From Zychaea mexicana (lineage: Eukaryota; Mucoromycota; Mucoromycetes; Mucorales; Lichtheimiaceae), in the NCBI RefSeq assembly GCF_025766255.1, contig NW_026516709.1, positions 1 through 64,000 on the forward strand: DNA of 64,000 bases, read 5' to 3'. Under the pieces are notes generated by a model that ran no database searches, was not told the DNA's origin, and saw only the letters and a list, made by a program, of their open reading frames with translations. Positions 1 to 64,000 of the stretch are shown here, in pieces. Made by a program: the position numbers and the translations under genes. How positions within the stretch are numbered: position 1 is the stretch's first letter; every line of letters starts with the position of its first letter.

Positions 1-115
1 TTCCTCCACTTCATTCATTTCGCCATCCACCACCTTTTGCTCTTACTTAAAGTAATATCGTTAATAAACCTGAGATCGTGTAGCAGTAATCATTATCTTA
101 CCTTCTTAATATTAG

Positions 116-1164
116 ATGTCTTCCAACAACAACACCCCTAACAACAGCAACACTGACGCGCGCCGTCAGCAACACGCGCAGGATACGGAGCTCGGCCGTA
201 TCAACGCAAGCGTCCTCCTCCTCCAGGATAGCTACAATCTGCAAGCCGAGAATACAATGATGCGACAGCAGTTGGCATCAATGTCAACTTACTTGGCACA
301 ACAGCAGCAACAGCCTACGTCTATGGCAGCACCTGATGTTGACAGACGAAGAGTGGAGGAAGTGCTTGTAAGATTGTCGAGTTTTCATCTTGCCTGGTTT
401 CTAGGACAGTAGAATTAATTCCTTGAGTTGTTAGGCCAAATCCACGCTCGTCATAGCCGGTTTTCGTCCGAGTCTGGTTATCGTTTGGACGAGGACTTTA
501 GATCTGCGCACAATAAGCTGGTCACAAAGATCATCATTGACCACTGCAACGGCGAGGGGGACAGAGGTTGTGTTCTTGGGGACAAGGCCTTACGGGCTAA
601 AGTGCACCAGTACTTTTGCGGCCAGAGGGATGTCGCAAAGCGTAGCCCTGAGCAAAGAGCTGCAATTGCCCTACGCAGTAAGCGCGGCAAACGAGTATGG
701 CAAGTCAGTATCAAGAGAATGTGGTTAAGCAAGAAAAAGAGGTTTAAAGTGGTAAGTGTTTAAAAAGTCTTACTTGTATATATCGCATATTATAGAAAGC
801 CAAAGAGCGCAAGGTCGCTCATACAAGGTATTTGGCCTCTTTGGATGGGCGGTACCTGCATGGTGAGCGCCTTCTGCGTCGTGAGTGTATGTCGCCAGAG
901 CTCTCGGACGGTGAGGCATCAGGCGTGCTTCGCGTTTGCAAGCCGTCGTTTCGAAACAGCAAGGTACATAAGTCCTGCTTTCACATTTTACAGTCAATGT
1001 AATATAGATAAATATAGGTCGATGAGTTCTTTCGTGAGTTGGATGTCTTGATCGACAATGGAAAAAAAAAGAAAGTGGAGAAAAAGGAGAGACGCCCTGG
1101 CCCGGTCTTTGAAGCTGTGCTTGAAGAAAAGGTGTTGGATAATTTGCCCGCTTGGGCTAAATAA
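116..1164 (+). CDS. Four-exon gene of unknown function (296 aa)
   Basis: I do not recognise this gene. Four exons read continuously: 116-367, 428-751, 796-963 and 1018-1164, all joined in phase 0 by GT-AG introns of 60, 44 and 54 bp. The product starts with an Asn/Gln-rich, low-complexity leader of about 80 residues, followed by a basic region (exons 2-3) rich in Arg/Lys with a compact Cys-containing stretch, and ends with a charged tail. An AATAAA overlaps the stop codon. No signal peptide or membrane segment is visible. The gene converges with the decayed gene on the other strand, whose 3' end lies about 45 bp away. Basic composition suggests nucleic-acid contact, but that is inference only. 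The open frame across four exons argues that it is real. Confidence 0.7.
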
Positions 1165-1206
1165 AAGTTTTGTTTTCTCCTTGACAACTACTGCTTTTAT
1201 TTTATT

Positions 1207-2832
1207 TTGTGTTTTTACTTTCTACTACTCTTCTACGTGTTAAAGGAATCACAACGATTTTCGCGGACTTAGGATCTGTTTGGTCACTATATGCAACGAT
1301 TGACACCTGTGAGAATATTCGATGCACCGGCAAGATGGACTGATAATCATCCTGGCCAAAGGTGCTTTTCCATTCCTCGAGACCCTCGTTGGCGAATCGT
1401 TGCTCTGTTGTTTCTGTGCAGTACCAACAGACGTATGCGAAGTAGTGGATGGTAGGGACGCGGTCAATGACAAGTAAATGGCGGATGTAGTATTGGACTT
1501 GTCCTGTCTAGGCAACATCACGGGTACCTTGGATAAAAAGTACCTAGATGTGCGAACCACGGATCGACCTGGCTGTTGCTGATCGATATGTTTGACCAAC
1601 AATTCAATGGTACGTATTTTTTCTACCCTATTGTTGGCAAAGATGCGTCTTTGTTCGTGACTGGCACCATGACTAACTCCTTGTGCATAATGGTTGTTGT
1701 AGTGTTCTAACAAGAGCGTGTAATGCTCTTCCACCAGTCTTGTTGATTGACCGCCTTCCATTGATCAGTATGTATCTCCTGGTAAAGGCTCACAACCGAT
1801 GACGTTTTTACTCGTATCTGAGGACAGTTCGCGGAATGCAAGTGGATCGAACGAGGTAGTGCATGGTTGCTGGAAGGGTCTTTGGGATGTGTTGGCGGAG
1901 GGTATTACCAGCAATGCTGCCAATCAGTACTGAAACAAAGCTGATGAGGTGGACTGCTGCTCGTTCTGATATGTGGTGCAATTGAAACAAGATGAGAAAT
2001 GCAAAAACGAAGATCAGTGGATGGGGGATATGGTCCAATGGATCATTGACAGGTATGTCGATTTCTTAATCTATCTATTATTTTTTCGTTATTATCTCTA
2101 CCTGTATTGATAATAACCTTTTCTCCAAGCGCCAATAACAACGTTTTCTTGTACCTTCTAGATCGTCGATCTCGCCGTTGAACTCTATGTCGATTACCGG
2201 GTTGATGTCGTTCTCGCCTACAGACCCTGTTGCAAGTGGTTCCTCGGGCAGATCAAAATGCTGTATCTCTAGCTCTCCTTCCGGCAGTACCACGCTCTGC
2301 AGTTGCAGTGCCTCGGGATTCTGTGCATTGTTGTCCCCAATGTCGAAATCTCGTTCTCCTTCTCCATTGTTGGAATGGTCAACAGGGCTATCATCTTTTA
2401 TTTACCAAAAGTTGTTTGTATATTAGCTGACCGCATGTCTAAACTGGCAACACATACTCATTCAGGTGTCAAATAATATTAACGTACCATTAGTAGCCAT
2501 TGGAACTTGATCGTCAGTCTCGGTAGCACCGTCAGAAGGCTCACCCATTGCTGTATCACCATCTGGTCCGTGCATATCATGTTAGACCCGTGCAATTCCC
2601 CTTCCTTTGAGCATCACGTTAACACCAACACAATTACAGGCGTACCATTATTTACTCGTAGACCAAGGGCAGCAGCAAGCGTAGCCTGCTGTAAAGCTGC
2701 ATTCTGATGATCAGTATACTGCCGTGGAGTAAGAAGATCATATCGAAACTGTGGATATCGGCTATGGCACAGGTCGCAAAAACACATCATGCTGCGTTCA
2801 GGATTACCGGTGTTAGGATGGGGCATGGACAT
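1207..2832 (-). pseudogene. KDZ/Plavaka-like transposon gene, internally deleted and frameshifted
   Basis: Minus-strand exons can be followed from the ATG at 2832: an N-terminal Cys pair (CFCDLC, near 2785), an acidic linker over two short introns (donors near 2645 and 2490), an intron of about 105 bp (2158 to about 2055), then a hydrophobic segment beginning DHIPHPLIF (2038-1808). Downstream the frame is broken at about 1812, 1700 and 1500. The last part, in the third frame, contains HYFAYV and LPVHRI and ends with a VIPL-type motif near 1230. As I recall, this N-terminal and C-terminal pair is typical of fungal Tnp2/KDZ-like transposon proteins, but the catalytic middle, normally several hundred residues, is missing. 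So it is read as a deletion derivative that later decayed. Family assignment is from memory of motif style and is moderate at best. Confidence 0.45.
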
Positions 2833-3740
2833 GTTGGATAAAAATTCAAAAACGGTAAGTGTGACAGAGGATGATAAGTTTAAATAATCGTACTTTTTTT
2901 CTTCTTCTATATCCTTCTTTTATACAGTATGTTTTTTTTTCTTTTCATCAATCAAAACAAATATTACACATGATGTATAGTGAGCGATGGATATAAATTG
3001 TTGGTTTCTTTATTGATACAGCTTAGCAATGTATTTTCAAGCTTCTTGGCAATGTGCTTTTCATCCAGCAAATATGTATAACTTCTTGAGCGTAAATGAG
3101 CTGCATCAAAAAACGTGTCGGATCAAATTTCTTTGAAAACGTGTAATATATTAGAAATAGAAGCGGCACCACCGTTTTGCTTGGTATTAGCTCTTTTATT
3201 AAATGGTTTTATTATAGAGAATCATTCACATCATCACTCAACTCAAACTTTTGCAAACCACTGCTTTTTTCTCTTTTAATAGCTTTTCTCTTTGCCACTG
3301 TTTTGTTATTAAATTCGCTAGCTTATGCTGCACGCTTTGGATGTGTTTTGTAGTATGCACATAACATAATAACACCCCCAAACTGATTCTCCCCCCAACG
3401 AACGAAGATGCTATTGAACTATTTTTTTGTCTCCACCCCCAAACTACTATTGGACCTGACTATTAACTATTGCTACACTCTTTAAAATTCGGCTTATAAT
3501 ACTACTCCTCATTCCATCATCGCTTGCCATTGAGAAAAAGAATGCCATTACAACCCTTGACTCTTTTTTTCTTCCCTCCGATGTCAGCGCCGGCATGTTT
3601 CGAAATAAAGGGAAAGGATTTCTCTTCTTTATATTTTAAAAACATATAGCAATACACATGCAGCAACGTGTATATACCTACTTTTTTTAACGTCGCAGGT
3701 CATTTTTGCATCCTTATCAGGCGGTGTTCCTCTCCTAAAA
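2833..3740. other. AT-rich spacer without a recognisable gene
   Basis: No open frame longer than about 60 codons that looks coding. Pyrimidine-rich runs and short C-tracts (around 3370-3440) are present. It holds the presumed upstream region of the minus-strand gene ending at 2832 and the approach to the gypsy remnant G1. No LTR could be recognised here. Confidence 0.6.
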
Positions 3741-3750
3741 TTAATTCTTA

Positions 3751-3780
3751 AGAATCAGGTACTTTTTACTACCTGATTCT
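3751..3780. repeat. Perfect 11-bp inverted repeat (hairpin)
   Basis: AGAATCAGGTA (3751-3761) and its exact reverse complement (3770-3780) are separated by the 8-base loop CTTTTTAC. It lies about 100 bp upstream of the first gypsy protease codons. Function unknown; it could belong to the 5' part of the decayed retroelement G1 or be an independent short palindrome. Confidence 0.8.
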
Positions 3781-3880
3781 TCTGCAGTTTGCGCAGTGCC
3801 AGGACATGTAGGTGCTACAGTGCACTTTAGAGGAAGACAGTTAGTACTTTGATTCCTTAATATCAATAAAAGAATCCAAT

Positions 3881-4189
3881 TTGCCACTGTATTCTATGCT
3901 GTGCAATAGTCGTGCTGTTAATGCGTTGATTGACTCTAGTGCTACTGGCTCGTATGTCTCAGCTAGAATTGCCGCTGGTTTGCCTGCTCGCTCGGTGGTT
4001 GGTCGCAAGGTCGAAACTGCCAGTGGTTATGTACTGTCAACTTCCAGTCAAGCCACGCTAACATTGAACGCTCAAAGTTACGAGCATCAGGCGGATGCGT
4101 ACATGCTCAACACCAAGTTTGACATCATCCTCGGTCGCGATTGGCTCAAAGCCGTACAGCCAGTGTCCGATTGGGAGCAAGACACATAG
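3881..4189 (+). pseudogene. Ty3/gypsy G1 aspartic protease fragment, active site altered
   Basis: A retropepsin-like segment: the expected D-S/T-G-A triad region reads ALIDSSATGSYVS, so the catalytic glycine is replaced by Ser (GGT/GGC to AGT is one G-to-A change). A later ILGRDWL motif matches the usual end of the protease fold. No gag is visible upstream. It is followed after 4190 by a decayed linker and then by the RT of the same element in the same orientation. It would have processed Gag-Pol; here it is a relic. Confidence 0.75.
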
Positions 4190-4406
4190 AGTATTAGTAA
4201 GGGCTCTCATACTTATGCCCTTAAACCTCGCCACACACACCAAGTCCCTGAGCTCTCTTACCTACTGTCACATCTTCAAGTCTAACGCTTAGAACGCAGT
4301 AAGGGGATTGATGAAGTGTTTGTATGCTACGTCCAGACAGAAGACGCTTAAGACAAGCTAACAACCAATGACTACTTCAGGACATCCCTAGTCAAAGACT
4401 TTGGAG

Positions 4407-4716
4407 ATGTGGGATGTTAATTCATATTTATTAACTGTCAAGCGTTCTAGTAAATTTCTAATTTCATTGAAATTTATCTGAACTTAAGGCAGCGACTGTA
4501 AAGGTCTAGCTTATATGTTTAAATAGAAATGGTTATATGCGTTCCAGATTAAACACATTTATATAAAACATAATATTTAGAATTATTATAATAAAAAATT
4601 AAAAAATTTAATTTGTTTTTATTTTTATTATTTATAATTCACCGTTAATATTAATTAGTTAAAGTTCTAACAAATCAAAATTTGTTGAACATTTAATTAT
4701 TAATGATTAACTCCTA
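4407..4716. repeat. AT-rich interspersed repeat, copy 1 (inside gypsy G1 pol)
   Basis: About 310 bp, very AT-rich, starting near GTTAATTCAT and ending near AATGATTAAC, which are imperfect inverted ends. The inner segment GACTGTAAAGGTCTAGC, and a later stretch ending in TTGTTGAACATTTAATTATTAATGATTAACTCC-like sequence, recur at 44711-45027. The G1 reading frame on the left (KDFGDV) resumes on the right (LPGLLPDRGVQH), so this is an insertion into pol. It has no coding capacity; a MITE-like element is the simplest reading. Exact ends and target duplication are not resolved. Confidence 0.65.
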
Positions 4717-4734
4717 TGTTCCATGAATAATTAC

Positions 4735-6060
4735 CTGGATTACTACCAGACCGTGGTGTCCAGCACGTCATTGACACCGAAGATGCTGACCCCGTCTCCT
4801 GAAATCCCTACAAGATGAGCCCACTCAAGTTAGATAAGCTGCGTCAACAGCTGAAAGAGTTGCTTGACTTGAAGCTCATTCGCCCAAGCTCATCGCCTTA
4901 GGGTGCACCTGTTCTGTTTGTATGCAAGAAAGATAGGTCTATGCATATGTGCGTTGACTACCGTGCAGTAAACCATTTAACTCGTCGTAACACACACCCA
5001 CTGCTGCGTATCGACAAATGTCTCGAATGATTGGCCAATGCTCGCCAGTTCACAAGCCTTGACCTCAAGAGCGGCTACTACCAAGTATGTATTCGACCGG
5101 AGGATGAGGACAAGACAGCCTTCAGCACTTGATACAGCCAGTACAGCTAGAAAGTTTTGCCATTTGGCCTACGAAATTCGCCACCGGTTTTTCAAGCCAT
5201 GATGAATAAGGCACTGGGAGATAGCCTCGATACGTGCTGCCTCGTGTACTTGGACGATCTTCTCATCTTTAGCACGAGTGATGATGAAGAAGCGCACCTA
5301 CAAGACGTTTGACGGGTACTCAAGAAACTGCATGAGGCGAAGCTGGTAGCCAACTTGAAAAAGTGTGAATTCAACAAGACCGAGTTGGAGTTCGTTGGTT
5401 ATCAAGTGTCTGCTCAAGGAATACGGCCATCCACGAAAAAGGTGCAAGCAATTCAAGACTGGCCGGTACCGACAAATGTACAAGAAGTACAGCAATTCGT
5501 GGGGTTGGCAAGCTATTACTGACGATTTTTAAAAGGCTTCAGTACACTGGCGGCACCTTTGACGGATTTGACGAAGGGTACAGGAGCGAAGAAAAGGGCG
5601 ATTGTGTGGACGCCTGAGTGCCAATAGGTTTTTGACACAATCAAGGCCAGAATGTATGACGCGCCCATCCTGATGCCACCTAATCCGGACAAGCCGTACA
5701 TGATCGAGACTGATATGTCCGACTTTAGTGCTGGTGCTGTACTATTGCAAGAAGGATCCGATGGTCTCCCGCATCCTCTAGTGCTCGAATCTAAAAAATT
5801 CTCATCTGTAGAACGATCATACCCTGTACAAGAAAGAGAAATGCTCGCTATCCTTCACGCCTTACGAATGTGGTGTTGTTTTATTGACAGGCGATAGTAT
5901 ACTATATACTCGGACCATTACCCGCTGAAGTATTTCTAGTCTAAGACAAAACCAACGCCACGGCTAATGCGATGGATAGCCGATATAGAGCTCTATGACC
6001 CAGACATCCAATACAAACCTGGTAAAAGCAACCATGTACCCGATTTGTTATCAAGACGGG
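4735..6060 (+). pseudogene. Ty3/gypsy G1 reverse transcriptase and RNase H, many nonsense codons
   Basis: In one frame the RT can be read from PDRGVQHVIDT through SLDLKSGYYQV, LPFGLRNSPPVFQ, the catalytic YLDD (about 5249-5260) and FVGYQVSAQGI, then RNase H (ETDMSDFSAGAVLLQ, about 5707) and the typical YKPGKSNHVPDLLSR end. At least nine stops interrupt it (for example near 4800, 4900, 5026, 5130, 5151, 5310, 5519, 5627 and 5895). Most are TGA where Arg (CGA) is expected in this family, or TAG where Gln or Trp is expected. That pattern fits C-to-T or G-to-A transitions. Polymerase and RNase H of a dead element, no longer translatable. Confidence 0.85.
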
Positions 6061-6220
6061 ATGGCCCGATTGCTGTCACCAAAAAACCAAGCTTGGAACC
6101 CGAATTGCTCTACGCACTCAAGGCGGTGCAGGAATCAGACTGGCCAAAATTCTATGCTTTTGCCGAGGACCAGAAGCCAGCAGTCTACAAAGATTTACTA
6201 GAAAACACCAAGATAAGTTT

Positions 6221-7399
6221 GTGGTATGGAACGCTCAAGTCTACTGCAAGGTCCGAGTCGGTAACACTACCCAAGAAGTGCACTACGTCTTATTCGCTCG
6301 CTGCGCCGATTTAGTCGAGCAGTTTCACCGCGCTTTTGCGCAGGCGCAGAAAACAATGGTATATGATTTGATGTGCAAACGATGGTGGTGGCCTAATATG
6401 CGTGCGGACATCGAAGAATGGTTAGCCTCCTGCCAGCAATGCAAACTTGCTGCCACTGCTGATTGCCATATCCACCATGCACCAATGAGGCCTCTGGAAG
6501 TGCCACCCATATTATCTCAATGGCATTTGGATTTTGTTGGTGAATTACTTACTACCATCAATGGCAACTGCTGGTTACTTGTGGCCGTAGACTATGCCAC
6601 GAACTGGACCATCGCTCGTGCTGTACTGGATGCAACTGGTGAAGCAATTGCCAACTTCATTTATGAAGAGATCGTACTACCGTTCTCTTGCCTGGTCGAA
6701 ATCTTGACAGATCGTGCACTAATTTTATGTCCAAGGTCCTCACGTACTATTTGGGCCGCTTCAAGGTCAAACATATCTTGTCAAACAAATGTTACGCAAG
6801 TATATGCAAGAGGAAATCCTTCGTTGGGATCAATTCGTCCAGCCTACCGTGTCCGAAAACACTGTACGTCCGGTTTTTCACTATACCTTTTGGCATATGG
6901 TGTTGAGCCAATATTATCAGGTGACCATTTGCCCCTTTTTTTGCTACTACCTGAATCAAACACAGACGACGCTCCCATCGTTTCCGGCCGTGTCCCTGAG
7001 GTCCGCCGACTGTGCGAAACGAGGTTACTTGCAGAAAGCCGCCTCAAGAAAAACACTGCCAAGGACAAGGCGTGCTGGGATGCCCTACTCAAGCCACAAC
7101 AATTTGCTGTGGGTGACCATGTCTTGATGCAGTACGAGAACAAATTGAGCCTCGAGCTCAACTGGAAGGGACCATATAAGATTCTGGCTGTAAAACTAGA
7201 TACGGATATCTACTAGCTGCAAGATTCACAAGGACAAGTCTATAATTCCTGGGTCTACACAGATCACCTCCACCCGATACATGTTGTGTCAAAGATCCCT
7301 GACGAGTCTTGGTACGCCCCCACACTCACTCGTGCAGCCAAACGCCGTTACCTCGATGCTGCGGGTCAGATCGCTTTGTTGCTCGAGGATGATCAATAG
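6221..7399 (+). pseudogene. Ty3/gypsy G1 integrase, internally deleted
   Basis: Starts in the zinc-binding region (H..H then SCQQCK, about 6400-6450), continues into the integrase core (WHLDFVGELL with the first Asp, about 6520) and the second Asp region in a shifted frame (about 6705-6780). The expected HPRTNGKVER-type glutamate segment is missing near 6780-6790, so a deletion plus frameshift removed the third catalytic residue. A GPY-like C-terminal segment (LNWKGPYKILAV) is visible at about 7150-7190, with a frame break after it; the coding remnant ends at about 7399. Confidence 0.8.
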
Positions 7400-7402
7400 T
7401 CT

Positions 7403-7462
7403 GCGGAGGGGATATTGTCATAGCGAAATTGACCAGCCTTAAATTATTCTGTTTTGACGGCG
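7403..7462 (+). other. Polypurine tract and start of a truncated 3' LTR of G1
   Basis: GCGGAGGGGA (7403-7412) directly follows the integrase C-terminus and is a good polypurine tract. TGTCATAG starting at 7416 would be the first bases of the 3' LTR. The LTR appears cut within about 50 bp by the next fragment on the minus strand, and no matching 5' LTR was found upstream of 3881. Confidence 0.5.
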
Positions 7463-7660
7463 CTAATGAGTTTCTGTAGGCAAATGTGGCATGATTCTAT
7501 CGCACCATTGACGGTATTCCGTTTGCTTGTTAACATAGGTTTTCTTCATATTGGCTAGGCGTGCTTCGAGTGCTTCATGGTGTGTTTCATTCATAGATTC
7601 ATGCATAGCCGTTTGTGAGGCCTGATACGTAGAGGAGTTGGCAGTGGTGTTAAGAGACAT
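7463..7660 (-). pseudogene. N-terminal fragment of a Crypton-like (Ndc10/tyrosine-recombinase) protein
   Basis: Sixty-five codons from the ATG at 7660, with a TATAAATA-type box about 80-90 bp upstream (near 7755-7770). The segment KKTYVNKQTEYRQWC resembles the first helix of fungal Crypton/Ndc10-like proteins as I remember them. The frame ends exactly where the G1 LTR remnant starts, so the rest is lost. The longer ORF to 7804 begins with an Ile/Phe-rich run that overlaps the presumed promoter, hence the shorter start. Weak evidence; it could be an unrelated small protein. Confidence 0.3.
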
Positions 7661-7804
7661 AATTGACAAAGATGTGTTAGAAAAAAGTGTAGAGCTTGAA
7701 AAGTTGGAAATGTATTGCAAAAAAATAAAGGCAACATTTTTGAGAATAGTAAACAGTCTTTTATTTATATCATTTGTGATAGCAAAGAAAACACTGATGC
7801 TCAT

Positions 7805-8050
7805 CTAATTGAGAATGAGTCAATGTACATGTTATTGTATTGCTACTACTATGCTTGTTGAGCCTAAGGATGTATGGCATGTCAAAGGCATATACAAGAT
7901 GTGGCATAAATGATTCATAGCGGTGACCTAGTGCGTACTCAATTTTTTTCTACAATGTGATTATTGTATGTAAGGTCACAATTTGGCTGGTGACTCAGTT
8001 TTGTGTCCCAAGCCAATCCCCGAAGATAACTCCTTATTATATTATATTAT
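7805..8050. other. Spacer, nothing recognised
   Basis: Mixed-composition DNA ending in a short TTATATTATATTATATAA run just before the GC-rich Helitron end. No coding frame or repeat was recognised. Confidence 0.6.
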
Positions 8051-8051
8051 A

Positions 8052-8197
8052 TAAACTGGTCCCTCCGCTTCGCTTCCGGACGATGTGAGCCCCTCCGCTT
8101 CGCTGCGTGTCAGCATCTGTCCTCCAGGGACCAGTTTACTGGGGCTCTGCCCCAGACCCCGGGTGGGGGGCAAAGCCCCCCTACCGCCCCCCAAGTG
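8052..8197. repeat. GC-rich hairpin module at the 3' end of Helitron H1
   Basis: Within an AT-rich surround lie: a perfect 13-bp inverted repeat (8052-8064 with 8126-8138) bracketing two CCGCTTCGCT-like segments; a hairpin CTGGGGC-TCT-GCCCCAG (8139-8155); and a hairpin GGGGGGC-AAA-GCCCCCC (8165-8181). Read on the minus strand, the 8139-8155 hairpin is followed by TAAA and then CTGGT, the classic Helitron 3' end (hairpin plus CTRR, host T after it). The same architecture with different arm sequence occurs beside Helitron H2 at 34321-34442. Confidence 0.75.
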
Positions 8198-8380
8198 TTC
8201 TTCAAACAATGCTGAAAATATGTTCTCAAAGTATTCTGCTTAAAAGTGATGTCGAAAACAGTTGTGGAAATTGTTTTTATTGTTTGGTTAAAAAAAGGAT
8301 ACCGTCACTGCTTTAAAAAATGCCCAAAGTTAATACTTCATACACAGTAAGAATATTTGTATGATTTTACCGTGTCAACG

Positions 8381-8683
8381 CTAATTACCCGAGTTAATGC
8401 ATTCCGTACTCTCAGATGATTCATGCCCAACACATCGGCAATCCTCGCAAATAATGAGGTGGTCGTGTAATTCGATGTACACCTCGCAACTGAACAGATC
8501 GTGTTCAGTTTCTTCGCAAAATTTACACGTTAGAATTTTCAAAGGTGGAATTCTCTTGCTCTTGAAATGGGTCTTAGACATTTTGTTGAGATAGAAAACT
8601 TTGGACATTATGAAAGATGCGATGGTTACACGCTCAATCAAGCTCGCTCTACTTACTAAAGCAAAGACCGAAACCCAATTCAT
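8381..8683 (-). CDS. Small double CCHC zinc-knuckle protein inside Helitron H1
   Basis: A 100-codon minus-strand frame between the helicase stop and the Helitron 3' end. Its C-terminal half holds CKFCEETEHDLFSC, an exact C-x2-C-x4-H-x4-C knuckle, and a second Cys/His cluster CEDCRCVGHESSESTEC (C-x2-C-x4-H-x7-C). ATGs at 8683, 8611 and 8581 are possible; the last gives 66 residues and keeps both clusters. CCHC knuckles bind single-stranded nucleic acid, so an accessory role in rolling-circle transposition is possible but inferred. It could also be a fragment of a former longer gene. No counterpart was seen beside H2. Confidence 0.5.
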   Translation of the reverse strand: MNWVSVFALVSRASLIERVTIASFIMSKVFYLNKMSKTHFKSKRIPPLKILTCKFCEETEHDLFSCEVYIELHDHLIICEDCRCVGHESSESTECINSGN

Positions 8684-8921
8684 TGTTACGGTCTAGAGAT
8701 GCTTTTGCTAATATGACATTGATGATCATATTTGCGTCCCCCCAACACCCCCTCTAAACCCGAACCCCAACCTAATTATATTGTATTTTAGAATCAAAAA
8801 ACAGGGCGACAGATGATGCTTGACAGTGGAATAGAAAGAAATAGATGGATAATAATAATAATGGAAATAACAGAAAAAAAAGAAATCTATATTGTGATGA
8901 TGGGTAGCACAGCGTAAAGCT
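8684..8921 (-). other. 3' untranslated part of Helitron H1
   Basis: Non-coding, with a C-rich block CCCCCTCTAAACCCGAA-like (8745-8763) that recurs in near-identical form beside Helitron H2 (about 34447-34463). An AATAATAATAATGG run follows. It may contain transcript-end signals of the Rep-helicase gene. Confidence 0.5.
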
Positions 8922-11900
8922 TTACTCGTCGGTGGTAGTGGGTTGTGTGTGTTGTGATGGTTGTGATGGTTGTGTTTGCGGTTGTGGAGGAGGATTTAGA
9001 AGCACCTCATGGTAGACAATGTTGATAGTGGAAGCTGTATTGAGGTCGGTAATGTTTTGAAGGTCGATGGCAATGCGGATGTTATTTGGGTTGGTGGCGC
9101 GGGAAAGTGCAACATACAGTTGACCATGCACAAACACAGGTTCTTGAAGGCGAATGCCAACATATTCTAATGTTTGGCCTTGCGCTTTGTGAATGGTCAT
9201 TGCGAAGGCCGGGCGGACAGGGAATTGACGGCGCGAAAGGATGAAAGGATAATCACCCTCAGCAGTACACATATAGATGCGAGGGAGATAATGCACTTGC
9301 CCTGCATGGCCTTGATCGATTCGCTTAACAGCAATCGAATGGTCGAGAAGACGGGTGACAAAAACTTTTGTGCCGTTGCACAGACCTGCATCAGGATTGA
9401 TGTTGCGCAAAAGCACCAATGGCATACCCACTTTGAGCTGCAGAGAATGGGATAGAAGTCCACTGGCACTCAAACTGTTGAGGAATTCAACGGGATAGTT
9501 GGCTCGAGCATAGTCAGGGTCATCCGCATCGACAATTCGATCAGTAGAGTTATACTCTCTGCCTTCGCCAGGGAAAAGTGTGTACGCTGTTTCATTAATG
9601 TCGTCAACGTCAACGTTTTTAGCGGCTAAAATAGCGCGGCCATGGTAGTGCTCTGGTTGCGGATCAAAAGCTCGAATGGATGGATACACGACATCAATGA
9701 GTGACATAGTGTCACTTGCATCCATACGCCATTCTGCAGGAATCTGAACAGCTTCAGTATAAGGTGGCTGCCCATCACCGATTGCAAGGAGGGTATCAGC
9801 AAATGCAGCAGCATCAGGGCCAGCCTGACGCACGCGCATATTGACAGTGAGGTGCAAGACCTGGACATGATTCTCCCAAAAGGTAGCTGAACGGATGGTC
9901 TCGCCTACTATCTCTGAACGTGTACCCCTCTTGACAACAGGAAGCACTTGACGGAAATCGCCACCAAACACCACGACCTTGCCACCAAAAGGAATCTGTC
10001 CATATACTGGATCAATGGCGCCCATGATGTCACGCAATGACCGGTCGACAGCCTCAAAATTGTGCTTACTGCACATAACAGCCTCATCCCAAATAATGAG
10101 AGAGGCTTGTTGTACCAGATATGCATGTGGTCCACCAAGACGAAGGTTACATGTCGTATCAGCATCAGCGTTTATAGGAATCTTAAAACGACTGTGCGCG
10201 GTACGGCCACCAGGAAGCAGAATTGCAGCAATACCCGATGTAGCAACAGGCAGTGCTATTTCACCACGCGATCGGACACAGCTCAACAGCGTTTTAAACA
10301 ACTGCGATTTGCCAGTACCACCGGCTCCATTCACAAAGAAAACGCGAGAGAAGTAGTGTGGAGCGAAAACATCCATTGCATTGGTGATAGCATCATATGC
10401 AGCTTGCTGTTCGTCGTTGAGAGTAGGTAGCAGCGTTTGCAGGATGCGATTCTGCTCATTCACCTCATATTCACGACCTTCAAGGAGTGCCAGACCTTCA
10501 AGGCGTAGTAGCAGATCCAGCTCGGTCACAAAGGTCTGCAGCAACGACGGAAACTCGGAGAGATGATGACTGGTGACCTGCAACCGGGTCTCAATGTCAC
10601 CAAGGGTGCGCTGGTAGATCTGTTCGAGTTGTTGCTCAGACAATTCGGCTTCATTGGGAATAGAGAGCGTCCTGCACATCTCAAAGAAGTAGTCGTCTGC
10701 CATACACTCGCAATAGGTGGTCCACAGGGATGCTGGGTCAGCAGGAGAGCAGTTCGTCAGAATATAGACAAAAAGCTGTCTAATTGCTGCAGCTGATGGG
10801 GCAACCTGGACAACCTCAGCCATACAGCGATCCCATTCCTCGTCGGACTCCAGAAGGCCACAGGCAACAGCAGCTTCCTAGAACGTCGCATATGTTGTTC
10901 CCTCATACTGCCTCAGAGAAACAAAACTAGTGGGAGCACGGACAGACAGCAGAAGGAGGCGAAGGCAATATAATTCCATGTTCGAGAGGGAAGCATGGAA
11001 TATATGCGTAACAACATTTTGGACGGGAGGGTTGGTGCGAGGATTCCAACGGCGATTTCTGTTGTCCCAGGTGTAGTGGCATAGGATCTCTGAGTAAAGA
11101 TACTCTTCTGTTGCACGATTTTCGCTGTAAAGGCGGAAAAAGGCAAGAAGCTTAGTGCCGGATTCTGCCGCGTCACGCGCTGCACGAACTTCCTGTGGTG
11201 TCATATCGTCACGTAGATTGACAATCTGTTCGCCAGGTAAGTGAAGGTCCAAACGTACGACTGTTGGATAGTGCATATGCACATCAAACTCGAACGTACG
11301 ATGGATAGCCTCGCACGGACCAATGTATCGAGCGTTTTGAAACTGCTCTACTTCATTGACCGGCTCGGCAGCGGCATTATCGGTATTGGTGGTGGTTGTG
11401 GTGGCGGTTGCGGTGGTTTGTATTTGTGCTCGGTCGGTGCCCTTGGTGATGTATTTGCACAAATACTTGATGGCGCGGTTGGATGTGCAAATTTCAACGT
11501 TAATGTGTGCATCGTACTTGTGGCTAAGGTAGGGGTTGTACGGCACAACATGTCGGTTGTCGGCGAGAAAGTTGGAAGTAGGGAAGAGGTGGCGGTTTTG
11601 TTGATTTTCACGGCGTCGGTAGATGGGATATCCATCTCGGTTGACGCGTGTCTCGTTGGTAAATGGTTTTGGATAGCCTTGTGAGCACCGGTTATCCTTC
11701 ATGCACACAGCATTGGTGCCTGGACCACATGGGCCGTGTATCATGCACGCTGTCACCGTGCGATACAACTGTGGTTGTGTGACGGGATTCGGCAACTCAG
11801 CAGATACAAATTGGTCGTAGTCGGTGGGGTTGCGTGGACGGTCTTCTTGCTCCAAAATGACCAGGATATGGACGTGCGGCAAACCACGCTTCTGGAACTC

Positions 11901-14103
11901 GACAGTTGCCAAGTATCCAGCGACTTGACCAAAGCATTTCGACTCCTTGATATCCTTGAGCAACTGGGTGAGTTTGAGGTGAAACACCCGAGTTGCAATA
12001 TCTGGTCGGTCGTATGCTTGCTGGCTAGGAAGAAGCTCCGCAACGATTTCAGGCCATCTTGGATTGCAAGTAAACGTAACGAAAAGCGTTGGGTTACCCC
12101 GCTGGCGAACGATTGCTAACCCATCCTGTAGCATCTGCTTCATGTAGCGAGGGCCACCTGTAAACGACGCTGGCAAAATGACTGCACGACCAATTTGCCT
12201 GAGATCGACGTTATCACCAACACCACTATACAACTCAGCATGTATCGTTCGTTGGTGGGTGAGGATGAAGTTAAGGCGGGAAAATTCGATACGTGCGTAG
12301 TTGTCAACCACCATCTGCTGGAAGAGACGCCCATAGTAGTGCAGGAACGATTCGTGGTCGCTATTACGGATCATGAGCAAGTACGTGTAGTGCTCACGCA
12401 GCGTTACTTGGATCGTGTCATGCGACACCGACTCGCAAGTCAAACCTTGGAACCATCCATTATCGCCAAATGGGAACATCAGGACGTAATGGAGCGGCAT
12501 ATACGATGCGTGCAAGGAGCTGATACGACGAAGACCTTCTGCACGATCGTGAATGACGAAGTCATGCTCCCGTGCAGTGCCATCTACAGTACGTTCTACC
12601 ACCATTGCTGCTACTTCAGGGTAACCCTGTTGATCGTAGCGACGGCCCAAGTTGCTTTGACGAATTACAGCCTGAAGTGTTCCAAGTGGCTGATCACCGT
12701 GGGTTTCGACAGCAGAAACGAATGTGCGCGCCAAAGGATTGTGCGTCTCCATTACACCTTGCAGCATTTCGATCGTCTCGCGGAGGAGCCCAGAATACAA
12801 AGTCGTACGTCTTGCCAATTGCTCCTGTGTATCCGCGAAATAGATCTGCGAATAGTTCGCTTGCGCCTGGTTATCAGGTCTTAGTGCACCAACAGCATGA
12901 TACAATGTACCATTGATACGGTAAGTGGGTACGCCGCCTGCACCACTTGCTAAGACAGGATCGACGTTGCCACCAAGAATGGATGCAAATGCAAACATAC
13001 TGTTATATGCCCTGATGTTGGTATGGAAGTTGACACTAACGGGATCATTACTGTTACGATTCGTTAGGAGGTCACGGAGAGGAACAGGAGGAGCGCGAGG
13101 AATTGGCAGCTGGATCTTTCCAGAAAGGCAGCAGAGACCAAAGCGAGGATTGCGTATAGATGATATCGTGAGCTTTTCATCCAACCATATTAGTGCACCA
13201 CAATACGGACAAACAGTATCCATACGTGGCAACACATGACGATGGAAGGAGTCGCCGGCAGTATAGCATATGTTTGGCCCAAAAACGTCTTCTAGATCGA
13301 AGGGGACTACATGCGCAATGCGGTATTGCGCCCCATGCTCATGCTCGACATTGCTTGGGTTAAATGGACAGAGGCGGTGGGTGCGGCGCGTGTGCGTTGG
13401 TGCCCAGCAATTGGAGCAACGCGTAACTGGTGGGGTGGCAGTAATAGCAGCAGGCGTTACTGGAGGAGGATTGGCGGCAGGTGTAGGTGGAGGAGACGGA
13501 GAGTTGGTAGCGACGACAGGAGGCGGCTGAGCGTTGACAGTGGCGGGTGGTGCTGGTAGAGGAGGAGCGGATGGCTGAGCATCGACGGCAACAATGGTGG
13601 CAGCTGCTGAAGACAGAGAAGTAGGAAGTGTGGCAACTGTAGTTTTATCAGCAACAATATTATATACCAAACTGATCAATTCAGGTAAAATACCTTGGTT
13701 GCGAGGGTTAAGGGGGCAAAGCCCGTAGGAACGTCTTTGGTAGGTGGTTGAGCCACAGACGCAAATTCTCGAAGTAGCAGGAGCGGTGGGGTCTTCAAAA
13801 ACAATCTACATACCGATTTCTCAAAGTAAACAGACTGCAGTAATACAAATATAAATATATATAGACTCGCAAAACATACATTGCCTATTCTACGACGAAC
13901 ATTGCGAGAATGAGCTGGGCATGGTCCATTGTCGACATTTGAACCACAGTTACAGTTTTGATGAGTAGTAGATTGCTTCAACACCCCAACAAAAAAAATT
14001 AGTTATCATAGTGATTTAAGCTTTTTGCAACGAATTTCAAGAAAATGCCTCAAATATTGTTGGCGGTTGATTAAGTCAAGTAACACACCTCTTGCGAACT
14101 CAT
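8922..14103 (-). pseudogene. Helitron Rep-helicase (RepHel), one in-frame stop
   Basis: Three exons: a five-residue first exon MSSQE (14089-14103), exon 2 (13880-13975) and a long exon 3 (8922-13805), all in phase 0. Exons 2 and 3 begin with Cys-rich knuckles (CNCGS..., CVCGSTTYQ..., CSNCWAPTH...). A Pro/Ala-rich linker follows, then the Rep domain with HUH motif (GLPHVHILV, about 11865-11890) and the catalytic two-Tyr helix YLCKYITKG (about 11445-11475). The helicase is PIF1/RecD-like: Walker A GAGGTGKS (about 10310), Walker B IIWDEA, GGDFRQ and a final HKAQGQT...LYVALSRA. A single TAG at 10878-10880 sits where the sister copy H2 has Gln; otherwise about 1660 codons are open. It nicks, unwinds and rejoins DNA during rolling-circle transposition. 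Possibly only recently inactivated. Confidence 0.9.
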
Positions 14104-14117
14104 TGTACTATTGAATA

Positions 14118-14312
14118 CAGTATTTTCAATAAGTAATGTCGCAGCCAATGAAAATCAATGTCGCGCCCGATGAAAATCAATGTCGTTGTCCAATGGAAAT
14201 CAATGTCGCTAGCCAATGAAAATTTATGTCGCATGTCCAGAAACGGATGTCGCTTGCTTAGAAATCAATGTCGCATAGGTCAGCAAGGAATTTCTTGGCA
14301 CACTAAAAATAT
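14118..14312 (+). repeat. Left TIR of element A with seven ATGTCGC iterons
   Basis: ATGTCGC (once ATGTCGT) recurs at 14136, 14158, 14180, 14203, 14226, 14247 and 14268, that is every 21-23 bp, about two helical turns, so all copies face the same side of the DNA. The TIR ends at a TATATATA box (about 14309-14318), which would serve the transposase ATG at 14377. Iterons are the expected binding sites of the N-terminal HTH of the transposase (inference). Confidence 0.8.
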
Positions 14313-14376
14313 ATATAGGGGTGCGCTGCCTTTTTCCCCAAGCTTTTTTTTCTTCCTCACTACATCGCAATTCAAC

Positions 14377-15666
14377 ATGAGTGCACAATTTTTGTACGAA
14401 GATGGACAGGGAAATGTTGTTGATGAACATGGCAATCTGGAACCTATGGATTATATTGTTGACCAGGAACAATTTGTCGTTGAAACAATTACCTCTTACA
14501 CTGAGTACTTAGAGAAGACGGCTTCTGTGGGATCTCAAAGCATCGCAATGCAGGTGGATAAACCAAGCAGCGAAGATTCTCATATGAAGAAAGTGGGTGA
14601 AAAGCGAGAATATGTACGCTACACTTGCCAAGATAAGACCAGGTTCTTTAAGCTGAAGATTGACAAGTGCTTGACTGCATCAGCTGCAGCAAAACAGCTT
14701 AGTATTCATGTTCGCACTGCCCAGAGATGGGTTAAGCAGTATGATGAACGACCTGATAGTATTTTCGACAAGGGTAAAAAGTCTGGTCGTAGACCCATTT
14801 TGACTGCAGAACACAAGCAGACTGTCACCGACTTCATTGATGATAATCCTTCTACTGCAGTCATCGAAGTAGCTGAACATTTAGCGAAGAAGTATAAGGA
14901 CCTTCAAGTTTCTCGCAGCACTGTTTACAACTTCATGAGGTTTCACTGCAACCTTTCGTTGAAAAAAGCAGACTTTCAATCTGTTGAAAGAAACAGTGTG
15001 GAAAAAATATAAGAGCGATATGACTGGGTCCGTCAGTGGGAACAAACTGACTTGAACTTCCTGACAAACTGCGTATTTCTTGATGAGTCTGCATTTCATA
15101 TAAACATGAAACGCACAAGAGCTTGGTCAAAGAAGGGTGTTCCTGCTGTTGTTACTGTTCCTACAACAAGAGCGAAAACAACGTCTATTTTAGGTGCCAT
15201 CTCTGCTTCAGGCTTAATTAAGGTAAGCGTGAGAATCCCACAGCCTCGTAAGAAGAGAAAGGCTGATGACCAATATGAGAAAGTGAGCACTGGCACTGTA
15301 ACCGGTCACTACATCAGCTTTTTGAAGGATACTTTGGATGAAATGGACAAGTTTCCTCACATGAAGGGACACTATATTGTTATGGATAATGCACCTATTC
15401 ATGTCAACAAAGATATCGCAAAGTATATTCAGTATCGAGGATATAAATGTGTATATCTTCCTAAGTATTCTCCTGAGCTTAACCCAATAGAACAATTCTG
15501 GTCTGTGGCGAAAAGCAAGGTTAAGCGCAACCGGTTCCTGTCAGAGGACACCTTATCGACAAGGATCCGCGATGCATGCAACAGTGTAAGGTCAAGCGAC
15601 TTCCAAGGTTTTGCTTCACATTCTCACAACTGCTGGGATAAATGTCGGAACAAAGAAAACTTGTAA
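14377..15666 (+). pseudogene. DD34E Tc1/mariner transposase of element A, one in-frame stop
   Basis: The ATG at 14377 lies about 60 bp after a TATA box. The product (429 codons) has an acidic leader, a paired-like HTH region (ASAAAKQLSIHVRTAQRWVKQY, about 14680-14745; a second RSTVYNFMRF near 14915-14945) and the catalytic core: first Asp in NCVFLDESAF (about 15065-15095), second in YIVMDNAPIH (about 15375-15405), Glu in ELNPIEQFW (about 15475-15501), 34 residues after the second Asp. KKRKA (about 15250) may be a nuclear localisation signal. A TAA at 15010-15012 interrupts the frame between the DNA-binding and catalytic parts; CAA to TAA is one transition. Everything else is open, so inactivation looks recent. 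Confidence 0.9.
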
Positions 15667-16303
15667 TATTGTACAGCCTCATTAACAACTAATAATATGC
15701 ATTCAGGTAAGTATCAATCTTTTCTTTTTTTCAGTTGCGCAATATAGGTAAGTAGCAGTGGTAGAAGTCGAATATGGTCAGGAGAAAAAGGGTCAATGAC
15801 CTGGAAATGGGTCTGCCAAGAAAATCCTAGCTTGGCTATGCGACATTGATCTCTAAGCAAGTGTAACGACTTACTCGTGACACTGTGATGACTGCGTATA
15901 TCAATATCTGTAATGGCCTCTTCATGACCTCGTGATGTTTGCACACATATTAATTCACGCGCATCCATCTTCATAATTGAATCCATATAAATACCCAACA
16001 CCCATTCATCAAATAGAAGTCAATTCGATTGTCTTGCTATATCTTGTCTTATCTGGTAACATCCAGTCATTCGACTATCTATCCGGAACTATCCCGTTCT
16101 TCCTGTCTTGTTCTGCTCGATCTTCGTCTCACCCTTTCAGTGATCTTTCAATCCGATCTCTGATTCTTGTCTTGTCTCGTCTTATCTAGCGAAAGCACCT
16201 AGTACCTTGCCGTTTCCCCGGTTCCCATCTTGTCTTGTTTTGATTAATCTCTGGTCTTGGTCCTGTCTTGTCCTAGTCCTGAAACCTTACATAATTATAG
16301 CAA
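15667..16303 (+). other. 3' flank of the A transposase
   Basis: Contains a decayed inverted copy of the inner TIR part (about 15806-15855, including CTATGCGACATTGAT and TCTAAGCAAG) and a long pyrimidine-rich stretch with repeated CTTGTC words (about 16025-16280). No gene was recognised. The TIR-like piece could be an old internal end or a rearrangement relic. Confidence 0.55.
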
Positions 16304-16327
16304 AACGATCTATTGCAAAACAGTTTA
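16304..16327 (+). repeat. AACGATCTAT iteron of element A, left of the A2 insertion
   Basis: AACGATCTAT at 16304-16313 is followed by TTGCAAAACAGTT and the TA at 16326-16327. The same word continues to the right of A2 (26734 onward), so A2 entered this subterminal array. Confidence 0.6.
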
Positions 16328-16460
16328 CAGTAGTTTGCGTTTGAAAATGTAAAAATCGAGATAGCAAGATGTAATTTTTAGATCGTATGATGTAATTTTG
16401 CCAAACACATTGTACTTTAAAAACGGTCGATGTCATTTCTTTGAGCCTGATGTAATCATT
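16328..16460 (+). repeat. Left TIR of element A2 with ATGTA-type iterons
   Basis: ATGTAA-like words recur at about 16347, 16369, 16390, 16410, 16430 and 16450, spacing 20-22 bp. The inverted partner at 26583-26715 shows the same array (for example GATGTAG and CGATGTCATTT). Same design as the TIRs of A and B but a different word. Confidence 0.7.
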
Positions 16461-16691
16461 GACAACAAAATAGCCGCACAGAATTTGGTAAGGTCAATTA
16501 ACGCATTGGTACTGTTCTCCTGCGGCTTATTTGACGTGGTCTATTCTGACAAATACGAGTTCAGAATACGTGCATTAAGAAGTATTATCAGTCAAAGGAA
16601 CAGCTCTTGAGAGACAAAGTAAAGATGCATTTATGGGATAAAGCAACATGAGTACAAAAAAAAATGAATGGGGGTCGGCCAGGTGATCCAT

Positions 16692-17074
16692 TTAAATGTT
16701 CACAGAGAGTTTAGTCAAAGGGGCACTAGCACTATGGTATCTATCCACATGACGTTTATCAACATTGATCCCTAGGCAAATATGACTCGACAAAGAGGTA
16801 TTTGGCAATGTATAGAAAGTTAGTACACAAAACTCGTCCAGAACCGTCAACATAAGTAGCTTACTGATTCGACGGTAGCACTTGGAAGAGCAAAAGAGAG
16901 TATTGACCCTGGAGCCACGGCCCATGGTTTGGTTGTTGCAAAGAAGAAAACACATGGGGCGCTATTGTCTTCGGTAATTGGGAAACCGAGCGAGCTCCCA
17001 AAAGGATCAAGCTGACCAGAGACATACGCCATCACCATAAGGTGTCCCAAAGGCGTACGTAGTCCTATTGTCAT
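16692..17074 (-). other. Doubtful minus-strand reading frames in A2
   Basis: Two overlapping minus-strand frames (16847-17074 and 16692-16955) can be read, with the motif-poor hydrophobic segment GQLDPFGSSLGFPITEDN in the first. They would need a frameshift or intron to join. Divergent from the gene at 17245. No family recognised; may be a decayed gene or chance. Confidence 0.2.
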
Positions 17075-17160
17075 CCCGTCTTCATACCCGACATCGAGTC
17101 AGTTCGAGATGGGCAAAAGGCAAAATATTTTTACGCTGCTCCAGTTTTAATTCCCACAGG

Positions 17161-17197
17161 CGACGTCATAGGCTTTTGAAATAAGAGTCCGACGTCA
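17161..17197. promoter_or_regulatory. Pair of GACGTCA (CRE-like) sites upstream of the A2 gene
   Basis: GACGTCA occurs at 17162-17168 and again at 17191-17197, 29 bp apart and about 50-80 bp before the ATG at 17245. This matches the core of ATF/CREB-type bZIP sites in fungi. Role inferred from position only. Confidence 0.35.
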
Positions 17198-18926
17198 GCA
17201 AAATATGCTCGCGACACTTTCGCCTGCCTTCACTTGCATTACACATGGACCTTAGCGAGTATTACGATACGTACAATGGGAATGACAAGTACCGTCGCTT
17301 CTTCGCCGCAAATAGCCTTAAGGATTGGGGATTCTATCACTTCAAAAATCATTTTAAAAAAACAATGCGCAATCCTCCTTCGTCCAACACGCTAGAATCT
17401 TCCTACCAGAGGTGTCTCGACGCTATCCAGAAGGATTCCTCGACACCAGATAGCGTCAAGCAAGAACTAAAGGAGTTGTTAAAGGAGGTATGAACAAGAT
17501 AAGAATGATCCACGTTACCGTTTCCTCATCTTTTTCGTATTAGAACGACAATGGCACTTCGTCACCAGCAGTCTCGTCGAACACATATCACTTACACCAA
17601 GGAGATAATTCGTTCGCATTCGTCAACTCTACTAATTACGGGGCTAATATGGTTGGGAAGGAAGGTCCCGGTGACACCACCACCACCACCACCATCACAG
17701 AACCACGCTCCGAAGGGTCTGTCCTTGGCAAACGAGGTAAGTTTTCCCGTTGTGCACGTATGTGTATACTTAGAGCTGATGATCTCATACAAAAAAGCAG
17801 CAAGTTCTGAAAACCAATCCGACCAGGATACGCATCCTTTACCCGCACAACGTGCCCGAATAGTGGAGATGATGTACAACGCGCTGGCTTCGAACGAGCT
17901 ACAAAAGACTCCAGAGCCAATTACGCCCAAAGATTTTAGAAAAGCCGTGTACGAAGCTGGCGTCAAAGTGGTAAGCGCGCAGTTGGCTCATCGATAGTTG
18001 TGGATTAACATACCTTTTCTAGCTGAATAAGCAGCTGTCTCTCCAGGATGCCAGCAACCTGCGCAAGCTCCTGAACAATTTCACCGCATCTGATTCGCTT
18101 GGAGAGCAGCTGGACGTCATGTCGGCCAACCTTGCCCTAAAGATAAACTTGTCTGAAATTCACCAAGTCAACGCATTGAAGCTTTCCTTGTCACGGATCG
18201 TCGATACCGTCAATAGCTAAACTGAAAAGATATTTCGCAAGCATATTACCAATAGCAGCTTCTGGGAGCGAGTTGCAAAAGTACAAGAAATTAACCTTGG
18301 CCATGGCATGGCCCCAGCGGTCAGGGCACTTTATGGTGAAATGATTGCCTTGGGCACGGATATCCCACCTGACATGAAGCAGATGTACCAAAACGCTGTA
18401 GAATGTCAGTCGTTATCAGCTAAAGAGGCAAAGCAATTGCACCTTGAGTCAGTAGCCAAAGCTGCGCCTATGTACAAGAAACTTGATACGAAGCTTTTGC
18501 GGATCGCGATTGCCGAGGAAAAGGTGGCTCTACTGAAATCTGACGACACCCAGTGCTTGCAATTATTGGATATCCTTGAAATTGTGGCCAAGGCTTGCCT
18601 GACTGACCCCGCCGCCTCCCCTAATGACAACGACAGTAGTGAACTCACTTGCTACAGGAAGTGTACGAAAATACTTGATGAGGTACTAAACGGTAGCAGG
18701 CTGCAAATCTTCGATGGGGATACGACGTGCAAAGCCTCCAAATCGATCGCAAAAATGCATAAAAGGGTTTTTGGTTCGAACATTCCGTTGAACAAAGGAT
18801 TTGGGCGCCGGATCGATCTGATTCTTTCTGCTCAGAATGAGGAACTATCTACGAGCGAATGGAAGAGACTCAAAGTATCACCGCGAAAGTCGCTGATCCA
18901 GCAGGCCAAGAACATTAGGATGAATA

Positions 18927-19152
18927 CAGGATTTTTCCTAATGATTGGCGGGGCTTTTTTTCCCATTATGGCGGGGCTTTTTTTTCACTTTGTCGTTGGG
19001 GGTGTTTGTGATTGGCGGTGTGATTTTCGTGAATGGCAGGAGGAAAAAAATACAATGGCGGCCGAATTACAGGTTGATGGCAGAATAATAAATTCATAAT
19101 GGCGGCCGTAATTTCAGGTTGATGGCAGAATAGTAAATTCATAATGGCGGTT
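18927..19152 (+). repeat. Left TIR of element B, TGGC(G/A)G every 22 bp
   Basis: TGGCGG or TGGCAG occurs at 18946, 18969, 19013, 19034, 19056, 19078, 19100, 19123 and 19145, with a degenerate site near 18991: ten positions at 21-23 bp spacing. The partner TIR at 24926-25151 preserves the array. The regular two-turn phase points to cooperative protein binding. Confidence 0.85.
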
Positions 19153-19482
19153 TGAATTATATCATTAGCGGCATCATTTTTAAAAAATGACATTAGATAC
19201 TAAAGCAGTTCATCTCATTAAATACATCACAAACATGGGAAGATGTATGAGACATGATAATAGGAGTGGCAAGTTTCTACTAGATGATTAGCACATCACC
19301 CTTATATAGCAACATAGATGCTCTGAGAACCATAAAAGAATCGCAAAAAAAGATATCGAAAACGAAAAATAATGATCATGTGTATGTAAAAGGTTTTATT
19401 TACAATACAAGAGGTACTTCACATCACAAGAGAAACTTCAATCTTGCGAAAATTTCTTCAATCCACAAAAGCCGATCCTGCA

Positions 19483-19800
19483 TTAGAAGCAATGTCCAGC
19501 GGACTTCATTCCATTCGGCCAAAACTCGGTGAACGGTTCTTTGGTCTTCACTGGCAGCTTGACTGGTCGTCGCCAGATTACATCCAGCAGCTCCTCTCCA
19601 TCTATTTCATCTAGTAGGAAATATAGTTCTTTGTCGAAGTATACGCGATATTCGAGATCTGTTTGATGGCGCTCTATAATAGAAGTATAAACAAAAGAAG
19701 AATAAATAAGATTAATAAGAATAGATGTAATACCTTTTATTTGCAGAGCTGTGACGATGTGATACGACGTAATGAAGTAACGCCAGAGATTAAGCGACAT
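19483..19800 (-). CDS. Small acidic protein of unknown function in element B (85 aa)
   Basis: Two exons, 19734-19800 and 19483-19673, joined by a 60-bp intron with GTATTAC donor and TATAG acceptor; the sum is 86 codons including the stop. The ATG at 19800 is chosen because a TATATAAAG-like box (about 19840-19850) lies about 45 bp upstream; an in-frame ATG at 19830 would leave almost no leader. The product has an aromatic N-terminus (MSLNLWRYF) and an acidic stretch (DEIDGEELLDVIW) in the middle. No family recognised. Same strand as the next two genes. Confidence 0.55.
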   Translation of the reverse strand: MSLNLWRYFITSYHIVTALQIKGITSILINLIYSSFVYTSIIERHQTDLEYRVYFDKELYFLLDEIDGEELLDVIWRRPVKLPVKTKEPFTEFWPNGMKSAGHCF

Positions 19801-20103
19801 CTTGAGAATGAGTGAAACAATTCTTGCCATTGCAGGTATGCTGCTTTATATGTTTTTAAAATGTAACCCAAGCTCAATCTCACATGTCACTCACACCCGC
19901 ACCCACACTCATACCACAATATAAATCTATGGTTACAGGAATATATAAAAATAGTAAGACTAGATGTTATATCATATTTTTAATTGATCATTATTGCTAT
20001 CTACAACCATTTTGTCCCTGAATATTCCTATAGTCCTACTCACTCATACCACCACCATTTATCTATGACTCAAACCAGTCAAAGTAATTTTTTCCAAGAA
20101 AGC

Positions 20104-20647
20104 TTATTTATTTATTTTTTTTATTTTTTTATTTTTTATGTATCTTTGTGCTGTTGATTTCGGGATCTTTGCTTCCTCCGCTGCCTTTCGTATTGACCAC
20201 CCCATATTAAAGTAGAGGTGGATCAAGTATGCTTGTTTGGAGTCAGTATGAAAGGTTCTGTTAACCCCATAATTGTTGTTGCTGACCTGGTCTTCCTGGC
20301 TACCTTGATTATGGACCAGTTGACCTAGACAGAAGATATGTTTTTGTTACATCAGTAAACTAAAAATTAACAAGTTGCACGCATCTTTTGAATAATGGTA
20401 AAATGTGTTTGGGACGTACTGGTTTCCATTTTGTCAACTACAAGGTAAACCAGGTTGCCCAGGTCTTCTTCCGGAAGAATATCCGTAGGTGTAGCTATAT
20501 ATAATGGAAATAGATGAGTAACGCGCTGTTTTTTGATAGTAATGTTTAGTTGAACTTACTCGGATCGAATGGTTCCAACATGGATTCATCCCACAATTCA
20601 AATTCCAGAAATTTTGTAAAGGAGATGTTGTTGTTGTTGTTGTTCAT
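20104..20647 (-). CDS. Small stand-alone HTH protein in element B (127 aa)
   Basis: Three exons: 20560-20647, 20420-20494 and 20104-20324, separated by 65- and 95-bp introns with matching phase 1; 128 codons with the TAA. An Asn-run start (MNNNNNNISF), an acidic middle, then a helix-turn-helix ending: YFNMGWSIRKAAEEAKIPKS followed by TAQRYIKN and a Lys-rich tail. The HTH closely parallels that of the B transposase (AAEAGRDLLIPERTAQRYWK), so this looks like the DNA-binding domain without the catalytic domain. A TATAAA box lies at about 20670-20676. It could bind the TIR iterons and modulate transposition (inference). Confidence 0.65.
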
Positions 20648-20946
20648 TGTTACGAAAAAGATAGAGTGATTTATACATTCGGAAAATAGACTTGTCTTTG
20701 GTTTAAATAGTTTATGGTTTTCTCTTATGTAACCACATGCTTTTGGGATACAAAATAGTTACAAACGGCTTAGTTTTCTTACGCATATGCCGTTAAACTA
20801 TATTGCTGGTTTGTGACACCACCAAAAAGATCCAGTAATAGATGTTTGTAAGGTTATCTTATCCAGTATTTGTGATGATTCACAAAAATAAAGAGACAGA
20901 CTACTGTATGAAGAAAAAAAATAATTTTTTGACAAAAGAAATGCAT

Positions 20947-21417
20947 TTATTTGGTTTTCAAATGATGCTCTCGCAAAACTGCTTGACCTTCCTCAGTATC
21001 GATAAATTGCATAACCCAGCGATGCATTGTAGCTGCTGGAACTTTGGTTCTACCGTAGTCGCGTCTTTCAAGGGCACAATCTTTAATTGCTTTCTTGATT
21101 ACTTCATCATCCTTGTTCCATTTACTATATGTTCGTTTTTTGACAGTTGTCAGTGTTGTGATTTCTTCTTGGAGCTGTTCCACCAGTTGCACTAGATCTT
21201 GAACTGCCTTAACACAGGGGAGCTCGTCGACTGGTTCGTAATCTTCTTCCAGCCGCATTGCATCTAAGGTTCTTATAAATTCCTCTATTAAAGCATTAGA
21301 ATAGTGGCCAAAGGATATAATCTTCGATTATATAAACATACCAATGTAAGGGTCTTCTCCCTCACTGACATTGACAGCTTCACGTATTTCTTTATGAGAA
21401 AGGACAATGCTTGCCAT
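20947..21417 (-). CDS. Small DNA-binding-like protein in element B (137 aa)
   Basis: Two exons, 21342-21417 and 20947-21284, with a 57-bp intron (GTATGTTT donor, AATAG acceptor), giving 138 codons with the stop. An acidic N-terminal half with heptad-like Leu/Val spacing (VQDLVQLVEQLQEEITTLTT) suggests a short coiled coil, followed by a basic C-terminal half (KKRTYSKWNKDD...PAATMHRWVMQF) that resembles an HTH. A TATAAA lies about 50 bp upstream (near 21470). Divergently oriented to the gene at 22388, across the palindromic region. No named family; likely a DNA-binding dimer. Confidence 0.6.
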
Positions 21418-21544
21418 GCTGGAAAGGACTATGTAGTGAGAATTCAGACAGATAGAGTAAAAAGAAAGTTTATAATCAGAAATTTTCAGGTAGGAAATAA
21501 ATAAACTATAAGTAAGATATGATCCTTGCAAACCTACAGTACTG

Positions 21545-22215
21545 TAGAAGAATAGGGTAGAGTATCCACATGAAGATCTAGCAAGAAGCATAATGAAATG
21601 TTGCACGAAATGGGGCGGCATAAAGTACGGAAGGTGATTTCATTCCATTATCTGTATATGAAAATAAAATATAACGAAGTGTTGCACGAAATGGGACAAA
21701 AAAAATCACAGCAAAGTTTAATAGCTTGTATCCATATGAAGATCTAGCAAGAAGTATAATGAAGCGTTGCACGAAATGGGACAAAAAAAAACCACAGCGA
21801 GGATCTAGTAAGAAGTATAAAGCGTTGCACGAAATGGAATGCAATCACCCTCCGCTATTACTTTATGCCGTCCCAGTTCGTGCAACACTCCATTATACTT
21901 CTTACTAGATCCTCACACATACACGTAATTATACTTTGCTGTCGGTTTTTTGTCCCACTTCGTGCAACGCTTCATTATACTTCTTGGTAGATCCTCACGC
22001 ATATACGCTACTATGCTTTGCTGTTATATTTTATTTTCTTATTCAAACAATGGAATGGAACCACATAAGATGGAATGGAATCACCCTCCACTATTACTTT
22101 ATGCCGTCCCAGTTCGTGCAACACTGCATTATACTTCTTACTAGATCTTCACACATACACGTAATTATGCTTTGCTGTGATTTTTTTGTCCCATCTGGTG
22201 TAGCATTCATATATA
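21545..22215. repeat. Large imperfect palindrome built from 80-bp units between divergent genes of B
   Basis: Units containing GTTGCACGAA occur on the left (21600, 21681, 21766, 21824) and their reverse TTCGTGCAAC on the right (21877, 21959, 22113, plus a degenerate one near 22190), around a centre near 21848. Each unit also carries CTTCTTACTAGATC-like and TTTTTTGTCCCA-like words. The arms separate the minus gene starting at 21417 from the plus gene starting at 22388, so this is the shared upstream region of two diverging genes. An old inverted pair of MITEs would look similar. Confidence 0.7.
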
Positions 22216-22322
22216 CTCTATGTTGAAACTTCAAGTCTATGCGTTATAATGGAATGTTGTCATCTGTTGTAGATACCATTGTGGATTGCTTAATTATATA
22301 TATCTGTAGGTACGGAACAAAA

Positions 22323-22336
22323 AAGTATATAAACCG
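22323..22336 (+). promoter_or_regulatory. TATA box of the plus-strand HTH gene
   Basis: AAGTATATAAACCG about 55-60 bp upstream of the ATG at 22388. Confidence 0.5.
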
Positions 22337-22387
22337 ATGATTCAAATCCATTGCTTGTAATAACTCATTCTAAATTTACTATTAATC

Positions 22388-22849
22388 ATGTCCGATATCA
22401 TTTCTACAAACGACTCCTCCCTCGACCTCATGCAGTTTGAATTAGACGTGGACATGCAAGGCAGTCTCGATGTATACAATACTCAGGAATTGAGCAAGGC
22501 TCTTCCTTTTGGTGACTTTGAAGAAGACACTACAACATCACCATCATCATCATCATCATCAGCATCGCGGTCTCCATCCTCCTCCGCCTCCTCTGCCTCC
22601 TCTGCCCCATCATCGCCATCACTACCACGAAGACGGCAACGAGCACCCCGCCGCGGGTACAACCAAGACGAGGTCGTAGTGGTGCTGCGCGCCTATTTTT
22701 GGGATAGGCTTACAATCGAGCAAGCCGGCGCCAAGGTGAAGATGCCGAAGGGAACGCATCAAGACTCATCTGCATCTACCGCCCCCACATGCCACCACCA
22801 CCCAAACGGCCCCGTGCTCCCAAGAGTAACCACTTTTGACGAAGGTTAA
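22388..22849 (+). pseudogene. Ser-rich small HTH protein of element B, probable frameshift near its end
   Basis: An acidic N-terminus, a Ser/Ala/Pro-rich run (about 22540-22625), a basic patch (RRRQRAPRRGY) and then an HTH: VVVLRAYFWDRLTIEQAGAK and VKMPKGT. The listed frame runs on to 22849 with unlikely His/Pro sequence, whereas the frame shifted by one base after KMPKGT reads ASRLICIYRPHMPPPPKRPR and stops near 22841, which mirrors the KSTAQRYIK ending of the gene at 20104-20647. So one base seems lost near 22755. It lies directly upstream of the transposase, in the same orientation. Confidence 0.5.
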
Positions 22850-23199
22850 TGATGATATTCTGGAGGCAGCTTTACAACATCCGTAGTTTTTTTTTATTAA
22901 TAAATATTTTTTTCTCTGCTGGTTGTCTCTAAACAAATACTTGCTTTATGTAACAATGGTGGGATACTTTTTATAATTAGCTACAAACTGTATCTTGCTT
23001 AGTGGGTTTAACATGGGTGACATTATTGCGAGTTGATCTGATGGATTTAAAAAAACTACTATTTTTTGTCCCATTTGGTGTTACCTTACAAGTTCTGTTC
23101 AATAACAAATTCACAGAATTGAAAAGTATGAATCATTTTATTTATTGTACTTGTCCATACAGTATTATTATCACTCGATTTTTTACATCAACTATCACC

Positions 23200-24759
23200 A
23201 TGTTATCCATCAAAAATTTAACGCTACCATACAATACTGACATTGATATGCATGAAGAGGAGATGGAAGTAGACGACGTGTACCAAATCGTATCTGATGA
23301 ATTTAGTGGCCATACTGGTGGTGGACACTCCCTTGTATCGATGACCAAGATAAAAACTACATCGCAGGTACTTACAAAATATATTGGTCAATAATTCTGT
23401 AGAACATGATATGTATTCTATATATTTTATTAATTAATGGTTGGTAATTCATAGGAAATTTCTACATCCAAGGTAATCGATCCTCCAACGTCCACTTCGC
23501 CTGGTACTGAAGCCGCAGAAAACCAAACGGAATCAGTGAAAAAGGGAAGGGGAAGACCTCGCAAAAACCCTCCAAAAGAGCCTGTCATCCCAAAAAGTAT
23601 GCTACTTACTATTACTAAACCTTACTTAATAACATTAAACCTCTAGTTGCTTCTGATATCTAATCCAAAACTCTTAATTCCTATAGGAGCTCATCGAGTG
23701 TATCGAGATCCAGAAATTATCCAATTGATCGATAGAATCCAAAATGTCACTTTAAACGCTGCAGAGGCTGGGCGCGACTTGTTGATCCCTGAACGAACCG
23801 CACAGCGATACTGGAAACGATTTGTCGACGGTGAGCCATATCTCCCAAGTACAATGGGTAAATCTCCCGGTCCTCCACCAACCTTGACACCCGAACACAC
23901 AGCATTTCTCCAGGCGTATTACGATACCAAGTCAGATGCGACCCTCAAAGAAGCACAGCAATTGCTTGTTGATCGATTCGGCATCAGCATCACTCAAAGT
24001 GGCCTCCAGAAGCACCTTGTTAGCAAATGCGGGCTTACTATGAAGAAGTTGGAACGGATCTCTGAGTACCGCAACTCCGATGAAACGATCGCTTCCCGGA
24101 TCAACTGGGCACACGCATTTGAAGCCAGTGGCATTAATTACCACAAATGCGTCTTTATTGATGAGGCTGGCTTCAACATGCACATCAAGCGTAGCTTTGG
24201 TCGATCGAGACGAGGTGAGCCCGCCAAGGCCTTGGTTTCTAAGTCGCGTGGGGTCAATATTACGATCTTGGGTGCCATCACTGGTGAAGGTGTAATCAAC
24301 TTGAGTCTCCGGAGACCTCAAGCGGTTGTCGCTTCCAAGAAACGCAAGACGCGTGACGGTGAAGAAAAGGTGATGGGCAAAATCGGCACTCGGGCGGAGC
24401 ATTTTATCGAATTTTTGGAAGTGATGATGAAGGTGCTCACCGAAAATGGTATGGGTGGAAGGACCTTGGTATTGGATAATGCCGCTATCCACAAGACTGA
24501 TGAAGTTCGGGATGCCATTGCCAAGCAAGGATTCGAGATCCTCTTTCTCCCGCCCTACAGCCCATTCCTCAATCCAATTGAGGAATTTTGGTCAAAGCTC
24601 AAGGCAGGTGTCAAACGCCATTTACTGACCACAGACGACACCTTGCTGCCGCGCATCATCAACTCCGCCCATGAAGTCACCGCCCAAGATTGCCAAGGAT
24701 GGATTCGCCACTCCCTTACGTTTGTGCCTAGGTGTATAGAAGGAGAGAAGATGCTGTAG
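23200..24759 (+). CDS. DD34E Tc1/mariner transposase of element B (460 aa), apparently intact
   Basis: Three exons: 23200-23367, 23455-23596 and 23687-24759 (phases fit; 460 codons plus stop). The leader is acidic; exon 2 ends in an AT-hook-like KKGRGRPRKNPPK. Exon 3 starts with the HTH (IIQLIDRIQNVTLNAAEAGR, then IPERTAQRYWK) and continues into the catalytic domain: first Asp in CVFIDEAGF, second in LVLDNAAIH, Glu in FLNPIEEFW, 34 residues after the second Asp. KKRK near 24335 may be a nuclear localisation signal. No stop or frameshift was seen, unlike A, C and D. It would cut at the TIRs of B and paste at TA. The ATG at 23200 is chosen over 23129 because the upstream codons are low-complexity. 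Confidence 0.85.
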
Positions 24760-24925
24760 TTTTTTTTCATATTTTATATGTTTTTTTACTACCCTTCTAT
24801 ATTTTTTCCTTTTACTTTTTTTTTCATATATATATATATGTTTTTTTTAATAAAATATAGAGTTGTCGAAAATCATTAACTGTCATGCTGAGAAAAAGAA
24901 GGCAAAACGATTACCATAATTACCC

Positions 24926-25151
24926 AACCGCCATTATGGATTTACTATTCTGCCATCAACCTGAAATTACGGCCGCCATTATGAATTTATTATTCTGCCA
25001 TCAACCTGTAACTCGGCTGCCATTGTATTTTTTTCCTCCTGCCATTCACGAAAATCACACCGCCAATCACAAACACCCCCAACGACAAAGTGAAAAAAAA
25101 GCCCCGCCATGATGGGAAAAAAAGCCCCGCCAATCATTAGGAAAAATCCTG
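24926..25151 (-). repeat. Right TIR of element B
   Basis: Inverted partner of 18927-19152, ending GGAAAAATCCTG before TA. Contains the same TGGC(G/A)G array on the minus strand. Roughly 98% identity by eye. Confidence 0.85.
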
Positions 25152-25997
25152 TAAGGCCATCCTTTCCTATCTGCTGAGTCTTCCCATTGACGATAATCTC
25201 ATAGATAATGTATATACCGTTGGTATGGACTTCACCGGCCCGATGGGGTATATGTTTGCGGTGAAACGCATCGAAGATGTGTATGTCTCTCGCCGTCTTT
25301 CAACGCTTGTAATACCTACATATCTCGATGAGCTACCTTCATTCATTGATACGCTGGACGGTTGTATGCTTGGCGACAACACCACTGCAATCTCAAGGAT
25401 ATTGTTCTCCCGGCCATCCAAAGTCAAAAGCAAGCCGCACATTTCGCCAACATCTGCGGGTCTGATGATGCCGGTATTCCCGGATCACCAAACATTTACT
25501 TGACACCTACCAAAAAAGCTCATGGCAGATTGATTGATAATGACATCATTGAAAATGACGATGGTGATGACGCTGAGGAAGACTATGATAGTGATTAATT
25601 GTTTTCGCCGGGAAAATCTTACACGCTCATTTCTCCTTTATACCACCACACTGTACATTTTAGCAACTTTTAGTCCAATATTCTCATCCTGCAGCATCAG
25701 TAAAAAAGGCTACACTCATTGTTCTTGTAATTAGGGTGGCAACCGAAAGTATATGTCAAATATGTTTTCACCAATAAAACTAGTTTCAGCTTCTACAGAA
25801 GACGCTACGGAAAATACATCTTCAGTCAAGCTGATATTCACCAAGTGCTAAATGGAAATTTGTTGCATGCTAAGACGAAAAATACTGTCAGGGCGGGGCA
25901 GGGTTCAAGGCAGGGAGAGTTGATCTGTTTTTACAATAGGACAAGAGACGAGGGCAATGGACGGGGAGCAAGGTTGGCTTTACTAGGATACAAAGGG

Positions 25998-26028
25998 TAC
26001 AAGATACAAGATACAAGATACAAGATAC
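25998..26028 (+). repeat. Heptamer microsatellite TACAAGA x 4.4
   Basis: Uninterrupted TACAAGA units directly following GGG; simple tandem repeat. Confidence 0.9.
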
Positions 26029-26215
26029 TTCTCTATAGCAGTCTATGATCCTACTATTTATATTCTAACACTAAGCAAAGAGGATAAGATATAGAGGCTT
26101 GAGAGGGCTGAGGGATAACGGGCTGGTGGATAACGGGCTGATGGAGGCTGAAGAAAAGGAGGTAGGAGTAACACGTGATCCATGCCATGGCTCATGGTTC
26201 ATGACAAATACTAAG

Positions 26216-26237
26216 CGCCAATCATTAGGAAAAATCC
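26216..26237 (-). repeat. Remnant of a B-type TIR end
   Basis: GCCAATCATTAGGAAAAATCC matches the terminal bases of the B TIR (CAGGATTTTTCCTAATGATTGGC inverted) but is not flanked by the rest of the TIR. It may be a relic of an older B-family insertion or excision. Confidence 0.5.
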
Positions 26238-26582
26238 AATATTAGATCCCATGATTGCCTTGATTACTGATGCTTTGATCCGGGGGATATCATGCTACTT
26301 TGGTTCCTCTTTTTGGTATTCCCTCCTTTTTGGCATGCTAGTGACGCCTTGGATTCAGCACCTTCTCGACATGGGGTTGTTGCATACATCGAGTACTCCA
26401 GTTACTCAATCCAGGCGAGTCAATCTTACCCATCTAATAGCTCTGACATGTTTATATAACCCTTCTTAGCATCCTCAGCTTACCGACCGTATCAAATTCT
26501 GTGTGGCTATTTTCTTTCTGTGTTGCAGAAGAAGCTTTATGCCAACCTCCAGGCACATGCTCCACTTTACGTTCTGTTGCCA

Positions 26583-26715
26583 TTAGTTACATCAAGGTCC
26601 AAAAAAATGACATCGACTGTTTCAAAACTACAATGTGTTTGGCAAACCTACATCGCAGAATCTAAAAACTACATATCGCTATCTCAACGTCTACATTTTC
26701 AAACGCAAACTACTA
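26583..26715 (-). repeat. Right TIR of element A2
   Basis: Inverted relative of 16328-16460, ending CGCAAACTACTA before TA. The final base differs from the left end (CAG versus TAG on the inverted strand), a C-to-T change. Confidence 0.65.
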
Positions 26716-26717
26716 TA

Positions 26718-26832
26718 TCTTGCAGCAATGGCGAACGATCTATGGCGAGAAATGGCGAACGATCTATGAGAGCAATAGCTAACGATCTATGGCGAGAAAT
26801 GGCAAACGATCTATGGCAACAATGGGTAGACC
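26718..26832 (+). repeat. AACGATCTAT iteron array, 24-bp period, in element A
   Basis: AACGATCTAT at 26734, 26758, 26781 and 26805 (spacing 24, 23, 24), separated by GGCGAGAAATGGCG-like spacers. It continues the site seen at 16304 to the left of A2. Confidence 0.7.
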
Positions 26833-26934
26833 ATTTTTAGTATGCCAAGAAATTCCTTGCTGACCTATGCGACATTGATTTCTAAGCAAGCGACATCCGT
26901 TTCTGGACATGCGACATAAATTTTCATTGGCTAG
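26833..26934 (-). repeat. Right TIR of element A, inner part
   Basis: Reverse complement of about 14209-14310 with one mismatch, ending in CTAG, the target duplication of gypsy D. The outer part continues at 34003. Confidence 0.85.
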
Positions 26935-27400
26935 TATAGCAGTGCAGAATAGTGTGACTTGTGTCACTTGGTGAGTCGACCATTGAGTAACAAGCCTAGC
27001 TATGCATGATAGAAAATTATAAATTCTCATCCCATATGCACAATAAAAAAAACCCCTTTTTCTCTCGTACTTTTCGTTTACTATCCTTTTGACTCCGTTT
27101 AAGTCAAACCGACCGTACCCATTGCATACTGTATGTAACGATATAAGAAACCAGACCGCTCGTTCAAGCTTGAGAACTATTATTGATGGATTTTACGGAC
27201 ATATATAGCTTACTATCGCTTCACAACTTTGTACCTCGCCCTAGCTTGTAAACCTCATATATTTTATATACTTGATTGATTCCACGGTACTTATACGCTT
27301 TTCTACCATCGTACATCCCCTTTATGCTGTATATGAATCTCATGCGCTATATGTTTTGTGGCATGTTTAGTCGTCTATTCCAATCTCAGACAATACAATA
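26935..27400 (+). repeat. 5' LTR of gypsy D (466 bp)
   Basis: Ends match TAT...ATA rather than the usual TG...CA. Contains an early dyad GTGACTTGTGTCAC (about 26952) and several TATATA words. Identical to 33536-34002 except for an eight- versus nine-base A run. Confidence 0.9.
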
Positions 27401-27404
27401 AAAC

Positions 27405-27422
27405 TGGTGGAGAAGCTGAGCA
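27405..27422 (+). promoter_or_regulatory. Primer-binding site of gypsy D
   Basis: TGGTGGAGAAGCTGAGCA begins four bases after the LTR. TGG pairs with the tRNA CCA end; the tRNA species was not identified. Confidence 0.55.
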
Positions 27423-27519
27423 TAGGCCATCCACATTGCCACAACATCGTAAAACCTCAAAGAACAAAGCCAACCGGCGAAAATACAAAGCAACTACTTC
27501 TGCCTGTGCGGTGGTGATA

Positions 27520-28611
27520 ATGTCAGACCAAACAGGAGACGAAACCGCGCGTGACCAAAACAACCGCATTGTCGTGCATATGGAAACATCACGCGTAGAT
27601 GCACCTAAATTTGGAGGAGATCCCAATCATGACGATCCCTTGAAGTTTCTTAACGCATTCAAAGATGCTGCAGTAGCGAACAATTGGCAGAACGACAGAC
27701 GACGTATCGAAATGGCAGGACTATCATTGTATGCCCATGCCAAAGATTGGTTTGAACATGATCTGAATCTCGAACGTAGCACCGCTTTTGACGACGAATC
27801 CGACGACTGTTTTGTCCAACAATTCAAGAACGAATTCCTAACAGCACGATGGCAGGAGCGCTATCGGTGGGAATATCGGCAACGCATACAGCTGCAACAT
27901 GAATCCGGACTACAATATACAACAAACAAACTTGCCTTGGCGAGTCGATACGAAAAGGGGTGCAATACCCAGCTATTGGCCAGTGACAAGATCGCTGATG
28001 TCATTGAAGGCCTCAGATTGGAATATCGAGAGCAGCTTCGCGGTGCGGCACCTACCAGAATCAGTGAGCTCAAAGAAGCCGTCCGAGCAGCCGAGCGGCA
28101 TATGGAGGTCATACGACACACTGTCGGTCTTGGCAACTTGCCTCAGCAGGCAGTGCCACAACATGACGGACGCCAAATCGTTCCTGTCTATCAAACCACT
28201 GCTCGTCAGCAAACGAGGCCACCCAGAGGCGACCGCTAAGACACATCGACTTTGCAAGACCATTTTGATAACAGTTTGGCGAATGCGTTAGACAAGATGG
28301 AGGCGATGATGAGGTCGTACGCATCATCACAAGCACCAAGGCAGATTCTAAAACGACCTGAGGCCGGAGGAGCCGCACATGCAGGAAACGCATACAGTGC
28401 GGCGCGTTGCTACAATTGTAACAAGACCGGTCACCTAGCTCGCCAGTGTCGAGGCCCTTGCAGCACATGTCCAGAACAAGAGCACAATGCTATGAACTGT
28501 CCTAGAAGACAAGCAGGAGCACAAGTAACTGACGCCAAGAGCGCGAACAGAAACAATGCAGACATTCAAGGCGGAAACTCCACGACGGATTTTCAGGGCG
28601 GCCGCCAGTAA
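27520..28611 (+). pseudogene. Gypsy D gag with two CCHC knuckles, one internal stop
   Basis: From the ATG at 27520: an acidic leader, then a Retrotrans_gag-type capsid region (FGGDPNHDDPLKFLNAF, DWFEHDLN, FKNEFLTARWQERY), a TAA at 28237-28239 where CAA is likely, then two perfect zinc knuckles CYNCNKTGHLARQC and CSTCPEQEHNAMNC (about 28410-28500), ending with TAA at 28609-28611. The knuckles would bind retroelement RNA. The frame of pol is different (-1), and continuity is regained in that frame just before 28611, so either a frameshift signal or a lesion lies near 28590-28610. Confidence 0.85.
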
Positions 28612-28640
28612 AGGCAGGCACTGCGGCCGAACCCTCATCA

Positions 28641-31600
28641 ATGACAAGACCTGTCAACTTTATACAAGGGGTGTACGCTACTGGCGACGGCGATACACCT
28701 GCAACTAGCACCAGAAGTCGCAAACGAGAACATGACAGCAACATGGAGGTCGACTCCTCGCAACCACCCGCTCAACACAACAATCAACAAACATCACCAA
28801 ATGTTCATGTCAGCGACGAAAGATACAACAAGCTGTTGGCAAATCTGGAAAAAGCACGTCAAGCAAAAGCACAATACAAACGAGCCGATGATGAGGCGCG
28901 AGCGCGAGGAGAGATCCCGCCATCATTGCAGCATAAAGCATCATCTTAATTCCCCTTGATCGTGGATCAGAAGGGAAACGTACAGCAATTCGATATCTGT
29001 CAAGCCCTCAAAAACATGAAAATTGAAGTGCCATTTCCTCAATTGATGTACTATGCACCGGTCCTGCGGCAAGAAGCGTTAAATGCCATGGGAGCCACCA
29101 GCAATAGTAGTCATCGACGCAGGCAAGAGCCTCTGGTATCAACAGTAAACACCACTATCACCGCGAAGAAATTGCATTACGATACCACTGACAAGCAAGA
29201 AATGCGAGCGCTTCAGGCAATCTATGCAATCATCGCAGATGAACAGATTGAGGCGTTGGTTGACTGTGGGTCCAATGTGTCTATTTTGCCGATATCACTG
29301 GTCCAACGAGTGAAGCTGGATATGAACATTCGTCCGACAGAAAGAGTCATCCGCTTTGGTGGAGGAAGTCTCGAGCATCCCGTTGGTACCATTGACCTGA
29401 ACATCACGTTGAGCAAGGAGCTTGTTGTCTACCACCGGTTCATGGAGGTACAAAATCACAATACTCCTCTAATTCTTGGGCACGATTTCTTGTACCACAC
29501 TTGCGCCAGCGTTATACCGTACCAACAACGCATCACCTTCCTCAAACCAGACAGACATCCAGACGACACGTCAAATGATGCTATTTGGGAGGTACCAACG
29601 CATTGGGGGTTTGGGCCTGAACCCTGTCGAGAAGTGCTACCAGTTTCGGACGAAAACGTCGAGATGGAGGCGGTCTATGCACATATGGCCATTGAACGAG
29701 AAAGCGATAACAACAATGCGGACAGAATAATCACGCTGCACAATGATCTGGTCCTTGACAAAGGTGAAGTCCTGGCGCTAAGACTCAAAATCCAAGGAGA
29801 CTCAGCAGCAATTGGCGAACACCTCGTCCTCGAAACTCACCCTGTCGGGCACCACGACATAGTGATTTGGCCATCAAAGATTGAATCAGATCAATCTGCT
29901 TTTCTGTTTATCGCGAACCGTGGGCAGCAGCGTCTTGGGGTAAAAGCCGGGGATATCATCGGTGCCGCCAAGAATATGTTGACATTGCCTCAGCGGCCCA
30001 CCACCACTGACTTGGATGAGGTAATGCGGCAACTACAAGAACTGACGTGGTACCCAGATGCACCAACACCAAGCGGCGACAGGGTGCCAATCTACCAACA
30101 AGATGTCAACGAAAGCATTATAGTGCGCTCAAATATGGCTATCGCAGAACCACCCAAAACACCTGCGACTAAACGCTTCAACATCAATCCAACGCTATCA
30201 TCCCACGAACAAAACCGACTGCAAGCCGTTTTGGACAAGCATGAAGATCGATTTGCAACATCGCTATCCGAAGTGGGAGAGCTTAACGTGCCACCGTACC
30301 ATATTCAGCTGAAACCAGGCGCGAAACCTACCAAGGTTGCACCGTACGCAATTCCTTTCGAAGCAAATCAATGGTTAAAAGGGTACCTAAAAGATTTGGA
30401 AGCCATGAATCTGATTGAGCCCTGTTCAGGCCCTTGGGCAGCAGGCACTGTTCTGATACCTGCTGATGCTGAGAAGCGTAAGCCGAGAGTACGACGAAAA
30501 GCCAAGGCCCTGCATAAAACGCCACGTGTAAAATTGTCCCGACAAGGTAAACCTATGCCGGTTTGGTCGCTCCTTGCTGGAGAAGAAACCAATCGCGACC
30601 GGAGTGATGACGAGTTGAACGGCGATAACCAAGAGCTATACATGCCGGCATTTGCAGCGAAAAATGGTCAAGAACGAATTGGCTACGATGCGCATGGGAA
30701 CGCTGTGCAGTACAGTTGTGCCGCGCCTGTTGCAGATCACGCAGGAAGCAAGGATCGCTACCGGCTATGCCTCAACTACAAACCTGTCAATGCCGCTTGC
30801 GAGGACTCAGCGTATCCAATACCCAACACGAACTTTCTGTTTACTCTACTGTGGGGATCAAAATACATATCGATATGTGATGCGCTTCGAGGATACTGGC
30901 AGCTTCCAATTCAAGAAGACGACCGTGATCTCACCGGTTTTGTGACACAGTACGGGCAATACAGGTGGACTCGTTTGGCGATGGGCTTGAAAGGTGCTCC
31001 AGGCGCTTGGCAATCTATTATGGACGACTGTTTCCGAGAAGTGTTGTATGACTATCTCTTAGTCTACATCGATGACCTGATCATCTTCAGCAAGACTTTT
31101 GAAGAACACCTGGAGCATATTGACAAGGTCCTCTCAATGGCGGCGAAGATAAATCTATCACTCTCCCAGCGGAAATGCAAGTTTGGGTATCAAGAATTAC
31201 GAGTCCTCGGGTACATCGTAGGCGAACAAGGATTTGAGATGGAGCAATCGAAAGTCGACAAAATCGTCCAATGGCCACCGCCGAAAAATGTTCATGAACT
31301 AAACCGGTTCATAGGCCTGATTCAATACTACCGTCGGTTTTTGCCTAACCTGTCAACTAAGATGGCACCATTGAACGCGCTCAAAAAGAAGGATCAGCCA
31401 TTCGTGTGGGGTGATCAAGAACAAGAGTGCTTCGATTTATGCAAGAGCCTTGTCAGCACCGAACCTGTTCTTGCACATCCTGACTTCACGCGACCGTTCA
31501 CCTTGTTCACCGATGCTTCTAATACCGGGATAGGCGGACTCCTCAGCCAAGAGAGCAAAGAGCATCCAGGCGTGTATTTGCCTATATACTTTGGAAGCCG

Positions 31601-32105
31601 TGCCCTTTCTGATGCCGAAAAAAAGCTGTCCACATATGAAAGGGAGTTTATGGCCATTGTATACTTTACTCATTTCTTTCGCCTGTATCTACTTGGTCGT
31701 CATTTCCACGTGGTAACGGATCACAAGGCGTTAGAGTTCATTGCCAATCTCAAGGAAGGAACATCTGCACGAGTCGCACGTTGGCTAATGACCTTGGCCA
31801 TGTACGACTTCACCATTAGTTACAAGCCAGGCAAAGCGAACGTTCAAGCAGATGCCTTATCAAGGCTACCCCAGAATGTGATGGACAACATTGATCTCGA
31901 TGAGGTCATTGTTGACGACTACCTTCCTGTACACGTGATACAAGATCTCCCCGAAGAAGCTCGCAGAAAACGCCCGCGTATTCAGGATGATGGTGAACAA
32001 TGGGGTGGAATGGCTCGGGATCGTTATGCATCATTGGTCAAATACTTGTTGACGTTGAGCATGGATGAAGGCATCAGCGAAAAAGAAAAGCGTGCGATCC
32101 GATAA
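28641..32105 (+). pseudogene. Gypsy D pol: protease, reverse transcriptase, RNase H
   Basis: A linker (28641-28949) closed by TAA 28947-28949, then a long open frame (28956-32105). Protease triad region EALVDCGSNVSILP (about 29250-29290) followed by ILGHDFL; RT with RLCLNYKPVN, SICDALRGYWQLP, LKGAPGAWQ and the YIDD catalytic box (about 31066-31077); RNase H from FTLFTDASNTGIGG (about 31500) to YKPGKANVQADALSRLP (about 31820-31870). An insertion of about 80 basic residues (30480-30680, KPRVRRKAKALHK...) splits the RT N-terminal region, unlike usual gypsy RTs. Ends at TAA 32103-32105, again a likely CAA position. Confidence 0.9.
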
Positions 32106-33251
32106 GCTGCGCGGTACTACTATTGGCATGATGACAAACTATATCGACGATCTTCGAAAAGTACAGGCGTGCGTATGGTAGTGCGACAAGGCGAAGTACT
32201 ACAGATATTGCAAGAAAATCACGATCACCTCCTGGCAGGTCATCAAGGGGTTGGACGGACTTTCGCGCGAATAAAGGACAGATATTATTGGCCCGGCTAC
32301 TTTGCCGATGTGAGGAAGTACGTGCTCTCATGTCCGACTTGTCAACAATATGGACCACGCAAGCCGCCTACACCACTGCACCCTTGGGCTCCTGCAAAAG
32401 AGGGTCCCTTTGGACGACTCTTTATTGACTTCCTGACCATGCCGACATCGGAGCACGGAAACAACGCCATATTGCTTGGAGTCGACAGCTTTAGCGGCTG
32501 GATGGAGGCAATGCCTACAGCAACCAAGAGTAGCGATGCTACCCTGGTGTTCCTATTCGAGTGGATCTGTCGATATGGCCAGCCTGAAATCGTGATCAGC
32601 GACAATGCAAGCCATTTTACTGGGCACGACTTGAATCGACGCATGAAATATCAGTATGGCTTAACAATCAAAACGGGCGCAGCACATCATCCCCAACGTC
32701 AGGGACAAGTAGAACGAGCAGTGAGAACGGTGCGCACAATCCTACGCCGCCTTGGCACACATTACCTCGGATCTTGGGAAACTTGGCTTTCAGCAGCGTT
32801 ATTTGTCATCAGGACATCGGCAAGGCGTGACCATGGTTGTACCCCGTTCTACTTAGCTTTTGGGCGAGAGCCACGATTGCCTATAAGTATGACGGCAGCA
32901 TCTGAGAAGATTGCGGCTCCCTTGGATGATGTGGATGAAGAAACGGCATACGCGGTTGTTTCCGAGCGCATGGAGGATTTTACACGGATGCAGGCGACGG
33001 CGCTAACTTTTGCCAAACAACGCATGAAGGAGTACAAGCAAGCGATGAAGATCCGGTATGATGCGAAGGCCAAAGCGAGGCAATTTATGGTGGGCGATAA
33101 GAGATTGGGCTACGACACATACAAATTGCGCGACGAAGCATTATCTCTTCCTGGGGTATTCCATGCAAACCGGCTCAAGTTTTATTATACTCGTCCTCGA
33201 TTGGAACGAACATCCATCCGCCACGAACATGAACTGTGGTATCAGTCCTAA
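32106..33251 (+). pseudogene. Gypsy D integrase, C-terminal deletion
   Basis: Same frame as pol. Zinc-binding H..H (NHDHLLAGH) and CPTC (about 32330-32345), catalytic Asp in LFIDFLTMP, second Asp in ISDNASHF, Glu in QGQVERAV (about 32705). After QFMVGDK the frame jumps directly to a YDTYKLRDE segment, so the usual GPF-type barrel of roughly 25 residues is missing. Ends before TAA 33249-33251. Would insert cDNA into the host; a chromodomain was not seen. Confidence 0.85.
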
Positions 33252-33535
33252 TCAGCTGTCGATATATCTTCTTATCTATGTCTTTATTCTTTTTCTTTTC
33301 TTTCCCTGACGTCTCTCCTATTCACTTTCGTTTCAACATTTCTTCTACTGTGGATTCCATCAAGAATTTACTTATGCGAGGTTCTTATGTCAATTTCCCC
33401 CCCCCTACGTTCGTATTGTTCCCTATATGTTGTTTCTACATGTTCTATTCTTACCATGTATCTATCTGCCCGATTCTGCCCTTCTCTTTAATGATAACTC
33501 GCTTGGGGACCATAGCGAGTCATCAAGGCCCTCTT
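33252..33535 (+). other. 3' untranslated region of gypsy D
   Basis: Pyrimidine-rich, with a C-tract CCCCCCCC (about 33398). No purine-rich tract directly abuts the 3' LTR; the nearest is CTTGGGGA at 33511-33518. The spacing is unusual for a polypurine tract. Confidence 0.5.
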
Positions 33536-34002
33536 TATAGCAGTGCAGAATAGTGTGACTTGTGTCACTTGGTGAGTCGACCATTGAGTAACAAGCCTAG
33601 CTATGCATGATAGAAAATTATAAATTCTCATCCCATATGCACAATAAAAAAAAACCCCTTTTTCTCTCGTACTTTTCGTTTACTATCCTTTTGACTCCGT
33701 TTAAGTCAAACCGACCGTACCCATTGCATACTGTATGTAACGATATAAGAAACCAGACCGCTCGTTCAAGCTTGAGAACTATTATTGATGGATTTTACGG
33801 ACATATATAGCTTACTATCGCTTCACAACTTTGTACCTCGCCCTAGCTTGTAAACCTCATATATTTTATATACTTGATTGATTCCACGGTACTTATACGC
33901 TTTTCTACCATCGTACATCCCCTTTATGCTGTATATGAATCTCATGCGCTATATGTTTTGTGGCATGTTTAGTCGTCTATTCCAATCTCAGACAATACAA
34001 TA
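33536..34002 (+). repeat. 3' LTR of gypsy D (467 bp)
   Basis: See the 5' LTR; one extra A at the poly-A run. Followed by CTAG and the rest of the right TIR of A. Confidence 0.9.
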
Positions 34003-34097
34003 CTAGCGACATTGATTTCCATTGGACAACGACATTGATTTTCATCGGGCGCGACATTGATTTTCATTGGCTGCGACATTACTTATTGAAAATACTG
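34003..34097 (-). repeat. Right TIR of element A, outer part
   Basis: Exact reverse complement of 14118-14209 and ends GAAAATACTG followed by TA. Confidence 0.85.
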
Positions 34098-34204
34098 TAC
34101 TTGAAAGCACAGTAATAATTGTTTTGAGACAACAACGGAATATGCACACGTTCCTGACAGTGAAAAAACACAAACAAAAAACATGTTGCTATTTCCAAAT
34201 CCGG

Positions 34205-34287
34205 TTTTTACGCTGGGATTGAAAAGCTGTTTTACTGAGGAATTGCCTACAGGATGACCATATTTGGATTTTACGCTGGGATTGAAA
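34205..34287 (+). repeat. Two direct repeats TTTTACGCTGGGATTGAAA
   Basis: Copies at about 34206-34224 and 34269-34287, about 63 bp apart, in otherwise unremarkable DNA between element A and Helitron H2. Meaning unknown. Confidence 0.7.
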
Positions 34288-34320
34288 TCGTAAGGACTAT
34301 GCTCTATTTAATAGAAGATC

Positions 34321-34480
34321 AACATCCACCTGCCTCGCTTCGCTCGGCTGAATGAGCCCCTTTGCTGCGCTCCGGGTCATTCAACGGATTGGATGTTTCC
34401 TGGGGGTTCCCCCCAGACCCCCAAGGTGGGGGGTTCCCCCCCACACCCCCCTTCTAAACCCGAAACTGCTCGCTTCGCGA
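34321..34480. repeat. GC-rich hairpin module beside Helitron H2
   Basis: An 8-bp inverted repeat AACATCCA (34321-34328) and TGGATGTT (34390-34397) brackets CTCGCTTCGCTCGG and CTGCGCTCCGGG. Then come hairpins CTGGGGG-TTC-CCCCCAG (34400-34416) and GTGGGGGG-TT-CCCCCCCAC (34426-34444) and a CCCCCCTTCTAAACCCGAA block. Same order of parts as the H1 3' end (8052-8197) but the inverted-repeat arms have different sequence. A CTRRT end is not evident here, so the exact H2 3' terminus stays open. Confidence 0.6.
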
Positions 34481-34898
34481 GCTTATTGATTGCTATGACT
34501 ACATATAACCCTAAACGTCATCATTTTTGCTATGACACGAAATCCTACTGCATATTGGTTTGTCAAATTTAAAAGGAACGACAGAGTAACTTTTGACTGG
34601 TATTTTCACTTTTAATATGAGTATAACTTATTTGTTGCTATCGACAGCTCTTACATATTTTTGAAAGTTCATCAATGTGTCCGCTTTCATTTGAACATCG
34701 TGGTAGATTATTGCTGCTTGTCGTAATTAGCTGAAAGGTGACGGCAGTTTCGCGCAGTTCTATATCTTATCGTTTCGCAGCAGATCTACTTACAAAAAAA
34801 TACTGTGAAAAGGTAAGAATATTCTATTGTACGTTAAACGATATTAAGTTAAAATAAGAGTTTAGAAGAAAGCAAAAAGAAAAAGAGCAGAAAAGGGT
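34481..34898 (-). other. 3' untranslated part of Helitron H2
   Basis: No coding frame comparable to the CCHC gene of H1 was found between the H2 helicase stop and the hairpin block. AT-rich, with a short GCTCGCTTCGCGAGC palindrome (about 34469-34483) at its low edge. Confidence 0.5.
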
Positions 34899-37800
34899 TT
34901 AGGGTGATGGAGGTGGAGATGCGGTGATTGTTGTAGTGGGAGAGGTTGGTGGTGAATTTTCGGCTTGTTCAGGAACAGAGGCCGGCGGATGCAAGAGGAC
35001 TTCTTGGTATACGATGTTGGTGGTTTGTGGTGGTCCAGACCCTGACAGATCGATGGCAACACGAATGTTATTAGGATTTGTTGCTCTTGAAAAAGCAACA
35101 TAGAGCTGGCCATGCGCAAAAACGTCTTCTTGAAGCCGGATGCCAACATGCGAAAGGGTTTGACCTTGAGCCTTATGTATCGTCATTGCAAATGCTGGTC
35201 GGACAGGAAATTGGCGGCGACATAGGATGAATGGGTAATCACCCTCGGTTGTGCACATATTTATCCGTGGCAGATAATGCTCAGTACCTTCATGTCCTTC
35301 ATCAATTTTCTTAACACCAATACTCCATTCAAGAAGTCTGGTGACAAAAACTTTTGTACCATTGCATAAGCCAGCGTCAGGATCAAGGTTCCGAAGGATG
35401 ACCAATGGCATGCCAACTTTAAGCTGCAGGGAATGTGCTGGAACACCACTTGCGCTAATGCTGTTCAAGAACTCAACTGGATAGTTGGCAGCAGCAGCTT
35501 CTGGGTCATCGTGATCAATGACGCGGTCGTTCGAATTATATATGCGTGCTGTGCCAGGGAAAACAGAGAATGCTGCATCGTTGATAATGTCGACGTCGAT
35601 ATTTTTTGCTGCTAATATAGCTTGGTTGCTGAATTCATGTGGTTGAGGATCGGGATTGCGGATAGTAGGGTAGATGGCGTCAATCAATGACATTGGATCG
35701 CTTGTGTTGATGCGCCATTCTGGTGGTATCTCGACACTGGTTGTATATGGTGGACGACCATCCCCAATGGCGAGAAGGGTATCGGCAAATGCTGCAGCAT
35801 CAGGACTTGCATTGAGTACTCGCATGTTGACAGTCAAATGCAGTACTTGAACTGCCGACCAAAAAGAAGCAGAGCGAATGCATTCTCCAACAACTTGGGA
35901 CCGTGTCCCTCTTTTGACGACAGGGAGTAGCTGGCGAAAGTCACCACCGAAAACAACGACTTTTCCTCCAAACGAAACACGTTCCAAGTGGGGATCTACA
36001 GCACCCATGATATCCCTCAAGGATCTGTCGACTGCTTCAAAATTGTGCTTGCTGCACATGACTGCTTCATCCCAAATAATAAGCGATGCTCTCTGTATGA
36101 GATATGCATGCGGACCACCAAGACGCAAATTGCAGCTCGTGCTTTCGTCGGCATTTAAGGGAATTTTAAAGCGACTATGCGCAGTTCGCCCACCGGGTAA
36201 CAAAATAGCAGCAATACCTGAAGAAGCAACAGGCAAGGCTATCTGATCGTGGGAGCGAGTGTGGCTCAAGAGTGCCTTGAAGAGCTGCGACTTGCTGGTA
36301 CCACCAGGACCATTGACAAAGAAAATATGCGAAGTATACTCAGTTGTAGGAGCATCTATGGCATTGGCAATGGTATCGAACGCATGACGTTGGCCTTCAT
36401 TCAACGTGGGAAGCAAAGCTTGAATTAGCTGGTGCTGTACTTCTATATTGTACTCGCGCCTTTCTACAATTTCCAGAGCTTCTAGTGGTGGCAGACGATC
36501 TAATTCGGTAACGAATTCTTGTGGCATGGAGGGGAATTCGGAAAGATGGTGGCCTGTTGAATTCAATCGCATTTCTAAATCACCGAGTGCGCGTTGATAT
36601 ATTTGCTCGATTTGATCAGGTTGCAACTCATCCTCATTGGAAAGTGATAGCGTTCTACGCATTTCGAAAAAGTAGTCGTCGGCCATTCGATCACAGTGGT
36701 TGTTCCATAAGGTAAGTGGGTCGGTTGGTGATGAATTGATGAGAATATACACAAAGAGTGCTCGAATTGCAGCTGCGGATGGCGCGGTAATGGATGCCTC
36801 AGCCAAACAGTCGTCCCATTCTAGATCTGACTCCAAAAAACCATAGGCGACGGCCGCTTCTTGAAAAGTTGCATATACAACCCCATCCTTTGTCCTCAAC
36901 GCTTCGAAGCTTGTTGGTCCTCGGACATGCGAAAGAAGGAGACGAAGGGCATATAATGGCATGTTGGAAATTGAAGCAGCATATATGCGAGACACTACGT
37001 TCTGTACTGGTGGGTTGGTGCGAGGATTCCATCTATCGTTTCGGTCGTCCCAAGTATAGTGGCAAGGAATTTGCGTATACGTGTACTGACATGCAGTAGG
37101 ATCCCGAGCACAAAGAGCAAAGAAACCGAGTAGCCTGGTCCCAGTAGCTGCAGCATTGCGAGCTAACTCGAATTCCTGAGGTGTCATATCGCCCCGAAAT
37201 ACCATCAGCTGTTCGCCAGGCAGATGGATGTCTAAGCGCGCTACGGTTGGATGGTGCATATGCACTCTGAATTCCAGCGTTCTCCAAACTGCCTCACATG
37301 GTCCTATGTATCGTGCATTCTGATACTCGACTACTTCATCAATGGCATCAGGTTGGGCAGCTGTGTCAGTGGTAGCAGTCCGCGTTCTCGCTTCAAGTTG
37401 CGCTCGGTCGGATCCCTTAGTGATGTACTTGCACAAATATTTGATGGCTCGAGCAGAGGTACAGATTTCGACGTTAATATGAGCATCATACTTTTGGCTA
37501 AGATACGGGTTGTAGGGAACGACGTGTCGGTTGGTGGCGGTGAATCGGCTTCGTTGGAAAGTATGCTGGCATTGATTTTGGCGTCGTCGATACATAGGAT
37601 AACCATCACGATTCACGCGTGTCTCTGGGGAAAATGGCTTGGGATAATGCTGTGAACAACAACTGTTTTTCATACAAACAGCATCTGGTGCAGCATCTCC
37701 GCAAGGGCCATGTATCATGCAGGAAGTGACCGTTGCATACAATTGAGGGTGAGTCAACGGATTGGGTAGTTCCGCACACACAAATCTGTCATAATCAGTT

Positions 37801-40046
37801 GGCGTGTGGGGTCGGTCTTGCTCGTTTAAAATAAGTAGGGTATGCACATGCAGCAATCCTCTTTTTTGAAATTCCACAGTTGCCAAATACCCTTCAACCT
37901 GACCAAAGCACTTCGAGTCCACAATATGGTGTAGCAATTCGGTGATCTTCATGTTGAAAACTCGAGAACAAATGTCCGGTCGATCAAAAGCCTTTTGCCC
38001 AGGGAGCAGCTCAGCAACGATTTTTGGCCACTGCGGATTGCAGGTGAAAGTGATGAAGAGGGTAGGATTTCCACGTTGACGAACAATAGCAAGGCCGTCT
38101 TGAAGCACTTGTTTCATATAGCGTGGTCCACCCGTAAATGAAGAAGGAAGAATGATGGAGCGACCAACTTGACGTGGATCCACAGCGTCACCAACACCGC
38201 TATACAATTCAGCACGAAGATCTTGTTGATGTGTCGAAATGAAAAACAACCGGGCACTCTCAATACGGGCGTAGTTGTCTACGACCAACTGCTGAAACAA
38301 ACGCCTGAAATGATGATGGAATGTTTGATCATCGCCACGAAACATCAGCATATATGCGCAGAAATCGAGCAAAGTGATAGTAACTATTTGGCTATCTGCT
38401 GATCGACACCTTATTCCGTGATATCATCCATTTTCACCGTTAGGAAACATAAGCACATAATAGAGCGGCATATAGGATGGGTGAAGGGAGCTTATTTGGC
38501 GTAGTCCTTCAGTGCGGTCATGGATCACGATATCATGCGGTGTTGCTGAACCATCAACTGAATTTTCAACGACCATTGCTGCTACTTTGGGATAAGCTTG
38601 TTGATCGTATCGCCTTCCCAAATCGCTCGCTGTACGAATGACAACACTGATAGATCCCACGGGTTGATCGCCATGTGTTTCAGCTGCTGTCATGAGAGTT
38701 GATGCAAATGGATTGTGTTCCTGCATCACACGTTGCAAAGTTGCAATCGTGTCCGGATTTAATCTAGAACGCAACGTCGTTCTTCTCGCCAATTGTTCCT
38801 GTGCATCTGCAAAGTATATTTGCGCGAATTGAGCCTGTGCGGTTTCAGGTGCACGCAACGAACCAAGACAGTGGTACATAGTGCCATTAATTCGGAAAGT
38901 AGAAACTCCATTTCTTCCACTTACCAGATCACGATCCCAATTGGCGCGGATGGAGGCGAAGGCAAACAAATTGTTGTAAGCCCTAATATTAGTATGGAAA
39001 TCCACAGCTACTCGGTCCGTTGGATCATGATTGATCAGAAGATCACGAAGTGGTGCAGGAGGAGCGCGAGGAAGAGGGAGACGTATCTTTCCATGAGTAC
39101 AGCAAATGCCAAAGCGTGGTCTCAAGAGAGAGGAGGATTTGATACGCTCATCTATCCACATTTGAGCATGACAAAAAGAGCAGGTGGTGTCCATTCGAGG
39201 GAAAATATGACGACGATACGAAGTTCCGTGCATATAGCAGATGTTTGGACCGAAAATATGTTCAGGTGCGAAAGGAATAGTGCAGGCTTTTTAAAATTGA
39301 GCGCCATGTTGGGATTCAACGTTACTGGGATAGAAAGGACAGCTGCGGTTAGAAGAGCGCGAATGATCGGGTGATCCACATCTAGAGCAACTGCGTACAG
39401 AAGCAGTACTATTATTGTTGGTAGTGGTGTTGGTGCTTGTTGTCACATCATCGTTGGTTGCTGAGTCACTGACAGGAGTGTCCTCATCCTCAATAATGTT
39501 ATCCTCAGCAACTATTCGAAATTTCATTTGTAAACTTTCTTTTTCCTAAAGGATGACATGGATCGCCTATCAAGGAAACACGCACTCTCTGTTGCTCTCT
39601 CTCTCTCTCTCTCACGCCTTATGTATATAGCAGCTGCAATACCTTCAATGGTGCTAGCTTGCTGTTCCACTGGATTCTCAATAATGATATTCATAGTGTC
39701 TTCCTGCTGTTCCTACGTTCAAAGGGAATAAGAAAGGAAAAATAGACAACATAAGCTAGTTCAAGTGCATACATTTTCAGAATCAAGAAGTCTGCGCCGG
39801 ACATTGCGCTCATTCAAAGGACATCCATGGAAAGAAACACGTTGGTGAGTAGTCGACCCGCAGCGACAGGTGTGAACTTCGAGTGATTGCTTTTTGTGAA
39901 AAAAAAAATTAAAAAAATGAGTAAAATGCCCGGCTTTTGTAAGAAGTCATTTTTGCGACTGAATTTGGTTCCGAATGAAGCTTCCAGCGACACATTTGGT
40001 GTTCATAAGTTGTCTGATTCCGGGGCAATACCTCTTGAGAACTCAT
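34899..40046 (-). pseudogene. Helitron H2 Rep-helicase, two in-frame stops and altered Walker A
   Basis: Exon 1 (40032-40046) encodes MSSQE as in H1; exon 2 (39773-39889) has CRCGSTTHQ and CPLNERNVRRR. One or two further short exons (39530-39700) are uncertain; the main exon begins near 39540. Rep HUH motif HVHTLLIL (about 37840-37860) and YLCKYITKG are kept. Stops: TAA 39291-39293 and TGA 38424-38426; at the latter H1 has Trp (TGG to TGA). The helicase Walker A reads GPGGTSKS, where the last Gly of GxxGxGKS is Ser, so ATP binding should be impaired; Walker B IIWDEA and the ALSRA-like end (VAFSRAT) remain. Decaying relative of H1. Confidence 0.88.
39594..39612 (+). repeat. (CT)n microsatellite
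   Basis: About nine CT units within the presumed intron near the 5' end of the H2 gene. Confidence 0.85.
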
Positions 40047-40147
40047 ATTATGCAAAAACAACAGCTTGTAGGTTAAACAAATTGCTACATAACAAAAAAA
40101 GTAAGCTGGGCAATAGATACCAACGCCAGCCATAACTATTTCCTTTT

Positions 40148-41079
40148 TTGTACAATAACGTAAGGGCTAATCGATTTTTAATAGAAGATAGCTGCCTTGA
40201 ATATCAGGAGAAATGGGGTGCTTGTTATGCTGGAAAACTTTTAAACATGGGAATGAGGGCGTCATCGCGTGTTGAAGGAACACACTTGCGCATCAAAGAT
40301 ACCATGCAAGCTACCAGAAGCTTGTTTAAAACGGTCAAAGAATTGATTGTGTCATGCATAAATTGGTATGAACTACACCCTTTGTTTTTGGATTGAAAAG
40401 ATAATGTGTTAACAGATATGCTAATCAAAATTATGTACTAGTTGGCTGATGAAGAGACTCAGTTTTTGCAAGAAAGACATAAAATGCCACTGTATAGAAA
40501 GCGTGAATCGGCTGCGATGCAAGAGCTCTTTGGCACTATTTCGTTTTGTGCTTTGAATCGACTCCAAAGGGAGCTCAAATGAGCTTGGGATAACTGCGAT
40601 AAATATCAACTTGGCTCAAGCGACTGCTGGTGTAGTACCACACTAAACTATGGACTGCTGTATCAATATAGTATCGCACGAAAAGGGTTCAGTATAAGCT
40701 TGTCGGATATCCGTGATCGATGGCATTTGAAATATGACAGAGGTATAATTTTCTGCTATAGTAATACTGATTATACTATGCGCCTGTAATATACTTCATA
40801 TCCTAATATGAGAGTTATTTATCCACAGATAGCTTCCAAAAGGTGTATACTCCTGAAGCAATTGTATTAGAGCAACAGAACATGGTACTACAGAAGCTGC
40901 ATGATGTACTCTACAATATGCGGTCGGATCAGCAAAAATCCGATTTACTTAGTAGTATCGATGGGACTATCGACGAATATACAATGAGTATCGACAGTAG
41001 CGACATCGAATTACCAAGCAATGTAAGACGAAAGGACGCCCTGCTAACACAGAAATGCACGATTACCGTCAAAGTTTGA
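40148..41079 (+). pseudogene. MULE (FAR1-like) transposase C-terminal remnant
   Basis: Fragments in the plus strand: KWGACYAGKLLNMGMRASSRVEG (40214 onward) resembles the conserved TTSRVEG-type segment after the MULE catalytic domain; a further part (40440-40740) includes LFGTISFCALNRLQREL and NYGLLYQ...SLSDIRDRWHLKY, the position of the SWIM zinc finger (Cys and His partly lost). The last part (40843-41079) reads like the helical tail. Interrupted by stops near 40396, 40580 and around a possible intron at 40741-40830. The catalytic Asp/Glu region is absent. Confidence 0.6.
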
Positions 41080-41099
41080 ACTCAATGAAAAGGATAGCC

Positions 41100-42245
41100 A
41101 GAGGGCTTGTCGGTTTGGCTCTATATTAGGTTGCATCAACAAGTTTCTTATTATCTACAAAATTTTAAAAAATGATAATAAATTTATTTGTCGAATTGAT
41201 AATTTCAAACTCAATTACTTTTATTTCTAAAAATTGAATTTTTATTTATTTAAAAATTAAATATCAATATATTACTTACAATTTAAAAATGGTTTTACTT
41301 AACGTTGACATTTTGGTATGTAAAAAATCAATGGAAAATTCAATTAAAAATTACTTAAATCAGGTTATGGAAGAGTATTTTGATGATGAAAAATATTACG
41401 AAAAAGTTGAAAATAAAAAAAATATATGAGTAATATTATTAAGGAAAAAATTGAAACGGTCAAATCTAATAACTTTTGGTAGGTTAATTCATCTTATAAT
41501 GTATGTACATTCGTTCACAAAAGAGGAAAAAAAGAAGGCCATATGTGCCATAAATGTATAAGAACTAATCTCGGTGATAATAAAGTGGACTATTTATGTT
41601 CTATTTACAGCAAGGTTCATATTCCTAAAAAAAAGAGTAAAAAAATAGAACTTCAAAAGCAGCCACCTTGTATTATATCTAATGATGGTCATCTTAAGAA
41701 AGATATAAAAGAAATTCAAAAAAGAAAATCTAAAAAAGTAAAAAAAGTATATATATGCAATGGAGGTATCTTTGATTTAGCAGAAGCTATAAAACTCTTA
41801 TTATAATATCTTTAATATATTAAAATAATATTTATTTTGAAAATAAAATTAAAAATTTATTATAATAGGTTTATATGTTATATAAAATATAAATAATTAT
41901 ATACATAATTATAATATTTTATTATGAGGGTAAGAGTATGTCTTTATATAAATAAAGGAATTCCTCCAACTAAAGATAATAACAGAACTTATCCTATCTT
42001 ATTTTAAGAGTTGATCATTATTATTCTTTATTTTAGATAACTATCTGTATTGTTTTTATTATTCATTTAAATAATTGTTATAAAAGTTTATAAAAGTTTT
42101 CAAAAATTAATTTATTTCTTTATTTTTAATTCAATATAATAGTAATATAAGTTGGGTTTATTATGATATTTGTTATTATATATGGCTATATGAATTACTA
42201 TTATAATATAGGTAATTATTAAATTTTCATAATCAAAATGACTTC
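41100..42245. other. Very AT-rich block, probable foreign insertion
   Basis: Composition is strikingly more AT-rich than the neighbouring genes, with long A/T runs and weak codon diversity. It separates the MULE remnant from the OTU remnant, which in related fungi may belong to one gene (recollection, unverified). It contains the ORF at 41543-41806 and an upstream frame at 41289-41429. Ends were not defined. Confidence 0.45.
41289..41806 (+). pseudogene. AT-rich ORF with a Cys/His-rich KRGKKEG motif
   Basis: A frame can be followed from ATG 41289 (LNVDILVCKKSMENSIKNYL) to a TGA at about 41430, then in another frame through a TAG near 41480 into the 87-codon ORF at 41543. Around the second start it reads CTFVHKRGKKEGHMCHKC, then YLCS, then a Lys-rich tail (PKKKSKKIELQKQ). 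A pattern C-x4-K-R-G-x3-G-x2-C...C is frequent, as I recall, in proteins of large DNA viruses, and the extreme AT bias would fit, but homology cannot be shown here. It may be any AT-rich mobile DNA. Confidence 0.35.
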
Positions 42246-42329
42246 AACTTGTCCCCCCAGCAACGCTTTCAAAGTAGAAATGCAATGAGTCAGAGGAACT
42301 CTCCAAAGGCAGCAACACTGAGGATGACA

Positions 42330-43155
42330 ACACCTACATTTTTCCTCAAGAAGGGAAAAGAAAGGATCCAGAGATAAACTTCCTTGAAAGCACGAACAAA
42401 AGGTATGTGCTCTTCTGATGGAATTCTAGCTAACAAATACTTGCAGCTATCACGATTTTTTATAACCACTCAAGCTAAAGTTCTTCGTTCATCCAACCAT
42501 CCCTCACAAGTTCATTGTAACAACTGTCGACATTATGTCCGATGGCTTCTGTGGCTTCTGCACAATCGCACATCATGTACACGGCAATCGAGAGGCTTTT
42601 ATGTTGGTCAAGCTACAAATGCTGCAGTGCTTCAAGATAAACAAGGATATATATCAGTAGCACTATGTATTTATGTGTGAGAATTTACGGCGCATTGAAA
42701 CATCACTATCTTACGCACTTGAATGCTCCACGACCCCCAGAATCGTGCCCATCCGATTATTGGTTCCTTGCACCTGACTTTGCATAGATCACTGCAGACA
42801 CTTATCAACGACCTGTTGCAATTTATCCAGACAATAATAAGAAAAAGCCAGGCTCTGACGAATACGCTTATGAGCCATCTCTAATTTTGCCAATGCAAGG
42901 TCCATCGTCTGACAACAAGAATCCTCTCTCCATCATTATGCAGCATCTCAATAACAATCATTAGGCTACCATCGATACAAAAGGACGCGTTATTAAGATG
43001 AACTGGCCTATTATCAACTCGATGTGTATAAAGGCATATCAATCAATGGGTAATATTGATAACCTGCATAAAACAAAGTGCCATTATCTGTAGATAAAAA
43101 AGCGTGACGACGAAAAGACAGTGCGTGCTGGACCCTTTACACTAGATTAATCATT
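42330..43155 (+). pseudogene. OTU-like cysteine protease remnant
   Basis: After a GTATGT...TTGCAG intron (about 42402-42446) a frame contains MSDGFCGFCTIAHHVHGNRE (42541 onward), matching the OTU catalytic DGNCGF box (Asp and Cys present) and a YGN-type follow-up. In a shifted frame from about 42690 it continues DYWFLAPDFA, RPVAIYPDNN, SLILPMQGPSS and HLNNNH followed by TAG where Trp is expected (42962-42964), the catalytic His segment. At least one frameshift and three stops. Such OTU domains can accompany MULE-type elements, so it is probably linked to the remnant at 40148-41079. Confidence 0.6.
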
Positions 43156-43394
43156 CTACTACTTCCTATACAGTAATTCCCTCTCTACTTGAACACCACT
43201 CTGTACATTTCATTGTTATTTGATATATTTTGGTATGTGTTAAATAGCGATGTTAATAAGATTTACTCCATAACTTAAAGGAACATTATATTTTACATCA
43301 CTTTGATTTATGATTCTCCCATTATATGGTATAGGAAATAAAAGAGCAAACCACTTAGGTATACTCATAACCTTGCAGACATCCCCACAAGTAC

Positions 43395-44252
43395 ATATTT
43401 ATAGGATGGGTCGGGTCAAGGGTCTGACCTGTTGACCCACGGGTCAAGAAAACACTGACCTGACCCGACCCGTTCAACCCGATGGGTCATAACTTGGGTT
43501 GACGGGTCAATACTGATTTCGATTTGGTGACGAAGGAAGTGTCAATCAACCTAAGCTTGAGCACTGGAAGTGCAAAAATCCATATGTATATACACAGCTC
43601 TCCAAGATGATGGCGCACAAATTCCTGGCAGTGCTAGCAGCATCTACTTCGTGTGCAATTGTTTCTAAAGGTAAAGGGTTTTATGCCGTCAGAAAGGAAT
43701 CGCTTGGGTTCACATGTATTAAAGAAAGCTTAATGGTTAAAGTAGTGTGGTTGAAGTTGACTTCCTTGGACGCCCCTAATTCTTTTCCCTCTTTCCTTTT
43801 CTTTTCACTTCTTCCTTCTTCCTTCATATTTCCTTTCTCAGTCTTTTATCAAATCTCATCTCTTACTGCCACCCTCTATTGTCCGTTCTCATCATTGTAC
43901 TATTGCTGCTTCTTTATTTCCTTTTACATATATTGCTTATAGCTTACTGATCCTTTACTCTTGAATACAAAATATAATCCCGCAATAAAAAGAATATAAG
44001 GACATTTTATGTTATAGTTCTATAGTAGACAATTGACAACATATAATGATGCTTCCCAATAGAAAGATTGACTGATTGAATACAAGTACCTCATACATAT
44101 TGAGCGTATACACGGGTGACAATAGGTCGACGGGTCGGGTCAAGGGTTAGACGGGTTGACCCACGGGTCAGAAAAGCATCAACCCGACCTGTTGACCCGT
44201 CCTCAACCCATAGGTCGGTTTTGATCCATGGGTCAGATTACCACCCCTAATC
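43395..44252 (+). mobile_element. Deleted hAT element
   Basis: Two GGGTCGGGTCAAGGGT-containing blocks (43407-43515 and 44131-44240) flank a short coding relic (43555-43770) that reads like the hAT dimerisation domain (YTQLSKMMAHKFLAV, then a SKGKG segment and LMVKVVWLK). The right boundary TTACCACCCCTA (about 44241-44252) is a hAT-like TIR (CAGGGGTGG-type inverted). It abuts the helicase Walker B of Helitron remnant H3, so it inserted there. The 8-bp duplication could not be confirmed. Internal transposase sequence is lost. Confidence 0.5.
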
Positions 44253-45180
44253 AAGGATGCTTCATCCCAGATGATCAATCTTGCCAAACGTATAAGCTAT
44301 GTAGTGTCAGAGCGTGGGGTAGAACTATACACTGTGTTTTATTGCCCTCTAAAGGTATTTTGAACGTTGAGTGGGCATTTCATCTACTATTAAGCAACAA
44401 AGTGGCAGTTCTACTTGCAGCTACAGCAAGGGCAATATCTCCGTCACGACGAATATGTTGGAGAAGTACATTGAAAAGGTATGTCTTGCCAGTACCACCA
44501 GGGCCATCCACAAAATGCACCTTTGGCTGATTTGCCTTAGTGTAAAGATGCATTGACTGCATCAAAAACAGATTGCTGATGTTCGTTAAAGTCTTATTGA
44601 GTAGTAGGCGTCAATGCAAGTCGTTCCACAAGTCGATGGTGCTCACGGATCAACAAAGGCTCGTTGTTGGCATTATTGTTTGGGTTGGCTGGAAGCACAA
44701 AGGGATTCAATTCATATTAATTAATTTAGTGATAAATCACTAATTAATTTATTATTCATTTCATATTAAGCATGTAGTAGTTTTTTGAACTCGTTCTAAA
44801 AAATTATGTCACTAGTACAGCATTGACTGTAAAGGTCTAGCCTATACGTTTAAATATAAATAGTGTTATTTGTTCTAAAAACTAAACATATTTATATAAT
44901 AATAAAAATTAAAAGATTAATTTTTTTTTATTTTTATTATTTATAATCCACCATTAATATTAATTATATAAAGTTCTAACAAATTAAAATTTGTTGAACA
45001 TTTAATTATTAATGATTAACTCCTAAACCTATCAATTTCAAGAAGCGATCTTGACAATCTAGAGAGCACCAATTCAATATCCAAAAGGCCTTGGTCATAA
45101 ATGGCATCTGTGATGAACAAATTTGGATCACTTAGATCTTGGCAGGCAGCGTACAGAAAGTCTTCAACCATACTGGGAAT
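44253..45180 (-). pseudogene. Helitron H3 helicase remnant
   Basis: Minus strand: Walker B region ARLIIWDEASLI (44253-44290), Walker A VDGPGGTGKTYLF (about 44475-44515), upstream FNEHQQSVFDAV with a TAA where Gln is likely (about 44598), and after the AT-rich repeat the segment MVEDFLYAACQDLSDPN (about 45115-45165), corresponding to the region before the helicase in H1 and H2. The gap between Walker A and B is shorter than in H1 because of a deletion. Interrupted on one side by the hAT element and internally by the AT-rich repeat. Confidence 0.65.
44711..45027. repeat. AT-rich interspersed repeat, copy 2 (inside Helitron H3)
   Basis: Direct-orientation relative of 4407-4716: shares TGTAAAGGTCTAGC, the long T-rich middle and the ATTAATGATTAACTCCT end. 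The H3 reading frame resumes on either side (LEIDR and NPFVLPANP), confirming insertion. Also contains a TTAGTGATAAATCACTAA palindrome near its left end. Confidence 0.65.
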
Positions 45181-45870
45181 TAATCATTATATACTAATCA
45201 AAAAACATTTAATCAAACTTGCTTATATTTAAAAAACCCCCTCCCCAACATAATAACTTCATATAGTTCTAATAAATCCTATAAATTTTTCAATAGTAAC
45301 ATATACAAGTTACTATAGAAACAAATAAAATTGCAATTCTATAATTTTTAACTTAAAATTAAATATAGCGATATATTATCTTTATCCAAACCTGGCAACA
45401 AGGTTTTTTATTATGTGATGGGCAATTTTGGAAAAAAAATAAAGCTTACATAAAGAATTAACAATTTGCTATAGCAAATTGTAAAATGAATACCCTTTTA
45501 TTTTTTCCAAAAAACCCAAAAATCCATTATTTCTATAAAAAACAATTTTCTTTTGTAACCATAGTTACAAATATGTTACACAAATATCCAAATAAGGAAA
45601 TATTGATACCACTATTACCACCATAATTACTACCACTATCACAATCACCATATAATATATAAAAAGAAAAAAATTCTTTCTTCCTTTTTTCTGTCTAGTA
45701 CATATATCCAAAAATTTTATTTTTGAGATACAGCATTTTGTGTTTGAAACTATAAAATTTCTAGGGGGTGTAATATAGAGATGAACACTGGTGCGGAATA
45801 CTGTATTTGATTGGTTGGAGAATAGAAATGTTTCGTGATAAACAGACTCTCCCTGGTGAGAAATTAAGGG
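45181..45870. other. AT-rich spacer
   Basis: Long A/T runs, a C-run CCCCCTCCCC near 45238, no coding frame or repeat recognised. Confidence 0.6.
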
Positions 45871-45876
45871 TGTCTA

Positions 45877-46060
45877 ACGGCTCACTTCCTTTTTTTCCAT
45901 GGGCGATGGACGCTGTCTAAGAACGCATCAGGCTTATTTTCATAGTATGAATCAATCTTATATTCATCACGACAAAATTTCATTAAACAGAGTCTTGCCT
46001 CATGGCTAACTTCCTTTTCCCCGTGGGCGATGGAGGGCATTCAACAGTGCATCGCGCTTG
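45877..46060. repeat. Degenerate tandem pair around GGGCGATGGA
   Basis: GGCTCACTTCCTTTTTTTCC then ATGGGCGATGGACG (45877-45912) recurs as GGCTAACTTCCTTTTCCCCG then TGGGCGATGGAGGG (46003-46036), 126 bp apart; the following words (GAACGCATCAGGCTT and CAGTGCATCGCGCTT) also match loosely. An old tandem duplication. Confidence 0.55.
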
Positions 46061-46354
46061 CTTCCCCGACACCAATCGAGCTTTTTCATCCATAACAACA
46101 AGACATTCAATGAACAGTGTGACATGTTCCACTAGTACGCAGCCAATTTTTAGAGCTTCAAAATCTATTTTGTAACAAGGCTTTCTGAATCTACAGTGGA
46201 TCAATTCCTTCCTGCATCTCATTCTTTTTTTTATCGTCCAACAGGTAAGCTCGCATTGCTGGCCATACCAGCTGTACTGCCATAGTTCAAGCGTGAAGAC
46301 TGAAAATTTTAGCAAGTGCACAAGTGATGTATATGACCTGATGCATTTCATCAT
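45983..46354 (-). other. Unassigned minus-strand frame (123 codons)
   Basis: Open from the ATG at 46354, with several Cys residues and ending CPPSPTGKRKLAMRQDSV. No intron or homologous copy was seen and composition is not clearly coding. It overlaps the tandem duplication. Treated as doubtful. Confidence 0.15.
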
Positions 46355-46798
46355 AGAATTTATTCATTAGCTGGTGAGAGTGATTGCTCTGTAACAACTG
46401 CACACTGTACAAAATGTTCTAATAGGTGGACAGATCATTTTTCCCTGGTATGGCCTACTCGAACATTGTAGCAAGCTAAAATCACTTTTAGTACAAAGCT
46501 TCCCAAAGCAGGCGTGCTGTATGTAGCACCTTTGAGCGGTGAATTTATTATGTGGAAGGAAGATAGGAAGTCTGAGAGCGAGGATCTCTGATTTATATGT
46601 AGAATCAACTTTGCTACAGTAGAAGAGTGATAATACGAGCGTAATTTACTGTAACCAATGTCCACGCCCAGCTACACTATCGTTTCTAACGACATAATTA
46701 TACTGTTCCAAAACGTGTTTTATATAATCTAGAGGGTGAAATGTATTGGTATTACATTAAAAGTAGTAAAAGGAAGAGAACTAAAATCAGGGCTATAC
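46061..46798. other. Spacer between the tandem pair and mariner C
   Basis: Apart from the doubtful frame above, no gene was seen. The segment ACTGTAACCAA near 46650 weakly matches the inverse of TTGTTACAGT near 48533 and might mark the ends of mariner C, but the match is too short to trust. Confidence 0.4.
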
Positions 46799-48210
46799 CT
46801 ATATAATAGGCTGCTTTGCTAGGCATGTAGGAAAGTAGGATTGCGAGTGATCGACCCAGTGTTGGCAATCGGTTTCGGTCACTGTAAATGCTGCTTTTTC
46901 GATTCGTCCAATAAGGTCATCTTCAGTTGTCAGCAGTTTTTTGTAACGTGGCCCTTGATCTTTGACCAGCATTCTTCGATGGGATTTAAAAATGGTGAAT
47001 ATGTAGGGACAAAAATAATGCGATGGCCGCCTCTTTCGATTACTTCTTCGATCTTGTCCCACTTGTGGATCCTTGCATTGTCCATAACTATGCACATGTT
47101 TCGAAAGCCCAACTCCTCCAGAATGTCCACCAAATTGTTAATGAAATCCAAAAAATGATCGCGTGTTGTACCATGGGCCGTTCTTTTCCGTTTACGAGAT
47201 GACTCTGGTGTCGTTTGCTTGTATTCTTCTAGTGGTGCATGCCTTGAAAGCAATATAACGCCTTTGCTCGACATAGCGCCAATAATACTGACGTTGATGG
47301 ATCGCAGTGCTGGGACAGTAACAGCTGCTGGAGTGCCTATCTTTGACCAAGCTGAAGGACGTGCGTATGCCTTCGAGAACCCATACTCGTCAATGAAGAC
47401 ACAATTTGTACTATAAGCGATTCCCTGGGTTTTTAGGTCAGCAACAAAGGCAGCTCGCTCGTCAAGGCCCCTGGTGGAATTACGGTCGGCAGGTATTCTT
47501 TTAGTGCGCTTCAAGGAGTATTTGAGCTTTTCTGTAATATGCCGATATACAGCACTTTTACTAATAGTAAGATCTTCAATATAATTTTAGCGATGTAGAC
47601 TATGCAACAAGTTTACTTATACATTCTGTTGATACTTTGCTAAGAAACCTTTAAAAGTACTGTATAGTTTTTCATGCACGTCCTTCACAGCTATAGTGGG
47701 ACACTGGTCAATCGTGGCTTTGATAAAAGCGGAATGTAGGCCGTTCAGCTTCTTGTTGTTTCCTCATTCAACATCGGTTGCTGGTAGATATCCAGGGAGC
47801 ACCTTTCTGTCGTTTGCTGCTTCCTTTATGATGTTGTATGCCGACGCTTGTACAATACCAGCCTTTGCAGCAGCTATACAAACCGGATCACCTCGGTCGA
47901 TATGGAGATTGACGAGTTGACCGACTTGGCGTGCAGAATATTTATAACGCGTCCATGTATAGTTGACTGGCTCTGAAGTCATGATGATATCGTCGTCGAG
48001 TGTTGGTGCTTCATCGATGTTCATGTTACCAGCTTCGCCTGCGTCACCATCCTCAGGGACAACAGTCATCCTGTACACGGTACGAACACATGAATCTGCC
48101 TCAGTTTCTGGGCCGTCGCGCACGTAGTAATCACCATCTAGTTGATAGTGATACATGGTGATAGTAGACTGTGAATCAGTAGCGACGGTGGCAGGTTGTT
48201 CTTGTTGCAT
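46799..48210 (-). pseudogene. DD34E Tc1/mariner transposase C, broken by a stop and a frameshift
   Basis: The N-terminal exon from ATG 48210 has an acidic leader and an HTH region (RYKYSARQVGQLVNLHIDRG, then AAAKAGIVQASAYNIIKEAA). A TGA at about 47764 interrupts it (CGA expected), followed by KAT...KDVHEKLYSTF and an intron (about 47570-47620). The catalytic part (47514-46930) has CVFIDEYGF, IVMDNARIH and FLNPIEECW with 34 residues between the second Asp and the Glu. An A-run near 46945 causes a frameshift; the C-terminus continues in another frame to 46799. A TATATATA box lies about 90 bp upstream of the ATG. Same subfamily as D by its N-terminal layout. Confidence 0.85.
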
Positions 48211-48353
48211 GTTGTGATCCTTAATATTAACGATAACGAGTTGTTTAGAAAAATAGATAGAAGTGAAGAGTTGTGTATGTTCAAATGAGAAAAAGAGAGA
48301 CTATATATATCAACTATAAAAAGTGCAAGGCACTTTGGCCAAGAACATAGCAT

Positions 48354-49706
48354 TGGCCATGTAAATAAGCCAGTAATGTGTATATGGTATGCACCTACCA
48401 GTCACTTGCAGCAAAATTGAACTTCCATGTAGTAGTTCATCTGCAGTAATAGAATCACGTTCGTATCATTTCATGGTCACTATCTTAGTTTGTTGCCACT
48501 AGCAACAATGAGAATAATTGGATGAATATATTTTGTTACAGTGCTATTAGAACACATACACACTCAATCTAAAAATACAACAGCGTATTTGATAGAGGGA
48601 AAATCATAAATAGTATATGGGTATTGATCACCATTATATAAATGGGTGGCACAAGCAGCGTTGTGCTGCAAGTGCTACATGCACACAGACATGGTCATTA
48701 AATATGAGTCTAAGAATTTCTGGAAGACTTTTACAACTATGGATAATAGAGATATGTACATTATAATAAATAAGATTGAGATGGAAGCCATAAAATATAA
48801 ACAGATCATCAATCAAAGGGGGTGCTCAGATGGTATGAAAAAGGGGGTGATAGATTTGCTACATACACTGTCTATGCCATACTGTTTTTGTTACCTTAAG
48901 ATTTTCATGATTTGATACACGCGTGCTATTGCATCTCGAAAACCATTTACGTACGATCGATATGCTCGTTGAGCAGATTCTATTTATTACTCTCTTGTCA
49001 TCAGTATACCTTTCTTTTGGCAAATGTCAGTCACTAGTAGACTGTTCACTTCTCCTTTTTTGTATGTGTTCTTTCTGTGCTAGTTCGCTCTGTGCAACTG
49101 TAGGCTATTATGTAGTTTGCTTAGAGTGCATTTGAACTATAATTTTATATGTCAGTACGTCCAATATGGCGATTCATTTCGATATGTGTATCTATTTAAA
49201 AAGCTTATTCTTCTCTCTCTGTTCTATTCATTTTTTTTGTTTCCCTTTTAGGTTAATTTCTCCGTGCAAAACGATAGTCCTACCCTGTAAAGGAGATTTG
49301 AATCGTTTGCATAATAGATTTTCTGCTAGTATACATATAATCGCGTGTTATAATCTTTGCATGGCGCACCATTTATGCATTATGTTTGTCGGATCAATGA
49401 TTTCGTTTTATTAATTTATTCGCTCTATACGAATGGTTCATACATCTGTTAGTTAAGTTCATTCTTTTCCTAAAATAGACTATCTGTACAGACTATCTGT
49501 TGCATTCGTTTTGATATATGTGCTCACTCGTTTAATATATTGGATCACGCATTCGTTCTGCTCATTTCGCTTTTTAATTATTTGCTAAACACTTTATTGC
49601 ATTTGTTAGCTTCATTCTCTCCTTTTACTATTGCGTTTCATTAGCTATGTTTGCCCCCTGTGTATGTTACATTTTGTAATGCTTGCTTGCCATGATCATT
49701 AAATTC
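48354..49706. other. Intergenic DNA without recognisable gene
   Basis: Several 60-90-codon frames exist (for example 48646-48915) but none shows a domain, intron pattern or composition that supports coding. Becomes T-rich towards the minisatellite. Confidence 0.55.
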
Positions 49707-50047
49707 GTTAGATTCGCTCGCCACATTCATATCATTCGTTAGATTTGCTTGCCATGTTCGTTTCATTTGTTAGATTTGCTCGCCACGTTCGTTTCATTCG
49801 TTAGATTTGCTTGCCACGTTCGTTTCATTTGTTAGATTTGCTTGCCACGTTCGTTTCATTTGTTAGATTTGCTCGCCACGTTCGTTTCATTCGTTAGATT
49901 TGCTCGCCACGTTCGTTTCATTCGTTAGATTTGCTTGCTATGTTCGTTTCATTTGTTAGATTTGCTTGCCACGTTCCTTTCATTTGTTAGATTTGCTTGC
50001 CACGTTCGTTTTATTTGTTTGATTTGCTTACTACGTTCGCTTTACTA
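49707..50047 (+). repeat. 31-bp minisatellite, 11 copies
   Basis: Unit GTTAGATTTGCTCGCCACGT followed by TCGTTTCATTC, exactly 31 bp, starting at 49707 and every 31 bp after that; 11 units span 341 bp. Units vary at a few positions (C/T at the third codon-like sites), and the outermost copies are most diverged, as expected for unequal exchange. The unit is not a multiple of three and no ORF is maintained. Confidence 0.9.
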
Positions 50048-50749
50048 CTATTGTGATGCTTGTTCCATCGATCATGTATGCTTCTATTATTATGGTTATT
50101 CGTTATATCTATTCATTCGTCGTGTTTTTTGCATTCATTCAACGTTATGCTCGCTCATTCTATAGCTATTCTTACTCCATTTAGCCCCTTTTAGATTAGC
50201 TCAATGTTTTTTGGGCTGCATGGAGTTTTCTATACGATCTAGTTCCCTGATTTGTTTCGTAGCACACAACAGAGAACCACATGGAGCTTTGCTGCTGTAA
50301 TTCGTTTTGACAGCATGTTATAATAACAGAAGACCATGGTTGCATGTATCTTTCCGACCTAATAGCTATTTTAAGCTCAATAATATTAAATTAGATAGTG
50401 CTCCAATACATTCGCTGCTGTATCATGGATAACAAAACCAACTTCATATTCGACCGATGCTAATACAGTAGCCACCATTCAAGGAGAGCGTACATAACTA
50501 GAAAACTTTTTTATCGATCATAACAGATGGATCGACCATGCGACGAGTATTTACTGCATACAGTCTAATATGATTTCAGATAACATTTTTACATAACTAC
50601 ATACCTATTATATTTTTTTTGCTATACTATCTGCTATCCAATTTCCTTTTGACGAAATCATCGATCTCTCCTATGCATAGTATGAGGCGCAACCACACGT
50701 ATCGTCGTACAGACAATGCCCTTGTAAGCTTCTCATTAGTAGTACAGAG
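50048..50749. other. Spacer between the minisatellite and the HTH gene
   Basis: No gene recognised. Mixed composition. Confidence 0.55.
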
Positions 50750-50771
50750 TGTCCGTTAGCACTGTTTCTGA
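50750..50771 (-). repeat. Possible mariner terminus
   Basis: CAGAGTGTCCGTTAGCACTG shares AGAGTGTCCGT, inverted, with CAGTAGAGCACGGACACTCT at 62863. Its CACTG end looks like a Tc1-type terminus. It may be the 5' end of the minus-strand element that contains transposase C, though that ATG is 2.5 kb away. Confidence 0.35.
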
Positions 50772-50921
50772 TGTCGCATCGTCAGCTCGCAAAATATTAA
50801 GGAACCTCGCATTAAGAAATCCTGCCGTGTTTCATGCAATTTCGATATAAAAATCCGGCAAATTTGATCATTCAAGCCCGTTAAATGTTTTACATTATCC
50901 ATACGCTTATTTCTTTGTCGC

Positions 50922-50930
50922 TATATATCA
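50922..50930 (+). promoter_or_regulatory. TATA box of the HTH gene
   Basis: CTATATATC, about 56-64 bp before the ATG at 50986. Confidence 0.45.
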
Positions 50931-51352
50931 TCTCATCAATATAATTTTCGTCATTACCTACCGTCAAGTAACCAGTAAACGTATCATGGAACGCATATTG
51001 AACGACCCAGCTATGCAGAGTATGATTGTAGTGCTACATATACTTTTGTTATTACTCTAATTAGCCAGGTGATATTAACTGCATCTATTAATAAGGATAC
51101 CTAGAGCTCCATGAGGAGTATATGCGGGACAACCCGGGTGTTCTCGATGATTGGGATGCCTGCCGAAGGTTCGACTACACAAGCCGCCTACCAGAAAGGC
51201 AACAAGCGCCCCTGGGTACTCCACACCGCCGTCGCAGGGTAATCTCTTTGCAAGAAAGGGGGACGATGATACATTTTTATCAGGCTGGGCACACAATGAA
51301 AAGCATAGGCGAATACATTAAACTGCCCACAGCCACGGTGCATTGGACATGG

Positions 51353-52182
51353 TGTTACCCCGAGAACCACCCATAACAAATAAACCAAACATACAAAAGA
51401 ACCACACACCAAGCGGCAATCAGAATACATTACATAACTACCACAGCAACCGCAGTAACTCTACAACTCTTTTGCACCCCCAAATTATCAAAAGGAACAA
51501 CTATAAATAGAACGAACCCTTTACCCTGTAAAGATTCGATGAACAGCTTATTAAATAAGAGCCTTACCGCAGCATCCGCAGTAGCAACAACTACCGCAGC
51601 ATCCACAGTAACAGCAAGCTACCGCAGTATTGGCGTTGCGCAGCAGCCGCAGCAACCGCAGCATGAATTATCGTAGACATTATTTAATAACCAGAAAGAT
51701 ATAAATACCCCATCATTTTTATTTGAATAAAGACATTGAATTTCTACCTCCCACTTTTGACTTAACTTTTCAAGTGTTGTTTTCAATCACTCAAGACCTA
51801 AACACGGCTTGTTTTAAGTTACATATTGTTTATTGCTCATAACTGAAGCTAAATAAACTCTTCTATTAAGACCAGACGTAACATTCCTGCTCTTATTTCT
51901 CACTTACTTGGACAGACGTAGCATTCCTGATCCTTATTTCTCATTCATTTTGGACAGACGTAACATCCCTGATCCTTATTTCTACTCACTGAGCTTAATC
52001 AAGACATCAGCTCACTACTATTTACAACCTTGGACATAACCCATACACATTTTTACCTTACTTTACACTCATATCACTTCACAACCCGTCTGTAATAAAC
52101 GATATTATTACTGGTGCTCACTACTAAACATACACATAAACCGTTACGCAACTACCTAGAATACCCCTAAATCACCGTAACA
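51353..52182 (+). repeat. LTR1 of element E (830 bp)
   Basis: TG...CA ends with terminal TGTTAC/GTAACA inverted repeat. Contains TATAAATAG (51502-51510), a run of ACCGCAGCA-type triplet-like repeats (about 51565-51665) and three GACAGACGTA(A/G)CAT repeats (about 51870-51970). Confidence 0.9.
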
Positions 52183-52186
52183 CATC

Positions 52187-52204
52187 TGGTGCTCACTAGA
52201 GGGA
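52187..52204 (+). promoter_or_regulatory. Primer-binding site of element E
   Basis: TGGTGCTCACTAGAGGGA, four bases after LTR1; TGG would pair with the tRNA CCA end. The tRNA was not identified. Confidence 0.5.
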
Positions 52205-52344
52205 TAACAAGCACAAAACAAGACAATTACCAAGGATAACGATCTCAAGAACATCCTACTTCAAGGCATTCCCACGAAACAATCACAAGGACAAGAACTA
52301 CCTGCCCGCTCAGATATTTATCAAGGACAAGAAGACAAGTCAAG

Positions 52345-53571
52345 ATGCAAAAATACATGCCAGGAGCTTTCCAAACAAACAATGTGCGAGACGAACTTAC
52401 TCTGTTGGACGACAGCACACGCTCTTCCATGCCCCCTCATTGGCTGACTTACAGTGGATTCGAGCATGAGAGTTTCCGCACATTTCGTCGTGCGTTCACG
52501 TCTTACATACTCGTCACAGGCGCTCAATCAGAGACAAGACGACTAGAAATTTTGCAAGGAGTATTGCAAGGACCGGCTTTAACCTATTATCAAACTCAAG
52601 TCTTGCCTGAATTACAGGAAGAGAGAGATGAGAACAACTCCCCCGTCACAGTTACAGCAGCATTAGATTTGCTCGAAGACAACTACGTAACTGAATATGA
52701 CATCCAACGATTCCGCGAACACTTCTACACCATAATGCAAAAGATCGATGAAAGCCCCAGATCCTTCCTCGGAAGACTACGCGAAGCAGCTCATGAAGCT
52801 GGCATCACGGAAGCAAGCCAAGTACAATCTCGATTCAAAGCTGGATTACTACCCGAGATCAGAAAGCATTGCATTAGAAGCCGCACATTGACGCACGAAT
52901 TGGTACTTCAATACGCTGAAGGATACTGGAATGCTGAAAGAGACAACGGAAGCATTCGCAGAGTAAACCATAGACGAAGAGACGGCCAGACGCTCGCCGT
53001 CATGGGTGAACCCCACAACCAACTAGACACGGAAGAAGATCAAATCTTGGATGAAAAGATCGAACAACTGGTTGAGGCAGGATACTCCCCTGCAACAGCA
53101 GCACGAATTGCTATCAGATCACAACAAAGAAACAACGGGTTTCAGCAAAACAATGCCAACTACAATGGACGACGACCGAGCTATCCACCTCGAAGTCAAG
53201 AAAGACGATACCCTTACCAACCAGGTCGACGACAAAACTACAATGACCAGCAAAATGGGAATGAAAAACAACGCCCATATCAAGACCGCCGACCTTACTA
53301 CAACAACAACCAGCGACCATATCAACAGCAGCAAAGCCATAACAACGGACGTCCGCAACAACAAAAGGACCACGATCAAAGACAGTCGAACGGAAGACCC
53401 AACCAGAATGAGGAACCTACCATGAGAACAGCGAAAGAAGATCGCCCGAACAGTAATAGCCAACCCAATGTGTACAGCAATTTCGCACATTTGGAAGAGC
53501 GATACCAAGAGGGCTACTACGACGATGATGACGATTATTGGCATTCAGAAGAAGAATACTACGACGACTAG
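52345..53571 (+). CDS. Element E Gag (408 aa)
   Basis: A capsid-like helical region (MPPHWLTYSGFEHESFRTFR, then LEILQGVLQGPALTYYQTQ, FREHFYTIMQKIDESPRSFL) is followed by a UBA-like segment (LVEAGYSPATAARIAI, about 53070-53115) and a long Arg/Asn/Gln/Tyr-rich tail (53130-53450) ending in an acidic Tyr-rich stretch. There is no CCHC knuckle; the basic RPY/QRPY repeats may replace it in RNA binding. It stops at TAG 53569-53571; a further stop-rich frame continues to 53770. Encodes the particle shell. Confidence 0.8.
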   Translation: MQKYMPGAFQTNNVRDELTLLDDSTRSSMPPHWLTYSGFEHESFRTFRRAFTSYILVTGAQSETRRLEILQGVLQGPALTYYQTQVLPELQEERDENNSPVTVTAALDLLEDNYVTEYDIQRFREHFYTIMQKIDESPRSFLGRLREAAHEAGITEASQVQSRFKAGLLPEIRKHCIRSRTLTHELVLQYAEGYWNAERDNGSIRRVNHRRRDGQTLAVMGEPHNQLDTEEDQILDEKIEQLVEAGYSPATAARIAIRSQQRNNGFQQNNANYNGRRPSYPPRSQERRYPYQPGRRQNYNDQQNGNEKQRPYQDRRPYYNNNQRPYQQQQSHNNGRPQQQKDHDQRQSNGRPNQNEEPTMRTAKEDRPNSNSQPNVYSNFAHLEERYQEGYYDDDDDYWHSEEEYYDD

Positions 53572-53774
53572 TATTACGAAGAATCTCAAGGATACAACAA
53601 GCCAAAAAACTACTAGGGCCAGTTGCTCATGAGAGACGTGGTCAACTGAACGCCCCCACCAACTATAACAAACCCACAAGGAACAGAAGAACACCTAAAA
53701 GCAAAAACAAATCCGACCTGCAACATTGAGAATATAACAATGCTCAAGACTTATACACTGTACAAAAGCGACCC

Positions 53775-55439
53775 TTGAGCTTAGAAAACACTGAAAAACG
53801 ACGAAGTATGAGCCTGAGATCAGGATCAAAAGTCAACAAAATTGTACACGCAGACAAACCCGATCCAGCAAAGAAACGACAACGACGAGTACAATTCCAG
53901 GAACAAGAAATCAACAAACGACCATCATCTTCAAGAACCAATGAGCCGACGAACCAACCACAGGCTATACCAAGAGAGATGGCTACACCAATGGATACTA
54001 CTAGGAATGACCAAACGATGACGGATCGACCAGTTGAACGACCGATGGAAATAGACAGATCCCCGAACAAAGGAAAGGAACCTATACGGAAGAACAACAT
54101 CGACGAAGCAAGAAAACCAAAGCCACGACGCGCGCCTAGAACGAAACCAATTATCGACTACGATATTGTAGAAGATGTATCCAACATAACAGCCCAAATA
54201 AAGATCGGAGAACTTATCAAGGCTTGTCCTAAATTTAGACGAGACCTACATAGCTTCACTGCTGTACGCAGAGGAAAAGATAAATCTCTAAACATATTGG
54301 AACTGAAGCCAAATCTAGACTCAACTGCAGCATACGCAAATTTTCATCTGAAAGGACATCCAGTTGAAACACTTATTGATACAGGAGCAGCCAAAACCTG
54401 CATATCAAGAATGCTTGCGGACACATTAAGTCTAAAGATTGATGGACCGTCAAACACAGTGTTTACTTTGGGAAATGGGAAGTTTCAAGCCTCCCAAGGA
54501 GTAATTCGAGACTTCAAAATCCAAGTTGGCAATTTCCTTGAAGTGCCTATTACAGTCGAAGTATTAGGTAATTGCCTAGTGTCACTCATTATTGGAACAA
54601 ACTTCTTGGATCTTGTAAAAGCAAAGATAAATTTTGAGGATGCAAGCATCACCGTCAACTATAAGGGACAACAATCCTGTGTACTACTTACATACGTTCG
54701 AGAAATGCCCAGCAAGAAGACACAACGTTACCAAGAACCGCGTATAACATTATACGAAGAATCCGACGAATCCGACATAGAAGAAGAATCTGAAACCGAA
54801 AGCGACGACAACAACTACGAATACTCTAGTAGTGAAAGCGACGAATCAATTTCATCAGAAGAAAGTGATGATGAAGAATCCTCGGGAGAAGAGGAGATCG
54901 AACAAACAAGACATGCAGAATTCTTTCTAAACGATGACCGCCAATGTTACAAATCGAATGTCAAGGAATGGACAGCTGCTGATAGATCACCCTGTTTTGA
55001 AGTCGAAACAGCCGAGGGATTCACAATACCACCAAAGGGAAAAGCATATTTCTATGGGAAATTACCTCGCACAATCTCTGCAGATGTAAAATTCTATCCG
55101 CAAATATCAGCGACTGCACCCATTGAAGCAACCAATTATCCTAGCATACGAGCCGGAGCCACAGACTGCACGATCACCCTGGAAAACTTTTCATTCTGCG
55201 AAGTATATATCCCAAGTGGATTCCTACTAGGAGACTACATGGAGCAACATTATATACGAGACGATGACTCCGATACCGTATACTCTGAAGACTTGAACAA
55301 TGAAGAGATATATGGTTACGATATCAACCTACAATATCCATATTCAACACTACAACGACAAGGAGCTCGATACGAGGAAGAGTTATTCTTCTTGGATCAC
55401 GGTGCACAATCACCTACGCTACTGGGACCAGGAACATAG
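53775..55439 (+). CDS. Element E protease ORF (554 aa)
   Basis: A basic leader, then a retropepsin-like domain with ETLIDTGAAKTCISRML (about 54360-54410, intact DTGA) and SLIIGTNFLDL (about 54585). Next comes a strongly acidic Ser/Glu/Asp region (54760-54905) and a C-terminal beta-rich domain (FTIPPKGKAYFYGKLP...). The stop at 55437-55439 overlaps GTGCCG, where a second frame (55439-55828) continues with a similar beta-rich segment before RT. The first in-frame ATG is at 53808 if non-ATG starts are excluded. It would mature the polyproteins. Confidence 0.75.
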   Translation: MSLENTEKRRSMSLRSGSKVNKIVHADKPDPAKKRQRRVQFQEQEINKRPSSSRTNEPTNQPQAIPREMATPMDTTRNDQTMTDRPVERPMEIDRSPNKGKEPIRKNNIDEARKPKPRRAPRTKPIIDYDIVEDVSNITAQIKIGELIKACPKFRRDLHSFTAVRRGKDKSLNILELKPNLDSTAAYANFHLKGHPVETLIDTGAAKTCISRMLADTLSLKIDGPSNTVFTLGNGKFQASQGVIRDFKIQVGNFLEVPITVEVLGNCLVSLIIGTNFLDLVKAKINFEDASITVNYKGQQSCVLLTYVREMPSKKTQRYQEPRITLYEESDESDIEEESETESDDNNYEYSSSESDESISSEESDDEESSGEEEIEQTRHAEFFLNDDRQCYKSNVKEWTAADRSPCFEVETAEGFTIPPKGKAYFYGKLPRTISADVKFYPQISATAPIEATNYPSIRAGATDCTITLENFSFCEVYIPSGFLLGDYMEQHYIRDDDSDTVYSEDLNNEEIYGYDINLQYPYSTLQRQGARYEEELFFLDHGAQSPTLLGPGT

Positions 55440-57409
55440 TGCCGAATAACACCATAGAAGTTTGGTCGAGAGAGAACATTACTATACCCGCCGATTTTAC
55501 CACTCAAGTGCACGGTAGATTTCTCAGACCCACAACGAAACCACTATATTTTGTACCAGAACAAGGAGTCCACCCTGCAGAAACAAGACATGAATACTTC
55601 TGCCTAGACGTAGAACAAGGAGCCACAACCTTCACCATCACGATCAAAAATAATCTGCCTTCACAATTGATTATTTCACCACTGAGCTTTATTGGCACCT
55701 TTCATGAAATACAAGACAATGCAGACCCCGGAATAGAAACACCAATGGTGAACCAACCGAACCAACAAAGATATTCCGACACCGACCCCGTTAACCGAAG
55801 AACAATTAAAGTTACTCAACATACCTGACATCCCTGATGACCACGATGGCAAGCTACGAAAAGCCTTTCTCGAACTCGTACACAATATCAAGACTGCTTT
55901 GCCTGGACAGACGACGATCTTGGATGTACCGACCTATTGGAACATAAAATCACTCTAAAGAAGGACGCGATACCAGTAGCCTCCAAACCCTACAGATTAG
56001 CACCTGTAGAAGCTGCTGCACTGAAAAAGGAACTCGATCGATACTGCCGCCTCGGAATAATACGACCATCCAACTCACCTGGGCCGCACCTGTCATGCTC
56101 ATCAAGAAAAAGGACAACAAGTCATACAGATTCATTGCCGACATGCGAGGGTTAATAAATCATCCATACGACCGGCGATATACGTAGACAACTTTTGGCA
56201 GGAAATATAAGCTGTAGGACAATCCCGGATTTTTTCAAGCCTTGACTTAAAGGATGGATACTTCCAAGTAAAGCTCGCCGAACAAAGCAAACCACTAACG
56301 GCTTTCTCTACAAAATTTGGAGCATATGAGTACAACCGACTACCACAAGGATACCACGCCGCACCATCTGTTTTGTAACCCTAGTACGACTAGCATTCCA
56401 AAAAGAAGAAGACATACTTTGTCGATACCTGGATGACTTGAACGTGCATTCAAAAACAACTGAGGACCATCTTGAACACCTTCGCCGAGTATTTGAATGT
56501 TACGAAATGCTGGACTAAAACTTGGAGTTAAAAAATGTTGGTTTTTCAAAACTGAATTTCATTCCTTGGACACATCATCACTGGAGAAGGAATTTGCGTA
56601 GATAAGCACGCACCAAGAAAATTCGAGAATTACCAATACTGAAAACTGTGACACAGCTGAAGTCCTTTTTAGGCTGTATGTCATAGTACCGAAACTGGAT
56701 ACCGTGGTTCAGTGCGATAGCACGAGTACTATATAACCAGACCAAGTAAGAGGCCAAGCCATAGGGAGAAGAGGAAACAAAAGCTTTTAATAAACTGAAA
56801 GAAACTCTTATTTCTCCACCCATCCTAGCACGACCAGATTTCCATAGACCTTTCATACTGAGAGTAGATGCATCAAAGGAAGCATTTGGCGCAGCATTAA
56901 TGCAAAAGGACGACCAAGGAAAAGAGAGAGTAATATCTTACCACTCACGCGTCACCACAAAAGGAGAAAAGAACTATAGCAGTTCCCGATTAGAGACGGC
57001 ATGTCTTGTCTGGAGTGCAAGACTCTTGAAACCATTCTTGTTGAACAAATTCGACGTGTATTGTGACCACAGCGCACTACGTGGAATATTAAACCAGAAA
57101 GAACCAACAGGCATAATGGCCAGGTGGATTGAGACACTGAGCGAATACGAATTCGACGTACACTACAAGAGCGCCCACCAAAACCGAAACGTTGACTTCC
57201 TCAGCAGACTACCAGGATTTGGAGAAACCACGAACAGCAAATTCGACCGTTGCCTACGATTCAAATGCGGAAATTTCGAAGACGTTGAACTGGAGAAAAA
57301 ACAAGAAGAAAAGACGACGACTGACGAATCAATACAGCAAGACGAGAATACACCAAAAATAACCGAAGTCACCAACACAGGACATTCCAAACGCCGCGAA
57401 CAAATCTAA
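55439..57409 (+). pseudogene. Element E reverse transcriptase and RNase H, frameshifted
   Basis: RT motifs appear in several frames: RLAPVEAAALKKELDRYCRLG (55995 onward), SSLDLKDGYFQVKL (about 56235), RLPQGYHAAP (about 56335), CRYLDDLNVHSK (YLDD, about 56420) and FLGHIITGEGI-like (about 56565). At least five frame changes and many stops, among them a TAA near 56210 where Gln is expected. RNase H is cleaner (56820-57190): LRVDASKEAFGAALMQ, then CDHSALRGI and HYKSAHQNRNVDFLSRLP. The polymerase is dead while gag, protease and integrase frames are open, an uneven decay. Confidence 0.8.
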
Positions 57410-57657
57410 AGATTCCAGACCACAACAACTGCATAACACTTGAAACACTGAACACAATCAATCAATGTACCACAAAGCCAACCGGACGCCGATCACAAAC
57501 TGATTATTAAACACATCACGAAACAACACTGATAGCAACATACCAACGTCGATCACAACACTATTACACCATCACCCCGCACAAAGCTTATTTTGAAACA
57601 TTCTCAAATTACTCGACGACATACAATTACATCTACTGTGTCACAACCAAAATCACA

Positions 57658-59169
57658 ATGGATAACAACATATACAACGGACTCAAGTATTATCTTGAAA
57701 CACTCGAATACCCACCAACTAGTAGCAAGGAACTACGGAGAACAATTCGCACTCAAAACGAACACTATATCGTTATAAATGGAAAACTCTACCGCAAAGG
57801 ATCCACGCCAAAAATGATCCTACAGAGGAGCGAGATCAAAGATGCAATCTGGATGGTACACAAACATCCTCTTGGGGGACATTTTGCATTCCAAAATACA
57901 CTATTCAAGCTAAAAACAAAATACTACTGGCGAGGAATGGCGCAAGACATAAAACAATTCATCGCACAATGCGACCGGTGTCACCAACACAAGAAACCCA
58001 GCAACCAAGAAACACTATACCCAATTCCTGTTTCGAACATTCCGTTTGAGAACGTGCATATCGATATCAAACATCTACCAACAGCCCAGAGCCTACATCG
58101 CTATATCATTGTAGCTATTTGTTCTTTCAGCAAATATGTCGAAGCACGTGCCTTACAAGTGGCAAATGCAGCAGAAGTTTCTCTGTTTGTTTACGAATGT
58201 GTCATTACTATACATGGCTGCCCACGTGTTTTGTGCTCAGACAATGGCTTACCTATCCAAAACAACCTTGTCAATGCCGTCTGCAAGCAATACGGCATCG
58301 AACATCGACTCACATCACCATATCATCCACAAGCGAACGGACTAGTCGAACGATTTAATCGAACGGTCGGAGTCATGTTGAAAAGACTCAATAAAGAAGA
58401 AAAGAAGAACTGGCCAATGTACCTACCTGCACTACTATTCGCATACCGCAGCATTCGACAAGAAACGACGAAGAGATCTCCATTTTACTTGATCTACGAA
58501 CGAGAACCACATACACCTTTTGACCGACATGTGCAACCACAAACAAACATTGCAGATCTCCTGGAAGAGCATGATGAGCGCGACGAAGATACGATCATAC
58601 TCGACTTATTTGAGGAACATATCACAAGACTCAATACAATAAGAGAAGAAGCGATTGATACAATCAAAAGTGCACAAGCGGCACAGAAACGGAGAATCGA
58701 AAAGAAATTACTGCAGCAAGGCAAGGAACTGAAACGCCCTTTCCAAATTGGAGATACTGTTCAAGTATACCAAAATTACTTGGAAGGAAATTGGGCAGGA
58801 CGCCTAGAAGATCTATGGGAAGGACCATTCTTGATTCACAAGGTCAACAAACGCGGTACCTATCGATTAAAAACGATGCAAGGAAGATTCTTACCGAACC
58901 CCTACCATGGAAACCGATTGCGCCCTTATACTTTACCTGATACCGAGTACCGAGCCCCAATATCTCAGGCATCGCTGCACCTCATTACCGACGAGATCGA
59001 AGCAGTACCACCACAAGAAGATGTATCAGAATCAGTCCAAAACGAAACAACACAGACGATGCCGCAGCAAGGAAAATCGAGAAGGACTAAAAATGTAGGA
59101 AATCGGAGAAAAACAAAGAAAAAGAAGAAAAGAGATAGTAGCTATCGACCTACTAGAGGACGTTCATAA
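57658..59169 (+). CDS. Element E integrase (503 aa)
   Basis: Zinc-binding H..H (VHKHPLGGHF) and CDRCHQH (about 57855-57985); core with Asp in HIDIKHLP (about 58055), second Asp in LCSDNGLPIQ (about 58230) and Glu in NGLVERFNRT (about 58335). The C-terminal part has a coiled-coil-like stretch (58560-58700), a GPF-type segment (LWEGPFLIHKVNKRGTYRLK, about 58810-58870) and a Lys/Arg-rich tail (RRKTKKKKKRDS) that may act as nuclear localisation or chromatin-targeting signal. No chromodomain seen. Complete open frame. Confidence 0.85.
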   Translation: MDNNIYNGLKYYLETLEYPPTSSKELRRTIRTQNEHYIVINGKLYRKGSTPKMILQRSEIKDAIWMVHKHPLGGHFAFQNTLFKLKTKYYWRGMAQDIKQFIAQCDRCHQHKKPSNQETLYPIPVSNIPFENVHIDIKHLPTAQSLHRYIIVAICSFSKYVEARALQVANAAEVSLFVYECVITIHGCPRVLCSDNGLPIQNNLVNAVCKQYGIEHRLTSPYHPQANGLVERFNRTVGVMLKRLNKEEKKNWPMYLPALLFAYRSIRQETTKRSPFYLIYEREPHTPFDRHVQPQTNIADLLEEHDERDEDTIILDLFEEHITRLNTIREEAIDTIKSAQAAQKRRIEKKLLQQGKELKRPFQIGDTVQVYQNYLEGNWAGRLEDLWEGPFLIHKVNKRGTYRLKTMQGRFLPNPYHGNRLRPYTLPDTEYRAPISQASLHLITDEIEAVPPQEDVSESVQNETTQTMPQQGKSRRTKNVGNRRKTKKKKKRDSSYRPTRGRS

Positions 59170-59336
59170 AACAATAACTCTGAAATATAAACGTGCATGC
59201 ATAAAAAAAGAATTTATACACTTGAAAAAGAACATATTATAAAATAGAGAAAAGACTGTGAAAGAAAAAAAAACATATAAAAGAGAAGACAAAGAAAAGG
59301 AAAAGGAGAGAAAATAACCACTATCATATTGCAAAT

Positions 59337-59912
59337 ATGAACAACAACAACAACAACAACATTAATCAAAACAACACCAGAATCAACATTGCTGCCCCGT
59401 GGACACATGAAACCACAACAGAACATCACAACCTGGACGGATGGGGATCATCACCCACGCATATTTTAAATATGAATGAAGGCGGATGGGGCCCAAACCC
59501 AAGCCCAAGTAGCCACGGAACTGACCCCATGGACATTGACGAGCAATCGACTGCGTCGACATTACCAACACCAACACCACAACCAATGGAAAGCGCGTTC
59601 GAAAGGATATCGACCCTCGTACAAGAGAGCCCGCACATACATACTGAACTTACAAGCTACTTTGCGGAAGCCACTACGCTCTTGACCATGAGGGAGTATG
59701 TCAACGAAAGATTAATGCTACTGGCGGGCCATACAAATAGGCTTGTAGCGAGGTGCCGCGTCCGGCCTCAGTCATATTTTACAGAGGATCAAGTAAGATC
59801 TATCGTCCTGAATATTATCCTACAAAATACATTCACGTGGATACCCACAAATACATACTGCCGAGATTGTTGCCACCTCATGTTTGGCAATCGCCAAGAA
59901 GGGTCTGAATAG
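59337..59912 (+). CDS. Extra ORF of element E with two GWG motifs (191 aa)
   Basis: Lies between integrase and the 3' LTR, where some gypsy elements carry env. It has no signal peptide, membrane segment or glycosylation-rich ectodomain, so it is not envelope-like. The N-terminus is an Asn run (MNNNNNNN), followed by a disordered Pro/Ser/Thr/Gly-rich half with LDGWGSS and EGGWGPNP, then a predicted helical half (FERISTLVQ...LTSYFAEATTLLTMREYVNE) and a C-terminal CRDCCHLMF cluster. GW/WG repeats in disordered regions are known Argonaute-binding hooks in other proteins; whether that applies here is speculative. Unknown function. Confidence 0.6.
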   Translation: MNNNNNNNINQNNTRINIAAPWTHETTTEHHNLDGWGSSPTHILNMNEGGWGPNPSPSSHGTDPMDIDEQSTASTLPTPTPQPMESAFERISTLVQESPHIHTELTSYFAEATTLLTMREYVNERLMLLAGHTNRLVARCRVRPQSYFTEDQVRSIVLNIILQNTFTWIPTNTYCRDCCHLMFGNRQEGSE

Positions 59913-60203
59913 ACGACTCCGGAATAGTAACCTTGCTGTAACCCAAAAAAAACAAAAAAAAAAAACAAAAACAAAAATGTAGAAAAAAAATAATAATCAT
60001 ATAACACAAAAAACTCCCACAAAACATTCTTATTACATATCACATATCTATCTATCAACTGTACCACACTCATACACACATATACATCTTATACACAAAT
60101 AAATATTCAAATTGGTTACAGCATTAAAAGGGAAAACTAGTCATACACATATACAAACACACAACAACTATTCCAATGACACCAAGAGACAGTTCAAGTA
60201 AAA

Positions 60204-60515
60204 GGATGGAGCGCCGAAACACACAGAGTGACTCTACGATCCGTAACTGAATCCACAACAATACAAGGGAGCGCCAACACATACGCAAAGCGACTCTACG
60301 ATCCATACACAAATTATCAATGCAATCGAACGGATGGAGCACCGAAACACACAGAGCGACTTTACGATCCACACAATCAACACAACAAACCAAAAGGATG
60401 GAGCACCAACACATACACAGTGTGACTTTACGATCCAAGGAACATCACAAAAGAATTACAACAAAAATACGAACGGATGGAGCGCCGACGCACATACAGA
60501 GCGACTTTACGATCC
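60204..60515 (+). repeat. Five GGATGGAGC...ACGATCC blocks in the 3' region of E
   Basis: About 39-41-bp blocks at 60204-60242, 60267-60304 (start degenerate), 60332-60370, 60396-60436 and 60475-60515, each beginning GGATGGAGC(A/G)CC and ending CGA(or T)CT(C/T)TACGATCC, with unrelated A-rich spacers of 24-38 bp. GGAT and ATCC at block ends can pair. The same array recurs in 61428-61715. Confidence 0.8.
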
Positions 60516-60561
60516 ATTATACAACAATTTAAACGATGTGGGACCATCTTTTTCTGGGCCC

Positions 60562-60570
60562 GAGGAGGTG
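60562..60570 (+). promoter_or_regulatory. Polypurine tract of element E
   Basis: GAGGAGGTG directly before LTR2; also present before LTR3 (61755-61763). Confidence 0.5.
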
Positions 60571-61427
60571 TGTTACCCCGAGAACCACCCATAACAGATA
60601 AACCAAACATACAAAAGAAACACACACCAAGCGGCAATCAGAATACAATACGTAACTACCGCAGCAACCGCAGCAACTCTACAACTCTCTTGCACCCCCA
60701 AATTATCAAAAGGAACAACTATAAATAGAACGAACCCTTTACCTTGTAAAGATTCGATGAACAGCTTGTTGAATAAGAGCATTACCGCAGCATCCGCAGT
60801 AACAACAACTACCGCAGCATCCGCAGTAACAACAACTACTGCAGCATCCACAGTAACAGCAAGTTACCGCAGCATTGGCGTTGCGCAGCAACCGCAGCAA
60901 CCGCAGCATGAATTATCTTAGACATTATTAAATAACCAGAAAGATATAAATACCCTATCATTTTTATTTGAATAAAGACATTGAATTTCTACCTCCCACT
61001 TTTGACTTAACTTTTCAAGTGTTGTTTTCAATCACTCAAGACCTAAACACGGCTTGTTTTATCTTACATATTGTTTATTGCTCATAACTGAAGCTAAATA
61101 AACTCTTCTATTAAGACCAGACGTAACATTCCTGCTCTTATTTCTCATTTACTTGGACAGACGTAACATTCCTGATCCTTATTCCTCATTCATTTTGGAC
61201 AGACGTAACATCCCTGATCCTCATTTCTACTTACTGAGCTTAATCAAGACAACAGCTCCCTACTATTTACAACCTTGGATATAACCCATACACATTTTTA
61301 CCTTACTTTACACTCATATCACTTCACAACCCGTCTGTAATAAACGATATTATTACTGGTGCTCACTACAAAACATACACTTAAACCGTTACGCAACTAC
61401 CTAGAATACCCCAAATTCACCGTAACA
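60571..61427 (+). repeat. LTR2 of element E (857 bp, internal)
   Basis: Same ends as LTR1; 27 bp longer because of one extra CAGCATCCGCAGTAACAACA-type unit (about 60785-60840). It is the original 3' LTR of the coding copy and the 5' LTR of the short tandem copy. Confidence 0.9.
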
Positions 61428-61763
61428 CTACGATCCGTAACCGAATCCACAACAATACAAGGGAGCGCCAACACATACGCAAAGCGACTCTACGATCCAT
61501 ACACAAATTATCAATGCAATCGAACAGATGGAGCACCGAAACACACAGAGCGACTTTACGATCCACACAATCAACACAACAAACCAAAAGGATGGAGCAC
61601 CAATACATACACAGCGTGACTTTACGATCCAAGGAACATCACAAAGAATTACAACAAAAATACGAACGGCTGGAGCACCGACGCACATACAGAGCGACCT
61701 TACGATCCATTATACAACAATTTAAACGATGTGGGACCATCTTTTTCCGGGCCCGAGGAGGTG
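61428..61763 (+). repeat. Second copy of the E 3' region
   Basis: Begins CTACGATCCG immediately after LTR2, which corresponds to 60234 in the first copy, and runs to GAGGAGGTG before LTR3. Nearly identical to 60234-60570. All coding sequence is missing, so LTR2-this region-LTR3 forms a mini-element. Confidence 0.85.
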
Positions 61764-62593
61764 TTTTACCCCGAGAACCACCCATAACAAATAAACCAAA
61801 CATACAAAAGAACCACACACCAAGCGGCAATCAGAACACAATACATAACTACCGCAGCAACCGCAGCAACTCTACAACTCTTTTGCACCCCCAAATTATC
61901 AAAAGGAACAACTATAAATAGAACGAACCCTTTACCCTGTAAAGATTCGATGAACAGCTTGTTGAATAAGAGCATTACCGCAGCATCCGCAGTAACAACA
62001 ACTACTGCAGCATCCGCAGTAACAGCAAGCTACCGCAGTATTGGCGTTGCGCAGCAACCGCAGCAACTGCAGCATGAATTATCGTAGACATTATTTAATA
62101 ACCAGAAAGATATAAATACCCCATCATTTTTATTTGAATAAAGACATTGAATTTCTATCTCCCACTTTTGACTTAACTTTTCAAGTGTTGTTTTCAATCA
62201 CTCAAGACATAAACACGGCTTGTTTTAACTTACATATTGTTTATTGCTCATGACTGAAGCTAAATAAACTCTTCTATTAAGACCAGACATAACATTCCTG
62301 CTCTTATTTCTCACTTACTTGGACAGACGTAGCATTCCTGATCCTTATTTCTCACTCATTTTGGACAGACGTAACATCCCTGATCCTTATTTCTACTCAC
62401 TGAGCTTAATCAAGACATCAGCTCACTACTATTTACAACCTTGGATATAACCCATGCACATTTTTACCTTACTTTACACTCATATCACTTCACAACCTGT
62501 CTGTAATAAACGATATTATTACTGGTGCTCACTACTAAACATACACATAAACCGTTACGCAACTACCTGGAATACCCCTAATTCACTGTAACA
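61764..62593 (+). repeat. LTR3 of element E (830 bp)
   Basis: Begins TTTTACCCCG (TG changed to TT) and ends GTAACA before the ATGG duplication. Closer in length to LTR1 than to LTR2. Confidence 0.9.
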
Positions 62594-62705
62594 ATGGCAC
62601 AGACGGCACAGGTTTCTTTTGGAGCTTGATCAGCAATATCGGCACCAACAACAACAAAATTTCCCAGAGTATGACAGCGATGCAGCTATTTCTGTTCGAT
62701 TTTAA

Positions 62706-62860
62706 AATTTACATTTATCCAATCCGCGTCATTTTAGTTTTCAATAAATCTGCACATAATATCTGTGATGCCAAAACTTGTTTAATTTTTTTTTTTTGCA
62801 TGGAATAATGTGCTTACTATAATCGTAAACTTTGTGACGTAAAACCGTGGTATCAAGCTG
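62706..62860. other. Spacer between the HTH gene and mariner D
   Basis: AATAAA (about 62743) follows the HTH gene stop by about 40 bp and may end its transcript. T-run near 62788. Confidence 0.45.
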
Positions 62861-62862
62861 TA

Positions 62863-64000
62863 CAGTAGAGCACGGACACTCTATCAATATGTAAATCTCA
62901 ATGATAGATGCGCTATATGAGCATAATATTCATGATGTATACGTAAACACGTTTCCAGAACATATATAAACGCAGTAGATTTTATTGATTTACTAAGACA
63001 ATTTATCAACAGCATCCCATTTCATTAAACATGATCTCTACCACTTTCTACTACTACTATGAAGTCAGCAAAAACACCTATCTGCGCGAAACCAGTACTA
63101 CTACCTCGACCTCTGGTGACGATGCACAAAATATTACTAATGATATTGACCGCACCAATGGCAATAGCCAAAACACCATGGCTGTTGACGACATCTCACA
63201 CAGCGATAATAGCGGCGACTACGATTTAACGTTCGAACCTATTGCACCAGCTGACCACGTGTGGACGTTGATTAAGTATACTCCTCATCAGGTAGCAAAG
63301 ATGATCGGTTTGGTGGAGTATAAGAAGCTATCCATGCAAAAAGCAGCTGAATTGACCAACATCAGTAATTCGCGCGCCCATCAGTTGTACAAGCAACACA
63401 AAGAAGACAGCAGTGTGACTCCAGGTTATAAGGCCAAGAAACAGATTATGAGACCGCGCAAGATCGACCTCACCAACGAACAAAGGCAAATCGTGGATCT
63501 CTACATCAAAAGTGTAGCTGACCAAAATACGAACGTCGTAAAGTTCAAGGATGCATAGGATGATCTGTGCCAGCAACTAGAAGGTGAGCTATTTATTATA
63601 AGATGCAACATGACTTGAATACTCGTTTTATCATACTAATACTACAAATTTAAAAGGTTTAAAAATTAGTCAAAAAACTGTCAAGGAGCGAATCCAGCAA
63701 ACAGTTGCATTCACGCTTGTACTACCACCAGTCCCTCCCTACACTGCCACCAGCGATATTCTGGAAAGTCGTAGCAAGTTTGCTAGTGAGCTGATGTCCT
63801 GTAGTTAAGACTACATCGAAGGCTGCATGTTCATCAGCGAAGGAGCGGTTGTCATGTCGGAAAACCTTGGTCGTTGAAGCATGCACAACAAGGTCTGAGG
63901 CCAAATCCTACAATTTGAACATCTTCTTGTGCCTCACTGCAGGGGGTGTTCTGGCCGTTTCCCAAGAGGCGATGGTGGCTGAAGCTCAAAGGTAGCAGCG
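62863..64000 (+). mobile_element. Mariner D, left part (cut by the window edge)
   Basis: The left end is placed at CAGTAGAGCACGGACACTCT after TA (62861-62862). A TATATAAAC box lies near 62963 and the transposase starts at 63031. The right end is outside the window, so length and TIRs cannot be checked. Confidence 0.45.
63031..64000 (+). pseudogene. Tc1/mariner transposase D, decayed and incomplete
   Basis: From ATG 63031: a Thr/Ser/Asp-rich leader, then VWTLIKYTPHQVAKMIGLVE and MQKAAELTNISNSRAHQLYKQ (the HTH), parallel to transposase C. TAG at 63556-63558, a 77-bp intron (GTGAGC donor at about 63582), then KISQKTVKERIQQTVAF. The catalytic start CMFISEGAVV (about 63820) should carry the first Asp (FIDE in A, B and C) but has Ser, and TAA and TGA codons follow. 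So it is dead before the window ends. Confidence 0.75.

What the first reader, a model, noticed from the sequence alone, without database searches (positions are those of the whole stretch)
18927..25151. Element B: a 6.2-kb DD34E Tc1/mariner-type transposon with four accessory genes
Perfect TA-flanked, 226-bp TIRs enclose an apparently intact transposase and four additional small genes, three of them spliced and on the opposite strand. Known Tc1/mariner elements are usually 1.3-2.5 kb with one gene. At least two, and probably three, of the accessory proteins look like stand-alone HTH DNA-binding proteins, suggesting a transposon that encodes its own regulators. This is the strongest candidate here for an undescribed system.
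Basis: partly seen in the sequence, partly recalled or inferred. Interest (0 to 1): 0.88.

Follow-up and report, generated by a model that had tools for sequence, protein, structure and literature searches.

The report
Fungal mariner transposon carrying regulator genes
A 6.2-kb jumping gene of the Tc1/mariner type in a mould (very probably Zychaea mexicana) carries, besides its transposase, a conserved set of three small, probably DNA-binding protein genes and its own repeat array, which suggests a transposon that brings along its own control system.

Summary
The element is real: 226-bp TIRs (98%), TA at both ends, an uninterrupted copy of the target site elsewhere, a DD34E transposase, and ten TIR-bounded near-identical copies in this genome (very probably Zychaea mexicana). 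Of four proposed accessory genes, three (acc2, acc3, acc4) recur in the same order and orientation in subfamilies B, C and D. acc3 and acc4 show purifying selection between subfamilies and occur with this transposase in Circinella. acc1 is not supported, and acc4 is frameshifted in the window copy. acc2 and acc4 have helix-turn-helix domains related to the transposase's own; acc3 is helical, of unproven fold. Each subfamily has its own repeat array between divergent acc3 and acc4; in B and C, not D, its motif recurs upstream of the transposase. B and C share TIRs and catalytic domain (dS 0.07), but accessory genes and arrays are diverged (dS about 1), and gene trees conflict: modules were exchanged. 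Best reading: element-encoded, subfamily-specific DNA-binding regulators acting on the array, working like plant Spm TnpA or VANDAL VANC without being their kin. Regulation is inferred, not shown. New variant of a known kind.

The parts
18927..25151 (+). whole element (B copy), 6,225 bp, flanked by TA on each side
18927..19152 (+). left TIR, 226 bp, with 6 TGGCGG/CCGCCA sites in the outer 230 bp
24926..25151 (-). right TIR, 226 bp, with 5 TGGCGG/CCGCCA sites in the outer 230 bp
19483..19830 (-). acc1: proposed spliced gene, NOT supported (frame destroyed in subfamily C, no match in D)
20104..20647 (-). acc2: exons 20647-20560, 20494-20420, 20324-20104; 127 aa; C-terminal HTH
   Evidence: gene model; conserved by position in C and D; HTH profile match to transposase
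20947..21417 (-). acc3: exons 21417-21342 and 21284-20947; 137 aa; coiled-coil-like long helix and helical C-terminal domain
21557..22268 (.). inverted repeat array of TGTCCCA...TCGTGCAAC units between divergent acc3 and acc4
22388..22886 (+). acc4: frameshifted in this copy; 165-166 aa, Ser-rich linker, HTH and conserved C-terminal tail in 8 of 11 B copies
23062..23081 (+). array-like motif TTTTTTGTCCCATTTGGTGT, about 130 bp before the transposase ATG
23200..24759 (+). transposase: exons 23200-23367, 23455-23596, 23687-24759; 460 aa; acidic N-terminus, AT-hook-like stretch, HTH, DDE_3 (DD34E)
23876..23876 (.). approximate B-C exchange junction inside transposase exon 3, between HTH and catalytic domain

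Best explanation
A cut-and-paste Tc1/mariner (DD34E) transposon family whose members carry a conserved cassette: three small genes (acc2, acc3, acc4), a repeat array between the divergent acc3 and acc4 genes, and the transposase promoter. Shown: anatomy, copies, conservation of the three genes, selection on acc3 and acc4, exchange of modules between subfamilies. Inferred: acc2, acc3 and acc4 are DNA-binding regulators that bind the array and like sites before acc3, acc4 and the transposase, and switch the element's own transcription, as activators or anti-silencers or as repressors (the sign is not resolved). Protein and array diverge together, so each subfamily would mainly control itself, while transposase and TIRs stay alike between B and C.
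For: Same order and orientation in B, C and D, with the acc3 intron at the same codon. dN/dS between subfamilies 0.17-0.50 for acc3 and 0.28-0.35 for acc4. HTH profile links: acc4-transposase E 7e-8, acc2-transposase 9e-7, acc2-acc4 5e-9; the four sub-threshold acc2 hits elsewhere in the genome (E 0.02-0.07) fall on HTH ends of other Tc1 transposases. Array at the same place in all three subfamilies but unlike in sequence, its motif before the transposase in B (0 of 200 shuffles reach it, by a small margin) and C (2 of 200), pointing towards the gene it precedes. Transposase HTH identical in B and C (45/45) with TIRs about 96% alike, while acc4, acc3 and acc2 HTH regions are 28/46, 18/41 and 11/42: accessory proteins co-diverge with arrays, not with TIRs.
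Against: No expression, binding or functional data. D shows no array motif before its transposase (126 and 65 of 200 shuffles reach the best match). The motif shared by all three arrays (TGTCCCA) is only slightly beyond letter-swap controls: 3 against at most 2 in 15 controls at 7 bases, a tie at 6 bases, nothing at 8. acc3 has no profile or significant fold match to an HTH. No accessory protein tested reaches a Pfam cut-off. Within-subfamily ratios are uninformative or relaxed: D-D pairs 0.43 and 0.61; among B copies acc3 has 0 synonymous and 5 nonsynonymous changes.
Confidence: 0.55

Rival explanations
1. The accessory proteins are transposition cofactors: they bind the TIRs, which are rich in TGGCGG repeats, and help to build the transposase-DNA complex, like the Myb-like protein of PIF/Harbinger.
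For: acc2 and acc4 HTHs are related to the transposase HTH; TIRs carry clustered TGGCGG sites (B: 6 and 5 in the outer 230 bp, 1 in the 5.8 kb between).
Against: B and C have nearly the same TIRs and the same transposase HTH but strongly diverged accessory HTH regions.
Confidence: 0.2
2. The array is mainly a hairpin source of small RNAs or a chromatin signal that silences the element, and the accessory proteins act elsewhere, for example on host genes.
For: Arrays of B and D are long inverted repeats (D: 744 columns at 86%).
Against: The array of C is mainly tandem, not inverted; motif copies before the transposase in B and C.
Confidence: 0.1
3. The small genes are captured passengers without function for the element.
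For: No known function; no Pfam family above cut-off; acc4 broken in 3 of 11 B copies.
Against: Conserved set and order in three subfamilies, dN/dS well below 1 between them, recurrence beside this transposase in a second genus.
Confidence: 0.1
4. The small genes belong to a separate element nested between the TIRs.
For: None found.
Against: At 60 nt or more the TIRs are the only inverted pair inside the element (ungapped method); no aligned copy has TIRs plus transposase with the cassette cleanly missing; C and D have the same layout.
Confidence: 0.02

Closest known systems
Fungal Tc1 transposons such as Tc1-MP1 (Mucor) and Tc1-OP1 (Ogataea), PMC9977792 (abstract start and passages seen)
   Same: Tc1 transposase, DD34E in Tc1-MP1, TIRs, TA-type ends, Mucorales hosts
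   Different: One ORF each; 1,688 bp (Tc1-MP1) and 5,659 bp (Tc1-OP1, called the largest reported there) against 6,225 bp and at least three more genes here
Mariner elements that encode Fanzor1, nuclease or methyltransferase besides the transposase, PMC3627910 (passages seen)
   Same: Tc1/mariner with TIRs, TA target and extra proteins; related elements share TIRs and transposase but differ in the rest
   Different: Extra proteins there are nuclease, methyltransferase or Fanzor1; here small HTH-type proteins and a repeat array; no Pfam match to those enzymes
VANDAL transposons and VANC anti-silencing proteins of Arabidopsis, PMC10398659 (abstract, outline and passages seen)
   Same: Element-encoded proteins diverged between related subfamilies together with short motifs in noncoding repeats
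   Different: VANDALs are Mutator-like; binding and demethylation are demonstrated there and not here; no sequence relation seen
Spm/CACTA with TnpA (mentioned in PMC10398659; rest recalled)
   Same: DNA-binding protein beside the transposase, acting on the element's own activity
   Different: CACTA transposase and ends; no homology seen
PIF/Harbinger two-protein elements, PMC4890758 (passages seen)
   Same: Separate DNA-binding protein encoded beside the transposase
   Different: Other transposase superfamily and 3-bp target; there both proteins are needed for transposition, untested here
Lambdoid phage immunity regions (recalled, no call)
   Same: Regulator genes and cognate sites exchanged as a block onto a shared backbone
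   Different: Analogy of layout only

Membership tests
IS630/Tc1/mariner superfamily | DDE transposase of the Tc1/mariner type with D-D34-E spacing | tested here: met
   Pfam DDE_3 4.8e-27; D262, D367, E402 conserved in 10 aligned transposases; profile hits Sleeping Beauty 1e-6 and SETMAR 0.006 in the PDB
IS630/Tc1/mariner superfamily | TA target duplicated on insertion | tested here: met
   TA at both ends in 13 of 13; empty site with 2-bp overlap; one end of L031 has TG
IS630/Tc1/mariner superfamily | terminal inverted repeats | tested here: met
   226 bp, 98%
   6.2 kb, transposase plus three conserved genes
VANDAL/VANC | Mutator-like transposase | tested here: not met
   DDE_3 transposase, TA target
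VANDAL/VANC | accessory protein of the VANC family | tested here: inconclusive
   no Pfam family above cut-off in the accessory proteins scanned; no VANC sequence was compared
VANDAL/VANC | subfamily-specific repeated motif in noncoding DNA | tested here: met
VANDAL/VANC | protein binds the repeats and removes silencing | not testable with these tools
   needs binding and methylation or expression assays
PIF/Harbinger | Harbinger transposase and 3-bp target | tested here: not met
   DDE_3, TA target
PIF/Harbinger | Myb-like DNA-binding partner protein | tested here: inconclusive
Fanzor1/nuclease/methyltransferase mariner elements | Fanzor1, nuclease or methyltransferase gene in the element | tested here: not met
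   no such Pfam match in the window ORFs and relatives scanned

The most novel reading that the evidence does not exclude
A eukaryotic Tc1/mariner family with exchangeable 'immunity' cassettes: accessory HTH proteins with their cognate array and promoters form a self-specific control unit which, with the N-terminal half of the transposase, recombines onto a shared catalytic domain and shared TIRs. A subfamily with a foreign cassette (C) would then escape the control of a resident one (B), much as lambdoid phages swap immunity regions or VANDALs diversify VANC systems.
Probability: 0.3. Interest if true: 0.82.

Novelty: new variant of a known kind. Interest (0 to 1): 0.62.

Why it matters
Tc1/mariner elements are the usual example of a transposon that needs only one protein (recalled). 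A mariner lineage that keeps three extra genes and a private repeat array in two fungal genera would mean that self-encoded control arose in this superfamily too, in parallel with the plant Spm and VANDAL systems. Two natural subfamilies in one genome, with nearly the same TIRs and catalytic domain but different cassettes, make protein-operator co-divergence and module exchange directly testable.

Tried and rejected
acc1 as a gene: not supported. Nested second element: rejected. A first transposase dN/dS run used a failed anchor and is void; one search replaces it. A first guess of the C transposase start (element position 5826) was the wrong frame; the aligned start lies near 5786. Array motif before the transposase in D: not found. 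acc3 as kin of the other HTHs: no profile match and no significant fold match. acc4 fold matches are generic HTHs, best E 0.19. Locus C57 holds only C-type end sequence (about 0.53 kb) and C281 only about 0.13 kb of TIR in the pieces fetched; not followed further. Ten paper searches listed no Tc1/mariner element with HTH accessory genes; they cover open-licence PMC papers only, and for most listed papers I saw only the listing. PMC5751038, a survey of fungal cut-and-paste transposons, is not held.
Full report
What is there. The window lies in a 50.3-Mb eukaryotic assembly. Contigs C76 (81,910 bp) and C237 (346,526 bp) have exactly the lengths of contigs that carry public Zychaea mexicana proteins matching the elements found there, so the host is very probably Zychaea mexicana (Mucorales, Lichtheimiaceae). 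Arms 18927-19152 and 24926-25151 are 98% complementary. A genome search with the TIR listed 40 scored hits of 57 candidates. Ten copies have both TIRs: the window, C291, C289, a second on C247, C146, C124, C118, C68, C6 and C123; the aligned stretches are 98-99% identical. C123 carries a large insertion, and C106 lacks the left end. TA flanks both ends in 13 of 13 elements checked (10 B, C237, C36, C299); one end of L031 has TG. Two loci hold the flanking gene without the element; in L035 the flanks meet with a 2-bp overlap, in L036 there is a 4-bp duplication at the site.

Genes. The transposase model has three exons and 460 aa, with DDE_3 at 4.8e-27. Its last exon is one stop-free frame in 6 of 12 B loci (window, C6, C289, C99, C124, second C247 copy); three have one stop and three are split. 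acc3 exon 2 is open in 11 of 11 B loci and acc2 exon 3 in 10 of 10; acc4 is intact in 8 of 11, broken in the window, C68 and the second C247 copy. acc1 is open in 10 of 10 B copies, but its frame is destroyed in C.

Conservation. Diverged elements fall into C (C237, C132, C272, C82, pieces on C57 and C106; TIR about 96%) and D (C36, C299, C76, C101, C115; TIR about 80-83% over the outer 137 bp). One C locus (C237) and four D loci (C36, C76, C299, C101) hold acc2, acc3 and acc4 in the order of B; the other loci are cut by contig ends or by what I fetched, and several D genes carry stops or frameshifts. The acc3 intron sits at the same codon in B, C and D. NG86 dN/dS: acc3 0.50 (B-C), 0.22-0.23 (B-D), 0.17-0.22 (C-D); acc4 0.32, 0.31-0.33, 0.28-0.35. 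dS is high (0.9-2.1), so ratios are rough. Close pairs say little: D-D 0.43 (acc3) and 0.61 (acc4); among B copies, synonymous/nonsynonymous counts are 0/5 (acc3), 8/11 (acc4), 2/3 (acc2 exon 3) and 8/13 (transposase).

Where else. In this genome all 18 acc3 matches lie in B, C or D loci. acc4 gives 32 matches, 29 in such loci and 3 weak ones (E 0.02-0.07) elsewhere. acc2 gives 10 B matches and 4 weak ones (E 0.02-0.07), all 4 at the HTH end of other Tc1 transposases. In the protein database acc3 finds 8 proteins (4 Circinella minor, 1 C. umbellata, 1 Zychaea, 2 unnamed) and acc4 finds 4 (2 Zychaea, 1 of each Circinella; only the best 8000 candidates were scored). C. minor INT45_013965 (acc3) and INT45_013961 (transposase, 74%) share contig length 39,555; INT45_009652 and INT45_009645 share 44,717; INT45_008648 (acc3) and 008647 (acc4) share 6,368 with consecutive tags; C. 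umbellata 566622 (acc4) and 566623 (transposase) share 902,207 with consecutive tags. This rests on lengths and tags, as that DNA was not at hand. As a control, two of the three next-closest transposase loci of this genome (45-46% identity; the third, C102, was not fetched) have TIRs about 1.9 kb apart around one gene.

Domains. Profile comparison links acc4 with the transposase HTH (probability 94.6, E 7e-8), acc2 with it (91.4, 9e-7) and acc2 with acc4 (95.9, 5e-9); acc3 matches neither. Alignments are small (3-10 rows), and the D row of acc2 was read through a frameshift. The acc4 model (mean pLDDT 64.5) has a three-helix unit near pLDDT 90 at residues 84-122 and is otherwise low; its PDB matches are generic HTHs (prob 0.99, best E 0.19). 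The acc3 model (mean pLDDT 80.6, pTM 0.41) is all helical with a 30-residue helix and has no significant match. No accessory protein reaches a Pfam cut-off.

Array. Between divergent acc3 and acc4 each subfamily has a repeat array of unlike sequence: inverted in B and D, mainly 112-bp tandem units in C. In B, TGTCCCA with (C/G)GTG after it lies twice on the minus strand on the acc3 side, twice on the plus strand on the acc4 side, and once on the plus strand about 130 bp before the transposase ATG. In C, GT(T/C)CC(A/G)T(A/G) occurs 17 times: 11 plus in the array, 3 plus at 5552-5644, some 140-235 bp before the transposase ATG, 2 minus on the acc3 side, and 1 at the acc2 start codon. Units are tandem copies, so this is evidence from three places, not 16. 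Shuffle tests of the region before the transposase: B 0 of 200 on each strand but by a small margin, C 2 and 23 of 200, D 126 and 65 of 200, that is, nothing in D. TGTCCCA is common to all three arrays, only slightly beyond letter-swap controls.

Module exchange. B-C identity is 0.51-0.88 from before the transposase ATG to element position 4950 and 0.92-1.00 from there to the right end. B-C dS is 1.68 in exon 1, 0.73 in the HTH part and 0.07 in the catalytic part, against 1.54, 0.90 and 2.00 for B-D; acc3 and acc4 B-C dS are 0.94 and 1.20. The left end is intermediate (0.76-0.99 per window up to position 750). In the acc3 tree Zychaea B goes with C. minor P0001 and Zychaea C with P0003, P0005, P0006; holding B and C together is rejected (AU p 0.0016). 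Circinella transposases form one group (100/96 with 5 rows, 95/96 with 3), B and C Zychaea transposases are 96% identical but their fork is unresolved, and holding Zychaea B with P0013 or C with P0014 is rejected (p 6e-54, 2e-6). I chose the groups after seeing similarities, so the p values are indicative. The acc4 tree is weak. Transfer between genera could explain part of this.

Mechanism (inferred). B and C share the transposase HTH (45/45) and TIRs (about 96%), but accessory HTH regions (28/46, 18/41, 11/42) and arrays differ. So the accessory proteins more likely read the array than the TIR. The array lies where acc3 and acc4 start, and its motif recurs before the transposase in B and C. 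This fits element-encoded regulators of the element's own transcription, sign unknown. VANDAL/VANC has the same logic of diverged protein plus diverged repeat motif (PMC10398659; abstract and passages), with no homology seen.

Verdict. By tested features the element is a Tc1/mariner; its gene content is a new variant. It is longer than the 5,659 bp that PMC9977792 (passages) calls the largest of the superfamily, but mariner elements with other extra proteins are known (PMC3627910, passages).

Noticed in passing
L020; L021+L022; L024+L025 (C244, C251, C4): Elements of 9.0, 10.7 and 12.1 kb whose ends match the B TIR at about 73-84% but which show no B-type DNA inside. L021+L022 reads as a long palindrome with like ORFs at both ends.
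   Followed up: partly
G000, e.g. C235:202574 and 217783; C68:300118 and 308555; C52:80647 and 86468: Other Tc1-like transposases of this genome often occur as inverted pairs some 3-16 kb apart, as if the gene lay inside very long inverted repeats.
   Followed up: no
L026:1175-1215 (C106): A C-type element end abuts a B copy at a TA: a C element appears to have inserted into B.
   Followed up: partly
L015 and L016 (C123), at window-equivalent 20507-20516: About 5 kb of other DNA inserted in the acc2 intron of a B copy, with short inverted ends and an apparent 9-10-bp duplication.
   Followed up: no
L019 (C237), acc3 exon 2: About 1.1 kb of extra DNA next to a repeated ATCAAAAT splits acc3 in this C copy.
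   Followed up: no
L036, near 2205 (C116): A 4-bp tandem duplication lies exactly at the TA that B used as target in the window; whether it is an excision footprint is open.
   Followed up: no
window 18221-18919, 14104-14310, 26833-26934, 34003-34111: B interrupts a gene without Pfam match whose intact relatives lie on C59 and C116; in all three places a Tc1-like transposase lies about 3.6-3.8 kb upstream, and inverted pairs surround the site, so B sits inside another repeat.
   Followed up: partly
L013 and L014 (C124, C118): Two B copies share the same right flank but have different left flanks, possibly a rearrangement or duplication.
   Followed up: no
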